Positions 1 to 64,000 of a stretch of 64,000 bases of DNA are shown piece after piece. The number at the start of each line of letters is the position of its first letter. The stretch's first letter is position 1. The stretch is from Brevundimonas albigilva (GTDB lineage Bacteria > Pseudomonadota > Alphaproteobacteria > Caulobacterales > Caulobacteraceae): contig NZ_CP097298.1 in the NCBI RefSeq assembly GCF_023503965.1, positions 1,691,001 to 1,755,000 on the forward strand, written 5' to 3'. The position numbers and the translations under genes are program-made. Below the pieces are notes generated by a model. It ran no database searches. It saw only the letters and a program-made list of their open reading frames with translations, and had not been told where the DNA came from.

Positions 1-158
<158 letters not shown>

Positions 159-277
159 CGCGCCCAACAAAGGGCGCAACCTAGCATTAACCACGTGGCG
201 GTGAGAATCTCGCCAGCCGACGTCCCCTTCTGACGTGGATAGGATCATATTCCCATCATCGGCTCACGGAGGCGCTG
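159..277 (+). promoter_or_regulatory. Intergenic leader of the three-Cys/TcmP cassette
   Basis: This 119 bp gap between thiC and the accessory cassette is visibly less GC-rich than the surroundings. A ribosome-binding site, GGAGG at about 265-269, precedes the ATG at 278. No unambiguous -35/-10 pair can be named. The drop in GC begins here, so the left border of the acquired segment probably lies just after the thiC stop codon. Confidence 0.35.
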
Positions 278-1045
278 ATGGCTGACACGACCATCGAATG
301 GACGGATGCGACTTGGAACCCGGTCGCGGGCTGCTTGGTGATTACACCGGGCTGCACCAACTGTTACGCCATGCGCATGGCGGCGCGTTTGGAGGCGATG
401 GGGGTGCCCAAGTATGAAGGGCTGACCCGTAAGAGCGGCGACCGCTATGTGTGGACAGGTAAGGTTCGCCTGGACGAAGCTTCGCTCGAAATTCCGCTGA
501 AATGGCGGAGGCCACGCAAGATTTTCGTCAACTCGATGTCGGACCTCTTCCACCCGGATGTCCCGCCGGAGTTCGTCGAGCGTGTTTGGGAGGTGATGGC
601 GAAGACCCCTCAGCACACCTACCAAATCCTTACCAAACGGCCTGAGCGGATGAGGCAGGTCGTCACCGACCTCGCGTTGCCGGCACTACCTCACGTGTGG
701 CTGGGTACCAGCGTCGAAGACAGTCGCGTTCTTTCGCGACTGGACGACCTACGCGCAACACCGGCGATTATCCGCTTCGTTTCCTTCGAACCGTTGATCG
801 GATCCGTGGCGAAAGCGAACCTCGACGGAATCCACTGGGCCATCGTTGGCGGCGAGTCTGGTCCGAGAGCACGCCCAATGGCGGAACAGTGGGTCGATGA
901 AATTCGACTCGCTTGCCTAGGTGCGGGGGCAGCATTCTTTTTTAAACAATGGGGCGGGAGGAACAAGAAGGCTGCAGGGCGCCTTCTCCATGGGCGAGAA
1001 TGGAACAACCTTCCATTGCAAAGCTCTGCTATACTGGCTGAATGA
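278..1045 (+). CDS. Phage Gp37/Gp68 (DUF5131) family three-Cys-motif protein
   Basis: The 255 aa protein has the family hallmark near its N-terminus: WNPVAGC followed by a C19-x6-C26-x2-C29 cluster ending in CYA. It also has IFVNSMSDLFH, ILTKRPERM, WLGTSVE, FVSFEPL and a C-terminal FFFKQWGG block, all typical of Gp37/Gp68 proteins. The cysteine cluster and overall layout resemble radical-SAM enzymes, but no reaction is known to me for this family. Its stop overlaps the start of the next gene by 4 nt (ATGA), so the two are translationally coupled. Base composition is lower in GC than the flanking core genes, which suggests horizontal acquisition. Confidence 0.88.
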   Translation: MADTTIEWTDATWNPVAGCLVITPGCTNCYAMRMAARLEAMGVPKYEGLTRKSGDRYVWTGKVRLDEASLEIPLKWRRPRKIFVNSMSDLFHPDVPPEFVERVWEVMAKTPQHTYQILTKRPERMRQVVTDLALPALPHVWLGTSVEDSRVLSRLDDLRATPAIIRFVSFEPLIGSVAKANLDGIHWAIVGGESGPRARPMAEQWVDEIRLACLGAGAAFFFKQWGGRNKKAAGRLLHGREWNNLPLQSSAILAE

Positions 1046-1935
1046 GCGAAGAATCAGATTTGGCCGAAGTCGGCCCATGGGCCGAGCAGAAGTTGGCCGC
1101 TTTGGCCTCCTATCTGAATTACTACACGACGGTGCTCAAGAATCAGGTTTGGTGCAGAACGATCTATCTCGATGCGTTTGCAGGAGGTGGAAAGGCGAGC
1201 CTCCGTAGCGTAACTAAACACCCGTTAGTTGAAACGCCGCTTTGGGATGACGAGCGCCCGGCAGAGCACACTCAGATTGTTGTAGGCAGCCCAAGAAGGG
1301 CTTTGGATCTCGCAAACCCGTTCGACCGATACGTGTTTGTGGACGCTGACCCAAAGCGGGTGAGCCAACTTTATCACCTGCAAAGTGAGTACGAGGGGAG
1401 GCGTCGGATCGATGTTCGGCAGGGGAGCGCGGAAGATCAAATTACTTGGCTTCTGAAGCAGAACATCTCCAAGACAACGCATCGCGGCGTGGCGTTTCTC
1501 GACCCGTTCGGCGCTCATTTGCCATGGACCTCGGTTCAGGCGCTGGCGGCCACTAGGATATTCGAAGCGATCATCAACTTTCCGCTGCATATGTGCATCA
1601 ATCGGCTCGCCACGTTGAATCCCGCCATCCCATCAAACTGGCGGGATCAGCTCGACAGTTTCTTTGGGCCGGGGTGGTACGATGAGGTTTACGAAACCAC
1701 CGAGGGCTTGTTCGGCGCAGCGACTAGGAAGAGGGCTGACGCAACCGATCGACTTCTCCGATTTTATCGAGCAAACCTAAAAAACGCATTCGGTCATGTC
1801 TCTCAACCTATGCTTATTCGAAATACGAGAGGTAGCCCACTGTACTACATCATCTGGGCGGGCCCTCACCGTAAAGGGTTAGAGGGAGCGGATTACGTCC
1901 TAAAGACAGGGGAACGCTTACAGAAGCGAGCATGA
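1042..1935 (+). CDS. tcmP: Three-Cys-motif partner protein TcmP
   Basis: The 297 aa protein fits the TcmP family, which is known mainly as the neighbour of Gp37/Gp68 three-Cys proteins, exactly as found here. Visible blocks are YLDAFAGGG (residues 42-50), FVDADP (99-104) and LDPFGAHLPW (153-162). They sit where a class I SAM methyltransferase has its glycine loop, acidic motif II and catalytic motif IV, so a methyltransferase-like fold is a reasonable inference. The function is unestablished. The ATG overlaps the upstream stop, and the end overlaps a further small ORF. The gene is relatively AT-rich and reads through without a break. Confidence 0.85.
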   Translation: MSEESDLAEVGPWAEQKLAALASYLNYYTTVLKNQVWCRTIYLDAFAGGGKASLRSVTKHPLVETPLWDDERPAEHTQIVVGSPRRALDLANPFDRYVFVDADPKRVSQLYHLQSEYEGRRRIDVRQGSAEDQITWLLKQNISKTTHRGVAFLDPFGAHLPWTSVQALAATRIFEAIINFPLHMCINRLATLNPAIPSNWRDQLDSFFGPGWYDEVYETTEGLFGAATRKRADATDRLLRFYRANLKNAFGHVSQPMLIRNTRGSPLYYIIWAGPHRKGLEGADYVLKTGERLQKRA

Positions 1936-2102
1936 TGCCCACCCTCGTCCTCCTCGCCGGGCCTAACGGCCGCGCGGGGGAGATGGCCAAGAACGGCACG
2001 CGCGAAGAGAAGTCCGGCAAGTTCCTGCCGCCGCCCGGCTGGAAGGGGCGTCTGGTCGCCGCCGACGACGCGCCGCGCGCGCTGAGGAAGACGCGGGCCT
2101 GA
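1932..2102 (+). CDS. Tiny ORF coupled to TcmP, possible remnant of a P-loop (zeta-toxin-like) gene
   Basis: A 56-codon ORF starts at an ATG that overlaps the TcmP stop by 4 nt (ATGA), with a second in-frame ATG at 1935. The first residues, PTLVLLAGPNG, resemble the beginning of zeta-toxin or AAA-type P-loop proteins, where AGKS/T would follow. Here the lysine and serine of the P-loop are lost and the ORF continues with an unrelated basic stretch (KSGKFLPPPGWKGRL) before stopping. I read it as either a degraded kinase-like gene after an internal deletion or a small real third member of the cassette. The low-GC composition ends within this ORF. Confidence 0.35.
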   Translation: MMPTLVLLAGPNGRAGEMAKNGTREEKSGKFLPPPGWKGRLVAADDAPRALRKTRA

Positions 2103-2273
2103 CTTTCGTCATCCTCCGGCAAGCCGCGCAGCGGCGCGGACCGGGGGACCCAGCGGCGCGCGGGAGCGCGAACCTGTCGCGGACTCGGCGGCCGACGGTC
2201 GTGCGGCGGACATATCGCCTTCGGCGCCGCTGGGTCCCCCGGTCTCGCTGCGCGAGCCGGAGGATGACGAAAG
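2103..2273. repeat. Dispersed palindromic repeat, copy 1
   Basis: A 171 bp element whose ends are inverted repeats of each other (CTTTCGTCATCCTCCGG at the left, its complement at 2257-2273). A second internal pair carries GGGGGACCCAGCGGCG. The same element occurs in opposite orientation at 3282-3453 and aligns along its whole length with scattered differences. It resembles a non-coding MITE or REP-like repeat; no transposase is present. Confidence 0.75.
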
Positions 2274-2429
2274 AGGGAAGGCGAGGCCTCTGCCATCCTA
2301 ATTCCGCCACCCCGCCCTCTGAATTCCCTCGCCTTTCCGCCGCCGCGCGCCAATCGACCTAACACCCCTCCCGGCCGTCCCATAATGCCCCGGCCCCGCG
2401 CGTGGGGCGGATCGGCGTCGGAGGGGCGC

Positions 2430-3274
2430 ATGGAACGGGATGAGGATCGCCGGCCGGGCTGCGGGCCCGATGACGCGGGATCGGGCTGGGACGACGGCCG
2501 GGCGCCCTATGACTATTGGGACGGCCGCCTGACCAATGAGGACTTCGTCGACCGCCCCCGAAACGAGGGATCTTGCGACGAGGGATTCAGCGACGACCCG
2601 CCCCGCCCCGACGCGCCCCGCGACCCCGCGCGCCCCCTCTACGACGGGCGGCCCGTGCGCGATCCCTATGACCGGGGCGGCGGCTATCGCCGCGTGTCCG
2701 AGGCGGCGTGGGCGCGGGCGCGGGAGGAATATCTGCAGGGCGAGTCCTGCCCGACCGTGTGCGCCCGCCACGGCATGGCCGAGTCCACCTTCCGCCAGCG
2801 CGCCAAGGCCGGGGTTGGCGCCGCATCGACCAGCCCGATCCCGAGCCGGTCGACCTGGACGCCGAGGAGGAGGCGGGCCTGCTGGACTACGCCCAGATGG
2901 CGCGCCACGCCCTGGTGCGGCTGAACCGCGCCGTCCTGCGCGGCCGGGTCGCCGAGGCCGCCGGCTGGATGCGGCTGCACACGCGCCTTTCGGACCTGGC
3001 CCGCGCCGCCGATGGAACGCCGCCCGCGCCGAAACCCGCTCCGAAACCTGCGAAGACCCCCGACCCCCAGGCGACCGCGATGGCCAAGGCCCGCACCGTC
3101 CAGACCCTGGTCCGCGCCGTCGCCGACCTGGACCCGGCGGACCCGACCGGCCGCCGCCTGATCGACAAGAGCCTGGAGGTGCTGGACGCCCTGGAGCGGG
3201 CGCCGATTTCAGACGATTCACTCTATTCAGACGGTGGTTTTCCGGACGCGGAGCCTGAAACCGGCCCGCCGTGA
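2430..3274 (+). CDS. Hypothetical protein with helix-turn-helix segment (frameshifted)
   Basis: The gene starts at an ATG at 2430 preceded by a GGAGGGG ribosome-binding site and needs one missing base at 2811-2814 (a G run) to stay in frame, giving about 281 aa. The N-terminal ~90 residues are acidic and low-complexity (D, R, P, G). Residues ~90-130 (AWARAREEYLQGE...CARHGMAESTFRQRAKA.GWRR) look like a resolvase- or terminase-small-subunit-type helix-turn-helix. The C-terminal half is helical and alanine- and proline-rich. I do not recognise the family. It is bracketed by inverted copies of one repeat. Confidence 0.55.
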
Positions 3275-3281
3275 TTTCCTT

Positions 3282-3453
3282 CTTTCGTCATTCCGGGCGA
3301 AGCGCAGCGGAGACCCGGAACCCAGCGGCGCCGAAGGCGAAATCTATCCGTCGCGTGATGTCTGAAGGCCTGATCTGCGACAGGTTCGCGCTCTCGCGCG
3401 CCGCTGGGTCCCCGGTCTTCGCCGCTGCGCGGCTTGCCGGAGGATGACAAAAG
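3282..3453. repeat. Dispersed palindromic repeat, copy 2 (inverted relative to copy 1)
   Basis: The 172 bp element begins CTTTCGTCATTCCGGG and ends CCGGAGGATGACAAAAG. Read in reverse complement it aligns end to end with the element at 2103-2273, including the shared GCGCGAACCTGTCGC and GAAGGCGAA-type segments. It fills the gap between the HTH hypothetical and the convergent DsbA-family gene, and its folded transcript could act as a bidirectional transcription stop. Confidence 0.75.
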
Positions 3454-3472
3454 AGGATGACGAAGGGAGAGC

Positions 3473-4165
3473 CTACGCCTCCTTGGCGATCTGGCGCAGC
3501 GCCTGTTCGAACGCCTCGGCCGGCTGGCCGCCGCTGATCAGATACTTGCCCTCCACCACCACGGCGGGGACTGAGTTGATGCCCCGCGACCGCCACAGCT
3601 GCTCGGCCTGGCGCACCGCCTGGGCGTAGCGGCCGGACGCCAGCACCTCGGCCGCCTCGGCCCGGTCCAGCCCCGCGGCCTCGGCCGCCTGGGTCAGGAC
3701 GCCGGCGTCGGTCAGGTTGCGGTTGTCGGTGAAGTGGGCGGTGAACAGCGCCCGCTTCAGCGCCTTCTGCTTGTCCGGCGCTGTCTCGTGCGCCCAGTGC
3801 AGCAGGCGGTGGGCGTCGAAGGTGTTCCAGATGCGGCTTGTCTCGCCCATCCGCATGTCGAAGCCCGCTTCCGCCGCGCGGGCCTTGATCATCTCGCGGT
3901 TGGCGGCGGACTGTTCGGGGGTCGAGCCGTACTTGCGGCCGATGTGTTCGACGATCCCCTCGCCCTCGGGCGCCATGTCGGGGTTCAGCTCGAACGGCTG
4001 GAAGGCGATGTCGGCGGCGATCCCCTCGGGCTCCAGCCGCTCCAGCGCCGTCTCCAGCCCGCCCAGCCCCACCACGCACCAGGGGCAGACGACGTCGGAG
4101 ACGAAGTCGATCTTCAGGGTCTTGAGCGGGGCGGGGGTCGAGGTCTGGGGGGCGGTGTCGGTCAT
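3473..4165 (-). CDS. DsbA family oxidoreductase (FrnE-like)
   Basis: The 230 aa protein has a thioredoxin-fold CPWC motif in SDVVCPWCVVG near residue 28. It also has the FELNPDM segment typical of FrnE-type proteins and the cis-proline region GINSVPAVVVEGKYLISGGQ near the C-terminus. FrnE-like proteins are cytosolic DsbA relatives that lack the periplasmic signal; none is visible here. The substrate is unknown and a polyketide-type role should not be assumed. It is convergent with the HTH hypothetical and reads uninterrupted. Confidence 0.9.
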   Translation of the reverse strand: MTDTAPQTSTPAPLKTLKIDFVSDVVCPWCVVGLGGLETALERLEPEGIAADIAFQPFELNPDMAPEGEGIVEHIGRKYGSTPEQSAANREMIKARAAEAGFDMRMGETSRIWNTFDAHRLLHWAHETAPDKQKALKRALFTAHFTDNRNLTDAGVLTQAAEAAGLDRAEAAEVLASGRYAQAVRQAEQLWRSRGINSVPAVVVEGKYLISGGQPAEAFEQALRQIAKEA

Positions 4166-4238
4166 CGGCGCGGCCTTCTGGAACAGCAGGTGTTGCGATG
4201 GGATATGGCGACGCGAGCGGCCAATGCCAGGCCCCGGC

Positions 4239-5258
4239 TCACCCCAGCTCCCGGGGCGCGCGGATGCGCCGCCAGCGGGCCTCCACGAAGGCGAAGGCGC
4301 CGAAGGCCATCAGCCCGGCCGCCGTCAGCCCCAGGATCCACGATCCGCCCGGCTGGGCCTCCAGCGCCGCCAGCGCCCCGGCCGTGCTGGTCACCTCGCC
4401 CGCGCGGGCGTGCAGGCCCGCCAGCACCACGAAGACGCCCAGCGGCAGATAGGCGAAGCCCCGCGCCGCATAGCCCGTCCGCGCCAGGATCGAGGCCGGC
4501 CGGCAGAAGGCCTCGGGGCAGGCCAGGGCCGCGTCGAAGTCGTCCCGGAAGGCCCTGACGATGTTGCCGATCCCGACCGCCAGGACCACCAGCCCGGCCG
4601 TCGCCAGCAGGGCCCCGCCGAAGGGCAGGCCCAGCAGCATGGCCGCCTTCTCCTGGTTCTCGGCCACGCTCTCGGCCCGGTCGGCGGCGGCGCTGGTCGC
4701 CTCGCCTGCCTCGTCCAGATACTCGAACACCCCGGCCGCCAGCACCCCGTAGAACAGCCCGCTCAGCGCCTGGCCCGCCCGCGTGGCCCAGCCCTTCAGG
4801 TCCGTCCCCTCATGATCCGCGTCGAACACCGCCTGCAGCACGCGCCAGCCGACGAAGGCCCACAGCCCCAGGCCCAGCAGCACCAGCCACAGCCGCCCGA
4901 ACGGCTGCTCGGCCAGCCAGCCCGCCGCCCCGCCCGTGCCGACCGCCGCCCCGATCCGGTCCGTGGCCGCCAGCAGGGTCAGCGCCCCCGCCGACAGATA
5001 GACGAAGCCCCGCGCGCCATAGCCGATCCGTGCGGCCCACTCGACCAGGGTCGCCAGCCTGGGCGTCCGCCGGGCCAGCGGCAGGCGGCGGCGGGCGGTC
5101 TCTCCCAGGCGGGCGGCGGCGCGGCGAAGGGGGCGAAGGCGGTCATGACCGGGCGTCAACGCCGGGCCTACGGCAAAGGCTCCGCCTCTGTCGCCTTCCG
5201 ACAGACGCCGGTCGTCGATCCGGCCTATCCTTCGCTGTCCGGGGCCTGCGATGCGCAT
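4239..5258 (-). CDS. DUF1206 family integral membrane protein
   Basis: The protein has three repeats of a two-helix unit opening with an arginine-glycine signature (ARIGYGARGFVYL, ATRAGQALSGLFYG, ARTGYAARGFAYL). Each unit is followed by hydrophobic helices, as in DUF1206 proteins of about 270-300 aa with six membrane segments. Function is unknown. The start is uncertain: the longest frame begins at 5258, but its first ~40 codons are unlike the family. An ATG at 5145 lies in another frame and would fit only with two missing bases, and an in-frame TTG lies close by. The stop at 4239 is firm. Confidence 0.75.
   Translation of the reverse strand: MRIAGPGQRRIGRIDDRRLSEGDRGGAFAVGPALTPGHDRLRPLRRAAARLGETARRRLPLARRTPRLATLVEWAARIGYGARGFVYLSAGALTLLAATDRIGAAVGTGGAAGWLAEQPFGRLWLVLLGLGLWAFVGWRVLQAVFDADHEGTDLKGWATRAGQALSGLFYGVLAAGVFEYLDEAGEATSAAADRAESVAENQEKAAMLLGLPFGGALLATAGLVVLAVGIGNIVRAFRDDFDAALACPEAFCRPASILARTGYAARGFAYLPLGVFVVLAGLHARAGEVTSTAGALAALEAQPGGSWILGLTAAGLMAFGAFAFVEARWRRIRAPRELG
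5187..5205. promoter_or_regulatory. Inverted repeat TCTGTCG-N5-CGACAGA upstream of a small ORF
   Basis: Perfect 7 bp arms (5187-5193 and 5199-5205) lie 46 bp before the ATG at 5251. The segment TTCCGACAGACGCC (5196-5209) recurs at 5529-5542 upstream of the Crp/Fnr gene, where it is again part of a palindrome. Two related palindromes in front of adjacent genes suggest a shared operator; the cognate regulator is unknown. Confidence 0.45.
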
Positions 5259-5451
5259 CTACGAACTCCACTTCTTCGACGACGAGGGCCGACGCCCGCT
5301 GCTCGACTTCCACGACGGGGCCGACGACCACGACGCCCTGCGCGCGGCCGCGGCGCTGCTGGCCCGGCACGCCTCCTGCGCGGGGGTGGAGATCCACGAC
5401 GGCGACCGCATCGTCGGCCGGCTGGAGCGGTCAAACCTCGGCCCGGTGTGA
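5251..5451 (+). CDS. Small conserved-type hypothetical protein, 66 aa
   Basis: A 66-codon ORF begins MRIYELHFFDDEG and continues with an acidic, alanine-rich body (LLDFHDGADDHDALRAAAALLA) and a closing GDRIVGRLERSN. The pattern resembles small alphaproteobacterial proteins of unknown function in which a beta-strand opening is followed by D-G and L-x-E-A motifs. I do not recognise a named family. It lies between a DUF1206 gene on the other strand and the Crp/Fnr regulator. It has its own palindromic upstream site, shared with the regulator. Confidence 0.55.
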   Translation: MRIYELHFFDDEGRRPLLDFHDGADDHDALRAAAALLARHASCAGVEIHDGDRIVGRLERSNLGPV

Positions 5452-5521
5452 TCGGTCGCGTACACAAGCCGCGAATTCAACGACTTCTCCCCAGATACGG
5501 GCCGAAATTACTGCAACGCTG

Positions 5522-5536
5522 TGTCGGGTTCCGACA
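5522..5536. promoter_or_regulatory. Inverted repeat TGTCGG-GTT-CCGACA upstream of the Crp/Fnr gene
   Basis: Perfect 6 bp arms with a 3 bp centre lie 22 bp before the ATG at 5559. It shares TTCCGACAGACGCC with the site at 5187-5205. It does not match the TTGAT-N4-ATCAA FNR or TGTGA-N6-TCACA CRP consensus. Autoregulation by the downstream protein, whose HTH differs from FNR, is possible but unproven. Confidence 0.45.
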
Positions 5537-5558
5537 GACGCCTTCACGCAATCGCCTT

Positions 5559-6265
5559 ATGCGCGAATTCATGCGTCACCATCCGCCGGGAAATCTCCTG
5601 CTCAGCGCCATGGCGCCCGAGGACCGGGCCGCCCTCTCGGCCATCGCGACGCCGATCGACTTCGCCCACGGCCAGGTCTTCGCCGAGCCCGACGACCCGA
5701 TCGAGCACCTGCACTTCATCGAAAGCGGGTTCTGCTCCTCGGTGGCGGTGCTGGAGGACGGCCGCACGGTGGAGACGCTGATGGTCGGGCGCGAGGGCGT
5801 GCTGGGCGTGGTTGCGGCGCTGACCCCTCAACGCGCCCACACCCGCAGCGTGGCCCAGGTGGCCGGCTCGGCCCAGCGGGTGGAGGCCCAGCGCCTGCGC
5901 GTCCTGGCGGCCCAGCGGCCTGGGGTGCGCGACATCTGGCCGACTACATGGCCCGGCTGCAGGGCGAACTGGAGCAGTCCGCCGCCTGCAACGCCCTGCA
6001 CCACGCCGGGCGCCGCTTCGCCAAATGGCTGCTGCGCTGCCACGACCGGGTCGAGGGCGACACCCTGAACCTGACCCAGGAATATCTGGCCTCGATGCTG
6101 GGCTCGCAGCGCACCACGGTCAACGAGGCCGCCCAGGGGCTGCAGAAGGCCGGGGCCATCGCCTATTCGCGCGGCCGCATCACCGTGCTGGACCGCGCCG
6201 CCCTGGAGCACGCCGCCTGCGAATGCTACCGCGCCGGCGACGTCTTCCGCCTCAAGGCCGGCTGA
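5559..6265 (+). CDS. Crp/Fnr family transcriptional regulator (one frameshift)
   Basis: About 235 aa. The N-terminal cyclic-nucleotide-binding-type beta-roll (ATPIDFAHGQVFAEPDDPIEHLHFIESGFCSSV..DGRTVETLMVGREG) is followed by a long dimer helix and a winged HTH with LTQEYLASMLGSQRTTVNEAAQGLQKAGAI (split here by the frame). No FNR-type N-terminal cysteine cluster is visible. The N-terminal part sits in one frame and the HTH part in the next, with one base missing at about 5933, so I annotate across the break. The ligand is unknown; the phosphate-cassette signature of true CRP is not evident. Confidence 0.82.
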
Positions 6266-6466
6266 CCCGCCCGGGCGCGACCGGCCGCGCGCCCCGCAGG
6301 TCGCCTGTCAGATCGCCTGTCACGTCGCCGGGCGCCGTGGCGCGCCTGCTCTGGCGTTTGCGAGCACTTGCCTGTAAGAGGCGCCCCGAACACTCCCCCT
6401 TCTCCCTGCACCTTCCTGCAGCGGCGCGGATATCCCGCGGCCGAACACAGTCCGCCCGAGCCCAAA

Positions 6467-8299
<1,833 letters not shown>

Positions 8300-8325
8300 G
8301 GACGGCCATCGCCGGAAACGATCAG

Positions 8326-8351
8326 GGGAGCCGCGACGCGGCTCCCTTTTT
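8326..8351 (+). terminator. Rho-independent terminator between typA and the convergent peptidase
   Basis: A GC-rich hairpin (arms GGGAGCCG and CGGCTCCC, extendable by two base pairs toward a very small loop) is followed by TTTTT at 8347-8351. It lies 27 bp after the typA stop, and the opposing gene ends 5 bp further on. Confidence 0.8.
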
Positions 8352-8355
8352 CGTC

Positions 8356-10562
8356 TCAGTCCATCAGCTGCTGGGCCAGATAGACATAGTGCCGGGCCCA
8401 GCGCCGGGCGTTGGCCACCGGGTCGGCGTCGTTGGAGTGACCGCCCGCCGTGTCCTCGTAATAGAGGTGGTCGTGGCCCTGGTCGCCCAGGCGCGCGGCG
8501 AACTTGCGGGCATGGCCCGGATGCACGCGGTCGTCGCGGGTGTTGGTGGTGATGTAGACACGGGGGTAGTCGACCTCGGGCCGCAGCTGCTGGTAGGCGG
8601 AATAGCGGGCGATCCACTCGGCCTCCTCGGGGATGCGCGGGTCGCCGTATTCGCCGATCCACGAGGCGCCGGCCGGCAGCTCGTGATAGCGCAGCATGTC
8701 GATCAGCGGGCTCTCGATCACCGCGGCGTTGAACAGCTCCGGGTGCTGGGTGATGGAGACGCTGGTCAGCACCCCGCCGTTCGACCGGCCGTAGATGCCC
8801 AAGTGACGCGGGCTGGTGATCCCGCGCCGCTCCAGGTCGCGGGCCACGGCGGCGAAGTCGTCGAAGGCGCGCTGCCGGTTCCCGTCCAGCGCCGCCTGGT
8901 GCCAGTCGGGCCCGAACTCGCCGCCGCCGCGGATGTTGGCCTGGACGAAGACCCCGCCCCGCTCCAGCCACAGCTTGCCCATCTCGGGCTTGTAGGCGGG
9001 GTTCAGGCTGATCTGGAAGCCGCCGTAGCCCAGCATGACGGTCGGCGCCGTCCCGTCCATCGCCAGGTCGCGCGGGCGGGTGACGAAGTAGGGGATCTTG
9101 GTCCCGTCGGTCGAGGTCGCCTCATATTGCTCGGTGACATGGGTCGAGGCGTCGAACTTGGCGGGCGCGGCCTTCAGTTCGGTCAGCGAGCCGGCGCTGG
9201 CGTCCGCCAGGCTCAGCGTCGGCGGAACGAGGAAGCCCTGGGTCGAGACGAAGACCTGCCCTCGCGACTTGGAGGAGTCGCCCAGGCCGACGGCCAGGTT
9301 GGCGGGCACGGCGATGGGCGCGGCGGTCCACCCCGACGGGCCCGCCTGGAAACGCAGAAGCGTGCCGGCGACGTTGTCGGTGACGGCGGCGACGAGGGTG
9401 TCGGACAGGACGGCGACGCCCTGCAGCGCCTGACGCTGGGCAGGCTGGAAGACCAGGGCGTCGTCGCGGCCGATGCGCCCGTGCGGGCGGGTCTCGCCCA
9501 GCACGCCCAGCGGAAGCGCCAGCAGCGACCCGGCGATGTAGTCCTCTCCGTCGAAGCTCCAGGCCTGGTCGGGCGAGAAGACCAGGCGGCCGTCGATGAC
9601 GCCGGAGATCCCGACCCGTTCCGGCAGGTTCAGCTTCTGCGCCTTGCCGTCGTGGCTCAGGCTCCAGGTCTCGGACCGGAAGGTGTCCAGCGGACGGGTG
9701 ATGATCACGGCCTGCACCACGCCTTCCTTGTCGCGATAGACGGCCGGGCTGACGCCGTATCCGCCATCGCCCTGATCGCCGCGATAGACCTCGACCGCCT
9801 GGTCCAGGGCCTGGCCGCGCTTCAGCGTCTTGACGATGAAGGGATACCCCGACTCGGTCATGGTGCCGGGGCCGAAGTCGGTGGCGACCAGAAGCGTGTC
9901 GCGGTCCAGCCACTCGATGCGGTGCTTGCCCTCCGGCAGGTTGAAGCCCCCGTCCACGAACCGTTTCGTCGTCAGGTCGAACTCGCGCACGACCACGGCG
10001 TCCTTGCCGCCGTCGGACAGGTTGATCAGGCAGCGGGTCTCGTCCGGGGCCAGGCAGTCGGCGCCCTTGAACACCCAGTCGCGGCCCTCGGCCTTGGCCA
10101 GGGCGTCGATGTCGAGCAGCGTCTCCCAGCGCGGCTGGGCGGTGCGGTAGCTGTCCAGCGTCGTGCGCCGCCACACCCCCTTGGGATTGGCCGCGTCCTG
10201 CCAGAAGTTGCCCACGCCGTCGCCCAGGAAGGACGGCATGGGGATGCGGTCCTCGGCGGTCAGGATGGCCTCGGCCTCGCGGCGGAAGGTCTCGTAGCGG
10301 GGGTCGCCGGTCAGGGCGGCCAGGGACTTGCGGTTCTCCTCGGCGACGAAGGCCATGGCCTCGGCCCCGTCCACCTGCTCCAGCGCCAGGTGGTCGTCGG
10401 CGGCCGCGACGCCGGCGGGGGTGAGGTTGTGTGGTAGTGGGGTGGCGGGCCCAAGCGCTCAGGATGGTCGTGCCTGTGCTGCTCATCGGTCGTCACCGGA
10501 GCCGTGGCGCAGGCGCCCAGCAGGAGCGCCGGAATGGCGACGGACAGGATCAGGTGACGCAT
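8356..10562 (-). CDS. Prolyl oligopeptidase family serine peptidase (S9A), lipoprotein form; one frameshift
   Basis: About 735 aa once the frame is joined. The N-terminus (MRHLILSVAIPALLLGACA) is a lipoprotein signal with lipobox LGAC. A seven-bladed propeller region follows, then the alpha/beta-hydrolase domain with nucleophile elbow [14 protein letters not shown] carrying the acid and GGHSND carrying the histidine. The signal peptide lies in a different frame from the body; one base is missing at about 10446-10452. It is predicted to be exported and lipid-anchored, cleaving after proline in short peptides. A paralogue sits immediately upstream on the same strand. Confidence 0.9.
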
Positions 10563-10572
10563 TTCATTACTC

Positions 10573-10698
10573 CGCTCATCCCGGCGAAAACCGGGACCCA
10601 GATCTTTGGGCGTTCGGCGTCGCCCGTTCGCAGTGAACCCGATCCCAGCCGCCGATCCTCGCGAAAGAACTGGGTCCCGGCTTTCGCCGGGATGAGCG
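10573..10698. repeat. Long inverted repeat between the two peptidase genes
   Basis: Arms of 29 bp (10573-10601 and 10670-10698) are complementary with one mismatch: CGCTCATCCCGGCGAAA... and ...TTTCGCCGGGATGAGCG. This CCCGGCGAAAGCCGGG motif is a common dispersed repeat type in proteobacterial genomes. It separates two paralogous genes on the minus strand and would form a strong RNA hairpin in the spacer. Confidence 0.8.
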
Positions 10699-10710
10699 GA
10701 TGCAAGAAGC

Positions 10711-12900
10711 CTATTCCTGCGCCGGCGTGTCCATCAGGCGGCGCGACAGATAGGTGTATTCCAGCGCGATCCGGCGGGCGGTCTCCTGCAGGTTGGCGCC
10801 GGCCGCGTGGCCGCCGTCGGTGTTCTCGTAGAACAGCACCGGATAGCCCAGTTCCTCAAGCCGCGCGGCGGCCTTCCTGGCATGGCCGGGATGGACGCGG
10901 TCGTCCTTGGTCGAGGTGTGGATGAAGACTTCCGGATAGGGCTGGCCCGCGCGCAGGTTCTGATAGGGCGAATAGCGCTCGATCCAGGCGCGCTGTTCGG
11001 GGATGTCCGGGTCGCCGTATTCGCCGATCCACGACGCGCCGGCCAGCAGCTTGTGGAAGCGCAACATGTCGAACAGCGGCACCTGGATGACGGCGGCGTT
11101 GATCAGGTCCGGGCGCTGGGTCAGCATCACCCCCATGAACAGCCCGCCCTGCGACCCGCCCATGATCCCCAGGTGCGGCTGGCTGGTGATGTCGCGGGCG
11201 ATCAGGTCCAACGCCACGGCCTGGAAGTCCTCGTGCGCGCGCTGGCGGTTCTGCTGCAGCGCCGCCTCGTGCCAGCGGGGTCCGAACTCGCCGCCGCCGC
11301 GGGTGTTGGCGATGACATAGACGCCGCCCCGCTCCAGCCACAGCTTGCCGACCGTGGCCGAATAGCCGGGCAGCAGCGAGCTTTCGAAGCCGCCGTAGCC
11401 GTAGAGCAGCGTCGGGTTGGAGCCGTCCAGCGGCATGTCCGCCTTGTGCACCACGAAGTAGGGGATCATCGTTCCGTCGGCCGAGCGGGCCTCGTGCTGA
11501 TCCACCGTCATGCCCGTGGCGTCGAACTTGGCCGGCATCGACTTGATCTGTTCGACGTCGCCCGTCGCGGCGTCCGCCAGCCACAGGCTGGACGGGTTCA
11601 GATAGCCGGTGACGCTGACGAAGACCCGGTCGTCGGTCTCCGAGGCCGAACCGACGCCGACCGACACGTTCTGCGGCAGGTCCAGGGTCGTGTGCGTCCA
11701 TTCGGTCTGGCCGGGGCGATAGACGCGCACCGATCCGCGCACATTGTCATAGAGGGCCACGACCAGGGTGTGGCGGGTCGCGTTGACGCCTTCCACCGAC
11801 TGACGCTCGGTCGGGCGCAGCACCAGCTGCGCCGGGGTCGCCGGATCGGCCAGCCAGGCGTCCAGCGGCCAGGCGATCAGGTCGCCGGTCTGGAAGGCCT
11901 GGCCCGACGGCGCGGTCCAGTCCTGCTTCAGCGACACCACCAGCCGGCCGTCGATCAGGCCGTTGATCTCCGACTTGGCCGGCAGGGCCAGCTGCACCAG
12001 CGAGCCGTCGTCCTTCGGCCGCCAGGTCTCGGACGAATAGAAGTCGACCGAGCGGTTGATCAGCACCGCCTTCACCGCGCCGTCGGCGTCACGCAGGGTG
12101 TAGCCGGACACGGCCACGTCGGTCGGCTGGCCGGTGAAGATGACCGGCGCCTGTTCCGGCGCCTGGCCGCGCTTCAGCAGCCGCACCGTCATCGGATAGC
12201 CGGAATCGGTCAGGGTGCCGGGGCCGAAGTCGCGCGAGATCAGCAGCGTGTCCCGGTCGATCCAGGCCGCCCCGCCCTTGGATTCCGGCAGGACGATCCC
12301 GCCCTCGACGAAGGCGCGCTCCACGGCGTCGAATTCGCGCAGCGTCGTGGCGTCCTTGCCGCCGTTCGACAGGCTGACCAGGCAGCGGCGTTCCTCGGGC
12401 GCCAGGCAGTTGACGCCCTTGTAGACCCAGTTGGCGTCCTCGGCCGCCGCCAGGGCGTCGATGTCCAGGATGGTGTCCCACTGGGGCGCGTCGGTGCGGA
12501 AGCTGTCGACCGTGGTCTGGCGCCAGACGCCGCGCACATGGTCCGCGTCCTGCCAGAAGTTGCTCAGCGTGCCGTCGCGGTTGAAGCCCACGCCCGGGAT
12601 GCGGTCCTTGGCCTGGACGATGGCCAGGGCCTCCTGGTGCAGCGGCTCGTAGCGCGGGTCGCCCTGCAGCACGCCCAGGCTCTTCTCATTGTGTTCGCGC
12701 ACCCATTCCATCGCGCGGGCGCCCTCGACGTCCTCCAGCCAGATATAGGGGTCGGTCGCCTCGCTGGTCGCAAAACCGGACGAAGCCGGCGCCGGGGCGG
12801 GGGCGGCGGAAGCGGAAGGGGCGGTCTGGGCCATGGCGACGGCGCTCAACGAACTGGAGGCGAGAAGGGCCGCGAGCGCGGCGGCGGACGAACGGATCAT
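10711..12900 (-). CDS. Prolyl oligopeptidase family serine peptidase (S9A), periplasmic
   Basis: The 729 aa protein has a Sec signal peptide ending near AVAMAQ (residue ~25). The propeller domain includes [32 protein letters not shown] and [13 protein letters not shown]. The catalytic domain contains [23 protein letters not shown], nucleophile [17 protein letters not shown] and GGHAAG. All three catalytic elements are present and the frame is unbroken. It is close in architecture to the gene at 8356-10562, so the pair looks like a tandem duplication with divergent targeting (soluble periplasmic here, lipid-anchored there). It likely degrades proline-containing peptides. Confidence 0.93.
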
Positions 12901-12983
12901 GGCGGGGTCCCCGAAAACGAAGGCGGCACCTTAACGGCGGCGGCCCGACCGGCAAGGCGCGCGGCCCGATCCTTACGGCTTTG

Positions 12984-13799
12984 TCATCTTCCGTCGTCGG
13001 GGATGCACAGCAGATTGCCGCAGGCCTTGCAGTGGACGGCGTCGGGGTCGTGCTTCTGAAGACCGCAACGGTCGCAGGGGAAGGCGACCTTGCTGGGCCG
13101 GATGAAGGCCTGGGCCAGGCGCAGGAACAGGGTGATGCCCACCAGCATGATGGCGATGGACAGCAGCCGCCCCCACGGCCCCGGCAGCGTCACGTCGCCG
13201 AAGCCGGTCGTGGTCAGGGTGGCCACGGTGAAATACAGCGCATCGACATAGCCGGCGATCCCGTCGTGCCCCCGGAAGGTCGCATAGACGAAGCCGGTCG
13301 CCACGAAGACGAAGGTCACCAGATTGGCCAGGGCGCGCGTGATCTCCTCGACGCGGGTATCGTCGAACCTGCGGCCCACGGTGCGCCAGAAGAAGTCCGA
13401 GTTCAGCAGGGTCCACAGCCGGAGCATCCGCAGGAAGCCCAGGTTGAACAGCCAGATGGGGAACAGCAGGGTCGCCAGGACGAACAGGTCCACCCAGACG
13501 ATCGGCCGCTTCAGCCAATCCTTGATGTCGGACCAGGCGTAGGCCCGCGCGGCCAGGTCGATCGCCAGGACGGCGGCGATCAGATAGTCGATGACATAGA
13601 AGGCCCAGCCCATGTTCCTGAGGATCGGCGCGGCCAGGAAGAAGCCGATGATGGCCAGGTCGATGACGATGACCGTCAGCCGGAACCGCACCGCCGGCGG
13701 CTGGGAGCCCTGGTAGAGATAGCGCAGCCGGGCCCGCAGGCGCAGGCCCTCGTCACGGGGGGCGCCGTCTTGCTTCGGGGAGGCTTTGGTGGAGGGCAA
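12984..13799 (-). CDS. Voltage-gated-type potassium channel protein with C-terminal zinc ribbon
   Basis: About 271 aa. Several membrane segments (e.g. [43 protein letters not shown]) include an S4-like helix [14 protein letters not shown] pore loop, [17 protein letters not shown], carries the selectivity filter. The last ~30 residues hold two CxxC knuckles (CDRCG and CKACGNLLC), a zinc-ribbon tail unusual for such channels. The start is uncertain: an in-frame TTG at 13799 ([12 protein letters not shown]) is used because no ATG or GTG lies nearby. The gene is divergent from dapF. Confidence 0.8.
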
Positions 13800-13947
13800 T
13801 TCGGTATCCGTTCGTCCCGGCCACGCCGGCGTCCGTTGGCGCGCGCCACTCAACCGTCTGACGCGCCGTCTGTCCAACGCTTCCGAACGATCGGTTCGAA
13901 CAGGGCGGAGATTTCGCCGCGCGGCCAGGCGGCCTATATGGCCAGGC

Positions 13948-14780
13948 ATGACCTCTCGTCCCTTCGTCAAGATGAACGGCGCCGGCAACGACTTCGTCGT
14001 GGTCGACGCCCTGGCGCGGCCGTTCACGCCCTCGGAGGACCAGGTGCGCGCCCTGGCCGACCGTGGGACCGGCGAGGGTTTCGACCAGCTGATCGCGATG
14101 GAGCCGTCGTCGACGGCCGACGCCTTCATGCGCGTGTGGAACGCCGACGGCGCGATGGTCCAGACCTGCGGCAACGCCCTGCGCTGCGTCGGCTGGCTGC
14201 TGATGGAGGCGAGCGGGTCCGACCGGGTGGTCATCGACACCGCCGCCGGCCCGACCGTTGCGACCCGGGCGGGCGACCATCGCGTGACCGTCGACATGGG
14301 CGAACCGCGCCTGGCCTGGGACCAGGTGCCGCTGGCCGAGGCGATGGACACGCGCGGGATCGAGCTTCAGGTCGGGCCGATCGACGCGCCGGTGCTGCAC
14401 ACGCCCGGCGCCGTGTCGATGGGCAATCCGCACGTGGTCTTCTTCACCGACCGCCAGGACGACGGCTTCGTCACGGGCTCGGGCTCGCTGGTCGAGCATC
14501 ACCCGCTGTTCCCGGAAGGGGTCAACGTCGGCTTCGCCAAGGTGCTGGACCGCGACCGCATCCGTCTGCGGGTGTGGGAGCGGGGGCGGGCCTGACCAAG
14601 GCGTGCGGCACCGGCGCCTGCGCCGCCCAGGTCGCGGCCGTGCGGCGCGGCCTGACCGAGCGCAAGGCGACCGTCGTCGTCGACGGCGGCGAACTGGTCA
14701 TCGACTGGGATGCGGCGTCCGGCCACGTCTTCATGACCGGCCCGGTGGAGATCGAGCGCACCGGGACCCTGTCGGCTTGA
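13948..14780 (+). CDS. dapF: Diaminopimelate epimerase (one frameshift)
   Basis: About 277 aa after joining. DapF interconverts LL- and meso-diaminopimelate for lysine and peptidoglycan. The N-terminal half has [15 protein letters not shown] and the first catalytic cysteine in QTCGNALRC. The second catalytic cysteine, in KACGTGACA, lies in the next frame. A G run at 14582-14586 is one base short; restoring it gives the expected [15 protein letters not shown]. As dapF is normally essential, the break is almost certainly an assembly error. The stop overlaps the TTG start of the downstream mtaB gene. Confidence 0.92.
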
Positions 14781-16030
14781 CGCTGGAGGTCCTCACCTTC
14801 GGCTGCCGCCTGAACGCGGTCGAGAGCGAGGCCATGCGGGCGCGGGCCCAGGCCGACGGCCTGACGGACGCCGTGCTGGTCAACACCTGCGCCGTCACCG
14901 CCGAGGCGGTGCGCCAGGCGCGCCAGGCCATCCGCCGCGCGCGCAGGGAAAGGCCGGACGCGCCCATCGTCGTCACCGGCTGCGCCGCCCAGACCGAGGC
15001 CCGGGTTTTCGCCGCCATGCCCGAGGTGACGCGGGTTCTGGGCAACGCCTTGAAGGCCGCGCCCGGCGCCTATCGCCTGTCGGGCCAGCGGCTGGCCGTT
15101 TCCGACATCTTCGCCGCCCCGGTCGAGCTGGCGACCGCGCGACCGCTGAAGGACCGGGTGCGGGCCCATGTCGCGGTCCAGACCGGCTGCGACCACCGCT
15201 GCACCTTCTGCGTCATCCCCTATGGCCGGGGAAACAGCCGCTCGGTCCCGGCCGGCGAGGTGGTGGCCCAGGTCCGCGCCCTGGTCGATCAGGGGGTGAA
15301 GGAAGTGGTGCTGACCGGCGTGGACCTGACCAGCTGGGGCGCCGACCTGCCGGGGGCGCCGCCGCTGGGGCGGCTGGTCCAGCGCATCCTGAAGCTGGTT
15401 CCCGACCTGGCGCGCCTGCGCCTGTCCTCGATCGACGCGGCCGAGATCGACGCCGCCCTGCTGGACGCCTTCGCCACGTCCGAACGGCTGATGCCCTATC
15501 TGCACCTGTCGCTCCAGCACGGCGACGACCTGATGCTGAAGCGGATGAAGCGGCGCCACCTGCGGGCGGACGCCCTGGCCCTGGTCGCGCGCGTCCGCGC
15601 CGTGCGGCCCGACGTCGCTTTCGGCGCCGACCTGATCGCCGGCTTCCCGACCGAGAGCGAGGCGGCCTTTTCCAACCTGCTGTCGCTGGTCGACGAGGCG
15701 GACCTGGCCTTCGTCCACACCTTTCCCTACAGCCCCCGCCCCGGCACGCCGGCCGCGCGGATGCCCCAGCTGCCCCCCCAGACGATCAAGGCCCGCGCGG
15801 CCGCCCTGCGCCAGGCGGGCGACCGCGCCCTGGACCGGCATCTGCGCGCCCAGGTCGGACGCACGGTCCAGGCGCTGGTCGAGAACGGCGGCCAGGCCCG
15901 CGCGCCGGATCATTCGCCGATCGCCTTCGAGGGCGCGCCCGGCGCCCTGGCGAGACTGGTGCTGACCGGCGCGGAGGGCGCCCGGCTGACCGCGACGCCG
16001 GCCGTTGGCGGAAATCCGCACGCCGGCTGA
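14777..16030 (+). CDS. mtaB: tRNA threonylcarbamoyladenosine methylthiotransferase MtaB
   Basis: About 417 aa. MtaB converts t6A37 to ms2t6A37 in tRNA. The N-terminal UPF0004 domain supplies three cluster cysteines (C10 in FGCRLN, C38 in NTCAVT, C69 in TGCAAQ). The radical-SAM motif C138-x3-C142-x2-C145 is in [18 protein letters not shown]. Later blocks ([47 protein letters not shown]) are typical. The TTG at 14777, overlapping the dapF stop, is the only start that keeps the first conserved strand. It is co-transcribed with dapF. Confidence 0.93.
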
Positions 16031-16175
16031 GCCCCGGATCACCTTTTCCGCACAAGCGCGGACGTTTGCAGGCCGGCGCGGCGTCGTTCGGCCGTGCGCG
16101 GTTGTCCCGCTTCGTCCGTCGCTCTAGGAACGGAAGGATCAATCAGAAACGCCGCGCCGGAAACGCCCCGAAGCC

Positions 16176-18516
16176 ATGCCCGACCAGACCGACAAACAGA
16201 CGTTCTCCGACGAAGAGGCGCTGGACTTCCACCGCATCCCGACGCCGGGCAAGATCTCCATGGCCCCGACCAAGCCGATGGCGACCCAGCGCGACCTGTC
16301 GCTGGCCTATTCTCCGGGCGTGGCCGTTCCCGTGCGCGCCATCGCCGAAGACCCCGACCTGGCCTACGACTACACGTCCAAGGGAAACATGGTCGCCGTC
16401 ATCTCGAACGGCACCGCCATCCTGGGCCTGGGCAACCTGGGCCACATGGCGTCCAAGCCGGTGATGGAGGGCAAGTCCGTCCTGTTCAAGCGCTTCGCCG
16501 ACGTCGACAGCTTCGACGTGGAGGTGAAGACCACTGATCCGGACGAGTTCGTCACCGTCGTCAAGAACATCGGCGACACCTGGGGCGGCATCAACCTGGA
16601 GGACATCAAGTCCCCGGAATGCTTCGTCATCGAAAGCGAGCTGCAGGACCTGCTGGACATTCCGGTCTTCCACGACGACCAGCACGGCACGGCCATCATC
16701 TCGACCGCCGGCCTGATCAACGCCGTCCACATCGCCGGCAAGCAGATGGACCAGGTCAAGGTGGTGCTGTCCGGCGCCGGCGCGGCGGGCCTGTCGTCCA
16801 TCGCCCTGATGAAGGCCGCCGGCGTCAGGCCCGAGAACACCGTGATCTGCGACCGTGACGGCGTGGTCTACAAGGGCCGCGAGCACGGCATGGACCAGTG
16901 GAAGGCCGCCCACGCCACCGACACGCCGTTCCGCACCATGGCCGAGGCCATGGTCGGCGCCGACGTGGTGCTGGGGCTCAGCGCGAAGGGCGCCATCACC
17001 AAGGAGATGGTGGCCTCCATGGCGCCCAATCCCATCATCTTCGCCATGGCCAACCCCGACCCGGAGATCACGCCCGAGGACGTCAAGTCGGTGCGCTCGG
17101 ACGCCATCATCGCCACCGGCCGCTCCGACTACGTCAACCAGGTCAACAACGTCTTGGCCTTCCCCTATCTGTTCCGCGGCGCCCTGGACGTGCGCGCGCG
17201 CCGGGTGAACCACGAGATGAAGGTGGCCTGCGCCCAGGCCCTGGCGGCGCTGGCGCGCGAGGACGTGCCCGACGAGGTCGCCGCCGCCTATCGCGGCCGC
17301 AAGCTGAAGTTCGGCCCCGACTACATCATCCCGACCCCGTTCGACCCGCGACTGATCTGGTACATCCCGCCCTTCATCGCCCAGGCGGCGATGGACACCG
17401 GCGTGGCGCGCCGGCCGATCGAGGACATGGACGCCTATCGCCACAGCCTGCGGTCGCGCGTCGATCCGTCGGCGGCCCTGATGCAGAAGATCACCTCGGC
17501 GGTGCGCGGCGGCCCGAACAAGCGCGTCGTCTTCGCCGAGGGCGAGGAGCCGGCCGTCATCCGCGCCGCCTGGGCCTTCAAGCAAGCCGAGCTGGGCACG
17601 CCCGTCCTGGTCGGCCGCGAGGATCTGATCCATCAGAACGCCGCCGAGGCGGGCCTGAACTTCGACGAACTGGGCATCGAGATCACCAACGCCCGGGTCT
17701 CCGGCTGCAACGCCGAATACACCGACTGGCTGTACGAAAAGCTGCAGCGCCGGGGCTATCTGCGTCGCGACGTGCAGCGGATGATCAACCAGGACCGCAA
17801 CTATTTCGCCGCCACCCTGGTCGCCCAGGGCCGGGCCGACGCCATGGTCGCGGGCGTGACCCGCAACTTCAACATGGCGCTGAAGGAGGTCCAGCGCGTG
17901 CTGGACGTGGACGACACCCTGATCGGCCTGTCGATCCTGTGGCCAAGGGGGCCGCACCCTGTTCGTCGCCGACACCTCGATCCACGAACTGCCCGACGCC
18001 CGGGAACTGGCCGAGATCGCCATCAAGGCCGCCGACACCGTGCGCCGCCTGGGCCGCAATCCGCGCGTCGGCTTCCTCAGCTACTCGACCTTCGGCAACC
18101 CGCCCGGCGACCGGGGCGAGAAGGTGCGCGAGGCCATCCGCATCCTGGACCGGAAGGGCGTCGACTTCGAATACGAAGGCGAGATGCCGCCCGAGGTGGC
18201 GCTGGACCCGCACGGGCACCCGGCCTACGCCTTCAACCGCCTGAGCAAGCCGGCCAACACCCTGGTCATGCCCGCCATCCATTCGGCCGCCATCTCGACC
18301 AAGCTGGTCCAGGCGCTGGGCGGCGCGACCCTGATCGGGCCGCTGCTGGTGGGTCTGGAGAAGCCGGTGCAGATCGTGTCGCTGGGGGCCTCGGTCAACG
18401 AGATCCTGACCGGCGCCACCTTCGCCGCCTACGACGCCGGCCCGGCCTTCCAGGGCACCGGCCTGACCTCGGCGCCGCCGCCGCCGGCCGCCCTGGCCGA
18501 GCGGGACGCGGACTGA
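16176..18516 (+). CDS. maeB: NADP-dependent malic enzyme MaeB (malic enzyme-phosphotransacetylase fusion; two adjacent base losses)
   Basis: About 780 aa after joining, the normal length of the MaeB fusion. Residues 1-~430 are the malic enzyme part ([11 protein letters not shown], the FHDDQHGTA metal/substrate block, NAD(P) motif [14 protein letters not shown]). The rest is a phosphotransacetylase-like regulatory domain ([15 protein letters not shown], ending in [20 protein letters not shown] and SLGASVNEI). The frame is lost at about 17937-17951, where one base before GTGGCC and one G of a run appear missing. The enzyme decarboxylates malate to pyruvate, yielding NADPH; the C-terminal domain is usually regulatory, binding acetyl-CoA. 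Confidence 0.94.
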
Positions 18517-18553
18517 GCTTGAACCGGACCTCCGCGGCGCGCAGGCTGGCCGC

Positions 18554-19426
18554 ATGAGCGACGCCGCGCCCTTCCCGCCCGCCGCCCCGCCGCCCCGGCG
18601 GGTCGAGCCGGGGCTGTATCTGGTCGCCACCCCGATCGGGAACCTGCGCGACATGACGCTGAGGGCGCTGGACGTGCTGGCGGCGGCGGACCTGGTGCTG
18701 GCCGAGGACACGCGCGTCACCGCCAAGCTGCTGTCGGCCTACGGGCTGAAGGCCCGGCTGGAGCGCTGCGACGACCACGCCTCGGCCCGCGCGGCGGAGC
18801 TGGCGGTCGAGCGTCTGCGCGAGGGGCAGGTGGTGGCCCTGGTGTCCGACGCGGGCACGCCGCTGGTCAGCGATCCGGGCTTCGTCGTCGCCCGGGCGGT
18901 GATCGCCGAGGGCCTGCCGGTCCATCCCGTGCCCGGCCCGTCCAGCCTGCTGGCCGCCCTGTGCGTCGCCGGCCTGCCCGCCGACCGGGTGCTGTTCGCC
19001 GGCTTCCTGCCGCCCAGGACCGCCGGCCGCCGCGCCGCGCTGGAAGAGGTGAAGGGCCCGCGCCAGACCCTGGTCTTCTTCGAGAGCGGCCCGCGGCTGA
19101 AGGACAGCCTGGCCGACATGGCCGCCGTGCTGGGGCCGCGCCCGGCCGCCGTCGCGCGCGAGCTGACCAAGCTCTACGAGGAGTGCGTGCGCGGCCCGCT
19201 GGACCAGCTGGCCGTCGACCCTCGCCTGGATGCGCCCAAGGGCGAGATCGTCGTCGTCGTCGGGCCGGGCGAGGCCGAACAGGCGTCGGAGGCCGAGGCC
19301 GACGCCGCCCTGGCCGAGGCCCTGACCCGGCTTTCGACCGGAGAGGCCGCCTCCGAGGTCGCCAAGGCGCTGGGGCTGAACCGAAAGGTCCTCTACCGCC
19401 GGGCCCTGGAACTGCAGGGGAAATGA
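18554..19426 (+). CDS. rsmI: 16S rRNA (cytidine(1402)-2'-O)-methyltransferase RsmI
   Basis: The 290 aa protein has the RsmI/tetrapyrrole-methylase fold. It shows GLYLVATPIGNLRDMTLRAL at the start, LAEDTRVTAKLLS, VALVSDAGTPLVSDPG, the PVPGPSSLLAALCVAGLP block, and FFESGPRLKDSL. It methylates the ribose of C1402 in the decoding centre of 16S rRNA. The neighbour yraN overlaps its stop codon, an association common in bacteria. The C-terminal tail has the short HTH-like end (EVAKALGLNRKVLYRRALEL) seen in many RsmI proteins. Confidence 0.95.
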   Translation: MSDAAPFPPAAPPPRRVEPGLYLVATPIGNLRDMTLRALDVLAAADLVLAEDTRVTAKLLSAYGLKARLERCDDHASARAAELAVERLREGQVVALVSDAGTPLVSDPGFVVARAVIAEGLPVHPVPGPSSLLAALCVAGLPADRVLFAGFLPPRTAGRRAALEEVKGPRQTLVFFESGPRLKDSLADMAAVLGPRPAAVARELTKLYEECVRGPLDQLAVDPRLDAPKGEIVVVVGPGEAEQASEAEADAALAEALTRLSTGEAASEVAKALGLNRKVLYRRALELQGK

Positions 19427-19843
19427 CCCAGCGCCTGCCCCGCCCGCCCCGCGCCGATCCGTCGCCCCAAGGCGGCGTGGCGCCAGGCCAGGGGCGGGGC
19501 CGCCTTCCGCGGCGGCCATGCGGCCGAATGGATCGCGGCGGCCTGGCTGATGGCCAAGGGCTACCAGATCCTGGGTTTTCGCCTGAAAGGGCGAGGCGGC
19601 GAGATCGACCTTCTGGCCCGGCGCGGACGGGTGCTGGCGGTGGTGGAGGTCAAGCGGCGCGCCACGCTGGACGCCGCCGTCCTGTCGCTGAAACCGGCCC
19701 AGTTCGAGCGGCTGCGGGCGGCCGGCGAGGCCGTGCGCCGCAATCGCCCGGCGCTGCAACCGCTTGAATTGAGAATTGATATGGTGGCGCTGGCCCCAGG
19801 CCGCTTTCCGCGTCATCTTCGCGGCGTCGAACGCGGCGGCTGA
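19423..19843 (+). CDS. yraN: UPF0102 family protein YraN (start region frameshifted)
   Basis: The conserved part reads RGGHAAEWIAAAWLMAKGY, GRGGEIDLLARRG, VLAVVEVKRRA, LDLR-like LELRIDMVAL and the final PRHLRG. This is the UPF0102 nuclease-like fold with its acidic and EVKxR residues; the biochemical role is unsettled. No start codon lies in this frame after the rsmI stop until an internal ATG at 19550. An ATG at 19423 overlaps the rsmI stop (ATGA) in another frame and would connect if two bases were missing from the C-rich stretch 19440-19460. I therefore give 19423 as the likely start, about 140 aa. Confidence 0.8.
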
Positions 19844-19862
19844 AAGGGAGCATCGAGGGCGG

Positions 19863-20678
19863 ATGACCCGCGACGAGGCCGAGTCCATCCTGACGACGGC
19901 GGGCGAGGCCGGCGACGCGGACTTCCCCCTGCTCGAGGCCGCCATCGCCTGCGCCATTCACGACTATCCGTTCCGCGACCCCGAGCCGGTCCGCACCCTG
20001 GCGCGCAACGCCTGCGAGCGTCTGGCCGAACGGATCGGCGGCGAAGGCCCCGACGACGCCCTGGCCGAGACGATGGCCGCCGACCTGCGGCTGAACGGCG
20101 ACCTGCTGAACTACGACCATCCGTCGAACACCGACATCATCGACGTGGCCGAGCGGCGGCGCGGCCTGCCGGCGGCCCTGGCGGTCTTCTACCTCCACGC
20201 GGCCAAGGCGGCCGGGCTCCAGGCGGCGGGGGTCGACTTTCCCGGACACTTCATGGTGCGGGTCGAGACGAGCGAGGGACCGGTGGCCCTGGACCCGTTC
20301 AGCCAGGGCCGGCTGGTCCTGCCCAGCGAACTGACGCGGCGCGCGCTCAGGGCGGGGCTGACGCCGCACGTGGCCGACCGGCTGGACCTGCTGATGGCGC
20401 CCGTGACGGACCGGCAGTCGCTGATCCGGCTGCAGAACGTCCTGTTCAGCCGCGCCATCCGGGCCCAGGACTACGACGGGGCCGAACGTTCGGCCCTGCG
20501 CCGGGCGCTGCTGGACCCCGGCGACCACCGGCCGTGGCTGGACGTGGCCTCGGCGCGAGAGAAACAGGGCGCCCTGGCCGGAGCGATGGAGGCCCTGTCG
20601 CGCGCACGCGGCCTGGACGGCGTCGAGGAGGCCCGCCGGTCCACGACCTTCGAGCGGGTCAGGATGCGCCTGAACTGA
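19863..20678 (+). CDS. SirB1 family protein (transglutaminase-like core 2)
   Basis: The 271 aa protein is of the SirB1 type. It has a helical N-terminus, then NYDHPSNTDIIDVAERRRGLPAALAVFY, the GVDFPGHFMVRV strand with the conserved histidine, and VALDPFSQGRLV. A TPR-like C-terminal end (YDGAERSALRRALLDPGDHRPWLDVASAREKQGAL) follows. The family is related to transglutaminase folds, but the usual nucleophilic cysteine is not apparent in the expected RRGLPAAL position and no activity is established. The ATG at 19863 follows the yraN stop by 19 nt and has a GGGAG upstream. It is convergent with xth. Confidence 0.82.
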   Translation: MTRDEAESILTTAGEAGDADFPLLEAAIACAIHDYPFRDPEPVRTLARNACERLAERIGGEGPDDALAETMAADLRLNGDLLNYDHPSNTDIIDVAERRRGLPAALAVFYLHAAKAAGLQAAGVDFPGHFMVRVETSEGPVALDPFSQGRLVLPSELTRRALRAGLTPHVADRLDLLMAPVTDRQSLIRLQNVLFSRAIRAQDYDGAERSALRRALLDPGDHRPWLDVASAREKQGALAGAMEALSRARGLDGVEEARRSTTFERVRMRLN

Positions 20679-20693
20679 GCCGGCCGGCGGCCG

Positions 20694-21494
20694 TCAGACG
20701 TCCAGGTCGACCGTGACCGGGGCGTGATCGCTGGGCCGCTCCCATTCGCGCACGTCGTCGTGGATGCGGGCCGTGTCCTTGACCACCGCCGGCGTCAGGC
20801 CGGGCGAGGTCCAGATGTGGTCCAGGCGCAGGCCGCGGTTCGACTTCCTGAAGTCGGCGGCGCGATAGCTCCACCATGAGGCCAGCTTCTGCGGCTCGGG
20901 GAACCGGTCGCGCAGAACGTCGGCGAAGCCTCCGGCGTCCTGCAGACGGTTCAGCAGCGTCTCGACCTCGATCGGGGTGTGGCTGACGATCTTGGACATG
21001 TAGCGGTGGTTCCACACGTCGTTCTCGCCGGGCGCGATGTTGAAGTCCCCGGCCAGAACCAGGGGCGCGTGGCGGTCGCGCTTGGCGATCTCGGCGGTCA
21101 GCCGCTGGTAGAAGTCCATCTTGTGATCGAACTTGGGGTTCAGCGCGCGGTCGGGCACGTCGCCCCCGGCCGGGATGTAGAAGTTCTGGATGTCGACGCC
21201 GGCCACCCGCGCGGAAACGCAGCGCGCGTGGCCCAGCTTGCACACCTCCAGCGTGGTGTTGTCGGCGATGGGCAGGCGGCTGGCGATGGCCACGCCGTGC
21301 CAGCCCTTCTGGCCCGCGACCCTGAGGTGCGGCAGGCCCATCTCCTCGAAGGCGGCGCGGGGAAACTGGTCCGTGGTGCATTTGATTTCCTGCAGCAGCA
21401 GGACGTCGGGCGCGCGCTCCTGCACGAACCGGGCGACCTGGTCGATGCGCAGGCGGACGGAGTTGATGTTCCATGTGGCGAGGCGAAGGGTCAT
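20694..21494 (-). CDS. xth: Exodeoxyribonuclease III
   Basis: The 266 aa protein has the exonuclease-endonuclease-phosphatase fold of AP endonucleases. It shows ATWNINSVRLR with the first metal/backbone asparagine, LLLQEIKC with the catalytic Glu, the GWHGVAIASR block, LVLAGDFNIAP with Asp/Asn, GLRLDHIWTSP and the terminal PSDHAPVTVDL His/Asp pair. It cleaves at abasic sites and has 3'-5' exonuclease activity in base excision repair. A terminator facing it lies just upstream, so it probably has its own promoter or depends on read-through from the lolA side. Confidence 0.95.
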   Translation of the reverse strand: MTLRLATWNINSVRLRIDQVARFVQERAPDVLLLQEIKCTTDQFPRAAFEEMGLPHLRVAGQKGWHGVAIASRLPIADNTTLEVCKLGHARCVSARVAGVDIQNFYIPAGGDVPDRALNPKFDHKMDFYQRLTAEIAKRDRHAPLVLAGDFNIAPGENDVWNHRYMSKIVSHTPIEVETLLNRLQDAGGFADVLRDRFPEPQKLASWWSYRAADFRKSNRGLRLDHIWTSPGLTPAVVKDTARIHDDVREWERPSDHAPVTVDLDV

Positions 21495-21533
21495 GCCCTG
21501 CGAATAGCAGGCCCGACGCCGGATTCAGCCCAT

Positions 21534-21562
21534 AAAAAAGGCCCGGCCGCAAAGGGCCGGGC
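21534..21562 (-). terminator. Rho-independent terminator on the minus strand
   Basis: Perfect 8 bp arms (GCCCGGCC at 21541-21548, GGCCGGGC at 21555-21562) enclose a 6 nt loop. They are followed on the minus strand by six T residues (plus-strand A at 21534-21539). It lies between lolA and xth, ends either the lolA message or a separate small transcript, and stands 40 bp before the xth start codon. Confidence 0.85.
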
Positions 21563-21636
21563 TCGGGAAGGTTTCGTCTCTCTCGCCGCCGGGAGGGGGA
21601 TGACATCCGTGGCGGTCGGACGGCCGCCGCCGTCCT
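21534..21636 (-). ncRNA. Candidate small RNA between lolA and xth
   Basis: On the minus strand a -35-like TTGACC (plus 21666-21671) and an ACTTTA (21642-21647) are spaced 18 bp apart. They precede a ~100 nt stretch with a perfect hairpin (GGACGG/CCGTCC, 21618-21635), a C-rich single-stranded region (CCCCCTCCC) and the terminator at 21534-21562. A C-rich loop plus a terminator is the layout of several Caulobacter sRNAs. A 3' UTR of lolA is the main alternative. No ORF of note is present. Confidence 0.4.
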
Positions 21637-21666
21637 GTGCTTAAAGTGTCACGCCGAAGAGAAAAG

Positions 21667-21686
21667 GTCAAATTGTCATATTTGAC
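21667..21686. promoter_or_regulatory. Inverted repeat GTCAAAT-N6-ATTTGAC
   Basis: A perfect 7 bp inverted repeat with 6 bp spacing lies in an unusually AT-rich 40 bp patch. It overlaps the putative -35 element of the candidate small RNA, as an operator or activator site would. The regulator is unknown. Confidence 0.45.
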
Positions 21687-21730
21687 TATTGCCTGTGATT
21701 CTCCGGACACGGACCGATAACGGCGATTCG

Positions 21731-22416
21731 TCAGTTGCGGCCCGGCCGGCGGGTCGGATCGCGCAGCTGGAACAGGCTGGAGGCTAGGCCCGAGGCCGGT
21801 TGCAGCGAGGTCAGCTGGGTGCGGGTCCGCGACCCCTGGGCGTCGGTGATGGTCCATTCGTGCAGACGCATCGGATCGCCGGCGAAGGCCAGGATGACCT
21901 GGCCGTCGTTGGGGCGGCCCGAGTCGCGCGCGGTGATGGCGAAGGCGCGGAATCCATGCGCGTCACGCGGTCGATCCGCACGCCCTGATCCAGCCGGACC
22001 TCGCGCGCCAGGAACGTCGACAGGGGGGTGCGCCCCAGCGGGACCTGCTGGAAGTTGTTCAGGCGCGGGTCGTAGCGCTTGACGTTGTAGCCGTCGGACA
22101 CGACCAGCAGGCCGGCCGGGTCGGTGTATTCGAACCGCATCTTGCCCGGCCGCTGCAGATAGAAGCGGCCCTGGCGACGCTGTCCGTTCGGGCCGGTCTC
22201 GACGAAGGTCCCCTGCGCCGAGGTCAGACCCTGCAGATAGGCCTGGGCGCGCTGCACCACCTGGCGGTCGGCCGCGGACAGGTTCGACTGGGCCTGCGCC
22301 GGCGCGGCCAAGCCGCCCAGGACGGCGGCGCCGCTCAGAAGGCCGGCGCCCAGCAGAAGCTGGCGGCGCTGGAGGTCGGCGGGGGCGGGCGCGAGGGCGC
22401 GGACGCGTGCGGTCAT
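21731..22416 (-). CDS. lolA: LolA-like outer-membrane lipoprotein carrier protein (one frameshift)
   Basis: About 228 aa after joining. An N-terminal signal (RRQLLLGAGLLSGAAVLGGLAAPAQAQ, given here as positions ~17-42) is followed by the LolA core: RAQAYLQGLTSAQGTFVET, RRQGRFYLQRPGKMRFEY, LLVVSDGYNVKRYDP and FLAREVRLDQGV. The last third (FAITARDSGRPNDGQVILAF, MRLHEWTITDAQG, ending FQLRDPTRR) lies in another frame, with one base missing at about 21948-21955. LolA ferries lipoproteins across the periplasm from LolCDE to the outer membrane. Its position directly after ftsK is a common alphaproteobacterial order. Confidence 0.88.
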
Positions 22417-22594
22417 GTCAGTCGTCTCCCGTTCGGGATGGTTGTCGATCCTGCCGTCTTGCCCGGCCGGCTTGGCGTCGGAATGACGCGAGCCTGACCA
22501 TATTCCGGCGCTCCGATGAAGCCCTGTTCATCGAAATGCTGAAGCTTGGGAAGACAGCGGGGTGGAGAACGGACCGGAGCGAGGAGGGTTGCGC

Positions 22595-22771
22595 ACGAAC
22601 TTCTCCCTCCCCGTTCCGGGGAGGGTGGCCGAGCGAAGCGAGGACGGGTGGGGGCGACCGGGCGATGCATAGCCGACATCAAGGCGTCTGAGGAATGCAG
22701 CTTCGCCTTGCCGCCCCCACCCCGTCGCTGCGCGACGACCCTCCCCCGCAGGGGAGGGAGGGCCCGGCGCC
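22595..22771. repeat. Imperfect inverted repeat in the ftsK-lolA spacer
   Basis: Left arm (GGGGAGGGTGGCCGAGCGAAGC..., about 22617-22656) and right arm (...GCTGCGCGACGACCCTCCCCC, about 22720-22748) are complementary with mismatches. CCTCCCC/GGGGAGG caps lie outside. It occupies most of the 355 bp spacer. The elements ACCCTCCCCC and GTGGGGGC are of a kind widespread in Caulobacterales genomes, and a related, not identical, element lies at 33635-33770. The rest of the spacer (22417-22594) shows nothing I can name. Confidence 0.6.
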
Positions 22772-25170
22772 TCACGCCATCGGCGGCGGGCCGGCCAGGA
22801 CGTCGCGCTTGCCGGCGTGGTTGGCGGGGCTGACCACGCCCTCCTGCTCCATCCGTTCGATCAGGGTGGCGGCGCGGTTGTAGCCGATCTGGAGGCGGCG
22901 CTGGACGTAGGAGGTCGAGGCCTTGCGGTCGCGCGTGACCACGGCGACGCCCGGTCGTAGAGGTCGTCCCCGGACCCGCCGTTCCCGCCCTCGTCGAAGC
23001 CGCCGTCCCCGTCGCCGTCCGGCTCGTCGGTGATCAGGTCCAGATAGTCGGGCTCGGCCTGGGCCTTCAGGTGCTTGCAGACGTCCTCGACCTCCTTGTC
23101 GTCGACGAAGGGGCCGTGCAGGCGGGTGATGCGGCCGCCGCCGGCCATGTAGAGCATGTCGCCCTGGCCCAGCAGCTGCTCGCCGCCCTGCTCGCCCAGG
23201 ATGGTGCGGCTGTCGATCTTGGAGGTGACCTGGAAAGATATCCGGGTCGGGAAGTTGGCCTTGATGGTGCCGGTGATGACGTCGACCGACGGGCGCTGGG
23301 TGGCCATGATCAGGTGGATGCCGGCGGCGCGCGCCATCTGGGCCAGGCGCTGGACGGCGCCTTCCACGTCCTTGCCGGCGACCAGCATCAGATCGGCCAT
23401 CTCGTCCATGACCACGACCAGATAGGGCATGGGCTCGGGGCGGATCTTCTCGGACTCATAGACCGGCCGGCCCTGGTCGTCGAAGCCGGTCTGGACGGTG
23501 CGTTCGAAATGCTCGCCCTTGGCCTGGGCCTCGCGGGCGCGCTCGTTGTAGCTGGCGACGTTGCGCACCCCCAGCTTGGACATGCGGCGATAGCGGTCCT
23601 CCATCTCGCGCACCGTCCATTTCAGCGCGACGACGGCCTTCTTCGGATCGGTGACGACGGGCGCCAGCAGGTGCGGGATGCCGTCATAGACCGACAACTC
23701 CAGCATCTTGGGGTCGATCATGATGAAGCGGCATTCGGCCGGGCTGTGGCGATACAGGATCGACAGGATCATGGCGTTGACCCCCACCGACTTGCCCGAG
23801 CCGGTGGTGCCCGCGATCAGCAGGTGCGGCATCCGCGCCAGGTCGGCGACATAGGGCTCGCCGCCGATGGTCTCGCCCAGGGCCAGGGGCAGCAGGTGGC
23901 CCTTCTTGTCGTATTCGGCGCTGGCCAGGAGGTCGCGCAGATAGACGGTCTCGCGCTTGGCGTTGGGCAGTTCGATGCCGATGGCGTTGCGCCCCTGGAC
24001 CACCGAGATGCGACAGGCGCGGGCGGACATGGAGCGGGCGATGTCGTCCGCCAGGGCCACGACGCGGCCGTGCTTGACGCCCGGCGCCGGGACCAGTTCG
24101 TACAGGGTGACGACGGGGCCGGGGCGGATCTGGTCGATCACGCCGCGCACGCCGAACTCCTGCAGCACGCCCTCCAGCATCTTGGCGTTCTGCTTCAGCG
24201 ATTCCTCGTCGACCGAGGCGACGCGCTGGCTGGGCTTGGTCAGGATGCCCAGCGGCGGCAGGTCGAAGGCGCCTTCGGGGCGCACGAAGTCGAAGGCCTG
24301 CTGGTCGACGTCCACGTCCTTGCGGGCCTTGGGCGCCTTGACGGCGGCGACACGGGGCTCTTCGGGCCGGCCCGAGGCGCGCGGCGGCGGCGGCGAGGCG
24401 GGCTCATCTTCCCACGGCGGCAGGTCGTCATAGGCGGTCTGCGGGCCCTCGTCCGAAGCGGGCGCGTCTTCGGGCGGCGCGGCGACCCGCGGCTCGGGTT
24501 TCGGACGGGCCGCCTTGGCGCGCGGGGCCTTGGCGGGGGCGGCGCGGCGGGGGCGCGCAGCGAACGCCCCCAGTTCAGGGCGTCGAGAAAGTCGGCGGCC
24601 CTCAGGCCGATGGCGAAACCGGTCGCCCACAGCCCCCGGCCAGAAAGACCAGGCCGGCGATGATCCGGGCGCCCGGAATTCTCAGGGCCCCCAGTCCCTG
24701 CGCCGCCAGACCGGTCACGGCGTCGCCCCACAGACCGCCCAGCCCCGCCGCCAGCGGCCAGGCCGCCGGCGCGGCCAGGGCCGCCAGGGCCGCCGACAGC
24801 AGCAGCACCCCGCCGGTCGCGGCCAGCGCCTTCAGCGGCGTCGGCTTTAACCGCTGCTGGAGCACATCGCCGATCGCCCGGGCCAGGCCGAAGGCGACCA
24901 GCAGCAGGGCGGCGGGCCAGGCCGCCAGCCCCAGCGACTGCATGAAAGGTCGGCGAACAGCGCGCCGTTCGCGCCCAGCCAGTTGGTGGTCGGCAGGCTG
25001 GAGGCCGCGTTCAGGCTGGCGTCCGCCGGGTTCCAGGACACCAGGGCGACCAGCAGCAGGGTCGCCAGCAAGGCCTGCAGCACGCCCCGGAACCGCACCA
25101 CGAACGGCGCGTCCCACAGGATGCGGGCGCTGATCCAGGCCTGGCGGCCGACGGCGAGAGCGGTGGACAT
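22772..25170 (-). CDS. ftsK: DNA translocase FtsK (four base losses)
   Basis: About 800 aa when joined. The N-terminus holds about four membrane helices (e.g. [31 protein letters not shown]), followed by a proline/alanine-rich linker. The motor has [19 protein letters not shown] (Walker A), [13 protein letters not shown] (Walker B), [13 protein letters not shown] and [15 protein letters not shown]. The gamma winged helix is [27 protein letters not shown]-like, in the last frame. Missing bases are placed at about 22950-22952, 24560-24580, 24633-24637 and 24945-24947. FtsK anchors at the septum and pumps DNA toward dif. Being essential in Caulobacter, it is very unlikely to be truly broken. Confidence 0.94.
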
Positions 25171-25289
25171 GGGAAGGGCGGACCCTGGCGGCGAAGGACG
25201 GTCCCGCCCTTGTCGCACCGACAGGGTTAAGGGGCTGTTTACCAGCGAAGCCGTGGACAAGCGCCGGGCTCCATGAGAGGTTGCCGATC

Positions 25290-25784
25290 ATGAAACCCTG
25301 GGTGTCGATCCTGCTGCTCGCCTTCCTGGCTGGCTGCACTTCCCAGACGGACCGCGCGCCGCCCCGGCCGCTGTTCGATCTGGGCGGGGTTCCCCACGAA
25401 TGGGCGCTGGCGCACGGGAAGGTCGGCGGGCTTATCCTTTCAGGACTGGACGGAACGGGACGGGGCACGCCCGTCTTGGTCATGACCTGCGACGACAGCA
25501 CCCGCGGGGGCCTCCAGGTCCGATTCCCGGAAGCGACTGCAGGACCCATGCGCCTTCAAGCCGGCGACAAGACCTTCCAGGTCGAGGCGAGGCAAAAGGA
25601 TGACCTGTGGGCTGTTCAAGGCGAGGGGCGCTTCCCCGCAGGATGGTTCGAGGCGTTGGCCGCCGCTGACACGCTGCGCATATCCTATGGAACGCGAGCG
25701 CTCGCCGTGCCCGCGCCGGGCGCGCCGTCCGTAGAACATTACGCGCGCTATTGCGATCTATTGACCGCCGGCAGGCCTGCCTGA
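25290..25784 (+). CDS. Hypothetical lipoprotein, 164 aa
   Basis: The N-terminus MKPWVSILLLAFLAGCTSQ is a short lipoprotein signal with lipobox LAGC, so the mature protein should start at Cys16. The body (~145 aa) has strands such as PVLVMTCDDSTRGGLQVRFPE and LRISYGTRALAVPAPG but no motif I recognise. It resembles small beta-rich lipoproteins of unknown role. The ATG at 25290 is preferred over the upstream in-frame TTG because it begins the signal peptide. It lies divergently from ftsK across a 119 bp gap. Local GC is somewhat lower than in neighbouring genes. Confidence 0.7.
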   Translation: MKPWVSILLLAFLAGCTSQTDRAPPRPLFDLGGVPHEWALAHGKVGGLILSGLDGTGRGTPVLVMTCDDSTRGGLQVRFPEATAGPMRLQAGDKTFQVEARQKDDLWAVQGEGRFPAGWFEALAAADTLRISYGTRALAVPAPGAPSVEHYARYCDLLTAGRPA

Positions 25785-25833
25785 ATCGATCCGGGCTCTG
25801 GACGCCGCGCCGCTCCGGCGCGACAAGCCCTTC

Positions 25834-27087
25834 ATGGCCGACATCGAACGCTACGACATCGTCATCGCCGGCGCGGGGCTGACCGGGGCGGCGTTCGCCC
25901 TGGCGGCGGCGCAGGCCGGTCTCAGGGTCGTGATGGTCGACCCCCAGCCGTTCGACGCCCAGCTGGCGCCGACCTTCGACGGGCGGTCGACGGCGATCGC
26001 CTTTTCCACCTTCCGCATGCTGGACGCGCTGGGCCTGGGCGAGGCCCTGCGGCCGCACGCCTGCCGCATGGATCATATCCTGGTGACGGACGGGCGCCGG
26101 CCGGGGGCGGCCAGCCGCGCCGCCTCGCCGGCCTTCCTGCGCTTCGACGCCGAGGAGATCGGCGGCCGCACCGGCGGCGAGCCGCTGGGCTACATGGTCG
26201 AGAACCGCCGCATCCGCGCGGCCCTGGCCGAGGCGGTGACGCGCGCGGGGATCGAGGTGCGGGCGCCGGCCTCGGTCGCGGCGGTGGAGGTCGATCCGGG
26301 CAAGGCGACGGTCATGCTGGCGGACGGATCACGCCTGGTCGCGCCGCTGGTGGTCGGGGCCGAGGGGCGCGGCTCCACCGTGCGCAGAGCCGCCGGCATC
26401 GACACCGTCGGCTGGGGCTATGGCCAGAGCGGCGTGGTGGCGACCGTGAAGCTGGGCCGCGACCACGGCGACGTCGCCCACGAATATTTCCTGCCCGGCG
26501 GCCCCTTCGCCATCCTGCCGCTGACCGAGCAACGCGCCAGCCTGGTGTGGACCGAGACGACGCGCCGGGGCGAGGCGCTGCGCGACGCCTCGGACGCCGC
26601 CTTCCACGCCCATCTGATGCGCCGGTTCGGCGAATTCCTGGACGGGGCGACGGTGGAGGGGCCGCGCTTCGTCTATCCGCTGTCGCTCAGCCTGGCCGAG
26701 CGCCTGACCGCGCCGCGCATCGCCCTGATCGGCGACGCGGCGCATGGCGTGCATCCGGTGGCGGGCCAGGGGCTGAACATGGGGCTGAAGGACGCCGCCG
26801 CCCTGGCCGAGGTGCTGGCCGAGGCCGCGCGCCTGGGCGAGGACATCGGCGCCGAGACGGTGCTGGAACGCTACGCCCGCTGGCGGCGGTTCGACAATGC
26901 GGCGCTGGCGGCCGGCTTCGACGCCTTCGTGCGGCTGTTCTCCAACGACATCGCGCCGGTGCGGCTGGCGCGCGACATCGGCCTGGCGGCGGTCAACCGC
27001 ATCGGCCCCCTGCGCCGCGCCTTCATGCACGAGGCCGGCGGCGCGACGGGCGACCTGCCCCGCCTGCTGCGCGGCGAAGCCGTCTGA
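25834..27087 (+). CDS. UbiH/UbiF/COQ6 family FAD-dependent ubiquinone hydroxylase
   Basis: The 417 aa protein is a flavoprotein monooxygenase. It has the dinucleotide motif DIVIAGAGLTGAAFALAAA (residues ~8-26), the family block DGRSTAIAFSTFRML, VVGAEGRGSTVRRAAG and the second FAD motif ALIGDAAHGVHPVAGQGLNMGLKDAAALAEVL. This pattern fits ring hydroxylases of ubiquinone biosynthesis, but the hydroxylated position (C1, C5 or C6) cannot be told from sequence alone, so no symbol is given. It is cytosolic or peripheral to the inner membrane. The reading frame is unbroken and it converges on cenR. Confidence 0.9.
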   Translation: MADIERYDIVIAGAGLTGAAFALAAAQAGLRVVMVDPQPFDAQLAPTFDGRSTAIAFSTFRMLDALGLGEALRPHACRMDHILVTDGRRPGAASRAASPAFLRFDAEEIGGRTGGEPLGYMVENRRIRAALAEAVTRAGIEVRAPASVAAVEVDPGKATVMLADGSRLVAPLVVGAEGRGSTVRRAAGIDTVGWGYGQSGVVATVKLGRDHGDVAHEYFLPGGPFAILPLTEQRASLVWTETTRRGEALRDASDAAFHAHLMRRFGEFLDGATVEGPRFVYPLSLSLAERLTAPRIALIGDAAHGVHPVAGQGLNMGLKDAAALAEVLAEAARLGEDIGAETVLERYARWRRFDNAALAAGFDAFVRLFSNDIAPVRLARDIGLAAVNRIGPLRRAFMHEAGGATGDLPRLLRGEAV

Positions 27088-27774
27088 TCAGGGCTGGAGC
27101 CGGTAGCCGCCCGCGTCGGTCAGCAGCAGGCGGGCCTGGCCCGGCTCGGGCTCGATCTTCTGGCGCAGGCGATAGATGTGGGTTTCCAGGGTGTGGGTGG
27201 TGACCCCGGCGTTATAGCCCCAGACCTCCGTCAGCAGCTCCTCGCGCGACACCGGCTTGGCCCCGGCGCGATAGAGGTACTTCAGGATGTTGGTTTCTTT
27301 CTCCGTCAGCCGGATCTTCTTGCCCTTGGCGTCCATCAGCACCTTGGCGGCGGGCCGGAACTCGTACGGGCCGATGGAGAAGACCGCGTCCTCGGACTGT
27401 TCGTGGCTGCGCAGGTGGGCGCGGATGCGGGCCAGCAGGACGGCGAAGCGGAAGGGCTTGGTGACATAGTCGTTGGCCCCGGCGTCCAGGCCCAGGATGG
27501 CGTCGGCGTCGGCCGACTGGGCCGTCAGCATGATGATCGGGGTCGAGACCCCGTCCTTGCGCAGCAGGCGGCAGGCCTCGCGGCCGTCCATGTCGGGCAG
27601 GTCGACGTCCAGCAGGATCAGGTCGGCGCGGATCTCGCGGCCCATGCGCACGCCGTCGGTCGCGGTCGAGGCCTGCTGGGTCTTGAACTCCTCGTGCAGG
27701 TTCAGCTGCTCGGCCAACGCCTCGCGCAGGTCGTCGTCGTCGTCGATGATCAGGATGGTCTTGGGCGTGGGCAT
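27088..27774 (-). CDS. cenR: OmpR-family response regulator, CenR orthologue by context
   Basis: The 228 aa protein has a receiver domain with the acidic pocket IIDDDDD (residues 9-15), phospho-acceptor Asp56 in LLDVDLPDMDG, MLTAQSADAD and YVTKPF lysine. A winged-helix DNA-binding domain follows (KKIRLTEKETNILKYLYRAG, TLETHIYRLRQKIE). In C. crescentus the essential envelope regulator cenR is followed by yggS, thiE and ntrZ toward leuS and parAB, the same order as here, so orthology is likely though sequence identity was not computed. No kinase gene is adjacent; CenK is also unlinked in Caulobacter. Confidence 0.85.
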   Translation of the reverse strand: MPTPKTILIIDDDDDLREALAEQLNLHEEFKTQQASTATDGVRMGREIRADLILLDVDLPDMDGREACRLLRKDGVSTPIIMLTAQSADADAILGLDAGANDYVTKPFRFAVLLARIRAHLRSHEQSEDAVFSIGPYEFRPAAKVLMDAKGKKIRLTEKETNILKYLYRAGAKPVSREELLTEVWGYNAGVTTHTLETHIYRLRQKIEPEPGQARLLLTDAGGYRLQP

Positions 27775-27837
27775 GGATCAGACAATGGCGAGGCTTGGCC
27801 CCCGCGCCAAGGCTTGGGGGCGTGAATTCACGTCGGG

Positions 27838-28554
27838 TTACGGCCTAGAGGCCTCTTCGGGGCGATTACGTTCCCCGAACAGCGCGGTTCCGACCCGCAC
27901 ATGGGTCGCGCCGCGCCGGATCGCCGTCTCGTAGTCGCCGCTCATTCCCATCGACAGGACGCCCAGCCCGTTGCGGTCCGCGATGCGGGCCAGCAGGGCG
28001 AAATGCGGCTCTGGATCCTGGTCGGCGGGCGGAATGCACATCAGCCCCTCGATCGTCAGGCCGTAGGTCCGCCGCGCCTGGCCGATCAGGGCGTCGGCCG
28101 CGTCGGGCGGGACGCCGGCCTTTTGCGGCTCGGCGCCGGTGTTGACCTGGACCAGCAGGCGCGGCGTCCGGCCCAGCTTGCCGGACGCCTCGGCCAGGGC
28201 GCGCGCCATCTTCTCCCGATCCAGCGTCTCGATCACGTCGAACAGGGCGACCGCGTCCGGCGCCTTGTTGGTCTGCAGCGGGCCGATCAGCCGCAGCTCC
28301 AGATCCGGCAGCCCCGGCCGCCGGTCGCTCCAGCGCTCCTGCGCCTCCTGCACGCGGTTTTCGCCGAAGACGCGCTGACCCGTCGCCAGGGCCGCGTCGA
28401 TCGCCTCGGGCGGCTGGGTCTTGGACACGGCCGTCAGGGTCGCGGCGTCGGGATCGCGCCCGGCCTCGCGGCAGGCCTGGACGATGCGGCCGCGCACCCG
28501 GGCGAACCGGTCGGCGATGGACGCGGACGACGAAGCGGGGGAAGAAGCGGTCAT
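27838..28554 (-). CDS. yggS: YggS family pyridoxal phosphate homeostasis protein
   Basis: The 238 aa protein is a COG0325-type PLP-binding TIM barrel. It has LTAVSKTQPPEAIDAAL with the PLP lysine, RVFGENRVQEAQERW, LRLIGPLQTNKAP, LLVQVNTGAEPQKAGV, GLMCIPP and the C-terminal LSMGMSGDYETAIRRGATHVRVGTALFG phosphate-binding segment. It buffers free PLP and affects amino-acid homeostasis; no catalysis is known. Its start codon overlaps that of the divergent thiE gene by two bases. The ~10 serine- and alanine-rich residues at the N-terminus are not part of the fold. Confidence 0.93.
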   Translation of the reverse strand: MTASSPASSSASIADRFARVRGRIVQACREAGRDPDAATLTAVSKTQPPEAIDAALATGQRVFGENRVQEAQERWSDRRPGLPDLELRLIGPLQTNKAPDAVALFDVIETLDREKMARALAEASGKLGRTPRLLVQVNTGAEPQKAGVPPDAADALIGQARRTYGLTIEGLMCIPPADQDPEPHFALLARIADRNGLGVLSMGMSGDYETAIRRGATHVRVGTALFGERNRPEEASRP

Positions 28555-29190
28555 GACCCTGCCGGACGGCTATAGCGATGAGGCGCGCGCGCTGTGGGAC
28601 GCCGCGACGGCTCTAAACCGCCAGGCGGGCGCTGTCAGCCTGCCGCCGCTGCTGTTCTTCACCGACCCGGAGCGCACCCCCGTCCCTGGGAGACGGCGGC
28701 CCGCCTGCCCGCCGGGGCCGGCGTGGTCTATCGCGCGTTCGGCCGCGCGGACGCCGCGACGACCGGCCGCCGCCTGCGCGAGGCGACGCGACAGGCCGGG
28801 GTCCGGCTGCTGGTCGGCCTGGACATGGCCCTGGCCGAGGCGGTCCAGGCCGACGGCCTGCATCTGCCCGAACGGGCGGCGGGCCAGGCGCAGGCGATAC
28901 ACGCCGCCCGCCCCGACTGGCTGCTGACGGCCGCCTGGCACGGGGGTCCCGTCGAGTGCGCGGGGCTGGACGCCCTGGTGCTGTCGCCGGTCTTTTCCGC
29001 CGGCGGAGCGTCGGCCGCTCGGCCGGCGCTGGGCGTAGAGGGGTTTCGAGACCGGGCCGAGGCGGCCGGTCCGCCTGTCTATGCGCTGGGCGGGATCAGG
29101 GCCGGCGACGTCGGCGCGCTGGCCGGGTCCGGCGCCTGCGGCCTGGCGGCGGTGTCGGCGATCCAGGCGGCTTTTCAGGCCTTCGCCTGA
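28553..29190 (+). CDS. thiE: Thiamine phosphate synthase family protein ThiE (one frameshift)
   Basis: About 212 aa after joining at the C run 28677-28681, which is one base short. Segments include LPPLLFFTDPERTP (start of the barrel), GVVYRAFG, VRLLVGLDMALAEAVQADGLHLPE (the family motif around the conserved G-x-HLP), LDALVLSPVFSAGGASA and the phosphate-binding PVYALGGIRAGDV. These fit the thiamine-phosphate synthase/TenI superfamily. Because TenI aromatase and ThiE share this fold, the synthase call is likely but not certain. A shared context with cenR and yggS supports orthology with the Caulobacter gene. Confidence 0.8.
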
Positions 29191-29573
29191 TCAGAATTTG
29201 AAGATGGTTTCCAGGCGAACGCGCGGCTGGGCGCGGCCGTTGGTCTCGGGCGCGCGGGCCGGATCGGCCTCGGGCGAGGCCACGGCGGCGGCGGCGCCGA
29301 CGCGCAGGCGGTCGTTCAGGCGATAATAGGCCCCGGCCTCGACGTCGCCCCAGTCGGTCTCGCGGCCGACGGGCTGGTTCAGGTTGAAGTCCAGGCCCCA
29401 GCGGCCGTTGTCGTTCAGACGCAGGCCGCGACGCTGCTGGGCGGGAGCGGCGCGCTGGCCTGCTGGGCCTCGGTCAGGGACACCGAGGGCGTGCGCGACT
29501 GAGCCGCGGCCGAACCGGCGGCGGCCGTGACCGAAATCACGGCGGCGACAGCGATGAAAGCGCCAAGACGCAT
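29191..29573 (-). CDS. ntrZ: NtrZ family periplasmic regulatory protein (one frameshift)
   Basis: About 127 aa after joining, with one base missing at about 29445-29465. The signal peptide MRLGAFIAVAAVISVTAAA...AAAQ is followed by a short linker. A beta-rich domain (RWGLDFNLNQPVGRETDWGDVEAGAYYRL in part) ends in the distinctive VRLETIFKF. This length, export signal and C-terminal end match the NtrZ family, proposed in Caulobacter to restrain the NtrY histidine kinase from the periplasm. The locus, three genes from cenR, fits too. The family role is from recall and the interaction is not visible in sequence. Confidence 0.75.
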
Positions 29574-29917
29574 TTCCAACCCTTCAGGCGCGCCTGACGA
29601 CGCGCCGACAAACCTGAACCGGCCTTATGCGACCGTGAACCTCGCGATTAGACATCGGAGGCCCGCCCGGTCAACGCAACGTCGTCCGCATAACCCGGTT
29701 CCCCGTCATTGTTGCGGTGCGATGTGGCGCGAGCGTCACGGGAATCGGACCATCACGGGGCCTTTCCCTCTCGGTCCCGTGCCGGCGGGGCGGACGCGGC
29801 GCGCGCTTCGCCTTGTCATCGCCCCTTTTCACCGTGTTATAGAGCCCTGCTCCTGCGCGGAGCCGCGCGCGTGCGGGCCAGGCCCCCACGATCCCAATGG
29901 TTACGGAGACTTCCTTG
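29574..29917. promoter_or_regulatory. Divergent intergenic region ntrZ / DUF3576 gene
   Basis: This 344 bp gap contains a plausible sigma-70-type promoter for the rightward gene: TTGTCA (29813-29818), 18 bp spacer, TTATAG (29837-29842). A GGAG ribosome-binding site lies at 29905-29908, 9 bp before the ATG at 29918. On the minus strand a GGGTTGGAA stretch precedes the ntrZ ATG. The remaining ~200 bp has no ORF or repeat I can support. Confidence 0.4.
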
Positions 29918-30373
29918 ATGCGCCTCAACACGGCCCTGGTTCGCGGCGTCGCCGTCGTCCTCCTGTCGGGCGTGGCCCTGTCGGCCTGCTCCAGCATCCC
30001 CTTCGTCGGCGGCGGCGACCGCAAGACCCAGCGCGTCGACGTCCAGCAGGGCATCGGGGTCAACGGCTATCTGTGGCGCGCCTCGCTGGACACGCTCAGC
30101 TTCATGCCGCTGGCCAACGCCGATCCGTGGGGCGGCGTCATCAACTATGACTGGTACATCAACCCCCAGACGCCGAACGAGCGCTTCAAGGCGACCGTCT
30201 TCATCCTGGACACCCGTCTGCGCGCCGACGCCCTGAACGTGACGGTGACCAAGGAGATCAAGGGCGCCGACGGCCAGTGGACCGGGGCGCCGGTCGCGGC
30301 CCAGACCGAGGCGGACCTGGAAAACGCCATCCTGACCCGCGCGCGCCAGTTGAACCTGGCCAACGCCGGCTGA
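29918..30373 (+). CDS. DUF3576 domain-containing lipoprotein
   Basis: The 151 aa protein starts with a lipoprotein signal (MRLNTALVRGVAVVLLSGVA, lipobox LSAC). The DUF3576 body follows: GIGVNGYLWRASLDTLSFMPLANADPWGGVI, YDWYINPQTPNERFKATVFILD, LNVTVTKE and a terminal LENAILTRARQLNL. The family is alphaproteobacterial, sits next to leuS, and is of unknown function, probably outer-membrane related. The ATG at 29918 is chosen over 29897 because GGAG stands at the right distance and because the signal peptide starts there. Confidence 0.9.
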   Translation: MRLNTALVRGVAVVLLSGVALSACSSIPFVGGGDRKTQRVDVQQGIGVNGYLWRASLDTLSFMPLANADPWGGVINYDWYINPQTPNERFKATVFILDTRLRADALNVTVTKEIKGADGQWTGAPVAAQTEADLENAILTRARQLNLANAG

Positions 30374-30400
30374 CGCCCGGCTCGGCCTTTCCTTTGGCGC

Positions 30401-30574
30401 CGTCGCCCTTCGGGCGGCCTGAGCGCCATCGTTCCTGCGCTAACGCCCTTCGGGCTGCTTGAGCGCAGTTGTTCCCGCGCTAACGCCCTTCGGGCGGCTT
30501 GAGCGCTTCGCGCCCGTTTCGCGACGCAGCGCAAAATTTCTTGGGCGCTGTCGTCCTTCGGGCTAGTTGAGCCG
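30401..30574 (+). repeat. Tandem 40 bp repeats with GCCCTTCGGGC hairpins upstream of leuS
   Basis: Three units at an exact 40 bp period start at 30401, 30441 and 30481, each with a core of CGCCCTTCGGGC-GGCTTGAGCGC type. A degenerate fourth core lies at 30549-30574. Each core would fold in RNA as a very stable hairpin with a UUCG tetraloop. They fill the gap between the DUF3576 gene and the leuS GTG start. They could cap or attenuate the transcript; no tRNA-like T-box is seen. Confidence 0.8.
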
Positions 30575-30606
30575 GGGCGGCAGCGCCCTTTGACTTCAGG
30601 ACGACC

Positions 30607-33156
30607 GTGGCCCGCTACGAACCCAAGACCGCCGAACCCCGCCAGCAGGCCCGCTGGGCCCAGGCGAACGCCTTCGTCACCCGCGACACCGGCCGACCGA
30701 AATACTATGTCCTTGAAATGTTTCCCTATCCTTCGGGGAACATCCACATGGGCCACGCCCGAAACTATGTGATGGGCGACGTGGTGGCCCGGTCCAAGCG
30801 CGCGCAGGGCTTCGACGTGCTGCATCCGATGGGCTGGGACGCCTTCGGCATGCCGGCCGAGAACGCGGCGATGGAACGCGGCATCCACCCCAAGGGCTGG
30901 ACCTATTCCAACATCGCCACCATGCGCGAGCAGCTGAAGCTGCTGGGCCTGTCGCTGGACTGGTCGCGCGAGTTCGCCACCTGCGACCCCGAATACTACG
31001 GCAAGCAGCAGGCCTGGTTCCTGGAACTGTATCGGCGCGGCCTGGTCTATCGCAAGGACGGCGTCGTCAACTGGGACCCGGTCGACAACACCGTCCTGGC
31101 CAATGAGCAGGTGATCGACGGGCGCGGCTGGCGCTCGGGCGCGGTGGTGGAGAAGCGCAAGCTGAACCAGTGGTTCCTGCGCATCACCGACTACGCCGAC
31201 GACCTGATCGAGGGGTTGAAGACGCTGGACCGCTGGCCCGAGAAGGTCCGGCTGATGCAGGAGAACTGGATCGGCCGCTCCAAGGGGCTGCAGATGACCT
31301 GGGCCTTCGCCGGGCCCGCCCCCGAAGGGTTCGACGCCGGCGTCGAGATCTACACCACCCGCCCCGACACCCTGTTCGGCGCCAGCTTCCTGGGCCTGGC
31401 CCCCGATCACCCCTTGTCGAAACAACTGGCCGAGGCCGATCCGCGCGTCGCCGAGTTCGTCGCCAAATGCCGCGAGGGCGGCACGTCCCAGGCCGACATC
31501 GAACAGGCCGAGAAGATCGGCTGGGACACGGGCCTGAAGGTCCGCCACCCCTTCACCGGCGCCGACGTTCCCGTCTGGATCGCCAACTTCATCCTGTCCG
31601 AATACGGCACGGGCGCCATCTTCGCCTGCCCGGCCCACGACCAGCGCGACCTGGACTTCGCCCGCAAGTACGATCTGCCGGTCATCCCCGTGGTGCGGCC
31701 CGAGGGCGCCGGCGACGACTTCGCCGTGGACGACGAGGCCTATGTCGGCCCGGGGACGATCTTCCATTCCGACTTCCTGGACGGTCTGGACATCGAGGCG
31801 GCCAAGGCCGAGGCGGTGCGCCGCGTCGAGGCGGCGGGAACCGGCCAGGGCGCGACCATCTACCGGCTGCGCGACTGGGGCGTGTCGCGCCAGCGCTACT
31901 GGGGCTGTCCCATCCCGATCATCCACTGCCCGTCGTGCGGCCCGGTGGAGGTTCCCGCCGACCAGCTGCCGGTCGAACTGCCCGAGGACGTCACGTTCGA
32001 CACGCCCGGCAATCCGCTGGATCGGCATCCGACCTGGAAGCACGTCAAATGCCCGTCCTGCGGCGCCGAGGCGACGCGCGAGACCGACACGCTGGACACC
32101 TTCGTCGATTCCAGCTGGTACTTCGCCCGCTTCACCGACCCGAAGGCCGCCCAGCCGATCGACAAGGCCGCCGCCGATCGCTGGCTGCCGGTCGACCAGT
32201 ACATCGGCGGGGTCGAGCACGCGGTGCTGCACCTGCTCTACGCCCGCTTCGTCACCCGCGCGCTCAGCGACGCCGGACTGATGGACGTCAAGGAGCCGTT
32301 CGCCGGCCTGTTCACCCAGGGGATGGTGGTCCACGAGACCTATCGCCGCCCCGACGGCCAGTGGGTCGAACCCACCGACGTCGAACTGAGCAACGACGGC
32401 GGCGTCCGCTCGGCGCGCCAGCGGTCGACCGGCGAGACCCTGACGATCGGCGACATCGAGAAGATGTCCAAGTCCAAGAAGAACGTCGTCGCCCCGGCCG
32501 AAATCCTGGAAAGCCACGGCGTCGACGCCGGCCGCCTGTTCGTCCTGTCCGACAGCCCGCCCGAGCGGGACGTGCAGTGGACGCCCGGCGGGGTGGAAGG
32601 CGCCAGCCGCTTCGTCCAGCGCGCCTGGTCGCTGTTCGACGCCTACGATCCCGCCTTCGCCGGCGAGGACAAGGCCAACGCCGACCTGCTGCGTGAGACG
32701 CATAAGGCCGTCAAGGCCGTGTCAGAGGGGGTCGAGGGCTTCCGCTTCAACTCCGCCATCGCCAAGCTGTACGCCTTCGTCGCCACGATCCGCGACAACG
32801 ACAAGGCCGGCGGCGAGGCGCGGCGTCAGGCCCTGTCGGCGCTGGCCCGGCTGATCGCGCCCTTCACGCCCCACCTGGCCGAGGAATGCTGGAGTCGGTT
32901 GGGCGAGGACGGCATGGTTCTGGACGCGCCGTGGCCCGTGTGGGACGCTGCCCTGGCGGCCGACGACGAGGTGGTCCTGCCCATCCAGATCAACGGCAAG
33001 CGCCGGGCGGAAATCCGCGTGGCGCGCGGCATGGAGCCGTCCGCGGTCGAGGCGCTGGTCCTGGCCGACGAGACGGTCAAGGCGCGGCTGGAGGGTCTGA
33101 GCGTGAAGAAGATCGTCGTGGTCAAGGACCGCATCGTCAATCTGGTGGCCGGCTGA
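30607..33156 (+). CDS. leuS: Leucyl-tRNA synthetase
   Basis: The 849 aa class Ia synthetase starts at a GTG ([18 protein letters not shown]). It has the HIGH-type motif [12 protein letters not shown], the editing CP1 domain ([23 protein letters not shown]), the zinc-knuckle pairs CPSCGPVE and CPSCGAE, and [10 protein letters not shown] (KMSKS loop). It also has the leucine-specific [17 protein letters not shown] block and a C-terminal tRNA-binding tail. It charges leucine to tRNA-Leu in the cytosol. The reading frame is unbroken, and lptE overlaps its last base. Confidence 0.98.
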
Positions 33157-33632
33157 TGCGCCGCGCCCTTCTGGCGCTTCTGCTGGCGGCGCCGCTGGCG
33201 TCGGCCTGCGGCTTCACCCCGCTCTACGCCGATCCGGGCGTGGGCTCGTCGCTGCGGCGCATCGCGGTCGCGACCCAGGACGACCGGCTGGGCTATCGCC
33301 TGCGCGAGCAGCTGGAGGACGCCCTGGCCTGGGACCGCGCCTCCGCCCCCCTCTACCGCCTGGACATCCGGGTCGAGCAGAGCCGTCGCTCGCTGGGCCG
33401 CCGCATCGACGACACCGCCACCCGCTACGAGCTGACGGTCAAGGCGACCTGGACCCTGACGCCGGCCTCGGGCGGGACCCCGATGACCGGGACCGAGACG
33501 GTGACCACCACCTACGCCGCCGCCGACCAGCCCTACGCCGCCATCGCGGCCCAGCAGGACGGCGAGGAACGCGCCGCCTCCGAACTGGCCCGCCTGATCC
33601 GCCTGGACCTGATGCAGGCCCTGGCCCAATGA
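33156..33632 (+). CDS. lptE: LPS assembly lipoprotein LptE
   Basis: The 158 aa protein has a lipoprotein signal with cleavage before the cysteine in LASACGFTPLYAD, the classical LptE opening. A beta-alpha-beta body with YRLREQLEDAL and RYELTVKATWTL, and a helical C-terminus (AAIAAQQDGEERAASELARLIRLDL) follow. LptE plugs the LptD barrel and helps insert lipopolysaccharide in the outer membrane. Its start overlaps the leuS stop by one base. The leuS-lptE-holA order is the standard alphaproteobacterial arrangement. Confidence 0.92.
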   Translation: MRRALLALLLAAPLASACGFTPLYADPGVGSSLRRIAVATQDDRLGYRLREQLEDALAWDRASAPLYRLDIRVEQSRRSLGRRIDDTATRYELTVKATWTLTPASGGTPMTGTETVTTTYAAADQPYAAIAAQQDGEERAASELARLIRLDLMQALAQ

Positions 33633-33634
33633 TC

Positions 33635-33770
33635 CTCCCCGCGCAGCGGGGGAGGGGGACCACGGAGTGGTGGAGGGGGCGACCCCGGACTTGGTGTGCG
33701 CCTTTCCCCCTCCACCGCCTGCGGCGGTCCCCCTCCCCCGTTCTGCTGCGCTTCTCGGGGAGGATCTCAT
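33635..33770. repeat. Inverted repeat in the lptE-holA spacer
   Basis: The outer caps GATCCTCCCCG... and ...CGGGGAGGATC are inverted copies. Inside them, GGGGGAGGGGGACC (about 33650-33663) pairs with the GGTCCCCCTCCCCC segment at 33727-33740, and GTGGAGGGGG with CCCCCTCCAC. It is a member of the GGGAGGG-type dispersed repeats, related in style to 22595-22771. It fills the spacer up to the holA start. Confidence 0.65.
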
Positions 33771-34821
33771 GATCCTCTCCAAACGCCCCGAGATCGACCG
33801 GTTCCTGAAGGCGCCCGATCCGGCGATCCGGGCGGCGGTGATCCACGGCAAGGACCGCTCGGGCGTCGCCGAACGCGCCGAGATCCTGTGCCGCACGGTC
33901 ACGCCCGACCTGAACGACCCGTTCAACGTCACCGTCCTGACCGACAGCGACATCGACGGCGACGAGACCCGGCTGGAAGAAGCGCTGACGGCGCTGTCGA
34001 TGATGGGCGGCCGGCGTCTGGTGCGGGTGCGCCTGTCGACCTTCAAGGCCGGGGTGGACAAGGCGGTCGCGGCGGCGGTGAAGATCCACGCCGAGGGCGG
34101 CTACAATCCCGACGCCCTGCTGGTGGTCGAGGCCGACCAGCTGGGCCGCGAATCCGCCCTTCGCAAGACCGCCGAGAAGGAAACGGGGGCCGTCGGAATC
34201 GTCTGCTACGAGGACGAGACCGGCGACGTCGCCCGCATGGTCCGCGAGGCCCTGGCGGCCGACAAGGTGGGCCTGACCTCCGACGCCCTGGACCGGTTCG
34301 TCGCCCGCCTGCCCCGAGAGCGCGGCCTGATGCGCCAGGAGATCGAGCGCCTGGCCCTGTTCGTGGGCCCCGGCTCGGGCCGCAGCATCGACCTGGACGA
34401 GTTGGAGACCCATCTGGGCGTGGAGCCGGACGCCTCCCTGTCGGATGCGGCGCTCCAGGCCTTCGGCGCCCGGCCCGGCCCGGCCCAGTCGGCCCTCAGG
34501 CGCGCCTTCGCCGAGGGCGAATCCTCGGTCCTGGCCGTGCGGTCCGCCGCGATTCACCTGGGAAAGCTCAGGCGGATCAATATCTTGCAGGCCAACGGCG
34601 CGAACGCCAAGGAGGCCGCCAAGGCCGCCGGCGTGTTCTGGAAACAGGAGGCCGAAATACTGCGCCAGGCCCGGTCCTGGCGGCTGGAGGCGCTGGACGA
34701 GACGCTCGACAGCATCAACGCCGCGGACGTGGCGACCAAGACGACCGGAACGCCCGATCAGCTGATCGCCGAGCGCCTGCTGCTGGAAATCGCCGGCAAA
34801 GCGCGCCGACTGGGGCTCTAG
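33769..34821 (+). CDS. holA: DNA polymerase III subunit delta
   Basis: The 350 aa protein is the clamp-loader delta subunit. It has AVIHGKDRSGVAERAEIL (P-loop-like strand), FNVTVLTDSDI, LTALSMMGGRRLVRVRLS, LLVVEADQLGRESALRK and the helical middle RLPRERGLMRQEIERLALFVG. The C-terminal collar (LGKLRRINILQANG, WRLEALDETL, IAERLLLEIAG) follows. Delta opens the beta clamp on loading. The ATG at 33769 lies right after the repeat element, with GAGGAT as ribosome-binding sequence. Its stop overlaps by four bases the stop of the convergent small gene. Confidence 0.93.
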   Translation: MILSKRPEIDRFLKAPDPAIRAAVIHGKDRSGVAERAEILCRTVTPDLNDPFNVTVLTDSDIDGDETRLEEALTALSMMGGRRLVRVRLSTFKAGVDKAVAAAVKIHAEGGYNPDALLVVEADQLGRESALRKTAEKETGAVGIVCYEDETGDVARMVREALAADKVGLTSDALDRFVARLPRERGLMRQEIERLALFVGPGSGRSIDLDELETHLGVEPDASLSDAALQAFGARPGPAQSALRRAFAEGESSVLAVRSAAIHLGKLRRINILQANGANAKEAAKAAGVFWKQEAEILRQARSWRLEALDETLDSINAADVATKTTGTPDQLIAERLLLEIAGKARRLGL

Positions 34822-35003
34822 CCGCGCTTCGACGCGCGGCGGAAGGCGGGCTTGTTCAGCGCCGCATTCTGGTGCGCCACGCCCTTCTCGGCGTGCCGGG
34901 CGGGTTTGAACGCGCCCGTGGACGCGGTCGCGCCTCCGGCGCGCTTGGCGGCCAGCGCCTTCTTCATAGCCTCGGCGGTGGGGTTGGCGGGCTTGTCTGT
35001 CAT
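34818..35003 (-). CDS. Small basic hypothetical protein, 61 aa
   Basis: MTDKPANPTAEAMKKALAA is followed by KRAGGATASTGAFKPARHA and a closing FRRASKRG. The protein is lysine/arginine-rich, largely disordered and without membrane segments. Its ATG overlaps the stop of the upstream methyltransferase (ATGA), so it is translationally coupled and forms the end of the parA-parB-methyltransferase operon. Small alanine/lysine proteins of this sort occur in Caulobacterales, but I recognise no family. Nucleic-acid binding is a guess from charge only. Confidence 0.6.
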   Translation of the reverse strand: MTDKPANPTAEAMKKALAAKRAGGATASTGAFKPARHAEKGVAHQNAALNKPAFRRASKRG

Positions 35004-35619
35004 CCGACCACCTTGCCACCGCGCCGCCGTGCAAGCCAGACGGTGGCTCCGCCGCAGTTCCGATCGCTCACGACGTGGCGGCGCACGTCCAGCCCCACAT
35101 CGTCCAGCCCTGTCCGATAGGCATCGAGCGAAAGGCTGCCGTGATAGAGCGGCTCTCCGCGCCACTCGCCGATGGTCTCGCCCTGTTCGGACCCGCTGGT
35201 GAACACGAGCACGCCGCCGGGCCGCAGGTGACGTGCGAAAACCGCGAGCATCGCCGGCTGCGCTTCGGGCGGCAGATGGATCAGGCTATGCCAGGCGATC
35301 ACCCCGTCGAACGTCCGGCCCAGATCGACCCCGCGCATATCGGCCGTGATCCACGTCTGATCAGGGAACCGGCCGCGACACAGATCGATGAGGTCCGGTG
35401 AGACATCGACGCCCACGATCTCGCGGCCCTGTTCGACCAGATAGCGGGCGATCGGCTCTCCCGAGCCGCAGCCGAGGTCGAGAATCCGTCCGCCTTGCGG
35501 GACGTGGGCCAGAAAGGCGTCCAGCCACGATCGTTCGAAGAGGGTCTTGGTCCGATCCGCGTCGAAGTCGCAGGCCCGCCGGGCATAGAGGTCGGCGATC
35601 GCCTCCGCCGGGGCTTCAC
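35000..35619 (-). CDS. Class I SAM-dependent methyltransferase (one frameshift)
   Basis: About 206 aa after joining. Motif I, ILDLGCGSGEPIARYLVEQG, is followed by VGVDVSPDLIDLCRGRFP (motif II acidic residue), DGVIAWHSLIHLP (motif III/IV) and LRPGGVLVFTSG (motif V), typical of small-molecule methyltransferases of the Methyltransf_25/11 type. The start is a GTG at 35619, right after the parB stop. The C run at 35610-35613 must gain one base to join it to the body. The substrate is unknown. It is transcribed with parAB. Confidence 0.78.
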
Positions 35620-35620
35620 C

Positions 35621-36511
35621 TCAGCCGCGCATCAGGCGTCGGCACAGGTCGTCCAGCTGCTCCAGCGAGCCGTAGCGGATGCTCAGTTCGCCCTTGCCGC
35701 CCTTGTCCGCCAGCTGGACCTTCAGTCCCAGGGCGTCGGCCAGATCCTGCTGCAGGGCCGCGACGTCGGCCGCCCCCTCCCCGCCTGCGCCGCCGGCCGC
35801 CGGCCGCGCCCTTGCCGGTTTCGGTCCCTCGACCGCCCGGCGGGCCAGGGCTTCGGTCTCGCGCACGCTCAGGCCGTTGACGAAGGCGATGTCGGCCAGT
35901 TCGGCCGGATCGGGCGTGTTGATCAGCGCCCGCGCGTGGCCGGCCGACAGCTTGCCCTCGCGCACATAGAACAGCACCCGTTCGGGCAGCTGCAGCAAAC
36001 GCATGGTGTTGGCCACGTGGCTGCGGCTCTTGCCGACCACGCCCGCAACGGCGTCCTGGGTGCGGCCGAACCGCTCCATCAGCACGCGATAGGCCTCGGC
36101 CTCTTCCAGCGGGTTCAGGTCGGCGCGCTGGACGTTCTCGACGATGGCGACCTCGAACACCTCGACATCGTCCATCTGGGTGACGATGATCGGCACCTCG
36201 GTCAGGCGCGCGGCCTGGGAGGCGCGCCAGCGGCGTTCGCCGGCGATGATCTGCCAGACCCCCTCCTCGCCCGGCTGGGCCCGCACCAGGATCGGCTGCA
36301 GCACGCCCTTGTCCCGGATCGAGGCGGTCAGTTCCTCCAGATCCTCCTGGCGGAAGGTCTTGCGCGGCTGGTCCGGGTTCGGCTTCAGGCTCTCGATCGG
36401 CGCGCGCTGGACGCCCGCCGGCGCCGGCGTTCCGGCCGCGACCGGCGCCTCGACGTTTTCCCCCATGAGGGCCGACAGTCCGCGCCCCAGGCCTCTTTGT
36501 CGTTCAGCCAA
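35621..36511 (-). CDS. parB: Chromosome partitioning protein ParB
   Basis: The 296 aa protein has the ParA-stimulating N-terminus (RGLGRGLSALMG), the IESLKPNPDQPRKTF ParB box and the CTP-binding motif GERRWRA at residues 91-97. It also has ENVQRADLNPLEEA, the HTH GRTQDAVAGVVGKSRSHVANTMRLL and a C-terminal dimer domain. ParB is a CTP-gated clamp that loads at parS and spreads to form the centromere complex moved by ParA. Four parS-like sites lie within 5 kb upstream on this strand. It follows parA by 28 nt. Confidence 0.97.
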   Translation of the reverse strand: MAERQRGLGRGLSALMGENVEAPVAAGTPAPAGVQRAPIESLKPNPDQPRKTFRQEDLEELTASIRDKGVLQPILVRAQPGEEGVWQIIAGERRWRASQAARLTEVPIIVTQMDDVEVFEVAIVENVQRADLNPLEEAEAYRVLMERFGRTQDAVAGVVGKSRSHVANTMRLLQLPERVLFYVREGKLSAGHARALINTPDPAELADIAFVNGLSVRETEALARRAVEGPKPARARPAAGGAGGEGAADVAALQQDLADALGLKVQLADKGGKGELSIRYGSLEQLDDLCRRLMRG

Positions 36512-36539
36512 GATACTGTTTCCGTTTCTTCTCTTGAGA

Positions 36540-37361
36540 TCAGGCGGCCAGCTGGATGCGCTGGCGCTCGCGCCGCACCACCTCGCGCGCCAGCCGCAGA
36601 TAGGCCTGGCTGCCGGCGCATTTCAGGTCGTAGATCAGCGCCGGCTTGCCGAAGGACGGCGCCTCGGCCACCCGCACATTGCGCGGGATGACGCTGTCGT
36701 AGACCTTGTCGCCGAAGTGGGCGCGCACGTCGTTGGCGACCTGTCCCGAAAGCGCGCTGCGGCGGTCGAACATGGTCAGGACCAGGCCCTGGATCTCCAG
36801 CGCCGGATTCAGGCTGTGGCGGACCATGTCGATGGTGCGCATCAGCTGGCTGAGGCCTTCCAGGGCGAAGAACTCGCACTGCAGCGGCACCAGAACCGCA
36901 TCGGCTGCCGCCATGGCGTTCAGGGTCAGCAGGTTCAGCGACGGCGGGCAGTCGATCAGGACATAGTCATACCCGGTAGGGCCGTCATCGTGGGCGCGAA
37001 GGGCGTCGCGAAGCCGATACGACCGCCGATCCGCCTGGCTCAGCTCGATCTCCACGCCTGACATGTCGGCGTCGGCGGGCACGATCCAGAGGCCGGGCAC
37101 CGAGGTCTGCACGGCCGCATCATCGATGGACCGCTGATCCACCACCACGTCATAGATGGTCACCCGCCGTGTTTCACGTGGAACACCCAGGCCGGTCGAG
37201 GCGTTGCCCTGCGGGTCCATGTCGACGATCAGCACCCGCTCGCCGATGGCGGCCAGCGCCGTGCCCAGGTTGATCGCCGTGGTCGTCTTGCCCACGCCGC
37301 CCTTCTGGTTCGACACGGCCAGGACGCGGGCGGGTTGTTTCTTACGGCCTAGGGCGGACAC
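36540..37361 (-). CDS. parA: Chromosome partitioning ATPase ParA
   Basis: The 273 aa protein has the deviant Walker A motif QKGGVGKTTTAINLG (residues 19-33), the switch I region DMDPQGNASTGLG, Walker B YDYVLIDCPPSLNLLT and ALVPLQCEFFALEGLSQL-type downstream sequence. It binds DNA non-specifically as an ATP dimer and drives segregation of ParB-parS in Caulobacter-type cells. Its start overlaps the end of rsmG by 20 nt. A parS 16-mer (37170-37185) lies inside its coding sequence, in the segment encoding the early GVPRETRR region. Confidence 0.97.
   Translation of the reverse strand: MSALGRKKQPARVLAVSNQKGGVGKTTTAINLGTALAAIGERVLIVDMDPQGNASTGLGVPRETRRVTIYDVVVDQRSIDDAAVQTSVPGLWIVPADADMSGVEIELSQADRRSYRLRDALRAHDDGPTGYDYVLIDCPPSLNLLTLNAMAAADAVLVPLQCEFFALEGLSQLMRTIDMVRHSLNPALEIQGLVLTMFDRRSALSGQVANDVRAHFGDKVYDSVIPRNVRVAEAPSFGKPALIYDLKCAGSQAYLRLAREVVRRERQRIQLAA
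37170..37185. promoter_or_regulatory. parS: parS site 1 (within parA)
   Basis: TGTTTCACGTGGAACA matches the bacterial parS palindrome TGTTTCACGTGAAACA with one difference. It is one of four such 16-mers in 4.4 kb. Confidence 0.85.
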
Positions 37362-37974
37362 GTCGGACCCTCCGGATGCTCACGATACGCCCACGGGGGT
37401 CGCTCTGCGACGGGGCCAGTTCAGCTTCGAATTGCCAGGATTTCCGAGCCTCGATCAACTCGGATTCGGCCTTCTCCCCTTTCAGGAACAGACCTTGTGC
37501 ACCCCTTTCAAAGTAGGGCTGTGCATAACCGAGCAGCTTGTCCAGCGGCGCCACGGCCCGGGCGGTGACGATGTCGCACGTCACGCTCTGCGCCTCCGCC
37601 CGCCCGTTCAGGACCGTGGCCGGAAGGTGCAGCTCGTCGACCACGGACTGAAGGAAGCGGCACCGCTTGCCCAGGCTGTCGACCAGCCAGACGTGGGCGC
37701 CCGGCCGCCCCTTCAGCAGGATGGTCAGGACCACGCCGGGAAACCCCGCCCCTGCCCCCAGGTCGGCCCAGGTCAAGGCGGTCGGCGCGTGGGCCAGCAG
37801 CTGGGCACTGTCCCAGGCGTGGCGGTTCCAGAAGTCGGGCAGGCTGTCAGGCCCCACCAGATTCATCACAGCGTTGGCCTCGACCAACCGCTCGCGGAAA
37901 ATCTCCAGGTCGGCCATCTGGGCGGCCGTGGCCCCGGTCTTCTCTTGGAAGAGCCGCTTCTGCGTCTCCGGCAT
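37342..37974 (-). CDS. rsmG: 16S rRNA (guanine(527)-N7)-methyltransferase RsmG (GidB)
   Basis: The 210 aa protein has the RsmG layout. An N-terminal helix is followed by NLVGPDSLPDFWNRHAWDSAQLL, the SAM motif WADLGAGAGFPGVVLTIL, WLVDSLGKRCRFLQSVVDEL and VTARAVAPLDKLLGYAQPYF. It methylates G527 of 16S rRNA; loss gives low-level streptomycin resistance. It sits in the mnmG-rsmG-parA-parB string: its start overlaps the mnmG stop by one base and its end overlaps parA. Confidence 0.96.
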   Translation of the reverse strand: MPETQKRLFQEKTGATAAQMADLEIFRERLVEANAVMNLVGPDSLPDFWNRHAWDSAQLLAHAPTALTWADLGAGAGFPGVVLTILLKGRPGAHVWLVDSLGKRCRFLQSVVDELHLPATVLNGRAEAQSVTCDIVTARAVAPLDKLLGYAQPYFERGAQGLFLKGEKAESELIEARKSWQFEAELAPSQSDPRGRIVSIRRVRRVRPRP

Positions 37975-39869
37975 CAGGCGGCGACCGAGGGACGCGCGCC
38001 GCGCTTCACATGGGCCAGCAAGGCCGTCAGGGCGCCGGGCGTCATGCCTTCGATCCGGCCCGCCTGCCCCAGGGTCTGGGGCTGGATCCGCGTCAGCTTC
38101 TCGCGGACCTCGCTGGACAGGCCGCCGATGGCTCCATAGTCCAGATCGGCCGGAAGGCGCAGCGCCTCCTCGGTCCGCAACGCCTCGGCATCGATCGCCT
38201 GGCGGTCCAGATAGGCCGCATAGCCGGCGTCGATCTCGACCTGTTCGCGCACCGCGGCGGGCCAGTCCGCGATCGCCGGCAGGGCCGAACCGAAATGATC
38301 CAGCGTCACGCCGGGAAAGGCCAGAAGCTCGCGCATTGTGCGGCGCTTGCCGTCGGCGTTGACCGCAATGCCCAGAGCGACCGCCTCTCCGGGCGTGAAC
38401 CGTGTTTCACGTGAAACGGCGGCGGCCTCGGCCAGAACCGCCGCCTTGGCCTGGAAGCGCTCGCGGCGGGCCGCCGACACGATGTCCAGGTCGATCGCCA
38501 GAGGGGTCAGCCGCTGGTCGGCGTTGTCCGCCCGCAGCGCCAGTCGATACTCGGCCCGGCTGGTGAACATCCGATAGGGCTCGGTCACCCCGCGCGTGAC
38601 CAGGTCATCGATCATCACGCCGATATAGGCCTGGTCGCGGCCCAGAACGACGGGCGTCGACCCCGCCGCCGACCGCGCCGCATTGAGGCCGGCCATCAGC
38701 CCCTGCGCCGCCGCCTCCTCATAGCCGGTCGTGCCGTTGATCTGGCCGGCCAGATAGAGGCCCGGCCGCTTCTTGACCTCCAGCGCCGGGGTCAGTTCGC
38801 GCGGATCCACATAGTCGTATTCGATGGCGTAGCCGTAGCGAAACACCTCCACCGCCTCCAGGCCGGGGATGGTCCGCAGGAAGGCCAGCTGCGTCGCCTC
38901 GCCGACCGAGGTCGAGATGCCATTCGGATAGACGGTCGGATCGTCCAGCCCCTCCGGCTCCAGGAAGATTTGGTGGCTGGTCTTGTCCGCGAAGCGCACC
39001 ACCTTGTCCTCGATAGAGGGACAATAGCGCGGCCCCCGCCCCGACAGCCGCCCGCCATAGACCGCGCTCTCGCCCAGGTTCTCGGCGATGATGCGATGGG
39101 TCTCTTCGGTCGTGTGGGTCACGCCGCAGGCGATCTGAGGAACCGCGATCCGGTCGGTCAAGAAGGAGAAGGCCGACGGCGTCTCGTCGGCCTGCTGCAT
39201 CTCCAGCCGCTCCCAGGCGATGGTACGGCCATCCAGACGCGCCGGCGTGCCCGTCTTCAGCCGACCCATGCTCAGCTGCGCGCCGTGAAGGTCGGCGGCC
39301 AGGCCCGTCGACGGCGCCTCGCCGTGTCGCCCGGCGGGAATGCGCTCGTCGCCCCGATGGATCACCCCGTTCAGGAAGGTGCCGGTCGTCAGGACGACCG
39401 CACCCGCCCGCAGGGTCTCGCCGTCGCCGGTCGTCACGCCGATCACGCGCTCGCCGTCCAGGACCAAGCCCTCGGCGGTTCCGGCCATCAGGGTCAGGTT
39501 CGGCGTCGCGGCCAGTTCGGCCTGCATGGCCTCGCGATAGAGTCGCCGGTCGATCTGGCTGCGCGGCCCGCGTACGGCGGCGCCCTTGGAGCGGTTCAGC
39601 AGACGGAACTGGATGCCCGACACATCGGCCAGCCGTCCCATGATCCCGTCCAGGGCGTCGATCTCGCGCACCAGATGGCCCTTGCCCAAGCCGCCGATGG
39701 CCGGGTTGCACGACATCTCGCCGATGGTTTCCAGCTTCTGGGTCAACAGGACGGTGCGCGCCCCGGCCCGCGCGGAAGCGGCCGCGGCTTCGCAGCCGGC
39801 GTGGCCGCCGCCTATGACGATCACATCGAAGGCGGTTTCAGTGTCGACGAAAGAGCGGGAGGAAGACAT
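37974..39869 (-). CDS. mnmG: tRNA uridine-5-carboxymethylaminomethyl modification enzyme MnmG (GidA)
   Basis: About 631 aa, the family's usual length. The FAD motif [16 protein letters not shown] comes first, then [26 protein letters not shown] with a catalytic cysteine. [12 protein letters not shown], the [34 protein letters not shown] block and a helical C-terminal domain follow. With MnmE it installs the cmnm5 group on wobble U34. I prefer the ATG at 39869; an in-frame ATG at 39935 would add 22 residues not usual for the family. A parS 16-mer lies inside the gene at 38403-38418. Confidence 0.95.
38403..38418. promoter_or_regulatory. parS: parS site 2 (within mnmG)
   Basis: TGTTTCACGTGAAACG matches the parS consensus except at the last base. 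It lies inside the mnmG reading frame. Confidence 0.88.
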
Positions 39870-39940
39870 GGCGCGCACATAGGGCAATTCCGCCCGTTTC
39901 GCCACCTTGTCGGCGCCGGCCACGCCGCGAGACATCCTGA

Positions 39941-39956
39941 TGTTTCACGTGGAACA
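39941..39956. promoter_or_regulatory. parS: parS site 3 (mnmE-mnmG spacer)
   Basis: TGTTTCACGTGGAACA, identical to site 1, sits in the spacer between the mnmE stop and the mnmG start. Confidence 0.85.
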
Positions 39957-39972
39957 TCGGTATGGCCAAGTC

Positions 39973-41291
39973 TCACTTGCCGATGCAGAAGGTGGCGAAA
40001 ACTTCGCCCAGAACGTCTTCCACGCCGATTTCGCCGGTCACGCGCGACAGGGCCGACGCCGCACGCCGCAGATCCTCGCCCGCCATTTCCGGCGCCTGAT
40101 CCAGGGCGACGCGCGCGGTCGCGACCGCCGCCAACGCCTCGGTCAGGCGAAGCCGATGCCGTTCCCGCGTCACGGCGGGGAAGTCCGCGCCCGCCAGGTC
40201 CTCCGCCAGGCGCCGCGCCAGCCAATCGTGGAGCGCCTCCAGGCCCTGACCCGTCGTCGTGCTGACAGCCAACCAGTCCAGCCCCGCGGCCTCGTCTTCC
40301 CGTCGACCCTCGGCGAGATCAGCCTTGGTCGCCACGATCAGGTCGCCGGGCCGGACATAGGCCGCAGCGACGCCGGCCGGATCGCCGGGCGCGCGCACCC
40401 ACAGCCGCAGGTCCGCCGCCTCCGCCCGCGCGCGAGCCCGCCGCACGCCCTCGGCCTCGACCGGGTCGTCGCTGTCGCGCAGGCCCGCGGTGTCGGACAG
40501 GGTGACGGCGTAGCCGCCGATGACCAGGTCGGCGTCCAGCACGTCGCGGGTCGTGCCGGCGATCGGCGTGACGATGGCCGCCTCTCGCGCCGTGAGGGCG
40601 TTGAACAGCGAGGACTTGCCGGCGTTGGTCTCGCCGATCAGCACGATCCGATAGCCCTGGCGCACCCGCTCGCCCCGACGGCCGGTGTCGACGGCGCGGC
40701 GCAGATCGTTCGCCAGCCGGTCCAGCACCGGCCCGGCGGTCCGGGCCAGGTTGTCGGGCACCTCTTCGTCCGGAAAGTCGATCTCGGCCTCGACCAGGGC
40801 CAGGGCCTTCAGCAGATCGCGGCGGAAGCCGGCGTAGGTCTGGCTGAGTCGTCCATCCAGCTGTCCCAAAGCTTGTCGGGCCTGCGCCGTGGTCTCGGCG
40901 TCGATCAGGTCGGCGACGGCCTCGGCCTGGGCCAGGTCCATGCGGCCGTTCTGGAAGGCGCGGCGGGTGAACTCCCCGGTTCCGCCGGGCGCAGCCCCAA
41001 GGCGATCAGGGCCCGGCTCGCCGCCTCGACCACCGCGCGGCCGCCATGCAGATGAAGCTCGGCGGCGTCCTCGCCGGTGTAGCTGTTGGGGGAGACGAAG
41101 CGCAGGACCAACGCGTGGTCGATATGTTCGCCGGCGCGCGACAGGCTGCGCACGGACGCTAGGCGCGGCTTGGGTCGCCCGGCGCCCAAGCCGTCCAGGG
41201 CCTGATCCACCCCCGGCCCGGACAGGCGGATGACCGCGATGGCGCCGCGACCGGGCGGCGTGGCGAGGGCGAAGATGGTGTCGGTCATCAT
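39973..41291 (-). CDS. mnmE: tRNA modification GTPase MnmE (TrmE; one frameshift)
   Basis: About 439 aa after joining. The N-terminal formyl-THF-binding domain has [22 protein letters not shown] and [15 protein letters not shown]. The middle is helical ([13 protein letters not shown]). The inserted G domain has [17 protein letters not shown] (Walker A), GTTRDVLD and DTAGLR. The C-terminus ends in FCIGK, with the catalytic cysteine of FCIGK intact. One G of a run is missing at 40974-40977, which splits PGEFTRRAF. It works with MnmG on tRNA U34. ATG codons at 41291 and 41288 are adjacent and either may be used. Confidence 0.95.
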
Positions 41292-41315
41292 GTCCGGCGG
41301 AGAAGACGCACGGTC

Positions 41316-41540
41316 TTACTTCACCGCCGCGTCCATCATACGGCGGAACTGGTCCTGGGCCTGCAGGCCGAAGCTGGTCCAGGCCTTCATCAGCTCTTCC
41401 GGCTGCATGGCGGCGACATTGGCCTTCATGCGCGCCTGCATCTCGGCGACCAAGGCGTCGTTCAGCGGCGTGACGTCAGGCAGGCCCAGGAAGGCGCGCG
41501 CCTCCGCCGGGCTGCAATCGATCTCGACATTGATCTTCAT
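41316..41540 (-). CDS. DUF6489 family protein
   Basis: The 74 aa protein MKINVEIDCSPAEARAFLGLPDVTPLNDALV..., ending FRRMMDAAVK, matches a short alphaproteobacterial family (DUF6489) found near rho or mnmE. It contains a strand, then the AEARAFLGLPD helix and a long amphipathic helix resembling a phasin- or PHA-granule-type pattern; the role is unknown. The ATG at 41540 is favoured over 41558 because MKINVEID is the family start. The parS site at 41551-41566 lies just upstream of it, in the spacer to rho. Confidence 0.8.
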   Translation of the reverse strand: MKINVEIDCSPAEARAFLGLPDVTPLNDALVAEMQARMKANVAAMQPEELMKAWTSFGLQAQDQFRRMMDAAVK

Positions 41541-41550
41541 CGGCTCGCTC

Positions 41551-41566
41551 CGTTTCACGTGAAACA
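41551..41566. promoter_or_regulatory. parS: parS site 4 (rho-DUF6489 spacer)
   Basis: CGTTTCACGTGAAACA, the reverse complement of TGTTTCACGTGAAACG (same sequence as site 2), sits in the intergenic region downstream of rho. Confidence 0.88.
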
Positions 41567-41592
41567 GACAACGCCTGGAGGCGAATGTCGCC

Positions 41593-43005
41593 TCAGGTGT
41601 TCATCGACTGGAAGAAGTCCGCGTTGTTCTTGGACTGGCGCAGCTTGTCGAGCAGGAATTCGATCGCGTCCTGCGGACCCATGGGATTCAGGATGCGGCG
41701 CAGGACATAGGTCTTGGCCAGCTGGTCCTTCGGCGTGATCAGGTCTTCCTTGCGGGTGCCGGACTTCAGCACGTCTATGGCCGGGAAGATGCGCTTGTCG
41801 GCGACCTTGCGGTCCAGCACGATTTCCGAGTTGCCGGTGCCCTTGAACTCTTCGAAGATCACCTCGTCCATGCGGCTGCCGGTGTCGATCAGGGCCGTGG
41901 CGATGATGGTCAGCGACCCGCCCTGCTCCACATTGCGCGCGGCGCCGAAGAAGCGCTTGGGCCGTTGCAGGGCGTTGGCGTCGACGCCGCCGGTCAGCAC
42001 TTTGCCCGACGACGGGACGGTGGCGTTGTAGGCGCGGCCCAGGCGGGTGATGGAGTCCAGCAGGATCACCACGTCCTTCTTGTGCTCGACCAGGCGCTTG
42101 GCCTTTTCGATCACCATCTCGGCGACGGCGACGTGGCGGGTGGCCGGCTCGTCGAAGGTCGAGGCGACGACCTCGCCCTTCACCGTGCGCTGCATGTCGG
42201 TGACTTCCTCGGGGCGTTCGTCGATCAGCAGGACGATCAGCGACACCTCGGGATGGTTGGCCTCGATCGACTTGGCGATGTTCTGCAGCATCACCGTCTT
42301 GCCGACGCGCGGCGGGGCCACGATCAGGCAGCGCTGTCCCTTGCCCAGGGGGGCGACGATGTCGATGACCCGGCCGGACCGGTCCTTCAGGGTCGGATCC
42401 TGGATTTCCATGTGCAGCCGCTCCTCGGGATAGAGGGGCGTCAGGTTGTCGAACAGCACCTTGGTGCGGACCGCCTCGGGGTCCTCGAAGTTGATCGTGT
42501 CGACCTTGAGCAGGGCGAAGTAGCGCTCGCCCTCGCGCGGCGCGCGCACGGCGCCGTGGACCGTGTCGCCCGAGCGCAGGCCGAAGCGGCGGATCTGCGA
42601 GGGCGAGACATAGATATCGTCCGGCCCCGGAAGATAATTCGCGTCCGGGCTGCGCAGGAAGCCGAAGCCGTCGGGCAGGATTTCCAGCACGCCGTCGGCG
42701 ATGATCTCGACCTCCTCCTCGGCCAGGGCCTTGAGGATGGCGAACAGCAGGTCCTGCTTGCGCAGGTTCGAGGCGTTCTCGACCTCCAGCTGTTCGGCGA
42801 AGGCGACCAGGTCGGCCGGCGTCTTCTCGTTCAGTTCCGCCAAGGTGATGCGGCCGGACGGGACGACGGGATCGCCCTCTTCCTCGTCATCGGCCGTGGT
42901 GTCCACGGCGTCGACGTCGCCGGCCTGGTCGGAGGTCAGGTCCAGGGCGGTCTCGTCGGACTCGGCCTCGGGGGAATCGGGAGTGGTGTCGCGGACGTCG
43001 GTCAT
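41593..43005 (-). CDS. rho: Transcription termination factor Rho
   Basis: About 470 aa. An acidic N-terminal extension ([19 protein letters not shown]...) precedes the Rho_N helices ([21 protein letters not shown]), the RNA-binding OSB domain ([32 protein letters not shown]) and the ATPase. The ATPase has [17 protein letters not shown] (Walker A), [18 protein letters not shown] (Walker B), the Q-loop [12 protein letters not shown] and R-loop [20 protein letters not shown]. It is a hexameric helicase that ends transcripts. The start at 43005 ([11 protein letters not shown]) is chosen; the 222 bp gap up to hemJ shows no ORF. Confidence 0.97.
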
Positions 43006-43227
43006 GATGCAGGCTCGCGGTCGCGCGCGCACGAAGGGCCGTGCGGCGGCGGTCGTTCGGGAATGTCTGGCCGGAAGGCCGAAGGGGAGTGCGACGGGCT
43101 CCCAGGGCCTGTGGGCCGAGGGCGTCGCCGAAAGAGAGGGACCGCCCGGCGTCCGGACGGCTCGCCGCCAGCGGAACCACAGGCGGCGGCCAAGGTCAAG
43201 CGGGGCCTTGTCGTGCGGCGCGGGCGA

Positions 43228-43694
43228 TCAGCCGAAGCGCCACTCGGTCGTGACCGACAGGACCATGACGATGGCCAGCAGGAACGGAATCTCGTTGGTC
43301 ATGCGCCAGAACCTGCCGGAATATTTCGACGTCCCGGCCGCGATCTTGCGGCGCTGGCCGGCCAGGAAGCCGTGCCAGCCGCTGAGCAGGACCACGCCCG
43401 CCAGCTTGGTGATCATCAAGGCTCGGCCAGGAAGCTCCAGCCGCGCGCCGTGACGTCGATGTGGATCAGCCACAGGCCGAAACCCCAGGCCAGGATCATC
43501 GCCGGATTGACGATGATGCGCAGCAGGCGGGTCTGCCAGACGCGCAGCAGGCCCTGCATCTCGCTGCGCAACGGCTCGGGCTTGGCGTTCTGCTCGGCGT
43601 CGTAGGCGTAGAGGCGCGGCAGGAACAGCATCCCCGCCATCCAGGCGATGACGGCCAGGATATGCAGGCCTCGGGCGAGATCGTAGGCGGTCAT
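43228..43694 (-). CDS. hemJ: Protoporphyrinogen oxidase HemJ (UPF0093; one frameshift)
   Basis: About 155 aa with four membrane helices. It has DLARGLHILAVIAWMAGMLFLPRLYAYDAE (conserved histidine), LLRIIVNPAMILAWGFGLWLI and, in the next frame, LMITKLAGVVLLSGWHGFLAGQRRK with the second conserved histidine and a family-typical GFLAGQ. The end is FLLAIVMVLSV. One base is missing at about 43418-43424. HemJ replaces HemG/HemY in many alphaproteobacteria and oxidises protoporphyrinogen IX in the inner membrane. It starts four bases inside the hemH end (ATGA), forming the operon hemE-hemH-hemJ. Confidence 0.9.
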
Positions 43695-44747
43695 GCGGCC
43701 CTCTGACGTCGGTGGGGACAGGCTTTCCAGTCGGCCTTGCAGCCGGGGCCGAACGGGGCGACGCCGGTGCGGTCCAGGGCGTCGACCACGGCCTGCGCCA
43801 GCGCCTGGATGAAAGGCGGGCGGGCGCCGACGGCCGGCGCCCGCAGATAGGGCGAGACCCCCTCGGCGTGGGCCAGTTCGGCGTATTCGATGTCCAGCTC
43901 CACCAGGGTCTCGACGTGTTCGGACACGAAGGCGATGGGGACCACCACCACGCCCGGCCGTCGCGGCCCGCCTGGCTTATGGCCTCGGGCGTCGACGGCC
44001 CCAGCCACTTCATCGGCCCGACGCGGCTCTGATAGCAGACGGCGTGGTCGATCGGCCCGCGCTCGGCCTCGACGGCGGCGACCACGGCGGCGACGGTCGT
44101 CTCGACCTGTTCCTGATAAGGATCGCCCTTGCCGCTGACCAGCGTCTCGGGGATGCCGTGGGCCGAAAACAGGACGCGCACAGGCCGGTCCCCGCCTGGT
44201 CCAGCGCCTCGGCCACTCCGCGGGCCTGGGCGGCGATCCAGCCGTCGGCCTGGGGATAGCAGCACACGGCCCGGCTGACGCCCGGCCCGGCGTAGGTCTC
44301 GTTCCACAGCTTCAGCGACGACTGGGTCGTGGTCGTCGAATACTGCGGATAGAGCGGCAGCAGCACGATCTCGTCCGGGGCGAAGGCCGCGACCTGGGCC
44401 GCCGTCTCGGCCGTCATCGGGTTCCAGTAGCGCATGGCGATGAAGACGCGCGCCTGGTCGCCCGCCAGCCGATCGGACAGCACGGCCTGAAGCGCCTCGG
44501 CCTGGGCCCGGGTCTCGGGCAGCAGGGGCGAGCCGCCGCCCATCAGCCGATAGTTGGCCTGGGCCGTCGCCTCGCGCCGGCTGGAGATCAGCCGCGCCAG
44601 CGGCGTGCGCAGGAGGCCGGGCAGGCCGATGATCGCCGGATCGTTGAACAGGTTGAACAGAAAGGGTTTGACCGCAGCCTGATCGTCCGGCCCGCCCAGA
44701 TTGAACAGCACCACCGCGACGCGGCGGCCCGGGTTCGCTTCCGTCAT
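43691..44747 (-). CDS. hemH: Ferrochelatase HemH (two frameshifts)
   Basis: About 352 aa after joining three frames. The first holds VAVVLFNLGGPDDQAAVKPFLFNLF, YRLMGGGSPLLPETRAQ and RYWNPMTAETA. The second holds VRVLFSAHGIPETLVSGKGDPYQEQV with the active-site histidine. The third holds VVVVPIAFVSEHVETLVELDIEYAELA with the glutamate that completes the metal site. Bases are missing near 44181-44195 and 43951-43970. The enzyme inserts ferrous iron into protoporphyrin IX at the inner membrane face. Its start overlaps the hemE stop (ATGA). Confidence 0.93.
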
Positions 44748-45778
44748 TGGGCGCCGATCCGTTTCAGCACCCGCTCGACGTGGTCGATCGGCACGTCCGG
44801 CAGGATGCCGTGGCCCAGGTTGAACACCCAGGGCCCCTGCCCCCAGGCCTCCATCAGCTGGTCCACGCGCCGGTCCAGCGCCTCGCCGCCGGCGCGCAGC
44901 AGCAGGGGGTCCAGCGCGCCCTGGATCGGCTTGATCGCCTGGACGCGCTTGCCGACCTCCAGCGGGCAGGCGGTGTCCAGGGCGACGGCGTCCACCGCCA
45001 CCTCGGCGGCGTAGCGTTCGGCCAGGGCGGCCGACCCGCGCGGAAAGCCGATCAGTGGAACCGTCACGCCCAGGTCGCGCACGCGCCGCACCAGGGCCTG
45101 GTGCGGCCTCAGCACCAGGCGTTCGAACAGGTCGTCCGGCAGGCCCTCGGCCCAGCTCTCGAAGATCTTCAGGACTTGGGCGCCGCTGTCGGCCTGCATC
45201 TTCAGGTACCGGGCGCTGGCCTCGACCAGGACCTCCAGCACCGCATCGACCTTTTGCGGCTCCGCATAGGCGTAGGTGCGGGCCTGGGCGCGCTCGCCCT
45301 TGCCGATGGTGCGGTGCTCGCCGTCCAGCATATAGGTCGCCACCGTCCAGGGCGCCCCGCAGAAGCCGATCAGGGCGCGTTCCGGCTCCAGCGCCTTGCG
45401 CACCAGGGCCAGGGTCTGGCCGACCGGATGAAGATGCTCGCCCGCCTCGGGCGCCAGCTCGCGCATCCGCCCCACCACGGGCAGCTCGCCCAGACGCGGC
45501 CCCTCGCCTGTCTCGAACCAGACGTCCTGGCCCAGCGCGCGCGGGATCAGCAGTATGTCCGCGAAGACGATGGCCGCGTCGAAGCCGAACCGGCGCATCG
45601 GCTGCAGCGTCGCCTCGGCGGCCATCTCGGGGTTCAGGCAGAAGGCGATGAAGTCCGGCGCCTGGGCCCGAAGGCGACGATACTCGGGCAGATACCGGCC
45701 CGCCTGGCGCATGAACCAGACCGGAGGCCGGTCCGACGTCTCTCCTCGGAGAGCCTTGATGAGGGCGGGCGTGGTCAT
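44744..45778 (-). CDS. hemE: Uroporphyrinogen decarboxylase HemE
   Basis: The 344 aa protein has PPVWFMRQAGRYLPEYRRLR (with the RQAGRY substrate loop), DAAIVFADILLIPRALG, LIGFCGAPWTVATYML, VLKIFESWAEGLP, PLIGFPRGS and the final VFNLGHGILPDVPIDHVERVL, all diagnostic. It decarboxylates uroporphyrinogen III to coproporphyrinogen III. It is the gene immediately left of the origin in Caulobacter and transcribes away from Cori; its promoter must therefore lie in the origin region. The frame is unbroken. Confidence 0.97.
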   Translation of the reverse strand: MTTPALIKALRGETSDRPPVWFMRQAGRYLPEYRRLRAQAPDFIAFCLNPEMAAEATLQPMRRFGFDAAIVFADILLIPRALGQDVWFETGEGPRLGELPVVGRMRELAPEAGEHLHPVGQTLALVRKALEPERALIGFCGAPWTVATYMLDGEHRTIGKGERAQARTYAYAEPQKVDAVLEVLVEASARYLKMQADSGAQVLKIFESWAEGLPDDLFERLVLRPHQALVRRVRDLGVTVPLIGFPRGSAALAERYAAEVAVDAVALDTACPLEVGKRVQAIKPIQGALDPLLLRAGGEALDRRVDQLMEAWGQGPWVFNLGHGILPDVPIDHVERVLKRIGAQ

Positions 45779-45810
45779 GCCGGACGATTAAGGTCACAGC
45801 CCCCCGCTCT

Positions 45811-45843
45811 CAATCCCTAATCAGATTAAGAATTAAAAGATTC
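45811..45843. other. AT-rich unwinding region within Cori
   Basis: This patch, with runs such as ATTAAGAATTAAAAG, contains only 9 G/C out of 33 bases in an otherwise very GC-rich chromosome. It sits beside hemE and ends at a GANTC site (45839-45843). It is the natural candidate for the duplex-unwinding element; it also overlaps the probable hemE promoter region. Confidence 0.6.
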
Positions 45844-45974
45844 GTAGAGGCAGGTAGGGCGGTGGAAAGGCGGGGATGACCGGACCGCCGTCCCCGGAAC
45901 AAAAGCGGATATCCACGCCGCAGGCCGGCGGGCGCCGCAATCTTCCCGACGGGTGTCGATGCGGTGGACAATCC

Positions 45975-45990
45975 CTAACGAGACCTTAAC
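45975..45990 (+). promoter_or_regulatory. CtrA-type box in Cori, copy 1
   Basis: CTAACGAGACCTTAAC gives CTAA-N7-TTAA, one mismatch to the CtrA consensus TTAA-N7-TTAA. It is nearly the reverse complement of the second box at 46038-46053. Confidence 0.65.
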
Positions 45991-46037
45991 GGACAAGGGT
46001 TCGCGGCCCTTTGCGCCTGTGAACGCGGTTAAGGGCG

Positions 46038-46053
46038 GTTAACCTCTCGTTAG
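46038..46053 (-). promoter_or_regulatory. CtrA-type box in Cori, copy 2
   Basis: GTTAACCTCTCGTTAG gives TTAA-N7-TTAG. Its reverse complement, CTAACGAGAGGTTAAC, differs from copy 1 at only two bases. Another TTAA lies 6 bp before it (46029-46032). Confidence 0.65.
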
Positions 46054-46055
46054 GA

Positions 46056-46064
46056 TTTTCCACA
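46056..46064 (+). promoter_or_regulatory. DnaA box in Cori
   Basis: TTTTCCACA fits the relaxed DnaA consensus TTWTNCACA at all positions. It begins 2 bp after the second CtrA-type box, so CtrA and DnaA would compete or interfere there. Confidence 0.65.
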
Positions 46065-46218
46065 AGACGGGATGGATCGGTTTTCCGGCGCTGGACGACT
46101 CCGCGCCCGGCGCCGGGCGTCGCCCACCGTCATCCCCGCTCGCCCGCGCATCCGTCAGACGCTATGGAGAAGCGTCCCGCCGCGCCCACCGCCTGTCCAC
46201 AGGGAGTGAACCGACCGC

Positions 46219-47079
46219 ATGAGCCCCTCGCGCGCCCACCGTCTGGCGACCTATTTCCACGTCCACCTGGTGTCGGATTCGACCGGCGAGACGCTGAACG
46301 CCATGGCCAAGGCGGTTACGGCCCGCTTCGACGGGGTGATCCCGATCGAGCACATCTACGCCCTGGTCCGTTCGCCCAAACAGATGGACCGGGTGCTGGA
46401 AGAGATCGAGGCGGCGCCCGGCGTGGTCCTGCACACCCTGGTCGACCGCGACCTGCGCGAGCAGCTGGAAGAGGGCTGCCGGCGTCTGGACATGCCGCAG
46501 ATCGGCGCGCTGGATCCGCTGGTGGGCGCCCTGTCGCGCTATCTGGGGGCCGCGCTGTCGACCCGCGTGGGCGCCCAGCACGCGCTGGACCACGACTATT
46601 TCAACCGCATCGCGGCGCTGGACTTCGCGATGGCCTATGACGACGGCCAGGGCACGCTGGACCAGCTGGAAGGCGCCGACGTGGTGCTGTGCGGGGTCAG
46701 CCGCACGTCCAAGACGCCGACCTGCATCTATCTGGCGCACCGGGGCATCCGCGCGGCCAATGTGCCCCTGGTGCCCGGCCAGGAGGACGGCGAGCGCCTG
46801 ACGAAGCTGAAGAACCCGCTGGTGATCGGCCTGACCGTCTCGCCCGACCGGCTGGTGCAGATCCGGCGCAACCGCATCGACAGCCTGAACGCCAATCAGT
46901 CCTCCACCTACACCGACCAGGACGCCGTGCGCGACGAGACGATCAAGGCGCGACGCGCCTTCGAGCGGCGCGGCTGGCCGACCATCGACGTAACCCGCCG
47001 CTCGGTCGAGGAGACGGCGGCCGCCATCGTCAACCTGTTGAGCGAACGCCGGACTAGCCGCGTGGGAGCGGCCTGGTGA
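46219..47079 (+). CDS. ppsR: Pyruvate,water dikinase/PPDK regulatory protein (DUF299 kinase-phosphorylase)
   Basis: The 286 aa protein is of the DUF299 family. It has FHVHLVSDSTGETLNAMAKAV at the start, HTLVDRDLREQLEEGC, YFNRIAALDFAMAYDDG, the P-loop-like VVLCGVSRTSKTPTCIYLAHRG and a final RRSVEETAAAIVNLL. Family members phosphorylate and dephosphorylate PEP synthase or pyruvate phosphate dikinase on a histidine-adjacent threonine, using ADP and phosphate. In Caulobacter this gene is the first to the right of Cori. Its start is 440 bp from hemE. Maf overlaps its stop by four bases (GTGA). Confidence 0.94.
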   Translation: MSPSRAHRLATYFHVHLVSDSTGETLNAMAKAVTARFDGVIPIEHIYALVRSPKQMDRVLEEIEAAPGVVLHTLVDRDLREQLEEGCRRLDMPQIGALDPLVGALSRYLGAALSTRVGAQHALDHDYFNRIAALDFAMAYDDGQGTLDQLEGADVVLCGVSRTSKTPTCIYLAHRGIRAANVPLVPGQEDGERLTKLKNPLVIGLTVSPDRLVQIRRNRIDSLNANQSSTYTDQDAVRDETIKARRAFERRGWPTIDVTRRSVEETAAAIVNLLSERRTSRVGAAW

Positions 47080-47672
47080 GCGGCGAACGCCTGATCCTGG
47101 CGTCCAGGAGCGCGGCGCGCCGGGCCATGCTGGAGAACGCCGGCGTGGCGTTCGAGGCGCGCGCGGCCGATGTGGACGAGGCCGCGATCAAGGCGGTCTC
47201 GACCGACCTGGACCCCGTCGCCCTGGCGGTTCGGCTGGCCGAGGCCAAGGCCCTGGCGGTGTCGCGCGACGATCCGGACGCCTGGGTGCTGGGCTCGGAC
47301 CAGACGCTGGCCTTCGACGGCGGCCTGGTGTCCAAGGCGGCCTCTCTGGAGGCGGCGCGGGACCGGCTGAAGGCGATGCGCGGCCGGACCCATACGCTGC
47401 ATTCGGGAGCGGCCCTGGCGACGAAGGGCGAGATCGTCTGGTCCGGCGCCGACACCGCGCGGATGCGGATGCGCGACGTCTCCGACGCCTTCCTGGAAAC
47501 CTATCTGGCGGCCGAGGGCGAGGCCCTGCTGTCCTGCGTCGGCGCCTATCGGCTGGAGGGGATGGGATCGCAGCTGTTCGAGGCGGTGGAAGGCGACTTC
47601 TTCACCGTCCTGGGCCTGCCGCTGTGGCCGGTGCTGGCCGAGCTGCGGCGGGCCGGGGTGATCGCCTCGTGA
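47076..47672 (+). CDS. maf: Maf family nucleotide pyrophosphatase
   Basis: The 198 aa protein has [48 protein letters not shown] (catalytic Asp region), the [18 protein letters not shown] block and [28 protein letters not shown]. These are the Maf/YhdE signatures of house-cleaning NTP pyrophosphatases acting on modified nucleotides. The GTG start overlaps the ppsR stop (GTGA) and its own stop overlaps the aroE GTG in the same way. No frame break is present. The exact substrate preference (dTTP/UTP versus m7GTP) cannot be read from sequence here. Confidence 0.94.
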
Positions 47673-48499
47673 TCGCGGGCCGCATCACCGGCGCGGCGGT
47701 GACGGGCGGGATCGCCGGCAATCCGGTGGCCCATTCGCTGAGCCCGATCATCCACAACGCCTGGCTGGAGGCCGGGGGGATCGACGCCGCCTATCTGCCG
47801 TTCGCGCCGCGCGACGCGGCCGGGTTCGAAGCCCTGGTCGCGGCCGGCCGGGCGGGGTTGCTTGCCGGCCTGAACGTCACCGCCCCGTTCAAGGAGCAGG
47901 CCTTCGCCCTGGCCGATCAGGCGACGGCGGCGGCGCGGCTGACGCGCTCGGCCAACATCCTGCGCTTCGTCGAGGGGCGGGTCCTGGCCGACAGTTCGGA
48001 CGGGATCGGCCTGATGCGGGGCCTGGCCGAACAGGCGCCGGGTCTGGACCTGGCCGGCCGGCCGGTGGTGCTGCTGGGCGCGGGCGGCGCGGCGCGGGCC
48101 GGGGCGGGCGCCCTGGTCGAGGCGGGCGCCGAGGTCCGCATCGTCAATCGCTCGCCCGACCGGGCCGAGGCGCTGGCGGCCGACTTGGGACCGTCGGTGC
48201 GGGTCATGTCGGGCCAGGCCGCGGCCGACGGCGCGGCGTTGGTGGTCAATGCGCTGAGCGTGGCGCCGGACTTCGACCTGATGCGACTGCCGGCCGAGGC
48301 GGTGGTCATGGACATGACCTACAAGCCCCTGGACACGGCCTTTCTGAAGGCGGCGCGGGCGCGGGGACTGGCCACGGTGGACGGGCTGTCGATGCTGATC
48401 GGCCAGGCCGCGCCGTCGTTCGAGGCCATCTTCGGCCGGGCGCCGCCGCCGCTGGATCTGCGCGCCCTGCTGACCGCGCATCTGGAGGCGCGGGCGTGA
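47669..48499 (+). CDS. aroE: Shikimate dehydrogenase
   Basis: The 276 aa protein has the AroE N-terminal substrate domain ([22 protein letters not shown], with SLSP binding shikimate), [16 protein letters not shown] with catalytic Lys, and [10 protein letters not shown]. The NADP-binding motif [30 protein letters not shown] follows, then [34 protein letters not shown]. It reduces 3-dehydroshikimate to shikimate in aromatic amino-acid biosynthesis. The GTG start at 47669 overlaps the maf stop; coaE overlaps its own end by four bases. Confidence 0.96.
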
Positions 48500-49146
48500 T
48501 CCTGCTGGGCCTGACCGGCTCGATCGGCATGGGCAAGTCGACGACGACGGCCATGTTCGCCGATCTGGGCGCGGTGGTGTGGAACGCCGACGACGCCGTG
48601 CATCGCCTCTACGCCCCGGGCGGCGCCGCCGTCGACCCGGTGGGCGACGCCTTTCCCGGCGCGGTCGTGGACGGGGCGGTCGACCGCGTCCGCCTGGCCG
48701 AGATCCTGGGCCGGGACGACCAGGCCTTTCGCCGGCTGGAGGCCATCGTCCATCCCCTGGTCGCCCAGGGGCGGATGGCGGACCTGGAGGCCGCGCGCGC
48801 GGCCGGCGTCCACCTGGCGGTGCTGGACATTCCCCTGCTGTTCGAGACCGGCGGCGACCGGGCCGTGGACGCGGTGGTGGTCGTGACCGCCGATCCGCAG
48901 GTCCAGGCCGAGCGCGTCCTGGCCCGGCCCGGCATGACCCGCGAGCGGTTCGAGGCCATCCTGGCGCGCCAGACGCCGGATGCCGAAAAGCGCGCGCGCG
49001 CGGACTTCGTCGTCAACACCGGCCGGGGGCTGGAGGCCGCGCGCGCCGAGGTCGCGGCTATCGTCGAAACCGTGCTGGATCCGGCGTGGATATCTCCGAG
49101 GCGCGGCGGCGGCGCCCTTTCGGAAGCGGGCGAAACGCCCCATTAA
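48496..49146 (+). CDS. coaE: Dephospho-CoA kinase
   Basis: The 216 aa protein starts [24 protein letters not shown] with the P-loop GSIGMGKST. It continues with [64 protein letters not shown] and [11 protein letters not shown]-like end motifs. It performs the last step of CoA synthesis. GTG start, overlapping aroE by four bases. This ppsR-maf-aroE-coaE chain has three consecutive GTGA overlaps and must be one transcript leading away from Cori. Confidence 0.96.
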
Positions 49147-49152
49147 GGGCGC

Positions 49153-49875
49153 ATGGCCCGCGAGATCGTTCTGGATACGGAAACCACCGGCTTCGACCCG
49201 AGGACCGGCGACCGGCTGATCGAGGTCGGCTGCATCGAACTGGTCGACCTGCTGCCGACCGGCCGGACCTTCCACCGCTTCGTCAATCCCGAACGGCTGA
49301 TCCCGCCCGACGCGATCCGCGTCCACGGCATCACCGACGAGAAGGTCAGGGACGCCCCCAAGTTCCACGAGGTCGTCGACGACCTGATGGACTTCATCGG
49401 CGACGCCCAGATGATCGCCCACAACGCGGCCTTCGACCGGAACTTCATCGACTTCGAATACGATCGCTGCGGCCGGGCGATCACCGGCGAGGCGCGCTGG
49501 ATCGACACGCTGCAGCTGGCCCAGAAGCGGTTTCCGGGGATGCCCAACTCGCTGGACGCCCTGTGCAAGCGCTTCAAGATCTCGCTGGTCGAGCGCACCC
49601 TGCACGGCGCCCTGATCGACGCCCGTCTGCTGGCCGAGGTCTATCTGGAACTGAAGGGCGGCAAGGAACGCGTGCTTGACCTGACCTCGGCGCGGCCGGG
49701 ATCGGTCGGTGCGGCGGTCGCGGCGGCGACCCATGCGCCGCGCCCCCGTCCGCTGGCGCCGCGCTCCACGCCCGAGGAACGCGCCGCGCACCTGGCCTTC
49801 CTGCAGGCCAATCTGAAGGACCACACGCTGTGGGCCGCCCAGGGCGTGACCGTGCCCCAGGACGAAGCGGCCTGA
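49153..49875 (+). CDS. dnaQ: DNA polymerase III subunit epsilon
   Basis: The 240 aa protein has exonuclease motif I EIVLDTETTGFDPRTGDRLIEVGCIEL, the HGITDEKVRD segment, motif II LMDFIGDAQMIAHNAAFDRNFID and motif III TLHGALIDARLLAEVYLEL with the DEDDh histidine. The variable C-terminal part (about 60 aa, proline/alanine-rich) binds the polymerase. It proofreads during replication. It starts 6 bp after coaE. The dnaQ-secB convergent arrangement on the right side of the origin is the same as in Caulobacter. Confidence 0.96.
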   Translation: MAREIVLDTETTGFDPRTGDRLIEVGCIELVDLLPTGRTFHRFVNPERLIPPDAIRVHGITDEKVRDAPKFHEVVDDLMDFIGDAQMIAHNAAFDRNFIDFEYDRCGRAITGEARWIDTLQLAQKRFPGMPNSLDALCKRFKISLVERTLHGALIDARLLAEVYLELKGGKERVLDLTSARPGSVGAAVAAATHAPRPRPLAPRSTPEERAAHLAFLQANLKDHTLWAAQGVTVPQDEAA

Positions 49876-49891
49876 GGCTCCCGAATCTCGC

Positions 49892-50419
49892 TTACGCCTG
49901 GCCGGTCTCGACCGGCTGCTGGGCGATCTGCTGCTGGCGGGCGACGTAGATGGCGGCGAAGTCGATCGGGTCCAGCATGAAGGGCGGATAGAAGCCGCCG
50001 TCGGCCGTGGCGCGGCTGATGATCTCGCGCGCATAGGGGAACAGGTAGCGCGGGCATTCGATCAGCAGCAGCGGCTCGATGTCGCGCTCCTGGACGTTGG
50101 CCAGCTGGAACAGGCCGCCATAGACCAGTTCGACGTGGAAGACCGGCTTGTCCTCGTGCGCGGCCTTGACCGACAGCTTCAGCTCAAGCTCGAACAGGCC
50201 GTCTGGCCGGCCCTGGGCGGCCATTTCGACGCCCAGGTCGATGCCCGGCTTGCCGTCGACGCGCAGGGATTCCGGCGCGCGCGGGTTCTCGAACGACAGG
50301 TCCTTGACGTATTGCGCCAGGATGCGGAAGCCGGGGCCGGCGGCCTGGCCCTGTTGCGATTGCCCGTCCTGGGGCGCGGCGCCGGTGGGGGTGTCGGCGG
50401 GCGGAGCGGCGTCGGTCAT
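49892..50419 (-). CDS. secB: Protein-export chaperone SecB
   Basis: The 175 aa protein has [106 protein letters not shown] and a short glutamine-rich tail, all SecB hallmarks. It forms tetramers that hold preproteins unfolded for SecA. The ATG at 50419 (MTDAAPPAD) is chosen; a longer frame to 50479 is not typical. It is divergent from the Tim44-like gene. Confidence 0.95.
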
Positions 50420-50597
50420 GAAACGAAATCTTGGCAGGGGCGCCCGATTGGGCCGGGAATGAGGCGGGGCCGATACCACGCCGGGACGCTTGGCCGCAAC
50501 GTCGGTCGGTCGCGAAGGGGCGCGCTTCGCCTTGCTTCGCCCTATATCACCCCGTAATCGTCACGGGCGCCCGTCGCCCGCCTACAGGAATCCCGCC

Positions 50598-51241
50598 TTG
50601 AACTTTCCGGTCCAGTTCCAGATCGTGGTCTTCGCCGTCATCGCGGCCATCGTCCTGTTCCAGCTCTACAACGTGCTGGGCAAGCGCGTCGGCCGCCAGC
50701 CGCAGGAGGACGCGCGCGCCAATCCCCGGCCGGGCCGACGCCCGAACCGGCCAAGCTGTCGCCGGTCGACGCCGCCGTCATGGCCTCGATCGCCGGGCTG
50801 AAGGCGCGTGATCCGGGCTTCGACCCGACCCGCTTCGTCGAAGGCGCCCGCCAGGCCTATGAAACCATCGTCCAGGGCTACGCCTCGGGCGACCGCGCGG
50901 CGCTGAAGCCCCTGCTGACGCCCACGGTGATGCGCTCGTTCGAGGCCGGCATCGCGGCGCGCGAGCAGCGCGGCGAGACCGAGGCGGTGGAGTTCCTGTT
51001 CCCGCCCCGCGCCGACCTGGAAGGCGCCACCGCCGAGGGCGACAAGGCCGTGGCCAAGGTCCGCTTCCTGGCCGAGCTGCGCAGCCGCGTGACAAAGGCG
51101 GACGGCTCCACCGCCGATTCCGCCACCGGCGAGCCGCTGGTGGAGGAGCGCCGCACCGCCGAACACTGGACGTTCGAGCGCAGCCTGGGCGCCTCGGACC
51201 CGAACTGGGTCCTGGCGCGGGTCGAGCCGGCCACGGCCTGA
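50598..51241 (+). CDS. Tim44/TimA domain protein (one frameshift)
   Basis: About 214 aa after joining. A short N-terminal membrane helix (FQIVVFAVIAAIVLFQLYNVLG, as the region ~6-27) is followed by a linker and a Tim44-like domain. The domain has FVEGARQAYETIVQGYASGDRAALKPLLTPTVMRSFEAGI and AVAKVRFLAELRSRVTKADGS, ending in TAEHWTFERSLGASDPNWVLARVE. The start is a TTG with an AGGAA site about 8 bp before. One base is missing near 50722-50735. Bacterial TimA proteins are inner-membrane proteins of uncertain role. In Caulobacter a homologue sits at this position. Confidence 0.85.
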
Positions 51242-51245
51242 GCCG

Positions 51246-52383
51246 ATGACGGCCGCGACCGTCGCCCCGCCCGTCGCCTTGCCTGTCGCCCTGCCTCGCC
51301 TGGCCGTCGTCCTGGCCCTGGCCGGGCTGACCCTGGCGGCGTGCGCTACCCGGCCCGCGGCCGTTCCGACGCCGGGGACGTCGCCCGCGACGCCGGTGCG
51401 CCCCGGCCCGCCGACGCCGCCCGGCCCGCCCCTGCCGGTCGGCGCCAGCCCCGCCTCCCTGCCCGGCTGGGGCGACGAGGATCATCTGGCGGCGTTTCAG
51501 GCCTATGTCGCCGGCTGCGGCGCGGCGCGCGATCCCGCCGGCCGGTCGGTCTGCGCCGAGGCCCGCCGTATGGCCGAGCGCCGGGTCAGCCCATCGGACG
51601 CCCGGACCTTCTTCGAGACCCGCTTCTTCGTCTCTCCGGCCGAGACCTCGGACGGCGGGCCGGGGCTGCTGACCTCCTATTTCGCGCCGGAGTACGCCGC
51701 GCGCCACAGGCCCGACGGCGAGTTCGACGCCCCCGTCCTGGCCGCCCCGGCCCAGCCGCGATCCGCCGGAAGCCGCACGGCCATCGAGGCCGGCGCCCGG
51801 CCGGAGGAGGCCCTGGCGTGGATGCGGGCCGAGGACCTGTTCTTCCTGCAGATCCAGGGCTCGGGCTATCTGACGTTCGAGGACGGGACCAAGGCGCGCG
51901 CCGCCTACGCCGCCGACAACGGCCAGACCTTCGTCGGCATCGCCCGGCCGATGGCCGAGCGCGCTCCTGCCCCGCAACGGAACCTCGGGCGACGCCATCC
52001 GCGCCTGGCTGGCCGAACATCGCGGCGCCGAGGCGCGGGCGGTGATGGCGCTGAACCCGCGCTACATCTTCTTCCGGCTGGACCCCGACGACGGCGGCGA
52101 CCCGGCCGGGGCGGCGGGCGTGCCGCTGACGGCGCGGCGCGCCATCGCCGTCGATCCGGCCAATTGGCGCTATGGAGAACTGGCCTGGGTCGAGGCCGAC
52201 GGCGGAAACCTGCGCGGGGCCAGCGCCAGCTATCGCGGCCTGGTGATGGCCCTGGACACCGGATCGGCCATCAAGGGGCCGGTCAGGGCCGACCTCTACA
52301 TGGGCCGGGGCGACGTCGCCGGCGCCGAGGCGGGCACGGTGCGCCATCCCTTGCGGATGTGGCGGCTGGTGCCGAGGGGCTGA
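51246..52383 (+). CDS. mltA: Membrane-bound lytic transglycosylase MltA (two-base loss)
   Basis: About 379 aa after joining. The lipoprotein signal has lipobox LAAC. A proline-rich linker is followed by the MltA domain (DARTFFETRFFVSPAE, LLTSYFAPEYAAR, EDLFFLQIQGSGYLTFEDG) and the 3D domain in another frame (PRYIFFRLD, GVPLTARRAIAVDP, GLVMALDTGSAIKGPVRADLYMGRGDVAG). The 3D-type DTGSAIKG and the later catalytic aspartate are present. Two bases seem to be lost at 51960-51966. It cleaves peptidoglycan between MurNAc and GlcNAc, making the 1,6-anhydro product. Confidence 0.92.
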
Positions 52384-52386
52384 GCC

Positions 52387-52854
52387 TCAGGCCAGGTCCT
52401 CGATCTCGGCTTCGGTCAGCTCGCCCGGAACGATGGTGACGGGCAGTTTGCGGCCGCCCAGCTGGGCGCCGTGCTTGATGATGGCCTGAACCAGCGGCCC
52501 CGGCCCGCGTGAACCGTTTCCGGCCGCCAGGACCAGGATCTTGATCTCGGGGTCGTCGCCGACGACCTTCTTGATGGCGGCCGGCGCCTCGCCGAATTCG
52601 ATCAGGAAGACGGGCGCGGCGCCCGACCGTTCGGCCGCCTCCGCCGCGACGCGGTTCAGGAGGGCCTCCGCCTCCTCGCGCTGCTGACGCTCGATCTCCT
52701 CGCGCGCGCCGGACCAGTGGGCGTCGGTGTTGGGCGGGATGACGCGCAACAGGACCACGCGTCCGCCGGTCGAGCGGGCCCGGCGGCTGGCGAAGCGCAG
52801 GGCGGCGTCGAACTCGGGGCTGTCGTCGACGACGACCAGGAATTTTCTCGGCAT
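52387..52854 (-). CDS. Universal stress protein (UspA family)
   Basis: About 155 aa, starting PRKFLVVVDDSPEFDAALRFASRRA and continuing through VVLLRVIPP and VFLIEFGEAPAAIKKVV. ILVLAAGNGSRGPGPLVQAI follows, whose G-x9-GS-type phosphate loop binds ATP in ATP-binding Usps, and KLPVTIVPG closes the fold. The start at 52854 (MPRKF) is chosen over a longer frame. It is convergent with mltA (4 bp gap) and transcribed downstream of the glutamate dehydrogenase gene after a gap of 81 bp. Confidence 0.85.
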   Translation of the reverse strand: MPRKFLVVVDDSPEFDAALRFASRRARSTGGRVVLLRVIPPNTDAHWSGAREEIERQQREEAEALLNRVAAEAAERSGAAPVFLIEFGEAPAAIKKVVGDDPEIKILVLAAGNGSRGPGPLVQAIIKHGAQLGGRKLPVTIVPGELTEAEIEDLA

Positions 52855-52935
52855 CGGGGCCTCCCCTGCCCTTCTCAAGCCCACAAGAGCGACCGGACGC
52901 GGGCGCCGTCAAGACGCCCGCGCCCGCAGGCGCCG

Positions 52936-55900
52936 TCAGCGCGTCGCGACGGCGGCGCCGGCCAGGTCGCGGATGGTGGCGTTGGCGATGGTCAGCTTGG
53001 CGAAGGTCCAGCCCGAGCCGGACTGTTCGATCTCGTCCACCGAGGCGCGAACGCCCTCGACCACCGACAGGCGCGGCCCGATCCAGGCGTCGACGGCGGC
53101 CTCGGCCGTCTCCTCGCTGGCGCCGACCGAGGGGTCGGAGGCCCTGGCCACCGCGCGGGTCAGCACGGACTGCTCGTTCATCAGGTCCTCGATCAGGCGG
53201 CGCACCGCCAGGCGATCGAAATGGTCGGCCGACGGGATGGAGCCCGCCGCCGCGCGCAGCCGGTCGAAGTCGAAGGCGGCGCCGACCTGGTGATACAGGC
53301 GCGCCATCGCCGCCACGGGCCAGTTCGCCTCCGCCGCCAGGTCGCCGATGTCGGCGGCGGCCACCAGCGGGCGCATGATCGAGATGGAGCGGGTCAGCTC
53401 CTCCGGCGCGCCGTGGTCGGCGAAGCGGCGCACGCGGTCCTCCAGCCGGCCCTGTTCGAAGCGCGACAGCACGCCCTGGCCCTCGGTCTGCAGCGCGTCG
53501 GCCACGGGGCGATAGCGGTCGATCAGGGCCTGGACCGACTGGCCCGCCTTGGCCCGGCGCGCCAGCCAGAAGGTCTGGCGGCGCAGGACGACGGCGATCT
53601 CCTGATACAGGGCGGTCTGGGCCTCGGCCGAAATCTTCAGGTCCAGGGCCGAGACGGCGTCCCAGGCCTGGTCTAGGCGGAACACGCGCCGCGCCGCCTC
53701 GAAGGCGATGATCAGGGCGGTGGTGTCGCATTCCGCCGAGCCGCGCAGACGGTCGGGAAAGGTCGGGCCGCACATGTTGACGACCTCGTTCGACAGGACG
53801 GTGGCGATGATCTCGCGCCGCAGCCTGTGGCTCTTCATCTCCGGCTCGAACCGGGCCAGCGGCTCGGGGAAGTAGCGGACCAGGATCTGTTCGAAGAAGG
53901 GATCCTCGGGCGCGGCCGAGGCGACGATGTCGTCCGACAGCTCCAGCTTGGCGTAGGCGGTCAGCACCGCCAGCTCCGGCCGGGCCAGCGGAACGCCGGC
54001 CGTCATCATTTCCTTGACGCGGGCGTCGCCCGGCAGGCCCTCGACCTTGCGGTCCAGCTTTCCCTTGGCCGACAGGGCCTGCATGAAGCGCTGCTGGGAA
54101 TCCAGCGCCTTGACCCCCTCGGCCTGCTGCAGCGTCAGGGCCAGGGTCTGGTCGTAGTTGTGGGCCAGGACCTTGCGTCCGACCTCTTCGGTCATGGAGG
54201 CCAGAAGCGGCGCGCGGTCGTCGGCGGGCAGGACGCCGTTGGTCACGGCCGAGCCGACCAGGATCTTGATGTTGACCTCGTGGTCGGAAGTGTCGACCCC
54301 GGCGGAGTTGTCGATGGCGTCGGTGTTGATGCGTCCGCCGTTCTGGCCGAACAGGATGCGGCCGGCCTGGGTGAAGCCCAGGTTGGCCCCCTCGCCCACC
54401 ACCTGGACCCGCAGCTCGTCGGCGTTGATGCGGACGGCGTCGTTGGCCTTGTCGCCGACCTGGACGTCGGTTTCGGCCGGCGCCTTCACATAGGTGCCGA
54501 TGCCGCCGAGATAGAGCAGTTCGGCCGGCGCCTTCAGGATGGCGCGGATCAGGCTGATCGGGTCCAGCACGTCGTCGGTGATGTCCAGCGCCGCCTTGAT
54601 CTGGGGCGTCAGCTGGATCGACTTGGTCGCGCGCGAGAAGACGCCGCCGCCTTCCGAGATCAGGCTCTTGTCGTAGTCCTGCCAGGACGAGCGCGGCAGG
54701 TCGAACAGCCGCTTGCGCTCGGCCCAGCTGGTCGCCGGATCCGGGGCGGGGTCGATGAAGATGTCGCGGTGGTCGAAGGCGGCGACCAGCCGGGTGGCCT
54801 GGGACAGCAGGGCGCCGTTGCCGAAGACGTCGCCGGACATGTCGCCGACGCCGACCATGGTGAAGGGCTGGGTCTGGATGTCCTTGCCCATCTCGCGGAA
54901 GTGGCGCTTGACCGCTTCCCAGGCGCCGCGGGCGGTGATGCCCATGCCCTTGTGGTCGTAGCCGATCGAGCCGCCCGAGGCGAAGGCGTCGCCCAGCCAG
55001 AAGCCGTAAGACGCCGAGACGCCGTTGGCGATGTCCGAGAAGGTGGCCGTGCCCTTGTCGGCGGCGACGACCAGATAGGGATCGTCGTCCTCCCAGGCGA
55101 TCACGTGCGGCGGCCGGACCACCGAACCGTCGGCGACGATGTTGTCGGTCAGGTCCAGGAGGCCCGACAGGAAGGTCTTGTAGGCGCGGATGGCCTCGGC
55201 CTGCACGGCCTCGCGGTCGCCCGTGCGCGGCAGGCATTTCGGATAGAAGCCGCCCTTGGAGCCGACGGGCACGATGACGGCGTTCTTGACCTGCTGGGCC
55301 TTGACCAGGCCCAGGACCTCGGTGCGGAAGTCGTCGCGCCGGTCGGACCAGCGCAGGCCCCCGCGCGCCACGGGTCCGAAGCGCAGGTGCACCCCCTCGA
55401 CGTGCGGCGCCCAGACGAAGATCTCGCGATAGGGCTTGGGCAGGGGCAGGTCCTCAAGCTCGCGCGAGGCGATCTTGATGGAGATGTAGCTCTTGGGATC
55501 GCCGTCGGCGTCGACCTGGAAATAGTTGGTGCGCTTGATCGCACCGATCAGGGCGGCCAGGCGGCGCAGCGCCCGGTCGTGGTCCAGGCTCTTCACGTCC
55601 TGCAGCAGGGCGTTGATCCGGTCGTTCAGTTCGGCGACCGGGGCCTGGCGCGTGTCGGCGGCCGCCTCGCCCTCGAACTTGGCGCGGAACAGGGCGACCA
55701 GGGCGCGCGAGATGTCGGGATATTCGCGCAGCGCCTCTTCCTGTACCGCCTGGGACGGGTCGAGGCCCGTCTGCTGGCGATAGCGGGCCAAAGTGCGGAC
55801 CAGGGCGGCCTCGCGCCAGGTCACGCCCAGCTCGACCACCAGGCGGTTGAAGCCGTCGCTCTCGGTCCGGCCGGTCCAGACGGCGGCGAAGGCGGCCTCG

Positions 55901-57795
55901 AACGGCGCCTTGACGTCGGCGAAATCCAGGGCCTCGCCGCGCGGGTCCTCCAGCAGGAATTCATGGACGTGGATCTCGGCCTCGCCCAGCGGACGGATCG
56001 GATAGCCGTATTCCTCCAGCGTCTTCAGCCCCATGTCGGCCAGGATCGGCAGGACGTCGGACAGGGGCACGGTCGGGCCGCGGCGGTACAGTTTGAAGCG
56101 GAACTGCAGCGGGCTGTCGTTCGGGTCGCGGAAGGCGCGCACCGCCACCGCCTCGCCCGCGCCGGGCCGGCCGTCGGCGTTCAGCCGGTCGATCTCGTCG
56201 AGGTCGCGCACCGCCTCGTCGGCGTCGTAGCGGTCGCGATAGGCGGCGCCGAAGGCGCGGGCCCAGCGGGCGCTGAGCGGGCCCACGGCGACATCGTCCA
56301 CGTCGGCGCGGCGGAGCGCGCTCTCGAACCGCTCCATCCAGCCGCGCCCGGCCTCGGCCACGTCGGCCTCAAGCTGGGCCAGGTCGGGCGTCGGGTGTTC
56401 GCCCGGCTCGACGCCGATGATGAAGTGCACGCGCGTCAGGGGCGCGTCGGACAGCTGCGGATACCAGGCCGAGATGCGGCCGCCCCAGGCGCGGGCCAGG
56501 ATCTGGCCGATCCGCTCGCGCACCGAGACGTCGTAGCGTTCGCGCGGCACGAACAGCAGCACCGAGACGAAGCGGTCGAACGGGTCCTGTCGGGTGAAGA
56601 TGCGGATGCGCGGCCGGTCGTAGAGGTGCAGCACGCCTAGGGCGATCGACAGCAGCTCGTCTTCGGAAATCTGGAAGAGCTCGTCGCGGGGATAGTTCTC
56701 CAGAATGTTCTTCAGCCGCTTTTCGTTGTGGCTGCCGGGCGCCTTGTCGGCGCGGGCCAGGGCGTTGGCGACCTTGCGCCGGACCAGCGGCACGTCCGAG
56801 GCGACGCGGTCGTAGGCCTCGGCGGTGAACAGGCCCACGAAGCGGGTCTCGCCCGCCGCCTTGCTGTCCGGCCCGTACCGCTTGACCCCGATGTAGTCCA
56901 TGTAGGCGCGGCGGTGGACGCGCGAGCGCAGATTGGCCTTGGCCACGGTGACCGGCTCGGACAGGTCCAGCTGGCGGCGCATCTGCTTGGTCAGGACCGC
57001 CGGCTCCGACGCGCGGCGCAGCACCCGCTGCTCGGGGTCGCGCAGCACGCCCAGGCCTTCGCCCGCCTGGCTCAGCGGGGCCTCGGCCTCGTAGTCGCCG
57101 TCAGCCGAACGCGGATAGTCGTAGTCGCGCGCGCCCAGGAAGACGAAATGATCGCTCTTGAGCCAGCGCAGGAACTCCAGGGTCTCGGCCTGGACCTGGG
57201 GGTCGACGCCGGCGGGAGGCGTGGCCTCCAGCTGCTCGACCGAGCGGCGCATCAGGGCCAGCATCTCGGCGTGATCGGCGACGGCGGCGTGGACGTCGGC
57301 CAGGGTGGCCGCCAGGTTCTCGCCCAGGGCGTCGCGCCGCTCCTGCGGCACGCCGTCGATGACCAGGATGATGACCGACAGCCGCCGCGCGTCGCAATCG
57401 ACGACGGGGTGATAGAGGGCGCGCACCGACACCCCGGCCTCGGCCAGGGCGCCCATGACGCTGTCGACCAGGAAGGGCGCGTCGGGCTGGACGATGCGCA
57501 CCAGGTCGTAGCCCAGCGGCTGGCCGTCGGCCCCCTGCAGCGGGCCGACTGTGATCACGGGGGCGGCGCCGGACGCGTAATCCTGGGCGGCTCGCCACGA
57601 GGCGACCAGCAGGGCGGCCAGATCGTCGCCGCCCAGTTCGGGCGTCTCGTCGGCGGCGTAGTCCTCGTGCGCCTGGTCGATGAACGACCGCTCGGCGGCG
57701 CCGGGGCCGGTTCCTGAAATCCGCGCGAAGGCCGCCTCCAGCGCGGCCGGGGTGATCGGCTGAACCGGGACGGGGCGCGGATCGGGGGCGGTCAT
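52936..57795 (-). CDS. gdhB: NAD-glutamate dehydrogenase, large (180 kDa) type
   Basis: About 1619 aa, the usual size of the large NAD-dependent GDH of alphaproteobacteria and Pseudomonas. It has an ACT-like N-terminal half, then the catalytic core near residues 700-1250 (VHLRFGPVARGGLRWSDRRDDFRTEVLGLVKAQQVKNAVIVPVGSKGG in parts, with the substrate Lys regions). The FTMVGVGDMSGDVFGNG NAD-domain block and GEGANLGFTQ follow. It deaminates glutamate to 2-oxoglutarate for catabolism. The ATG at 57795 (MTAPDPRP) is preferred; the longer frame upstream is low-complexity. Allosteric control by arginine and similar ligands is known for the family. Confidence 0.95.
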   Translation of the reverse strand: MTAPDPRPVPVQPITPAALEAAFARISGTGPGAAERSFIDQAHEDYAADETPELGGDDLAALLVASWRAAQDYASGAAPVITVGPLQGADGQPLGYDLVRIVQPDAPFLVDSVMGALAEAGVSVRALYHPVVDCDARRLSVIILVIDGVPQERRDALGENLAATLADVHAAVADHAEMLALMRRSVEQLEATPPAGVDPQVQAETLEFLRWLKSDHFVFLGARDYDYPRSADGDYEAEAPLSQAGEGLGVLRDPEQRVLRRASEPAVLTKQMRRQLDLSEPVTVAKANLRSRVHRRAYMDYIGVKRYGPDSKAAGETRFVGLFTAEAYDRVASDVPLVRRKVANALARADKAPGSHNEKRLKNILENYPRDELFQISEDELLSIALGVLHLYDRPRIRIFTRQDPFDRFVSVLLFVPRERYDVSVRERIGQILARAWGGRISAWYPQLSDAPLTRVHFIIGVEPGEHPTPDLAQLEADVAEAGRGWMERFESALRRADVDDVAVGPLSARWARAFGAAYRDRYDADEAVRDLDEIDRLNADGRPGAGEAVAVRAFRDPNDSPLQFRFKLYRRGPTVPLSDVLPILADMGLKTLEEYGYPIRPLGEAEIHVHEFLLEDPRGEALDFADVKAPFEAAFAAVWTGRTESDGFNRLVVELGVTWREAALVRTLARYRQQTGLDPSQAVQEEALREYPDISRALVALFRAKFEGEAAADTRQAPVAELNDRINALLQDVKSLDHDRALRRLAALIGAIKRTNYFQVDADGDPKSYISIKIASRELEDLPLPKPYREIFVWAPHVEGVHLRFGPVARGGLRWSDRRDDFRTEVLGLVKAQQVKNAVIVPVGSKGGFYPKCLPRTGDREAVQAEAIRAYKTFLSGLLDLTDNIVADGSVVRPPHVIAWEDDDPYLVVAADKGTATFSDIANGVSASYGFWLGDAFASGGSIGYDHKGMGITARGAWEAVKRHFREMGKDIQTQPFTMVGVGDMSGDVFGNGALLSQATRLVAAFDHRDIFIDPAPDPATSWAERKRLFDLPRSSWQDYDKSLISEGGGVFSRATKSIQLTPQIKAALDITDDVLDPISLIRAILKAPAELLYLGGIGTYVKAPAETDVQVGDKANDAVRINADELRVQVVGEGANLGFTQAGRILFGQNGGRINTDAIDNSAGVDTSDHEVNIKILVGSAVTNGVLPADDRAPLLASMTEEVGRKVLAHNYDQTLALTLQQAEGVKALDSQQRFMQALSAKGKLDRKVEGLPGDARVKEMMTAGVPLARPELAVLTAYAKLELSDDIVASAAPEDPFFEQILVRYFPEPLARFEPEMKSHRLRREIIATVLSNEVVNMCGPTFPDRLRGSAECDTTALIIAFEAARRVFRLDQAWDAVSALDLKISAEAQTALYQEIAVVLRRQTFWLARRAKAGQSVQALIDRYRPVADALQTEGQGVLSRFEQGRLEDRVRRFADHGAPEELTRSISIMRPLVAAADIGDLAAEANWPVAAMARLYHQVGAAFDFDRLRAAAGSIPSADHFDRLAVRRLIEDLMNEQSVLTRAVARASDPSVGASEETAEAAVDAWIGPRLSVVEGVRASVDEIEQSGSGWTFAKLTIANATIRDLAGAAVATR

Positions 57796-57941
57796 GGAGA
57801 TTCGGTCTCTGACGACGCGGCGCGGAGGGGGCCGCATCCGATTGACTAGGCCAGGTCCGGTCGCGCGGGAAGCCCCTGAAGGTCGATCATTGTCATGATC
57901 GCCGTTCAGCTTGGAAGGATTGTGCGGCGCCGCATACGAGT

Positions 57942-57971
57942 AGGCCGCCGGGTGGGGGAACCCGGCGGCCT
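57942..57971. terminator. Strong hairpin upstream of the glutamate dehydrogenase gene
   Basis: Perfect 12 bp arms (AGGCCGCCGGGT and ACCCGGCGGCCT) enclose a 6 nt loop, with no T run on either side. It lies between the AI-2E permease end (58132) and the GDH start (57795) on the same strand, so it may slow or stop permease transcription with Rho. The remaining bases of this 336 bp gap show no gene. Confidence 0.45.
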
Positions 57972-58131
57972 GCGCGGGCCGACGCTTGGGGAGGGGAGGG
58001 CGCGCCGGTCTCGCTTGCGCCGCGGTTCGGAGGGGGAGTGTCCCGCGGCGTTGATGCGGAGATGGGGAGCCGGCGACGGCGTTCAAGGCCCCGCGCCGCA
58101 TGGAATCGCGACAAGGCGCCGCAGCGGCCGT

Positions 58132-59259
58132 TCAGCCTTCCTCCCCGGCGTCGCGGGTCTTTCGCGACCGTCCCGGACCGTCCCGGGCGTCCGGTTCGGA
58201 GGCGTAGGGCTGGCCGTCGCCGGACAGCAGCACCGCCATCCAGCGCGAGCCCCGGAATTCGGCCAGGATCGCCATGGCCATGACGGCCAGGGGGGTGGAC
58301 AGGAACATGCCCACCACGCCCCACAGCTTGCCCCAGAAGGCCAGGGCCAGCAGCACCACCACCGGGTCGATGTTCTGGTTGTCGCCCTGCATCCGCGGCT
58401 GGACCATGTTGCCGACCACGAACAGGATGGCCTGCAGTCCGCCCAGCAGGATCAGGGCCGGCCAGTAGCTGTCGAACTGGACCAGGGCGAACAGCGGCGG
58501 CGCCAGGCCCGCGATCGCCCCGCCCAGCACGGGGATGAAGCCGACGATGAAGATGACGAAGGTCCAGAACTCGGCGTTCTGCAGCCCCACGGCCCGCATC
58601 AGGATCCACGCCGCCACGCAGATCATGGCCCCGGTCACGGCCTGGACCCACAGATAGCCCTCGACCCCGCCGCGCACGCGCTGGAACACGGCCAGGGCCT
58701 CGGTGCGCTGATGCCGGTCGGGGAACATGTGCACGATCTTGCGCTGGAAGCCGGCGCGCGAGGCCAGGAGGAAGCCCAGATAGACCAGGACGAAGAAGGC
58801 GCCGGACGCCACGCCCTGGGCCTGGAACGCCAGGCTGGTCAGATAACCCCGCAGGTCGACCCCGCGCAGCAGGTCCTGGGCCGTCGGCGGGTCGTTCTGG
58901 CCGAACAGGCTCCAGACGTCGCGGATGATCTGGTCGATGCGCGGGCCCAGGTTCTGGGACACGCCCGACGCCTCGCCGAAGAAGCCGGCCGCGCCGTTCA
59001 CGATGATGGCGATGGAGGCGAAGAAGCCCAGGACCACCAGGGCCAGGGCGGCGACGCCGGCCCAGCGCGCCGTCAGCGCCGTGCGGGTCTCGACCCAGCG
59101 CTTCAGCCCGTCGATCATGATCATCAGGAAGATGGCCATGGCCAGGGGCGTCAGGATGTCCCGGAGCCAATAGACCGCCGCGCCCGCCGCCACCGTGGCG
59201 ATCAGGGCCAGGGCGTTTCGGGCCACGACGGAACTGGGCACGGCGACGGGCGACTTCAT
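58132..59259 (-). CDS. AI-2E family transporter (PerM-like permease)
   Basis: About 375 aa with some eight membrane segments (e.g. [65 protein letters not shown]). The family motif is [14 protein letters not shown] and [34 protein letters not shown], typical of PF01594. Members export diverse small molecules and are named after one AI-2 exporter; the substrate here is unknown. A charged C-terminal tail follows. The start at 59259 (MKSPVAV) is chosen because the longer frame upstream is not membrane-like. It is divergent from the HerA-like gene. Confidence 0.85.
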
Positions 59260-59368
59260 GGGTCCGTTGTCGGCGGCCCCGACGGCGGCGTCAACTCGGG
59301 CACGCAGGCGGTTCCGGCCGGCCGGCGACTGCGCTAGAGCTTGGGGGCGAGTCGCGCGGAGACCCTTC

Positions 59369-60916
59369 ATGACCGACGCCGTTCCCGGCCTTTTCCTGGG
59401 CCAGTCCGATCAGGGCCAGGCCGAGCGCCTGCTGTTCCACCGGGCCAATCGCCACGGCGTCGTCGCCGGCGCCACGGGCACGGGCAAGACGGTGACGCTG
59501 CAGATCATGGCCCAGGGCTTTTCCGATGCGGGCGTGCCGGTCTTCTGCGCCGATGTGAAGGGCGACCTGTCCGGCGTGTCCCAGGCCGGCGCGCCCAACG
59601 AGAAGCTGACCGCGCGGGCGGCGGACATGGGCCTGACCCTGACGCCGCGCGCCGCGCCGACGGTGTTCTGGGACCTGTACGGCGAAAAGGGCCATCCGAT
59701 CCGCACCACCATCAGCGAGATCGGCCCGGTGCTGATGGCGCGGATGCTGAACCTGAACGACGTCCAGGAGGGCGTGCTGACGGTGGCCTTCCACGTCGCC
59801 GACAAGGAAGGCCTGCTGCTGCTGGACCTGGAGGACCTGCGCAGCCTCCTGGCCTATGTCGGAGAGAACGCCGATCGGATCGGACGCGAGGTCGGCAACG
59901 TCGCCCCGGCCTCCGTCGCCGCCATCCAGCGCGCCCTGCTGCAGCTGGAGCAGCAGGGCGGGGCCGCCTTCTTCGGCGAACCGGCGCTGCGGCTGGAGGA
60001 CATGATGCGGACCGGCCTGGACGGGCGCGGCCAGGTCAATGTGCTGGATTCCACGCGGCTGATGAACAGCCCGCGGCTGTATGCGGCCTTCCTGCTGTGG
60101 CTGCTGTCTGAACTGTTCGAGCAGCTGCCCGAGGTGGGCGACCCCGACAAGCCGCGCCTGGTCTTCTTCTTCGACGAGGCGCACCTGCTGTTCAACGACG
60201 CGCCCAAGGCCCTTCTGGAAAAGGTCGAGCAGGTCGTGCGGCTGATCCGCTCCAAGGGCGTCGGCGTCTATTTCGTCACCCAGAACCCGGCCGACATTCC
60301 CGACAGCGTCCTGGCTCAGCTGGGCAACCGCATCCAGCACGCGCTCAGGGCCTACACCCCCTCGGAGCAGAAGGGGCTGAAGGCGGCCTCGCAGAGCTTC
60401 CGCGTCAATCCGGCCTTCGACACCGCCGAGGCCATCCAGGGACTGGGCGTGGGCGAGGCCCTGGTGTCGGTGCTGGACGACAAGGGCGCCCCGACCGTGG
60501 TGGCCCGCACCAGGATCCGCCCGCCGGACTCCCGCCTGGGTCCCGCCACCGACGCCGAACGCGCCGCCGTCATGGCCGCCAGCCCCGTGCGCGGCCTCTA
60601 CGACCAGGTGGTCAACCGCGAATCCGCCGAGGAGATCCTGGCCGCCCGCCACGCCGCCGCCGACCAGGCCGAGGCCCAGGTCCGGGCCCAGGCCGAGCAG
60701 GCCAAGGCCGCCGAGGCGCGCGCCAAGGCCGACGAGAAGGCGGCCAGGGAGGCGGCGCGGGAGCAGGCCCGGGCGGCGCCGCGCGCGCCGGCCCGCCGCA
60801 GCGCCAGTCGCCAGACGCCGATGGAGGCCCTGACCAAGTCGGTGCTGCGCACGGCCGGATCGACCCTGACGCGCGAACTGCTGCGCGGCGTGCTGGGCGG
60901 GCTGAAGCGGCGCTGA
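59369..60916 (+). CDS. HerA-like ATPase (DUF853 family)
   Basis: The 515 aa protein has [22 protein letters not shown] (Walker A), [99 protein letters not shown] (Walker B, sensor and arginine regions of the HerA/FtsK fold, listed in pieces). The last ~90 residues are an alanine/glutamate coiled-coil followed by a basic tail. The DUF853 family is related to HerA helicases but its role is unknown. ATG at 59369 with GGAG 8-11 bp upstream. It stands alone between divergent and downstream genes. Confidence 0.9.
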
Positions 60917-60958
60917 ACGCCCCTTGAATCCGGGGCGGGCGGGGCGCATCTGCGCACC

Positions 60959-61515
60959 ATGTTCATCCAGACCGAACCCACGCCCAACCCGAACGTGCTG
61001 AAGTTCCTGCCCGGCCGCGATGTCTCGCCGGACGCGGCGCTGGAGTATCGCACCATCGACGCGGCGACCGCCTCGCCCCTGGCCGAGGCCCTGTTCCAGC
61101 TGGAAGGCGTCGACGGCGTCTTCTTCGGCGCGGACTATGTGTCGGTCACGCGCCAGGCCCAGGGGCCGGACTGGACCGAGATGAAGCCGGCGATCCTGGC
61201 GGCCGTCATGGACCATTTCGTCTCGGGCCAGCCGCTGACCCGCGACGGGGCGGGGGCCGAGACCCACGCCGAGGACGACAGCGAGATCGTGGCCGAGATC
61301 AAGGCGCTGCTGGACAGCCGCATCCGTCCGGCCGTGGCCCAGGACGGCGGCGACATCCTGTTCGATTCCTTCGACGAAGAGACCGGCGTCCTGTCCCTGC
61401 GGATGCGGGGCGCCTGCTCGGGCTGTCCGTCGTCGTCGGCGACGCTGAAGGCGGGGTGGAGCAGATGATGCGCCACTATGTTCCTGAAGTGACGCGGGTG
61501 GAACAGACGCTCTGA
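60959..61515 (+). CDS. nfuA: Fe-S cluster carrier NfuA-type protein (one frameshift)
   Basis: About 185 aa after joining. The Nfu N-terminal domain (MFIQTEPTPNPNVLKFLPGRDV, LFQLEGVDGVFFGADYVSVTR) is followed by a NifU-like domain (IKALLDSRIRPAVAQDGGDILF, RMRGACSGCPSSSATLKAG) carrying the CxxC pair that holds a bridging [4Fe-4S] cluster. The last residues (VEQMMRHYVPEVTRVEQTL) are in the next frame; a G run at 61453-61456 is one base short. It delivers Fe-S clusters to target enzymes. It starts 43 bp after the HerA-like gene. Confidence 0.92.
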
Positions 61516-61535
61516 CCAACCTTTACGGGTGAGGT

Positions 61536-61546
61536 GAAACGATTTC
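61536..61546. promoter_or_regulatory. Operator-like GAAA-CGA-TTTC upstream of the first XRE gene
   Basis: A short inverted repeat, GAAACGATTTC, lies 38 bp before the ATG at 61585. The half-site GAAACG/CGTTTC recurs in the palindrome before the next XRE gene. Confidence 0.35.
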
Positions 61547-61584
61547 GTCTCGCCTTGGCGGGCAAGCGGCGCCATCCTTGCGCC

Positions 61585-62181
61585 ATGTCGCGCTTCCAGC
61601 CCGATCCCGACGCGCTTCGCCTGGGCGAAGCCCTGGCCGCCCTGCGCCGCGATCGCGGCCTGTCGCAGGCCGAAGCCGGCGCGCGCCTGGGCATGACCAG
61701 CCAGGGTTGGGGCCTGTATGAGGCCGGCCGTCGCCCGGGCCTGTTCCGCCCCGACGTGCAGCGGCGGCTGACTGCGGCGCTGGACGCCTCGCCCGAGGAT
61801 CTGGCCCTTGCGCGCGAAGGCCTGGGCGCCCCGCCGGACAGCGGGGCCGCGGACGCCCCGGCCCCCGACGGTCTGGAGGCGCGGGGACGCGGCTTCGACA
61901 CCCCATCGCCCCGCGTCAGGCGGCTGCAGATTTCTGACGACAGCCTGGCGCCCTGGGCCGAGTCCGGCGTGGTGGTGGAATACCGGCCCGGTCAGTGGCC
62001 CCGCCAGGGGCAGGGATGCGTCTTGGAGATGATCGACGGCTCGGTGCGGGTGCGGCTGTATCGCGGCGCCGACGCCGAGGCCCTGCATCTGGCCGGCGCG
62101 GGCGCCCTGGACGCGGTGGAGACCGTTCCCCGCCGCCAGACGGCCCTGGTCTCGGCGGTGGTCGCGCGTCTGGACGGGTGA
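61585..62181 (+). CDS. XRE family regulator with S24/LexA-like C-terminal domain
   Basis: The 198 aa protein begins with an HTH (RLGEALAALRRDRGLSQAEAGARLGMTSQGWGLYEAGRRPGLF, residues ~10-52). After a short linker comes a domain with RLQISDDSLAPWAESGVVVEYRPGQWPRQGQGCVLEMIDGSVRVRLYRGA, the strand pattern of CI/LexA-type S24 domains. The usual catalytic SM-x-P serine appears only as ISDDSLAPW and the lysine as VRVRLY without the catalytic Lys, so autocleavage is doubtful. The ATG at 61585 is chosen. It may control the neighbouring XRE gene or itself. Confidence 0.75.
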   Translation: MSRFQPDPDALRLGEALAALRRDRGLSQAEAGARLGMTSQGWGLYEAGRRPGLFRPDVQRRLTAALDASPEDLALAREGLGAPPDSGAADAPAPDGLEARGRGFDTPSPRVRRLQISDDSLAPWAESGVVVEYRPGQWPRQGQGCVLEMIDGSVRVRLYRGADAEALHLAGAGALDAVETVPRRQTALVSAVVARLDG

Positions 62182-62204
62182 AACCTTACGGTTGCAAATC
62201 ATTT

Positions 62205-62218
62205 CGTTTCATGAAACG
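62205..62218. promoter_or_regulatory. Perfect palindrome CGTTTCATGAAACG upstream of the second XRE gene
   Basis: A 14 bp perfect palindrome in an AT-richer patch, 35 bp before the ATG at 62253, is the size expected for a Cro/CI-type operator. It resembles parS only in its outer bases (CATG, not CACGTG, at the centre). Confidence 0.55.
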
Positions 62219-62252
62219 GTCTGGTTGTCCTGAACGGAGACCGCCAGATCGC

Positions 62253-62630
62253 ATGACCGCCCGATCCGCCAAGGCCGTGGACGCCGTCGTCGGCGCCCGG
62301 ATCGCCGTTCGGCGGCGCGCCCTGGGTCTGTCGCAGACGGCGCTGGCGGGCCTGGTCGGCGTCAGCTGCCAGCAGATTCAGAAGTATGAGAACGGGCAGA
62401 ACCGCATCTCGGTGTCGCGTCTGCACGCCCTGTCGCTGGCCCTGGGCCTGCCGGTCGAAGCCTTCTTCCCGGATCGGCCCGACGGAGAGGACGCCGCCGA
62501 ACTGACCACCCTGCGCGCCCTGACGACCACGCCCGAGGGCCAGGCCCTGGCCGACGGCTTCGCCCGCATCCACGACCCGGCCGTGCGCCGGGCCCTGACG
62601 CGGCTGGTCGAGGTTCTCGCGGCGGCCTAG
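62253..62630 (+). CDS. XRE family helix-turn-helix regulator, 125 aa
   Basis: VGARIAVRRRALGLSQTALAGLVGVSCQQIQKYENGQNRISVSRLHALSLALGLPVEAFFPD is a complete XRE HTH at residues ~13-75, with the recognition helix around CQQIQKYENG. The remaining ~50 residues are helical (ADGFARIHDPAVRRALTRLVEVLA), a form common in rhizobial and Caulobacter transcription regulators of stress or phage type. The upstream palindrome suggests autoregulation. The regulated genes are unknown. No ligand domain is present. Confidence 0.85.
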   Translation: MTARSAKAVDAVVGARIAVRRRALGLSQTALAGLVGVSCQQIQKYENGQNRISVSRLHALSLALGLPVEAFFPDRPDGEDAAELTTLRALTTTPEGQALADGFARIHDPAVRRALTRLVEVLAAA

Positions 62631-62662
62631 GCTCGCGGGCGATCCGGTTCTAGAACGCCGGC

Positions 62663-63370
62663 ATGACTGTTCTGGTGATCGACACGGCGCTGGGCGCCTG
62701 CACGGCGGCGGTGTTCGACGGCGAGCGGCCGCTGGCCGTCCGGTTCGAGCCGATGGCCAAGGGGCACCAGGAGCGTCTGGGCGGTCTGGTCCGCGACGTC
62801 GTAACGGAAGCCGGAGGCCAGGCGAAGACCGGCTTCGACGCCGTCGAGCGGATCGGCGTCACGGTGGGGCCGGGCTCCTTCACCGGACTGCGCGTCGGCC
62901 TGGCCTTCGCCCTGGGATTGGGGGCGGCGCTGGACCGGCCCGTGCTGGGCCTGTCGACGCTGGAAGCCCTGGCCGCGTCCGTCGCCGATGACGGCGGTCC
63001 CGTCGCGGCCCTGGTCGACGCGCGGCGAGGGCAGGTCTATGCGCGCCTGTTCGACGCCGGCGGTCCGCTGGGGCCGGATGCGGCCTTGACGCTGGAGGAC
63101 GCGGCGCGCGCCGTCCAGGCCCTGGGCCGCCCGGCGCGATGGGTCGGAAGCGGCGCCCCCGTCCTGGCCGAGGCCTTTCCCGATCTGGCCAGGCTGGACC
63201 TGGATCCGCGCGTCGCCCCGTCGCCGCAGGCCCTGGCGCGCCTGACCCGGGCGGGCGATCCGGCCACGCGCCCGCCCCGACCCCTCTATCTGCGCGCGCC
63301 CGACGCCACCCCGCCCAGCCGCCTGCCGGGCCAGCCGCGCCCGGGCCCGGCGGATCGGGCGTCGCGATGA
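62663..63370 (+). CDS. tsaB: tRNA threonylcarbamoyladenosine biosynthesis protein TsaB
   Basis: The 235 aa protein has the TsaB start VLVIDTALGACTAAVFDG and the HQERLGGLVRDVV block. The signature ERIGVTVGPGSFTGLRVGLAFALGLGAAL, LGLSTLEALAA, VAALVDARRGQVYARLFD and the final PRPLYLRAPDA complete it. It is a catalytically inactive paralogue of TsaD and its partner for t6A37 formation. It supplies the substrate modification that MtaB (14.8 kb) later thiolates. Its stop overlaps rimI by four bases (ATGA). Confidence 0.94.
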   Translation: MTVLVIDTALGACTAAVFDGERPLAVRFEPMAKGHQERLGGLVRDVVTEAGGQAKTGFDAVERIGVTVGPGSFTGLRVGLAFALGLGAALDRPVLGLSTLEALAASVADDGGPVAALVDARRGQVYARLFDAGGPLGPDAALTLEDAARAVQALGRPARWVGSGAPVLAEAFPDLARLDLDPRVAPSPQALARLTRAGDPATRPPRPLYLRAPDATPPSRLPGQPRPGPADRASR

Positions 63371-63795
63371 GCGATCCGACGGCCCTGGCCGCCCTGCACG
63401 CCAGCGCCTTTCCCGCGCCGTGGAGCGCGGCGGTCTTCGCCGATCTGCTGGCCCAGCCCGGCGTCTCGCCCGTGGCCGAGGCGGACGGCTTCATCCTGAT
63501 GCGCGTGGTGCTGGAGGAAGCCGAGATCCTGACCCTGGCGGTGCGGCCTGCGGCGCGCGGCGCGGGCCTGGGCGGGCGGCTGGCGGGGCAGGGCGCGGTC
63601 CGGGCGGCGCAGGCCGGCGCGACCCGGATCTTCCTGGAGGTGGCCGAGGACAACGCCGCCGCCCGCGCCCTCTACGACCGCGCCGGTTTCCGACAGATCG
63701 GGCGGCGCCGGGGCTATTACGACGGCGGCCGGACCGACGCCCTGGTGCTGGAACGCGACCTGGTCGACCGGCCGGACACGGCGGCGCTTCCCTGA
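63367..63795 (+). CDS. rimI: GNAT acetyltransferase, ribosomal protein S18 N-acetyltransferase RimI-type
   Basis: The 142 aa protein opens ALHASAFPAPWSAAVFADLLA, then has the GNAT motif A region AEILTLAVRPAARGAGLGGRLAGQ (acetyl-CoA loop), IFLEVAEDNAAARALYDRAGFRQIGRRRGYY and a last DALVLERDL. These fit RimI, which acetylates the N-terminal alanine of S18. The gene normally lies next to tsaB, as here. The stated substrate is by family and context. The ATG at 63367 overlaps the tsaB stop. Confidence 0.9.
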   Translation: MSDPTALAALHASAFPAPWSAAVFADLLAQPGVSPVAEADGFILMRVVLEEAEILTLAVRPAARGAGLGGRLAGQGAVRAAQAGATRIFLEVAEDNAAARALYDRAGFRQIGRRRGYYDGGRTDALVLERDLVDRPDTAALP

Positions 63796-63822
63796 CGCGA
63801 CGACAGCCCCTATTCTAGGGGC

Positions 63823-64000
63823 ATGGACCGGATCGAAAAACTCTGCGCCGAGCGCGGCATGCGCATGACCGAGCAGCGTCGGGTGATCGCCCGCGTGCTC
63901 TCCAACGCCGAAGACCACCCCGACGTGGAGGAGCTGTACCGCCGCGCCTCGGCCATCGACCCGCACATCTCGATCGCCACCGTCTATCGCACGGTGCGGC
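63823..64000 (+). CDS. fur: Fur family iron-response regulator, N-terminal part (runs off the window)
   Basis: The 59 codons seen read MDRIEKLCAERGMRMTEQRRVIARVL, HPDVEELYRRASAIDPHISIATVYRTV, the winged-HTH opening of Fur with the conserved TVYRTV recognition segment. Fur or its relatives (Irr, Mur, Zur) share this part, so the metal cannot be assigned from the fragment; its tsaB-rimI neighbourhood is usual for Fur in Caulobacterales. The protein continues past base 64000. It starts 27 bp after rimI. Confidence 0.9.
   Translation, partial: MDRIEKLCAERGMRMTEQRRVIARVLSNAEDHPDVEELYRRASAIDPHISIATVYRTVR

What the first reader, a model, noticed from the sequence alone, without database searches (positions are those of the whole stretch)
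278..2102. Lower-GC three-Cys/TcmP cassette with a coupled third ORF, inserted after thiC
A Gp37/Gp68 three-Cys protein (C19-x6-C26-x2-C29) and a TcmP partner with methyltransferase-like blocks (DAFAGGG, VDADP, LDPFG) overlap by ATGA. TcmP overlaps a further mini-ORF the same way. The segment is visibly less GC-rich than the core genes, reads without frame breaks, and sits alone between housekeeping DNA and a repeat. The pair is known only as a phage-linked, unassigned two-component module. The radical-SAM-like cysteines plus a SAM-methyltransferase-like partner suggest a two-enzyme modification system, perhaps for nucleic acid or phage defence. That last step is inference.
Basis: partly seen in the sequence, partly recalled or inferred. 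Interest (0 to 1): 0.75.

Follow-up and report, generated by a model that had tools for sequence, protein, structure and literature searches.

The report
Swappable two-enzyme phage-defence candidate cassette
A bacterium carries a two-gene cassette for two enzymes that probably modify nucleic acid, sitting in a spot just after the thiC gene where related bacteria swap antiviral-type genes in and out; the gene pair was already a listed but untested phage-defence candidate.

Summary
The gene pair is real: DUF5131 (278-1045) and TcmP (1042-1935) match both parts of PADLOC's untested phage-defence candidate PDC-M41 and form the lowest-GC stretch of that length in the window. The "third ORF" is a scar: the start of a resident zeta-toxin-like gene fused to the end of a small resident ORF. 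The thiC-dsbA gap is a cargo hotspot: 52 of 53 inspected thiC 3' ends carry a low-GC insert, and 14 of 20 sampled inserts without the pair match defence models (retron, PtuA, BstA, HEC). Predicted folds: DUF5131 is radical-SAM-like (best match spore photoproduct lyase, then viperin); TcmP is nearest the rRNA m6A methyltransferase RlmJ, with RlmJ's catalytic Asp and probably its Lys invariant. TcmP lies within 300 bp in 73 of the 80 closest DUF5131 loci and in 35 of 49 fetched from the genus and order. DUF5131 is conserved and TcmP exchanged: of 196 locus pairs with DUF5131 at least 75% identical, 101 have TcmP below 40%. One of the two closest TcmP relatives found lies beside the phage-defence gene hna. 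Most likely a mobile two-enzyme nucleic-acid-modifying defence module; activity, substrate and protection are unshown.

The parts
1..158 (+). 3' end of thiC (left flank; stop 156-158)
   Evidence: Pfam ThiC_Rad_SAM at G000:C1:1689599-1691032
278..1045 (+). DUF5131 (Gp37/Gp68, PDC-M41B): predicted radical-SAM-like enzyme, conserved partner
   Evidence: Pfam PF07505 1.1e-95; PADLOC PDC-M41B 1.5e-103; model pLDDT 90.2; best fold match spore photoproduct lyase
1042..1935 (+). TcmP (PDC-M41A): predicted RlmJ-like class I SAM methyltransferase, variable partner
   Evidence: TIGR04474 1.1e-49, 169.7 bits against cut-off 53; PDC-M41A 7e-63; model pLDDT 91.5; RlmJ fold E 8e-9, profile E 1.3e-4
1932..2102 (+). 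'third ORF': scar of a resident zeta-like kinase start fused to the end of the next small resident ORF; not a cassette gene
2120..2275 (.). palindromic repeat with copies in many genomes of the genus; inverted copy at about 3280-3455
2385..3274 (+). HTH-like gene, frame broken near 2808 relative to an intact 296-aa relative (L029)
   Evidence: HTH_23 at E 0.04 only, below cut-off
3473..4165 (-). DsbA/FrnE-like gene that closes the hotspot interval (name recalled from the sequence, no family search made)

Best explanation
A two-gene anti-phage candidate cassette (PADLOC PDC-M41) that was swapped, probably by homologous recombination through the flanking genes, into a hotspot between thiC and dsbA. 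DUF5131 works like a radical-SAM enzyme and is the conserved catalytic engine. TcmP works like the SAM methyltransferase RlmJ and is the fast-changing partner that sets the target. Together they most likely modify a base in phage (or infected-host) RNA or DNA in two SAM-dependent steps, methyl transfer by TcmP and radical chemistry by DUF5131, so that phage growth stops. Shown by computation: the gene pair, the hotspot, the predicted folds, conserved residues, partner exchange and the scar. Inferred: enzymatic activity, the nucleic-acid substrate, the order of steps, the route of transfer, and phage defence.
For: Both PADLOC PDC-M41 components hit. Hotspot: of 53 thiC 3' ends examined, 50 have an ORF of at least 100 aa with GC below 0.62 in the insert, two more (L033, L142) have inserts of GC 0.46 and 0.51, and L118 has none; 14 of 20 sampled inserts match PADLOC at E<=1e-5, 11 of 20 at E<=1e-20. 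Second thiC 3' fragments beside cargo in G126 and G154 are slightly closer to another species' thiC than to their own. TcmP within 300 bp in 73 of the 80 closest DUF5131 loci. ORFs within 3 kb match 102 PADLOC families, ORFs beyond 5.2 kb match 8 (108 ORFs each). One of the two closest relatives found of the window TcmP (53%) lies 78 bp from the helicase gene that I take to be hna (PMC12445080 passages). DUF5131 fold: spore photoproduct lyase Z 13.0, viperin-like enzyme Z 11.7. TcmP: RlmJ E 8e-9, profile 1.3e-4, hhalign 1.4e-6; K17, Y24, D154 in 69 of 69, and RlmJ K18 and D164 are essential (PMC3814359 passages). Partner exchange: 101 of 196 locus pairs; five loci have two TcmPs within 300 bp of one DUF5131.
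Against: No experiment on the pair was seen in the listings searched. PDC systems are mostly unvalidated candidates (PMC12988326 and PMC10855318 passages). DUF5131: Pfam gave no Radical_SAM hit, the spacing is CX6CX2C, only one PDB chain reached Foldseek E<=0.001, with TM about 0.5, and unrelated TIM barrels reach Z 9. TcmP: motif IV is mostly DP[FY]G (32 of 69) or DQxG (18 of 69), not DPPY; in the VIA list RlmJ ties with many methyltransferases; the K17 = K18 match lies outside the profile alignments. DUF5131 also occurs without TcmP: 7 of the 80 closest loci, 14 of 49 in genus and order including 9 of 21 genus copies, 8 of 10 phage loci. The other equally close TcmP relative (L165, 52%) has no hna match in its locus, and hna alone is reported to suffice for protection (PMC12445080). 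6 of 20 hotspot inserts had no PADLOC hit.
Confidence: 0.55

Rival explanations
1. Toxin-eraser pair: TcmP is a toxic methyltransferase acting on host or phage nucleic acid and DUF5131, with a fold like a direct-reversal DNA repair enzyme, removes the mark; solo phage DUF5131 would be borrowed antidotes.
For: Best fold match is spore photoproduct lyase, a direct-reversal enzyme (function recalled); DUF5131 is conserved while TcmP varies; DUF5131 occurs without TcmP in phages; one DUF5131 can stand beside two TcmPs.
Against: Convergent and reversed gene orders are unusual for toxin-antitoxin pairs (recalled); many solo phage and prophage-type proteins have another motif at 84-89, so they are not simple copies.
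Confidence: 0.17
2. Viperin-like small-molecule defence: DUF5131 and TcmP modify free nucleotides into chain terminators or signals.
For: Viperin-like enzymes are the next fold matches, Z 11.7 and below.
Against: Spore photoproduct lyase ranks higher; TcmP's sequence and fold relative is a nucleic-acid methyltransferase.
Confidence: 0.1
3. Not defence: a mobile or prophage-derived DNA/RNA maintenance pair that travels with mobile elements.
For: Found on plasmids, in an integrase-linked island and in temperate phages; no test seen.
Against: Shares its insertion site with many unrelated defence-type genes; close neighbours match far more PADLOC models than distant ones.
Confidence: 0.13
4. A thiamine-linked function, because the pair follows thiC.
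For: Pairs lie next to thiC in G000, G015, G026, G126, G134, in two other families of the order (L242, L044) and in a Porphyrobacter MAG (L168).
Against: 16 of 21 genus DUF5131 copies were not seen next to thiC; the same site holds unrelated cargo in most genomes inspected.
Confidence: 0.03

Closest known systems
PADLOC candidate PDC-M41 (and sister PDC-M30)
   Same: Both components match (M41A 7e-63, M41B 1.5e-103); the larger TcmP relatives match PDC-M30A.
   Different: PDCs are HMM candidates; no mechanism was seen in the passages read; the source preprint (Payne 2024) was seen only in reference lists.
NCBIfam TIGR04474 TcmP and TIGR04471 radical SAM mobile pair protein A
   Same: TcmP far above cut-off; DUF5131 resembles TIGR04471.
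   Different: DUF5131 scores 68.1 bits against a TIGR04471 cut-off of 355.
E. coli RlmJ (23S rRNA m6A2030 methyltransferase)
   Same: Fold, DxxAG and GSP blocks, Asp of the DP motif, probable motif X Lys.
   Different: Lacks the second Pro of DPPY; RlmJ's helical-subdomain stretch is an insertion in the alignment; different gene context. Not filed as an RlmJ.
Spore photoproduct lyase and viperin (radical SAM)
   Same: Best fold matches of DUF5131, Z 13.0 and 11.7.
   Different: CX6CX2C spacing; no PDB sequence hit for the DUF5131 profile; usual TcmP neighbour.
Prophage defence genes beside the immunity repressor of Gordonia phage CarolAnn (gp43/gp44, PMC6426606 passages)
   Same: PantheRoc carries DUF5131 and TcmP in the integrase-repressor interval.
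   Different: CarolAnn gp43/gp44 are described as a RexAB-like pair with a membrane protein.

Membership tests
PADLOC PDC-M41 | adjacent M41A and M41B components | tested here: met
   overlapping genes
PADLOC PDC-M41 | protects against phage | not testable with these tools
   needs an experiment; none seen in the listings searched
Pfam DUF5131 (PF07505) | score above gathering cut-off | tested here: met
   320.3 against 28.9 bits
NCBIfam TcmP (TIGR04474) | score above curated cut-off | tested here: met
   169.7 against 53 bits
NCBIfam radical SAM mobile pair protein A (TIGR04471) | score above curated cut-off | tested here: not met
   68.1 against 355 bits
Radical SAM superfamily (DUF5131) | radical-SAM barrel fold | tested here: met
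   predicted model only: spore photoproduct lyase Z 13.0 (2.9 A, 193 residues), viperin-like 11.7, LipA 11.0, RlmN 10.7; unrelated barrels at about 9
Radical SAM superfamily (DUF5131) | Pfam Radical_SAM sequence match | tested here: not met
   only DUF5131 and sub-cut-off GP88 at E<=1
Radical SAM superfamily (DUF5131) | canonical CX3CX2C spacing | tested here: not met
   CX6CX2C, each Cys in 72 of 72; other spacings exist in known members (recalled). Hence described as radical-SAM-like, not filed as a member
Radical SAM superfamily (DUF5131) | [4Fe-4S] cluster and SAM cleavage | not testable with these tools
   needs protein
RlmJ (TcmP) | catalytic Asp of motif IV | tested here: met
   D154 in 69 of 69, aligned to the Asp of RlmJ's DP motif
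RlmJ (TcmP) | DPPY motif IV | tested here: not met
   mostly DP[FY]G or DQxG
RlmJ (TcmP) | catalytic Lys18 of motif X | tested here: inconclusive
   K17 in 69 of 69, in helix 13-32; KH as in RlmJ in 28 of 69; outside the profile alignment
Spore photoproduct lyase (DUF5131) | sequence membership | tested here: inconclusive
   fold match only; no PDB sequence hit for the profile
Viperin | viperin-specific substrate motifs | not tested
   fold match only
Defence-hotspot cargo | unrelated defence-type cargo at the same site in relatives | tested here: met
   14 of 20 sampled sites; 53 sites inspected

The most novel reading that the evidence does not exclude
A new kind of immune modification system: one conserved radical-SAM enzyme (spore-photoproduct-lyase-like) serves interchangeable, fast-evolving RlmJ-like methyltransferases that choose the nucleic-acid target, so that a methylated base is turned by radical chemistry into a lethal or blocking hypermodification in phage RNA or DNA.
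Probability: 0.3. Interest if true: 0.82.

Novelty: new member of a known kind. Interest (0 to 1): 0.56.

Why it matters
The pair was found from proteobacteria and actinobacteria to an archaeal MAG, and no published function was seen in the papers searched. The data give it a testable chemistry (radical-SAM-like enzyme plus RlmJ-like methyltransferase), name residues to mutate, and show which partner is exchanged. They also expose a compact site after thiC where close relatives swap defence-type genes, which can be mined for further systems.

Tried and rejected
Third ORF as a cassette gene: rejected. Thiamine link: rejected, since the site holds unrelated cargo and most genus copies were not seen beside thiC. 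Phage-only origin: rejected; among fetched loci the closest TcmPs are on a plasmid or in bacterial genomes; the window TcmP finds 2 of 50,697 phage records, and a divergent phage TcmP finds 3 records of two further phages, so undercounts. Structured RNA or tRNA: no Rfam hit at gathering score, no tRNA or tmRNA in the window. Single-sequence PDB search: nothing meaningful. Viral fold library for TcmP: methyltransferases of many kinds, none recognisable as TcmP. Promoter and terminator scan: no signal above shuffles. Origin of the Pfam name GMT-wHTH: one paper search, no explanation in the listing. Literature for a thiC hotspot: one search, nothing relevant among the 10 papers listed of 620. One search listed 40 of 395 papers, most of them on other meanings of the acronym; PMC7387457, which names a three-Cys-motif partner, was not opened.

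Rows dropped or mixed: searches used a mis-framed thiC query, so their thiC ends are wrong; one search replaces them. One search listed 47 matches but gave 30 loci at most. Alignment A1 (74 of 84 low-GC ORFs of at least 100 aa) left out ten DUF5131 or TcmP ORFs but kept one TcmP (L061) and two ORFs of native type from L044. The 20 proteins are the longest low-GC ORF of the first 20 sites in list order without the pair; L033 was passed over because no ORF was picked there. The near/far census used 36 of 42 eligible loci to stay under the residue limit, counts families and not proteins, and its near ORFs are longer in total (57,060 against 44,092 residues for the 42 loci). A4 used 68 of 76 TcmP hits plus the window; A5 used 71 of 80 DUF5131 ORFs plus the window. 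The 53 thiC sites: the window, seven from the DNA search, five because they hold the pair (one from another family), and 40 from the thiC list, picked mostly for contig continuity.

Full report
What is there. Two overlapping genes lie at 278-1045 and 1042-1935. The first is DUF5131 (Pfam 1.1e-95; PADLOC PDC-M41B 1.5e-103). The second is TcmP (TIGR04474, 169.7 bits against a cut-off of 53; PDC-M41A 7e-63). The pair is thus already catalogued as a phage-defence candidate. GC of 278-1935 is 0.566, below all 312 windows of that length.

The third ORF. Bases 1935-1970 are the start of a gene that in L128 encodes a zeta-toxin-like P-loop kinase (Pfam AAA_33 5.8e-15, Zeta_toxin 1.2e-12). Bases 1969-2107 are the end of the small ORF that follows it. 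About 516 bp present in L135 are missing between them, and L110 shows one contiguous match across the same join. One or both genes were matched at 23 of 53 sites, the window included, so I call them resident. The TcmP stop overlaps the resident start as TGATG, so the coupling is a junction effect and the ORF a scar.

The site. In the unnamed genus (131 genomes searched), thiC was found in 117 and DUF5131 in 20, with 21 copies. I inspected 53 thiC 3' ends, 52 of this genus. In 50 the stretch after the thiC stop holds an ORF of at least 100 aa with GC below 0.62; in L033 and L142 it has GC 0.46 and 0.51 without a picked ORF; L118 has no low-GC insert. Six of the 53 hold the DUF5131/TcmP pair, the window included. 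In the longest insert ORF of 20 sites without the pair, 14 match PADLOC at E<=1e-5 and 11 at E<=1e-20: PD-Lambda-5, an Argonaute model, a CBASS-type HNH effector, HEC-07, retron NDT, AriA/PtuA, PDC-S59, BstA, HEC-01A, retron RT-protease, PtuA; six match nothing. For comparison, 108 ORFs far from DUF5131 loci matched 8 PADLOC families at E<=1e-10. Pfam on the wider set adds RVT_1, GmrSD_N, AbiJ, Abi_C, DarT, AIPR and Schlafen domains. In G126 and G154 a second thiC 3' fragment lies beside the cargo and is slightly closer to another species' thiC (95.7 against 93.3%, and 89.4 against 87.7%), which fits arrival with donor flanks. The pair sits here in G000, G015, G026, G126 and G134 (5 of 21 genus DUF5131 copies), and also after thiC in two other families of the order (L242, L044) and in a Porphyrobacter MAG (L168). 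The genus name is not given by any search; Brevundimonas is a guess.

The module. A scan of species genomes gave 569 confirmed DUF5131 relatives, of which the best 80 were kept; 73 of these have TcmP within 300 bp, in convergent (26), same-strand downstream (25) or same-strand upstream (22) order; seven do not. Of 49 loci fetched from the genus and order, 35 are paired; in the genus 12 of 21 copies are. In the whole order search, 45 of 299 genomes have DUF5131. ORFs within 3 kb match 102 PADLOC families at E<=1e-10, ORFs beyond 5.2 kb match 8 (108 ORFs each, 36 loci); families overlap, so these are not protein counts. Over the 108 paired loci, 196 locus pairs have DUF5131 at least 75% identical; TcmP is below 40% (identity times coverage) in 101 of these and at least 75% in 21. 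The window's DUF5131 is 80-82% identical to six genus copies whose TcmPs are 0-29% identical to its own, three of them convergent. Five loci have two TcmPs within 300 bp of one DUF5131. Locus pairs are not independent, so these are descriptive counts. All 108 paired DUF5131 have VNSM[SG]D at 84-89. Of 22 unpaired ones checked, 5 have VNSM, 10 V[CA]AH and 5 CASLAD; the seven unpaired loci also have VNSM. Pairing therefore goes with VNSM, but VNSM does not prove pairing.

Context elsewhere. The two closest relatives found of the window TcmP are on S. meliloti 1021 pSymA (53.0%) and in L165 (52.4%). On pSymA it stands beside a second, larger TcmP, DUF5131 and, 78 bp away, an 845-aa helicase (PDC-S28). 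The record carries no annotation; I identify the helicase as SMa2245 hna and the TcmP as SMa2243 from PMC12445080, whose table lists both (passages). That paper states, citing earlier work, that hna alone restores phage resistance, so the TcmP is not needed for it. L165 has the same DUF5131, two TcmPs and a 334-aa ORF, but no hna match. The host's own second copy is an island with a phage-type integrase, DUF5131 and two TcmPs. Two Gordonia phages, PantheRoc and BaxterFox, carry a TcmP beside the immunity repressor; the DUF5131 partner was confirmed in PantheRoc. Gordonia phage CarolAnn has unrelated defence genes co-expressed with its repressor (PMC6426606 passages). In P. aeruginosa the sister candidate PDC-M30 was predicted in 32 strains, 68.8% of them resistant; the passage gives no test (PMC10855318).

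Enzymes. The DUF5131 model (pLDDT 90.2) matches spore photoproduct lyase best (Foldseek E 3.2e-4, TM 0.49, the only match at E<=0.001; Z 13.0 over 193 residues), then viperin-like enzymes (Z 11.7), LipA and RlmN; unrelated barrels start at about Z 9. Aligned ranges (model 1-224, chain 71-341) place C19-C29 about where the lyase's cluster cysteines lie (their numbers are recalled). Pfam found no Radical_SAM match, so I call it radical-SAM-like. The TcmP model (pLDDT 91.5) matches RlmJ best in Foldseek (E 8e-9), ties with Trm1, RlmCD and others in VIA (Z about 15), and its profile finds RlmJ by sequence (E 1.3e-4; hhalign 1.4e-6). K17, Y24 and D154 are invariant in 69 of 69 TcmPs; RlmJ needs K18 and D164 (PMC3814359 passages). 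D154 aligns with the Asp of RlmJ's DP motif directly; K17 with K18 is by position. Motif IV is not DPPY, so TcmP is RlmJ-like, not an RlmJ.

Judgement. Defence cargo is the best reading of the context; nucleic-acid modification is the best reading of the folds; the join of the two is inference. A toxin-eraser arrangement is the strongest rival. As a kind, the cassette is a further member of an existing candidate family.

Noticed in passing
thiC 3' ends in L029-L035 and L103-L142: The thiC-dsbA gap acts as a defence-gene hotspot with differing 1-3 gene low-GC inserts; in six of 20 sampled sites the longest insert ORF matches no PADLOC model and could belong to new systems (L030, L035, L103, L108, L113, L115).
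   Followed up: partly
window 2385-3274: HTH-like gene is split in two frames near 2808, whereas L029 has an intact 296-aa ORF.
   Followed up: partly
window 2120-2275 and 3280-3455: Palindromic repeat with copies in many genomes of the genus, here as an inverted pair around the HTH-like gene.
   Followed up: no
L004 5807-11435 (own genome, C1:2270806-2276434): Second island: phage-type integrase, unknown 325-aa ORF, TcmP, DUF5131 and a divergent second TcmP.
   Followed up: partly
L224 5852-6856 and L004 6974-7951: Related 325-334 aa proteins stand near DUF5131/TcmP in five loci (L224, L004, L165, L174, L160); the two tested, from L224 and L004, have no Pfam or PADLOC hit.
   Followed up: partly
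DUF5131 residues 84-89: VNSM[SG]D in 108 of 108 TcmP-paired proteins; of 22 unpaired ones checked, 10 have V[CA]AH, 5 CASLAD and 5 VNSM, and seven further unpaired loci also have VNSM.
   Followed up: partly
L251 2001-3733 (Gordonia phage PantheRoc): Convergent DUF5131/TcmP pair between integrase and immunity repressor; nearly the same TcmP is in BaxterFox.
   Followed up: partly
G114:C1:59393-60829: thiC in this one-contig genome is reported in three pieces, as if frame-broken.
   Followed up: no
L113, L120, L124; L063, L124, L132: Duplicated 3' ends of dsbA (first three) and of thiC (last three) beside hotspot cargo.
   Followed up: partly
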